This document shows positions 1 through 6,884 of a DNA stretch of 6,884 bases, in pieces. Where the stretch lies: the NCBI GenBank assembly GCA_025450255.1, contig JANWHV010000163.1:1-6884 (forward strand), in the 5' to 3' direction. The position numbers and the translations under genes were made by a program. Source of the stretch: Chloroflexota bacterium. GTDB lineage: Bacteria; Chloroflexota; UBA5177; JANWHV01. The notes beneath the pieces were generated by a model that saw nothing but the letters and a program-made list of their open reading frames with translations, ran no database searches and was not told the DNA's origin. Numbering within the stretch: position 1 is the first letter of the stretch; each line of letters starts with the position of its first letter.

Positions 1-1543
1 CACTTTCTATCTCACCACGCCTATCTATTACGTTAACGCGGAACCAAGTTGCGGGAGCGCCTACACCACGGTGGTAGTGGACGCCATGACGCGCTATCAG
101 CGCCTATTCGGCAAGGACAGCAGGATGCTGACCGGCACCGACGAGCATGGCGACAAAGTAGCGCAGGCCGCGACGGCCTTCGGCGTCTCGCCATATGAGT
201 ATGCCACCCGCATAAGCGATATTTTCCGCGCCACCTGGCCGCAACTCGGTATCGAGAGCGACGATTTCATCCGTACCACCGAGCCGCGCCACATGAAGGT
301 GGTACAGCGGATCGTGCAAACCGTCTACGACAAAGGCGAGATCTACTTCGGCGAATACGGCGGCCTGTATTGCTATGGCTGCGAGCGCTTCTACACCGAC
401 AAAGAGCTGGTGGACGGTAAATGTCCGCAACACCACACCGTGCCGACCTACATCAACGAGAAGAACTATTTCTTCCGCATGAGCAACTACCAGGAGTGGC
501 TGATCCGCCTCCTGGAGGACCATCCCGAGACGGTGCGCCCCGACCAGTACCGCCGCGAGGTGCTGGGCTTCCTGCGCGAGCCGCTCGAAGACCTGTGCAT
601 CTCCCGCCCGACCGCTCGCCTGACCTGGGGGATCCCTCTGCCCTTCGACCCGAGCTACGTCACCTACGTCTGGTTCGACGCGCTGATTAACTACGTCTCC
701 GCGCTTGACTATCCAGATGGCGATCTCTATGAAAAATATTGGCCGGTGGCCCAGCATGTCATTGGCAAGGACATCCTCAAGCCACACGCCGTCTACTGGC
801 CCACCATGCTGCAGGCGGCGGGCATCCCCATCTATAAGCACCTGAACGTGCACGGCTACTGGACGATGGGCGGCCAGAAGGGGTCGAAGTCAGCCGCCGC
901 GGACACCGCCGCCTCACTGGCCGAGGCCATGGCGCTGTTCCGTAAGCCGCTGGAACTGGCCGATCGCTTCAGCGCGGATGGCGCGCGGTACCTGCTGCTG
1001 CGCGAGATGCAGTTTGGCCAGGACAGCGAGTTCAGCCCGGAAGGCCTGGTTCGCCGCTATAACGCGGACTTGGCGCACGACCTGGGAAACCTGGCGAACC
1101 GTGTGATAAACATGACCAACCGCTACCTGGGCGGCATCGTCGCCGACCCGCCGGGCGAGAACGATGTCGATCGCGACCTGCGCGACGCGGCGATCGCCAC
1201 CCCGGACGCCGTACGCGCCGCCGTGGACGCCATGCAGCCACACCAGGCCATTCACGAGGCGATCGCCCTGGTGAAACGGACCAACGGCTATCTGGAGCAA
1301 AAAGCGCCCTGGTCCGCCGCCAGGGCCGGCGACATGGAGAGCGTGGCCACCACACTCTACTACGCGTGCGAGGCGCTGGGCATCGCGGCGACCCTCCTCA
1401 GCCCCGCCATGCCCACCAAGATGGCCGCGCTCCGCGCCGCGCTGTCCCTCCCCGCGCAGCCGCGCATCGGCGGCTGGGGCCACCTGGAGCCCGGCGCCAC
1501 GCTCGGCGCCCTGCCGATCCTATTCCCGAAGATCGAGGAATAA
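1..1543 (+). CDS. Methionyl-tRNA synthetase-like protein with altered HIGH and KMSKS motifs (5' partial)
   Basis: The frame is open from base 2 to a TAA at 1541-1543, giving 513 visible residues; only a handful of N-terminal residues are missing by comparison with Thermus MetRS. The GTG at 71 is not the start, because the Rossmann-fold opening (TFYLTTPIYYVNAEP) lies upstream of it. The class I MetRS layout is complete: GTDEHG near residue 45, a zinc knuckle C124-x2-C127...C141-x2-H144, W224 and H262 at methionine-pocket positions, and an anticodon domain with N363, R367 and W437. It ends at LFPKIEE, so the C-terminal Trbp111-like tRNA-binding domain of some MetRS is absent. The family charges tRNA-Met with methionine in the cytoplasm. 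Here, however, HIGH reads SCGS (visible residues 16-19) and KMSKS reads KGSKS (293-297), followed by about 12 extra residues in place of the usual LGN region. The fold assignment is very secure. Activity as a normal synthetase is doubtful, so the symbol metG is withheld. Confidence 0.93.
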   Translation, partial: TFYLTTPIYYVNAEPSCGSAYTTVVVDAMTRYQRLFGKDSRMLTGTDEHGDKVAQAATAFGVSPYEYATRISDIFRATWPQLGIESDDFIRTTEPRHMKVVQRIVQTVYDKGEIYFGEYGGLYCYGCERFYTDKELVDGKCPQHHTVPTYINEKNYFFRMSNYQEWLIRLLEDHPETVRPDQYRREVLGFLREPLEDLCISRPTARLTWGIPLPFDPSYVTYVWFDALINYVSALDYPDGDLYEKYWPVAQHVIGKDILKPHAVYWPTMLQAAGIPIYKHLNVHGYWTMGGQKGSKSAAADTAASLAEAMALFRKPLELADRFSADGARYLLLREMQFGQDSEFSPEGLVRRYNADLAHDLGNLANRVINMTNRYLGGIVADPPGENDVDRDLRDAAIATPDAVRAAVDAMQPHQAIHEAIALVKRTNGYLEQKAPWSAARAGDMESVATTLYYACEALGIAATLLSPAMPTKMAALRAALSLPAQPRIGGWGHLEPGATLGALPILFPKIEE

Positions 1544-1568
1544 TCGCTAATGGTGATCGTCGCGCCAC

Positions 1569-3014
1569 TTAAGGGCTTCCCGGATAGGCGCGCTGTCCCT
1601 GTCCGCGCAGTCGCGTTTCAGCGGCAGGGGCCAACGGCAGCGTGACGCGGAAGACGCTGCCTTGCCCTACCATGCTTTCGGCGCTTATCGTGCCGCCATG
1701 CGCCTCAACCACGTATCGAGCGATGGCCAATCCCAGGCCGCTGCCCCCCGCCGCACGGGAACGGGCCTTGTCGACACGGTAGAAGCGCTCGAAGATCCGT
1801 TGCAGGTGCTCGGGCGGGATGCCGACGCCCGTATCGCGCACGATGAGGTATGCCTGGCCGTCGCCACTGTGCAGCGCAATCTCCGCGCCACCCTCATCCG
1901 TGTAGCGGGCGGCATTGCCGAGAAGATTTGTCACCAACTGCGTGAGATGGCCGGGATCGCCGATTACCAGTATGCCTGGCTCGATATGCAACACCAGGCG
2001 TAAGCCCTTGATCGTAAACAAGCCTTCGCTCTGCATCGCGGCCCGCCGCAGCACATCGTCCAGATCCACAATTTCACGGCTTAGCTCTACATGGCCGCTA
2101 TCGGCGCGGGCCAAAGTCAGTAGATCCTCGACGATACTGGTCATATGATTGACCTGCTCCTGCACGGTGCCAAGCGTGGCCTCGTATGCCTCGGGCGCAC
2201 GGCGCCGGCGCAGGGCAATCTCTACCTCGCCCTGCAGTACCGTCAACGGCGTGCGTAGCTCGTGCGAGGCATCGGCGGTAAACTGGCGCTGCCGCGAAAA
2301 CGTCTCCTCCAGGCGGTCGAGCATGGCATCGAAAGTGCTGGCTAGCCGACCCACTTCGTCGTCACGCGGCGGCAGATCTAGGCGCTCATGCAAATCCCCC
2401 GCCCCGATGCGCCGCGCCGTGCGAGTGATACGATCGATTGGCCGCAACGCGCGGCCGGCCAGAAAAGCGCCGCCCGCGCCGCTTACCAGAACCAGGATCG
2501 GCACGGCCAGAAGCAGCGCGGTAAGCACCCGGCCGAGCGTTGCATCCGCGCCCTCGCGCGGCCCCGCCACCTGTATGATGAACGGCCGGCCGGCATCATC
2601 GCGCACCGGTGCCGTATAGAGGCGCAGGTTGTCGGGAGCGGAGGTCAGGCCTGCCGCCCCGGCCATGGCGCGCCGCACCGCGCCGGTATCCGGCTGTACG
2701 CCGCTCGGGACGATATGCCGCGGTTCCAGGAGCCTGCCGTGGCGGTCGAAGACGAAGACATCCCCATCGCCCAGCCCCACCGGCGCGCCGTCCATCTGGA
2801 ATTGTACGCCCTCGTTGGTGAGGGTAGTTACGGCGACGAGCTGCGCGGCACGGTTCTCCAGCGTTGTATCCACTCCCGCATAAAGGGCATCGCGCACCTC
2901 CAGATAGGCGAACGCCGTGAAGCCAAGCAAGACCAGCAGTACCAGGGCGCCATACAAAAGAGTGAGGCGCAGGCGCAGCGAGATGTTCGGCAACCAGTGC
3001 CGGGTAGCGCACAT
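1569..3014 (-). CDS. Membrane sensor histidine kinase (HAMP-HisKA-HATPase), OmpR-system partner
   Basis: This 481-residue protein has the classic transmembrane sensor kinase layout. A short cytoplasmic N-terminus is followed by TM1 (about 17-38), an extracytoplasmic sensor region of about 120 residues (39-162), TM2 (about 163-186) and a HAMP linker (about 187-240). The H-box SHELRTP carries the phosphorylated His251. The ATPase domain has the N-box (NLLGNAARY, 363-371), G1 (DTGVGIP, 394-400), F-box (FERFYR) and G2 (GGSGLGLA, 423-430). It should autophosphorylate on His251 and pass phosphate to Asp51 of the regulator encoded just upstream. The sensor region resembles no ligand-binding domain I can name, so the stimulus is unknown. 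The ATG (3014-3012) directly abuts the regulator's TAG stop (3017-3015), which suggests translational coupling; no strong ribosome binding site is visible. The stop TAA at 1571-1569 converges on the synthetase-like gene. The C-terminal tail after residue 462 is short and basic. Confidence 0.95.
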   Translation of the reverse strand: MCATRHWLPNISLRLRLTLLYGALVLLVLLGFTAFAYLEVRDALYAGVDTTLENRAAQLVAVTTLTNEGVQFQMDGAPVGLGDGDVFVFDRHGRLLEPRHIVPSGVQPDTGAVRRAMAGAAGLTSAPDNLRLYTAPVRDDAGRPFIIQVAGPREGADATLGRVLTALLLAVPILVLVSGAGGAFLAGRALRPIDRITRTARRIGAGDLHERLDLPPRDDEVGRLASTFDAMLDRLEETFSRQRQFTADASHELRTPLTVLQGEVEIALRRRRAPEAYEATLGTVQEQVNHMTSIVEDLLTLARADSGHVELSREIVDLDDVLRRAAMQSEGLFTIKGLRLVLHIEPGILVIGDPGHLTQLVTNLLGNAARYTDEGGAEIALHSGDGQAYLIVRDTGVGIPPEHLQRIFERFYRVDKARSRAAGGSGLGLAIARYVVEAHGGTISAESMVGQGSVFRVTLPLAPAAETRLRGQGQRAYPGSP

Positions 3015-3686
3015 CTAGGACTCTCGTGCCACGTAGCCGACCCCGCGCACGGTGTGAATCAATTTTGCCTGTCCCGGCCCCTCAATCTTGCGGCGCAAGT
3101 AGCCTACGTACACGTCGATCACATTCGACTCCGTGTCGAAACTCATGTCCCAGCAGTGCTCGCCGATCATGGCGCGTGTCAGCACTCGCCCCGGACGTTC
3201 GAGCAGATAGTCGAGCAGGGCATACTCGCGGTTCGACAGATCGACCAGGCGGCCACCCCGCCGCACCTCGCGCGTGATGGGATCCAGCTCCAGGTCCGCG
3301 ATATGCCGGATCGGACGCTTATCCAGATTCTGGCGACGCTGCAAGGCCCGTAGGCGTGCCAGGAGCACGGCAAACGCGAAGGGCTTGGTCAGGTAGTCGT
3401 CGGCACCCGCGTCCAGGCCGGCCACGATATCGTCGGCGCCGTCACGCGCCGTCAACATCAAAATCGGCGTCGAGTTGCCCTGCGTCCGCAGCTGCCGGCA
3501 AACTTCAATGCCGTTAAGCCGGGGAAGCATGACGTCCAGCACCAACACATCGTAGGGGTTGACCTCGGCAAGGCGTAGCCCTTCGTCGCCATCACCAGCC
3601 ACGTCGACGGCGTGCTGCTCCTCTTCCATCCCCCGCCTGATGAATGAGGCTATCCGCGCTTCGTCCTCGACCAGCAAAATACGCAT
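3015..3686 (-). CDS. OmpR/PhoB-family response regulator
   Basis: This 223-residue protein has an N-terminal receiver domain (1 to about 115) and a C-terminal winged-helix DNA-binding domain (about 126-221), the normal length for the family. Visible receiver residues are the acidic pair E7-D8, phosphoacceptor D51 (LDVMLP), T79 and K101 (the KPF motif). The effector domain shows SNREYALLDYLL, the recognition-helix segment SNVIDVYVGYLRRKI (187-201) and a terminal wing ending in HTVRGVGYVA. The sequence is of the general CusR/MprA/CopR type, but that resemblance does not identify the signal. Phosphorylation by the adjoining kinase should promote dimerisation on direct-repeat DNA. The gene is first in a two-gene operon with the kinase and is divergent from the secreted-protein/ABC operon, which is its most likely target, possibly along with its own promoter. 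No convincing Shine-Dalgarno sequence precedes the ATG at 3686-3684. Confidence 0.96.
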   Translation of the reverse strand: MRILLVEDEARIASFIRRGMEEEQHAVDVAGDGDEGLRLAEVNPYDVLVLDVMLPRLNGIEVCRQLRTQGNSTPILMLTARDGADDIVAGLDAGADDYLTKPFAFAVLLARLRALQRRQNLDKRPIRHIADLELDPITREVRRGGRLVDLSNREYALLDYLLERPGRVLTRAMIGEHCWDMSFDTESNVIDVYVGYLRRKIEGPGQAKLIHTVRGVGYVARES

Positions 3687-3909
3687 GTGCCGCCAGGTCC
3701 GCTAGATTCGTCGTCTATCCATGCCACATCTTAGCCCTTCCTTCATAAGTTGGCGATGAGGCCCAGGTGAGAAACCTCTTACTTTCTCGCCGAAGTTAAG
3801 GGAATCCTCATGTTCACTTCACGTCCCTCTTAGCTTCGCCTCCTATGCTGGCAACAACGATCGCGCCCGATCGGACGATAACAACATGCATATCAAGGAG
3901 GCTCAACGT
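3687..3909. promoter_or_regulatory. Divergent intergenic control region between the two-component operon and the ABC operon
   Basis: This is the only sizeable gene-free stretch (223 nt), and both flanking operons read away from it, so their promoters are expected here. It is less GC-rich than the genes. Short repeated elements are visible: CCTCTTA at 3775-3781 and again at 3826-3832, AAGTT at 3747-3751 and 3793-3797, tandem TTCAC at 3813-3822, and a small inverted pair AGGT/ACCT at 3765-3768 and 3774-3777. TTAAGGGA (3796-3803) can pair imperfectly with TCCCTCTTA (3824-3832). OmpR-type regulators usually bind direct repeats, so these are candidate operator parts. None is a proven site, and no confident -35/-10 pair stands out on either strand. 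Confidence 0.6.
3895..3901 (+). promoter_or_regulatory. Strong ribosome binding site that sets the start of the secreted protein
   Basis: AAGGAGG lies 8 nt before ATG 3910. An in-frame ATG at 3886 lies upstream of it and would place this motif inside the coding region, so the start at 3910 is preferred. The resulting protein begins with a clean signal peptide. Confidence 0.85.
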
Positions 3910-4470
3910 ATGGCCCTTCGATCCTTGGTTACTCGGCGATGGGCGTCGCTGTCGATGGCCCTGGTCGCCATGTCTATTGTCATCGCCAACCCCACGCCTG
4001 CCGCGGCGGCGCCCGCGCGCGGCGACATCCCCGATAGCGCAACCTATCTCGTATTCACGACCCCCCATTACAGCGTGGAATACATCGAGGGCTGGGGCCG
4101 ACGGACTCGCGGCAGCGCTACCACGTTCGCCGACAAGGATAGCCTGGAGCAGGTGGTGCTGGCGTCCACTCCGCGCGGCAGCCTTCAGGCGTTCGTTCGT
4201 GGCCCGGAACTGGCCGCTCTGCGTCGCGCCCACGCCACAAGGATTACCAGTCCACGCGCGGTGAATCTTCGCGGCGGTCACGGCTGGTACCTGCAATACA
4301 CAATTCCCTCCGCCGCCGATCCAGTGACCGGGAAAGTGGTCCCGCTGCTGGTGGACCGCTATTACCTGGCCGGCCGGCGACAACTGGCCGTCTTGACCCT
4401 CGCCTCGCCGATCGGCGACGACAACGTCGACGCGTTCAAGCGAATCGCGCACAGCTTTGGCTGGCGATAG
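3910..4470 (+). CDS. Small secreted protein with a PsbP/MOG1-like (DUF1795-like) domain
   Basis: From ATG 3910 the product is 186 residues. It opens with a Sec-type signal peptide: a basic n-region (R4, R9, R10), a hydrophobic core at about 12-26 and a likely cleavage after the alanine run at 31-34 (AAAA-PARGD). There is no lipobox cysteine, so it should be released, or held by the signal segment, rather than lipidated. The mature part starts with YLVFTTPHYSVEYIEGW, followed by alternating beta-strand-like and short helical stretches, and ends FKRIAHSFGWR. This pattern (strand, Y-S-[IV]-x-Y-x-x-G-W, then a terminal helix with I-x-x-S-F) is typical of PsbP/MOG1-like and DUF1795-like extracytoplasmic proteins. 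The function of this group outside photosystem II is mostly unknown. The gene is first in the ABC operon, with 6 nt before the next ATG. By position it may be an accessory or binding partner of the transporter; that role is inference. Confidence 0.72.
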   Translation: MALRSLVTRRWASLSMALVAMSIVIANPTPAAAAPARGDIPDSATYLVFTTPHYSVEYIEGWGRRTRGSATTFADKDSLEQVVLASTPRGSLQAFVRGPELAALRRAHATRITSPRAVNLRGGHGWYLQYTIPSAADPVTGKVVPLLVDRYYLAGRRQLAVLTLASPIGDDNVDAFKRIAHSFGWR

Positions 4471-4474
4471 GGAG
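4471..4474 (+). promoter_or_regulatory. Ribosome binding site for the first ATPase
   Basis: GGAG directly follows the upstream stop codon. It lies 2 nt from ATG 4477 and 5 nt from the adjacent in-frame ATG 4480, so initiation at 4480 is the better fit; the two choices differ by one methionine. Confidence 0.55.
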
Positions 4475-4476
4475 CG

Positions 4477-5283
4477 ATGATGGCGACGAGCATCCAGCGG
4501 ATACCCGCCACCCTGCCCCCCAGGGTGGCGGCGGGCCAGAACACGGCCGTGGTGCTGCTAGTTGATGTGTTTAAAATCTATCGCGAAGCGGATATCGAAA
4601 CCGTAGCCCTGCGCGGCGCGAACCTGTCCCTGCTCCCCGGCGAGTTCGTGGCGGTGCTGGGCCGGTCGGGGAGCGGGAAGAGCACCCTGCTCAACCTGCT
4701 CGGCGGCCTGGACCTGCCCAGCGCCGGCCAGGTCTGGGTGGCGGGCCGCGACATCACGCGGCTGGATGAGCGGGCGCGCGCCTCGCTGCGCCTGCGCCGG
4801 ATCGGCTACGTCTACCAGGACGGCAACCTGCTGCCCTATCTCACCGCCCAGGAAAACGTGGAGTTACCGCTACGGCTGGCCGGCGCGCGGCATGCCACGC
4901 GCCGCGCCCAGGACCTGCTGGCGGCGCTCGGCGTGCGCCACCGCCAACATCACCGACCGGCGGCGCTGTCTGGAGGCGAGCGCCAGCGCGTGGCGGTGGC
5001 GTGTGGTCTGGCCAACGCGCCCGCCCTGCTGCTAGCCGATGAGATTACCGGCGAACTGGATTCGGCGTCCGCCGAGGGCGTGCTGGCTGTCCTCGCCGAT
5101 GCCCGCTCCCGCTACGGGACCACCGTGCTGGTCGTCACCCATAATGCCGCGGTGGCTGCCCAGGCCGACCGCGTGGTGCGCATGATCGACGGCAAGCTGG
5201 AGGATCCGCCGGTCGACGCGAGGGGTCAGCGGCGAGACGACGCCCAGGCATCCGGCATCTCGCCGCTGGAGGTACAACCATGA
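4477..5283 (+). CDS. ABC transporter ATP-binding protein, LolD/MacB-type (first of two)
   Basis: This 268-residue ATPase has a complete nucleotide-binding domain: Walker A GRSGSGKST (62-70), Q-loop Q114, signature LSGGE (164-168), Walker B LLLADE ending in catalytic E189, and H-loop H222. The loop after the signature glutamine and the segment LTAQENVELPL place it with the LolD/MacB/FtsE group, which powers FtsX-like permeases that move lipids, peptides or drugs, or act mechanically. Two features are unusual. The residues after Walker B read ITGELD where the family normally has PTGNLD. There is also an N-terminal extension of about 25 residues before the usual start of the fold, so a later GTG start (4549 or 4552) is possible though it lacks a better ribosome site. 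The C-terminal tail (about 243-268) is polar and not conserved. It overlaps the next gene by ATGA, which implies coupled translation. Confidence 0.94.
   Translation: MMATSIQRIPATLPPRVAAGQNTAVVLLVDVFKIYREADIETVALRGANLSLLPGEFVAVLGRSGSGKSTLLNLLGGLDLPSAGQVWVAGRDITRLDERARASLRLRRIGYVYQDGNLLPYLTAQENVELPLRLAGARHATRRAQDLLAALGVRHRQHHRPAALSGGERQRVAVACGLANAPALLLADEITGELDSASAEGVLAVLADARSRYGTTVLVVTHNAAVAAQADRVVRMIDGKLEDPPVDARGQRRDDAQASGISPLEVQP
5268..5272 (+). promoter_or_regulatory. Ribosome binding site for the second ATPase, inside the first ATPase gene
   Basis: GGAGG lies 7 nt before ATG 5280. It supports that start and shows the second ATPase can be initiated on its own as well as by coupling through the ATGA overlap. 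Confidence 0.75.
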
Positions 5284-5963
5284 GAGCGCTGCCCATCCTG
5301 GAAACCGTCGCGGTGGAACGCGTCTACGGCGCCGGGGAGGCCGCCGTCCATGCCCTCCGCGGCGTGAGCCTGTCCGTGGCTCCGGGCGAGCGCGTAGCGA
5401 TTACCGGGCCCTCAGGCTGCGGCAAGACCACGCTACTGCATCTGCTGGGTGGCCTGGACCATCCGACCAGGGGCGAGGTGCGCTTCGCGGGCGCGCCCTT
5501 CGCTCGATCGCGTACCGCCGCGGCAATCCAGCGACGCCGCCTTGGCTTCGTCTTTCAATCCTTCGGGTTGCTTCCCGCGCTCACGGCACAAGAGAATGTG
5601 GAACTGCCCCTGGCCCTGGCAGGCGTGGCCGCAGCGCGGCGGGTCGAGGCCGCGCAAGCGATGCTTGATGCCGTGGCACTGACTGATCGGGCCGCCTATC
5701 TGGTCGAGGAGCTTTCGGGCGGCCAGCGCCAACGGGTTGCCATCGCCCGTGCCCTTGCCGGCGAGCCGGAGGTGGTGCTGGCCGACGAGCCAACTGGGAG
5801 CCTGGACTCCGCCACCGCCGCCGCGGTCATGGATATGCTGCTCACCCTTCTGACCAGGCGGGGAGCGGCCCTGGTGCTTGTGACCCATGATACCGGCATG
5901 GCCCGGCGCGCCGACCGCGAGGTGCGGCTGCGCGACGGGCATCTGGAAGGAGCGCGCGCATGA
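5280..5963 (+). CDS. ABC transporter ATP-binding protein, LolD/MacB-type (second of two)
   Basis: This 227-residue ATPase is the usual length for LolD/MacB-type stand-alone domains. It has Walker A GPSGCGKTT (43-51), Q-loop Q93 within FVFQSFGLLPALTAQENVE, signature LSGGQ (145-149), Walker B VVLADE with catalytic E170, the canonical PTGSLD D-loop and H-loop H203. All catalytic residues are in place, so it should hydrolyse ATP at the inner face of the membrane to drive the permease that follows. It is related to the preceding ATPase but clearly not a recent copy: the two share the family motifs and differ across most other positions. It overlaps both neighbours by ATGA (5280-5283 and 5960-5963), so the three transporter genes are likely translated in step. 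It is a better match to the family consensus than the first ATPase. Confidence 0.96.
   Translation: MRALPILETVAVERVYGAGEAAVHALRGVSLSVAPGERVAITGPSGCGKTTLLHLLGGLDHPTRGEVRFAGAPFARSRTAAAIQRRRLGFVFQSFGLLPALTAQENVELPLALAGVAAARRVEAAQAMLDAVALTDRAAYLVEELSGGQRQRVAIARALAGEPEVVLADEPTGSLDSATAAAVMDMLLTLLTRRGAALVLVTHDTGMARRADREVRLRDGHLEGARA
5947..5952 (+). promoter_or_regulatory. Ribosome binding site for the permease
   Basis: AAGGAG lies 7 nt before ATG 5960, within the last codons of the second ATPase. It fixes the permease start. Confidence 0.8.
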
Positions 5964-6884
5964 GCACGCTGTGGTTTGCCCGGCGACTACTCGTGCGCAC
6001 GCCGCGCCGGAGCATCGCCACCTTGATCGGCATTGCTCTTGCGGCCGGCATGCTCGGCGCGGTGCTCTTCTTCGTCAACGCCTCGTCGCGCACCATGACA
6101 CAGCGAGCGGTGAGCGGCGTGGTGGTGGATCTGCAAGCCGAATTACAGGGCGGCTCGGGAAGCATGGCAAACGCCCTGCCTATCCTGCGCCGTGGTCCGC
6201 ATATCGCCGCCGCCGAACGCTTCGCCCTGGCATCCTTCACCAGTAGCGCCATGAACCGGGCGGATCGTGCCGGCACTACCGGCACGGGAGCGCTGGTAGC
6301 CGTTGATCCTACCTACCTGCGCACCTTCGGCGCCTTCCGCTTGACGCAAGGGACCTTCGGCGCCGGCGGCATCGCCATCAGCCAGGACATGGGCACCAAC
6401 CTGGGGGCGCGAGTCGGCGATACGATCGCGATCCAGTTGCCAGGCCATGCCGGCGTGCTGCGCGCGCCGGTCACCGGCATCCTGAACATCAAGCTGGCGG
6501 ATATCGTCTTTCGACCGATCGACCCCGCGCTCCGCGGGCTGGCCGCGAATCCCCCCGTTAACGTGGTGCTGATGCCCTATAACATCTTCCAGGCGCGCTA
6601 CGCCGCCGTGCTGCGAGCGCGGACAGGCGCCGCGCCAACCGATGTGGTGACAAAGACCACACCCGCCGTCAGCATCCAGGTGCACATGCTGCTGGATCAT
6701 GCCGCCATTCCCGCCGACCCCGCCGCGGCCCAGACCTGGCTAACCGGGCTGCGGCACGACTTTGAGAAACCCTTTGCCGGACAGGTCGTGGTAGCGGACA
6801 ACCTGTTCGGCGCCCTGGATACTGCCCGGTCCGACACCGTCTGGGCCATGGTGATCTTCGTCTTCCTGGCGCTCCCTGGCGTCG
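5960..6884 (+). CDS. FtsX/MacB-type ABC transporter permease (3' partial)
   Basis: The frame from ATG 5960 is open to the window end, giving 308 residues with no stop. The N-terminus is typical of the family: a short amphipathic start (MSTLWFARRLLVRTPRR), then TM1 at about 18-40. A large extracytoplasmic domain of about 250 residues follows, containing the MacB-periplasmic-domain-like pattern ISQDMGTNLGARVGDTIAIQ (an 'is..lA..Lg.kvGD.i.l' type motif). Near the cut edge a second hydrophobic helix begins (about 296 onward, TVWAMVIFVFLALPGV). This matches the four-helix FtsX plan, TM1 - extracytoplasmic domain - TM2-4, so the remaining helices, or a longer two-domain permease, lie downstream. 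It should pair with one or both ATPases encoded directly upstream, with which it overlaps by ATGA. The substrate cannot be told from sequence. Export or envelope-linked activity is more likely than import, since no solute-binding protein of an importer class is present. Confidence 0.88.
   Translation, partial: MSTLWFARRLLVRTPRRSIATLIGIALAAGMLGAVLFFVNASSRTMTQRAVSGVVVDLQAELQGGSGSMANALPILRRGPHIAAAERFALASFTSSAMNRADRAGTTGTGALVAVDPTYLRTFGAFRLTQGTFGAGGIAISQDMGTNLGARVGDTIAIQLPGHAGVLRAPVTGILNIKLADIVFRPIDPALRGLAANPPVNVVLMPYNIFQARYAAVLRARTGAAPTDVVTKTTPAVSIQVHMLLDHAAIPADPAAAQTWLTGLRHDFEKPFAGQVVVADNLFGALDTARSDTVWAMVIFVFLALPGV

Follow-up and report, generated by a model that had tools for sequence, protein, structure and literature searches.

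A methionyl-tRNA synthetase derivative with Ser-x-Gly-Ser in place of the HIGH motif and a lengthened KMSKS loop

The 6,884-nucleotide stretch of DNA analysed here (the window) opens with a gene related to methionyl-tRNA synthetase (MetRS) in which both catalytic signature motifs of class I synthetases are altered. Comparison with its relatives suggests that the product probably functions as a type-1 MetRS derivative in which the ATP site has been rebuilt; it is predicted to activate methionine and to charge tRNA-Met. The more specific reading, that it would serve as the sole MetRS of a Chloroflexota lineage, with all Met-tRNA including the initiator made without a HIGH histidine while the KMSKS lysines, together with a helix inserted in the ATP lid, hold the transition state, is a serious possibility that we place somewhat below an even chance. 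The variant family apparently comes from Chloroflexota bacteria, its host being so assigned because two of its members, P0016 and P0029, are named Chloroflexota bacterium. Class I synthetases are defined by two motifs, of which HIGH is one, and if the protein is indeed the sole MetRS, the 31 proteins of the family preserve intermediates in the replacement of a hallmark motif in an essential enzyme. Stepwise loss of both histidines, with the intermediates sampled and constraint kept, would allow the rebuilding of an active site and the necessity of the histidines to be tested. Should it be a second copy instead, it might have taken on a new function derived from MetRS, or might confer tolerance to an inhibitor as IleRS2 does.

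Both signature motifs of the window protein are altered

Curated MetRS models match the window protein above their cut-offs (NF008900, 611.6 bits against 598; TIGR00398, 414 against 336.35), Pfam finds tRNA-synt_1g and Anticodon_3, the predicted fold is that of MetRS and the protein takes a place inside the MetRS1 tree, all of which bears out the MetRS ancestry proposed in an earlier note on this DNA. Because the class I HIGH motif (HxGH), a criterion of type-1 MetRS, is absent, we describe the protein as derived from MetRS and placed within the MetRS1 tree, and not as a proven MetRS. The features of the window are collected in Table 1.

Table 1. Features of the window, with positions counted from its first nucleotide
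Feature	Position	Strand	Remarks
MetRS-like open reading frame	2..1543	+	513 aa plus stop; no internal stop; 5' end truncated by the window start
S-C-G-S replacing the class I HIGH motif, residues 16-19	47..58	+	from codons and alignment
Single zinc knuckle of the connecting peptide	371..433	+	C124, C127, C141 and H144 kept
K-G-S-K-S replacing KMSKS, residues 293-297	878..892	+	both lysines retained
Lengthened loop after KGSKS, residues 298-315	893..946	+	18 residues, compared with 6 in canonical proteins
Anticodon-binding domain, residues 402-512	1205..1537	+	PF19303, 28.5 bits, cut-off 23.5
Sensor histidine kinase	1569-3014	-	convergent with the MetRS-like gene
OmpR-type response regulator	3015-3686	-	convergent with the MetRS-like gene
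194-aa protein	3886-4470	+	signal-like N-terminus by eye; between the two-component genes and the ABC operon
Two tandem LolD/MacB-type ABC ATPases	4477-5283, 5280-5963	+	Pfam/NCBIfam scans
MacB_PCD permease behind the ABC ATPases	5960-6883	+	truncated by the window end

As the earlier note had described, SCGS aligns without a gap to the HLGH of Thermus MetRS (3vu8, 1a8h), and both HIGH histidines are lost, S-C-G-S standing where all 220 of the canonical relatives aligned have H-x-G-H. Its argument that a single read error cannot explain the change also holds, since the codons are AGT TGC GGG AGC, each Ser codon lies two bases from a His codon, and the motif pair is found in 16 further full-length proteins. 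Looking for the motif in relatives, as it had proposed, gave S-[ACVT]-G-S common to those 16 proteins; the good conservation that it reported around the HIGH site is confirmed, and overall retention of conserved columns is near that of the canonical sisters. Beyond the SCGS of the note, KMSKS is also altered, to KGSKS, and behind it lies a 12-residue insertion that is predicted to form a helix. The four zinc-knuckle residues are invariant in 70/70 rows (alignment A1).

Motif states among the relatives

When about 5.8 billion proteins were searched, 7999 candidates were scored, and the best 120 of these were aligned with the window protein. Among these 120, S-[ACVT]-G-S occurs together with K-G-S-K-S in 16 full-length matches (77-93% identical to the window protein), H-[LV]-G-S with K-[GA]-[SG]-K-[ST] in 11 (60-67%) and HLGS with a normal KMSKS in three (62-64%), while 89 have histidine at both HIGH positions; the remaining match, P0037, is a fragment in which KGSKS is present and the HIGH region is absent. 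Two more searches, with P0028 and P0035 as queries, contributed 133 additional proteins among the matches listed, none of them a further full-length variant. The window and these 253 proteins make 254 aligned rows. Setting aside three fragments that lack the HIGH region, the other 251 comprise 17 with S-[ACVT]-G-S (hereafter SxGS), 14 with H-[LV]-G-S and 220 with H-x-G-H among the matches listed, the canonical rows combining HxGH with KMSKS, KMSKT or KISKS. As a control, 81 MetRS loci belonging to other bacteria were compared, and each of the 81 has both histidines together with K[MI]SK[ST].

All 17 SxGS rows have serine at the places of the two HIGH histidines, whereas the x residue varies (A in nine, V in five, C in two and T in one), a pattern that seems unlike decay. 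Glycine occupies the third HIGH position in 31/31 variant rows, and both KMSKS lysines are retained in every row compared. The distance from KMSKS to the next conserved position is six residues in the 220 canonical rows and in the three HLGS/KMSKS rows; it is 16 residues in 15 of the SxGS rows and 18 in the other two, the window protein included, and among the 11 insert-bearing H-x-G-S rows it is 19 in ten and 17 in one. An arginine of the lengthened loop, R314, is present in 28/28 full-length rows that carry the insertion. R41 and R185, which are near-fixed in the variants, were considered as further candidate substitute cations.

Phylogeny and order of changes

For a tree that leaves out the motif and insertion columns, 65 rows were taken from the 121 in the first alignment, namely all 31 variants, the 16 canonical sisters and 18 of the 73 others. 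The 31 variants, window included, form one clade (support 99/95), within which the 17 SxGS rows (100/100) and the HLGS/KMSKS rows (100/100) are each a clade, and the 16 canonical rows, themselves a clade (100/99), are the sister of the whole; among them is P0035, which is named Anaerolineae. This nesting of motif states within one 31-sequence clade speaks for a working enzyme. The insert-bearing H-x-G-S rows are not monophyletic; one of them, P0030, sits on a long branch beside the other insert-bearing rows when the motif columns are included (93) and has no resolved position when they are left out.

From the tree positions of the variant groups, the likely order of events is that H19 changed to serine, that the insertion and the change of M294 to glycine or alanine followed, and that H16 was replaced by serine last. 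The M294 change and the insertion would have arisen a single time, unless P0030 stands apart, in which case they arose twice. Proteins in which only the second HIGH histidine is replaced thus look like apparent intermediates. These fall into two groups with HLGS or HVGS, one having the altered KMSKS and the insertion (P0017-P0025, P0027, P0030) and one having neither (P0026, P0028, P0029).

The canonical sister branch consists, among the matches listed, of 16 full-length clusters (P0031-P0036, P0038-P0045, P0047, P0049), and such type-1 MetRS looks patchy in Chloroflexota. The variant family itself, with 31 members among the matches listed, is rare and patchy; so small a branch fits a small lineage with a replaced MetRS and an accessory gene alike.

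Constraint, substrate sites and predicted structure

Constraint was measured over 182 columns that are at least 97% conserved in the 204 canonical rows that do not belong to this branch. The mean fraction retained by a sequence is 0.895 in SxGS rows, 0.885 in insert-bearing H-x-G-S rows, 0.934 in HLGS/KMSKS rows and 0.909 in the canonical sisters, and the columns held by at least 80% of the rows number 158, 160, 168 and 165, respectively. SxGS rows have lost 24 columns, compared with 17 in the canonical sisters; of the 24, H16, H19, M294 and G299 belong to the HIGH motif and loop, Y323, G324, F331 and E346 follow closely behind the loop, and the others are scattered. Measured from the common node, the mean distance is 0.98 for SxGS, 0.88 for insert-bearing H-x-G-S, 0.62 for HLGS/KMSKS and 0.79 for the canonical sisters, so that SxGS rows evolve slightly faster than the latter. 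Taken together, the SxGS protein is constrained nearly as strongly as its canonical sisters, and the changes that tell most lie at the ATP site.

AlphaFold2, run on a 70-row alignment, returned a MetRS fold with a mean pLDDT of 93.4 and a helix at residues 304-314 inside the lengthened loop, confidence being low for the KGSKS loop and for the first part of the insertion (pLDDT 64 in block 291-300 and 71 in block 301-310). The best structural matches are all MetRS, both the 50 best by Foldseek and the 50 best by VIA-align 2. N363 and R367, just before the anticodon domain, and W437 are retained in 17/17 SxGS rows, and we take these residues to be contacts of the CAU anticodon. With the anticodon positions intact, a genetic-code change tied to the variant MetRS found no evidence. 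Methionine and ATP contacts were taken from the S. aureus MetRS list in the accessible part of PMC9071491 and mapped by constant offsets within segments; the window residues at these listed positions are canonical except for HIGH and the Met of KMSKS.

A working enzyme could have arisen in three steps, in which the second HIGH histidine gave way to serine, the KMSKS methionine then became glycine (once alanine) as 10-13 residues were inserted in the loop that closes over ATP, and the first HIGH histidine was finally replaced by serine. The phosphate and transition-state contacts of the histidines would have passed to the two lysines of KMSKS and to the S-x-G-S turn, which is small and polar, and the lengthened loop may add a substitute contact, for which R314 is the candidate; the role would be in translation. 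It is because of the fixed Ser-x-Gly-Ser, the invariant lysines and R314 in all insert-bearing rows that we infer a rebuilt and not a dead site.

Genome searches and gene neighbourhood

The variant motif was found in none of at least 80 MetRS loci from a genome-contig scan, all of them from other bacterial groups. Among 59 relative genomes of G002, the best match is 62% identical over a partial gene and canonical (HIGH, KMSKT, no insertion), the other matches there being judged by identity alone; 388 relative genomes of G001 gave one match at E <= 1e-185, 58% identical and also canonical (L081, one of the 81 control loci). No second MetRS from the contigs of P0005 (length 1,034,105) or P0028 (161,987) appeared among the best 120 of 7999 in each search, a weak indication. 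The plasmid collection yielded 291 matching records, all below 60% identity, and the viral contigs none that matched the window protein. Within the window there are no tRNA genes and no Rfam families at the gathering threshold, and the 194-aa protein has no Pfam or NCBIfam match at 0.001.

Alternative explanations

The protein could be a weak or dead paralogue that binds Met and tRNA-Met as a sensor or regulator and leaves charging to a canonical MetRS encoded elsewhere, which we consider unlikely but deserving of attention. This extends the reading of the earlier note, which took the protein for a specialised paralogue and expected activation to be severely weakened. Both histidines are lost, KMSKS and residues behind it are changed, and the rarity and patchiness of the family would suit an accessory gene too; synthetases are moreover often duplicated (the accessible part of PMC4787780 counts 25,913 cases across 26,837 genomes), and mutation of the first histidine slows activation about 1000-fold in several class I enzymes covered in the available portion of PMC10485003. 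Against a working enzyme count the absence of any HIGH histidine, whereas IleRS2 has two, the loss of Y323, G324, F331 and E346 in SxGS rows, the somewhat longer branches of these rows, and the low confidence with which the KGSKS loop is modelled. However, the change is focused and not relaxed, with fixed serines, invariant lysines and near-canonical constraint, and one subgroup retains KMSKS and the first histidine. Crippled activation is also at odds with the retained substrate residues and KMSKS lysines, and TrpRS with TIGN (PMC10201369) and IleRS2 with G/AxHH (PMC10485003), as described in the parts of these papers at hand, are precedents.

An active second MetRS beside a canonical one, whose altered ATP site tolerates an inhibitor or stress as in IleRS2, overlaps with the working-enzyme reading in activity and differs from it in copy number. 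The G/AxHH of IleRS2 raises the Ki of mupirocin up to 1000-fold with activity little reduced (PMC10485003, available part), yet nothing within the window points to an inhibitor, and we think this improbable. Recruitment of a MetRS paralogue to peptide or metabolite synthesis, outside translation, is very improbable: a widespread paralogue of such a kind is described in what we had of PMC2922099, but the window protein has one zinc knuckle, altered catalytic motifs and an anticodon domain, and Pfam finds no cupin among the six further open reading frames downstream in the window. To our knowledge, no inhibitor is known for a MetRS with a HIGH motif altered in this way. That the motif stems from an error of sequencing or assembly, or that the gene is an isolated pseudogene, has a negligible chance and was excluded by the intact open reading frame and the 16 further full-length proteins sharing the motif pair.

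Comparison with known systems

No paper on an SxGS MetRS family was found by title or abstract among open-licence PMC papers. The closest comparison is type-1 MetRS itself (T. thermophilus 1a8h; NF008900/TIGR00398), with which the window protein shares fold, domain order, single zinc knuckle, methionine pocket, KMSKS lysines and anticodon positions, and from which it differs by SCGS for HIGH, by KGSKS plus the 12-residue insertion for KMSKS, and by changes at residues 323, 324, 331 and 346 in SxGS rows. TrpRS belongs to another class I subclass than MetRS. Bacterial TrpRS with TIGN, in the accessible part of PMC10201369, likewise has neither HIGH histidine and small polar residues instead, but unlike the window protein it retains KMSKS, so that the likeness is one of working principle and not of kinship. 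The paralogue of predicted peptide synthesis systems in PMC2922099 is also MetRS-derived; in the portion available its zinc ribbon is given as duplicated, its catalytic residues as intact and a cupin as its partner, none of which is seen in the window.

IleRS2 with G/AxHH, as far as the available part of PMC10485003 describes it, is like the present family a naturally occurring clade of class I synthetases whose HIGH motif is altered, and it is active, the natural D. radiodurans enzyme having a kcat of 45.5 per s. It keeps two histidines, one moved to the third place, where in mutant structures it occupies the place of the first; in contrast, the SxGS proteins have none, their KMSKS is altered too, and the third position is glycine, not histidine, throughout the 31 variants.
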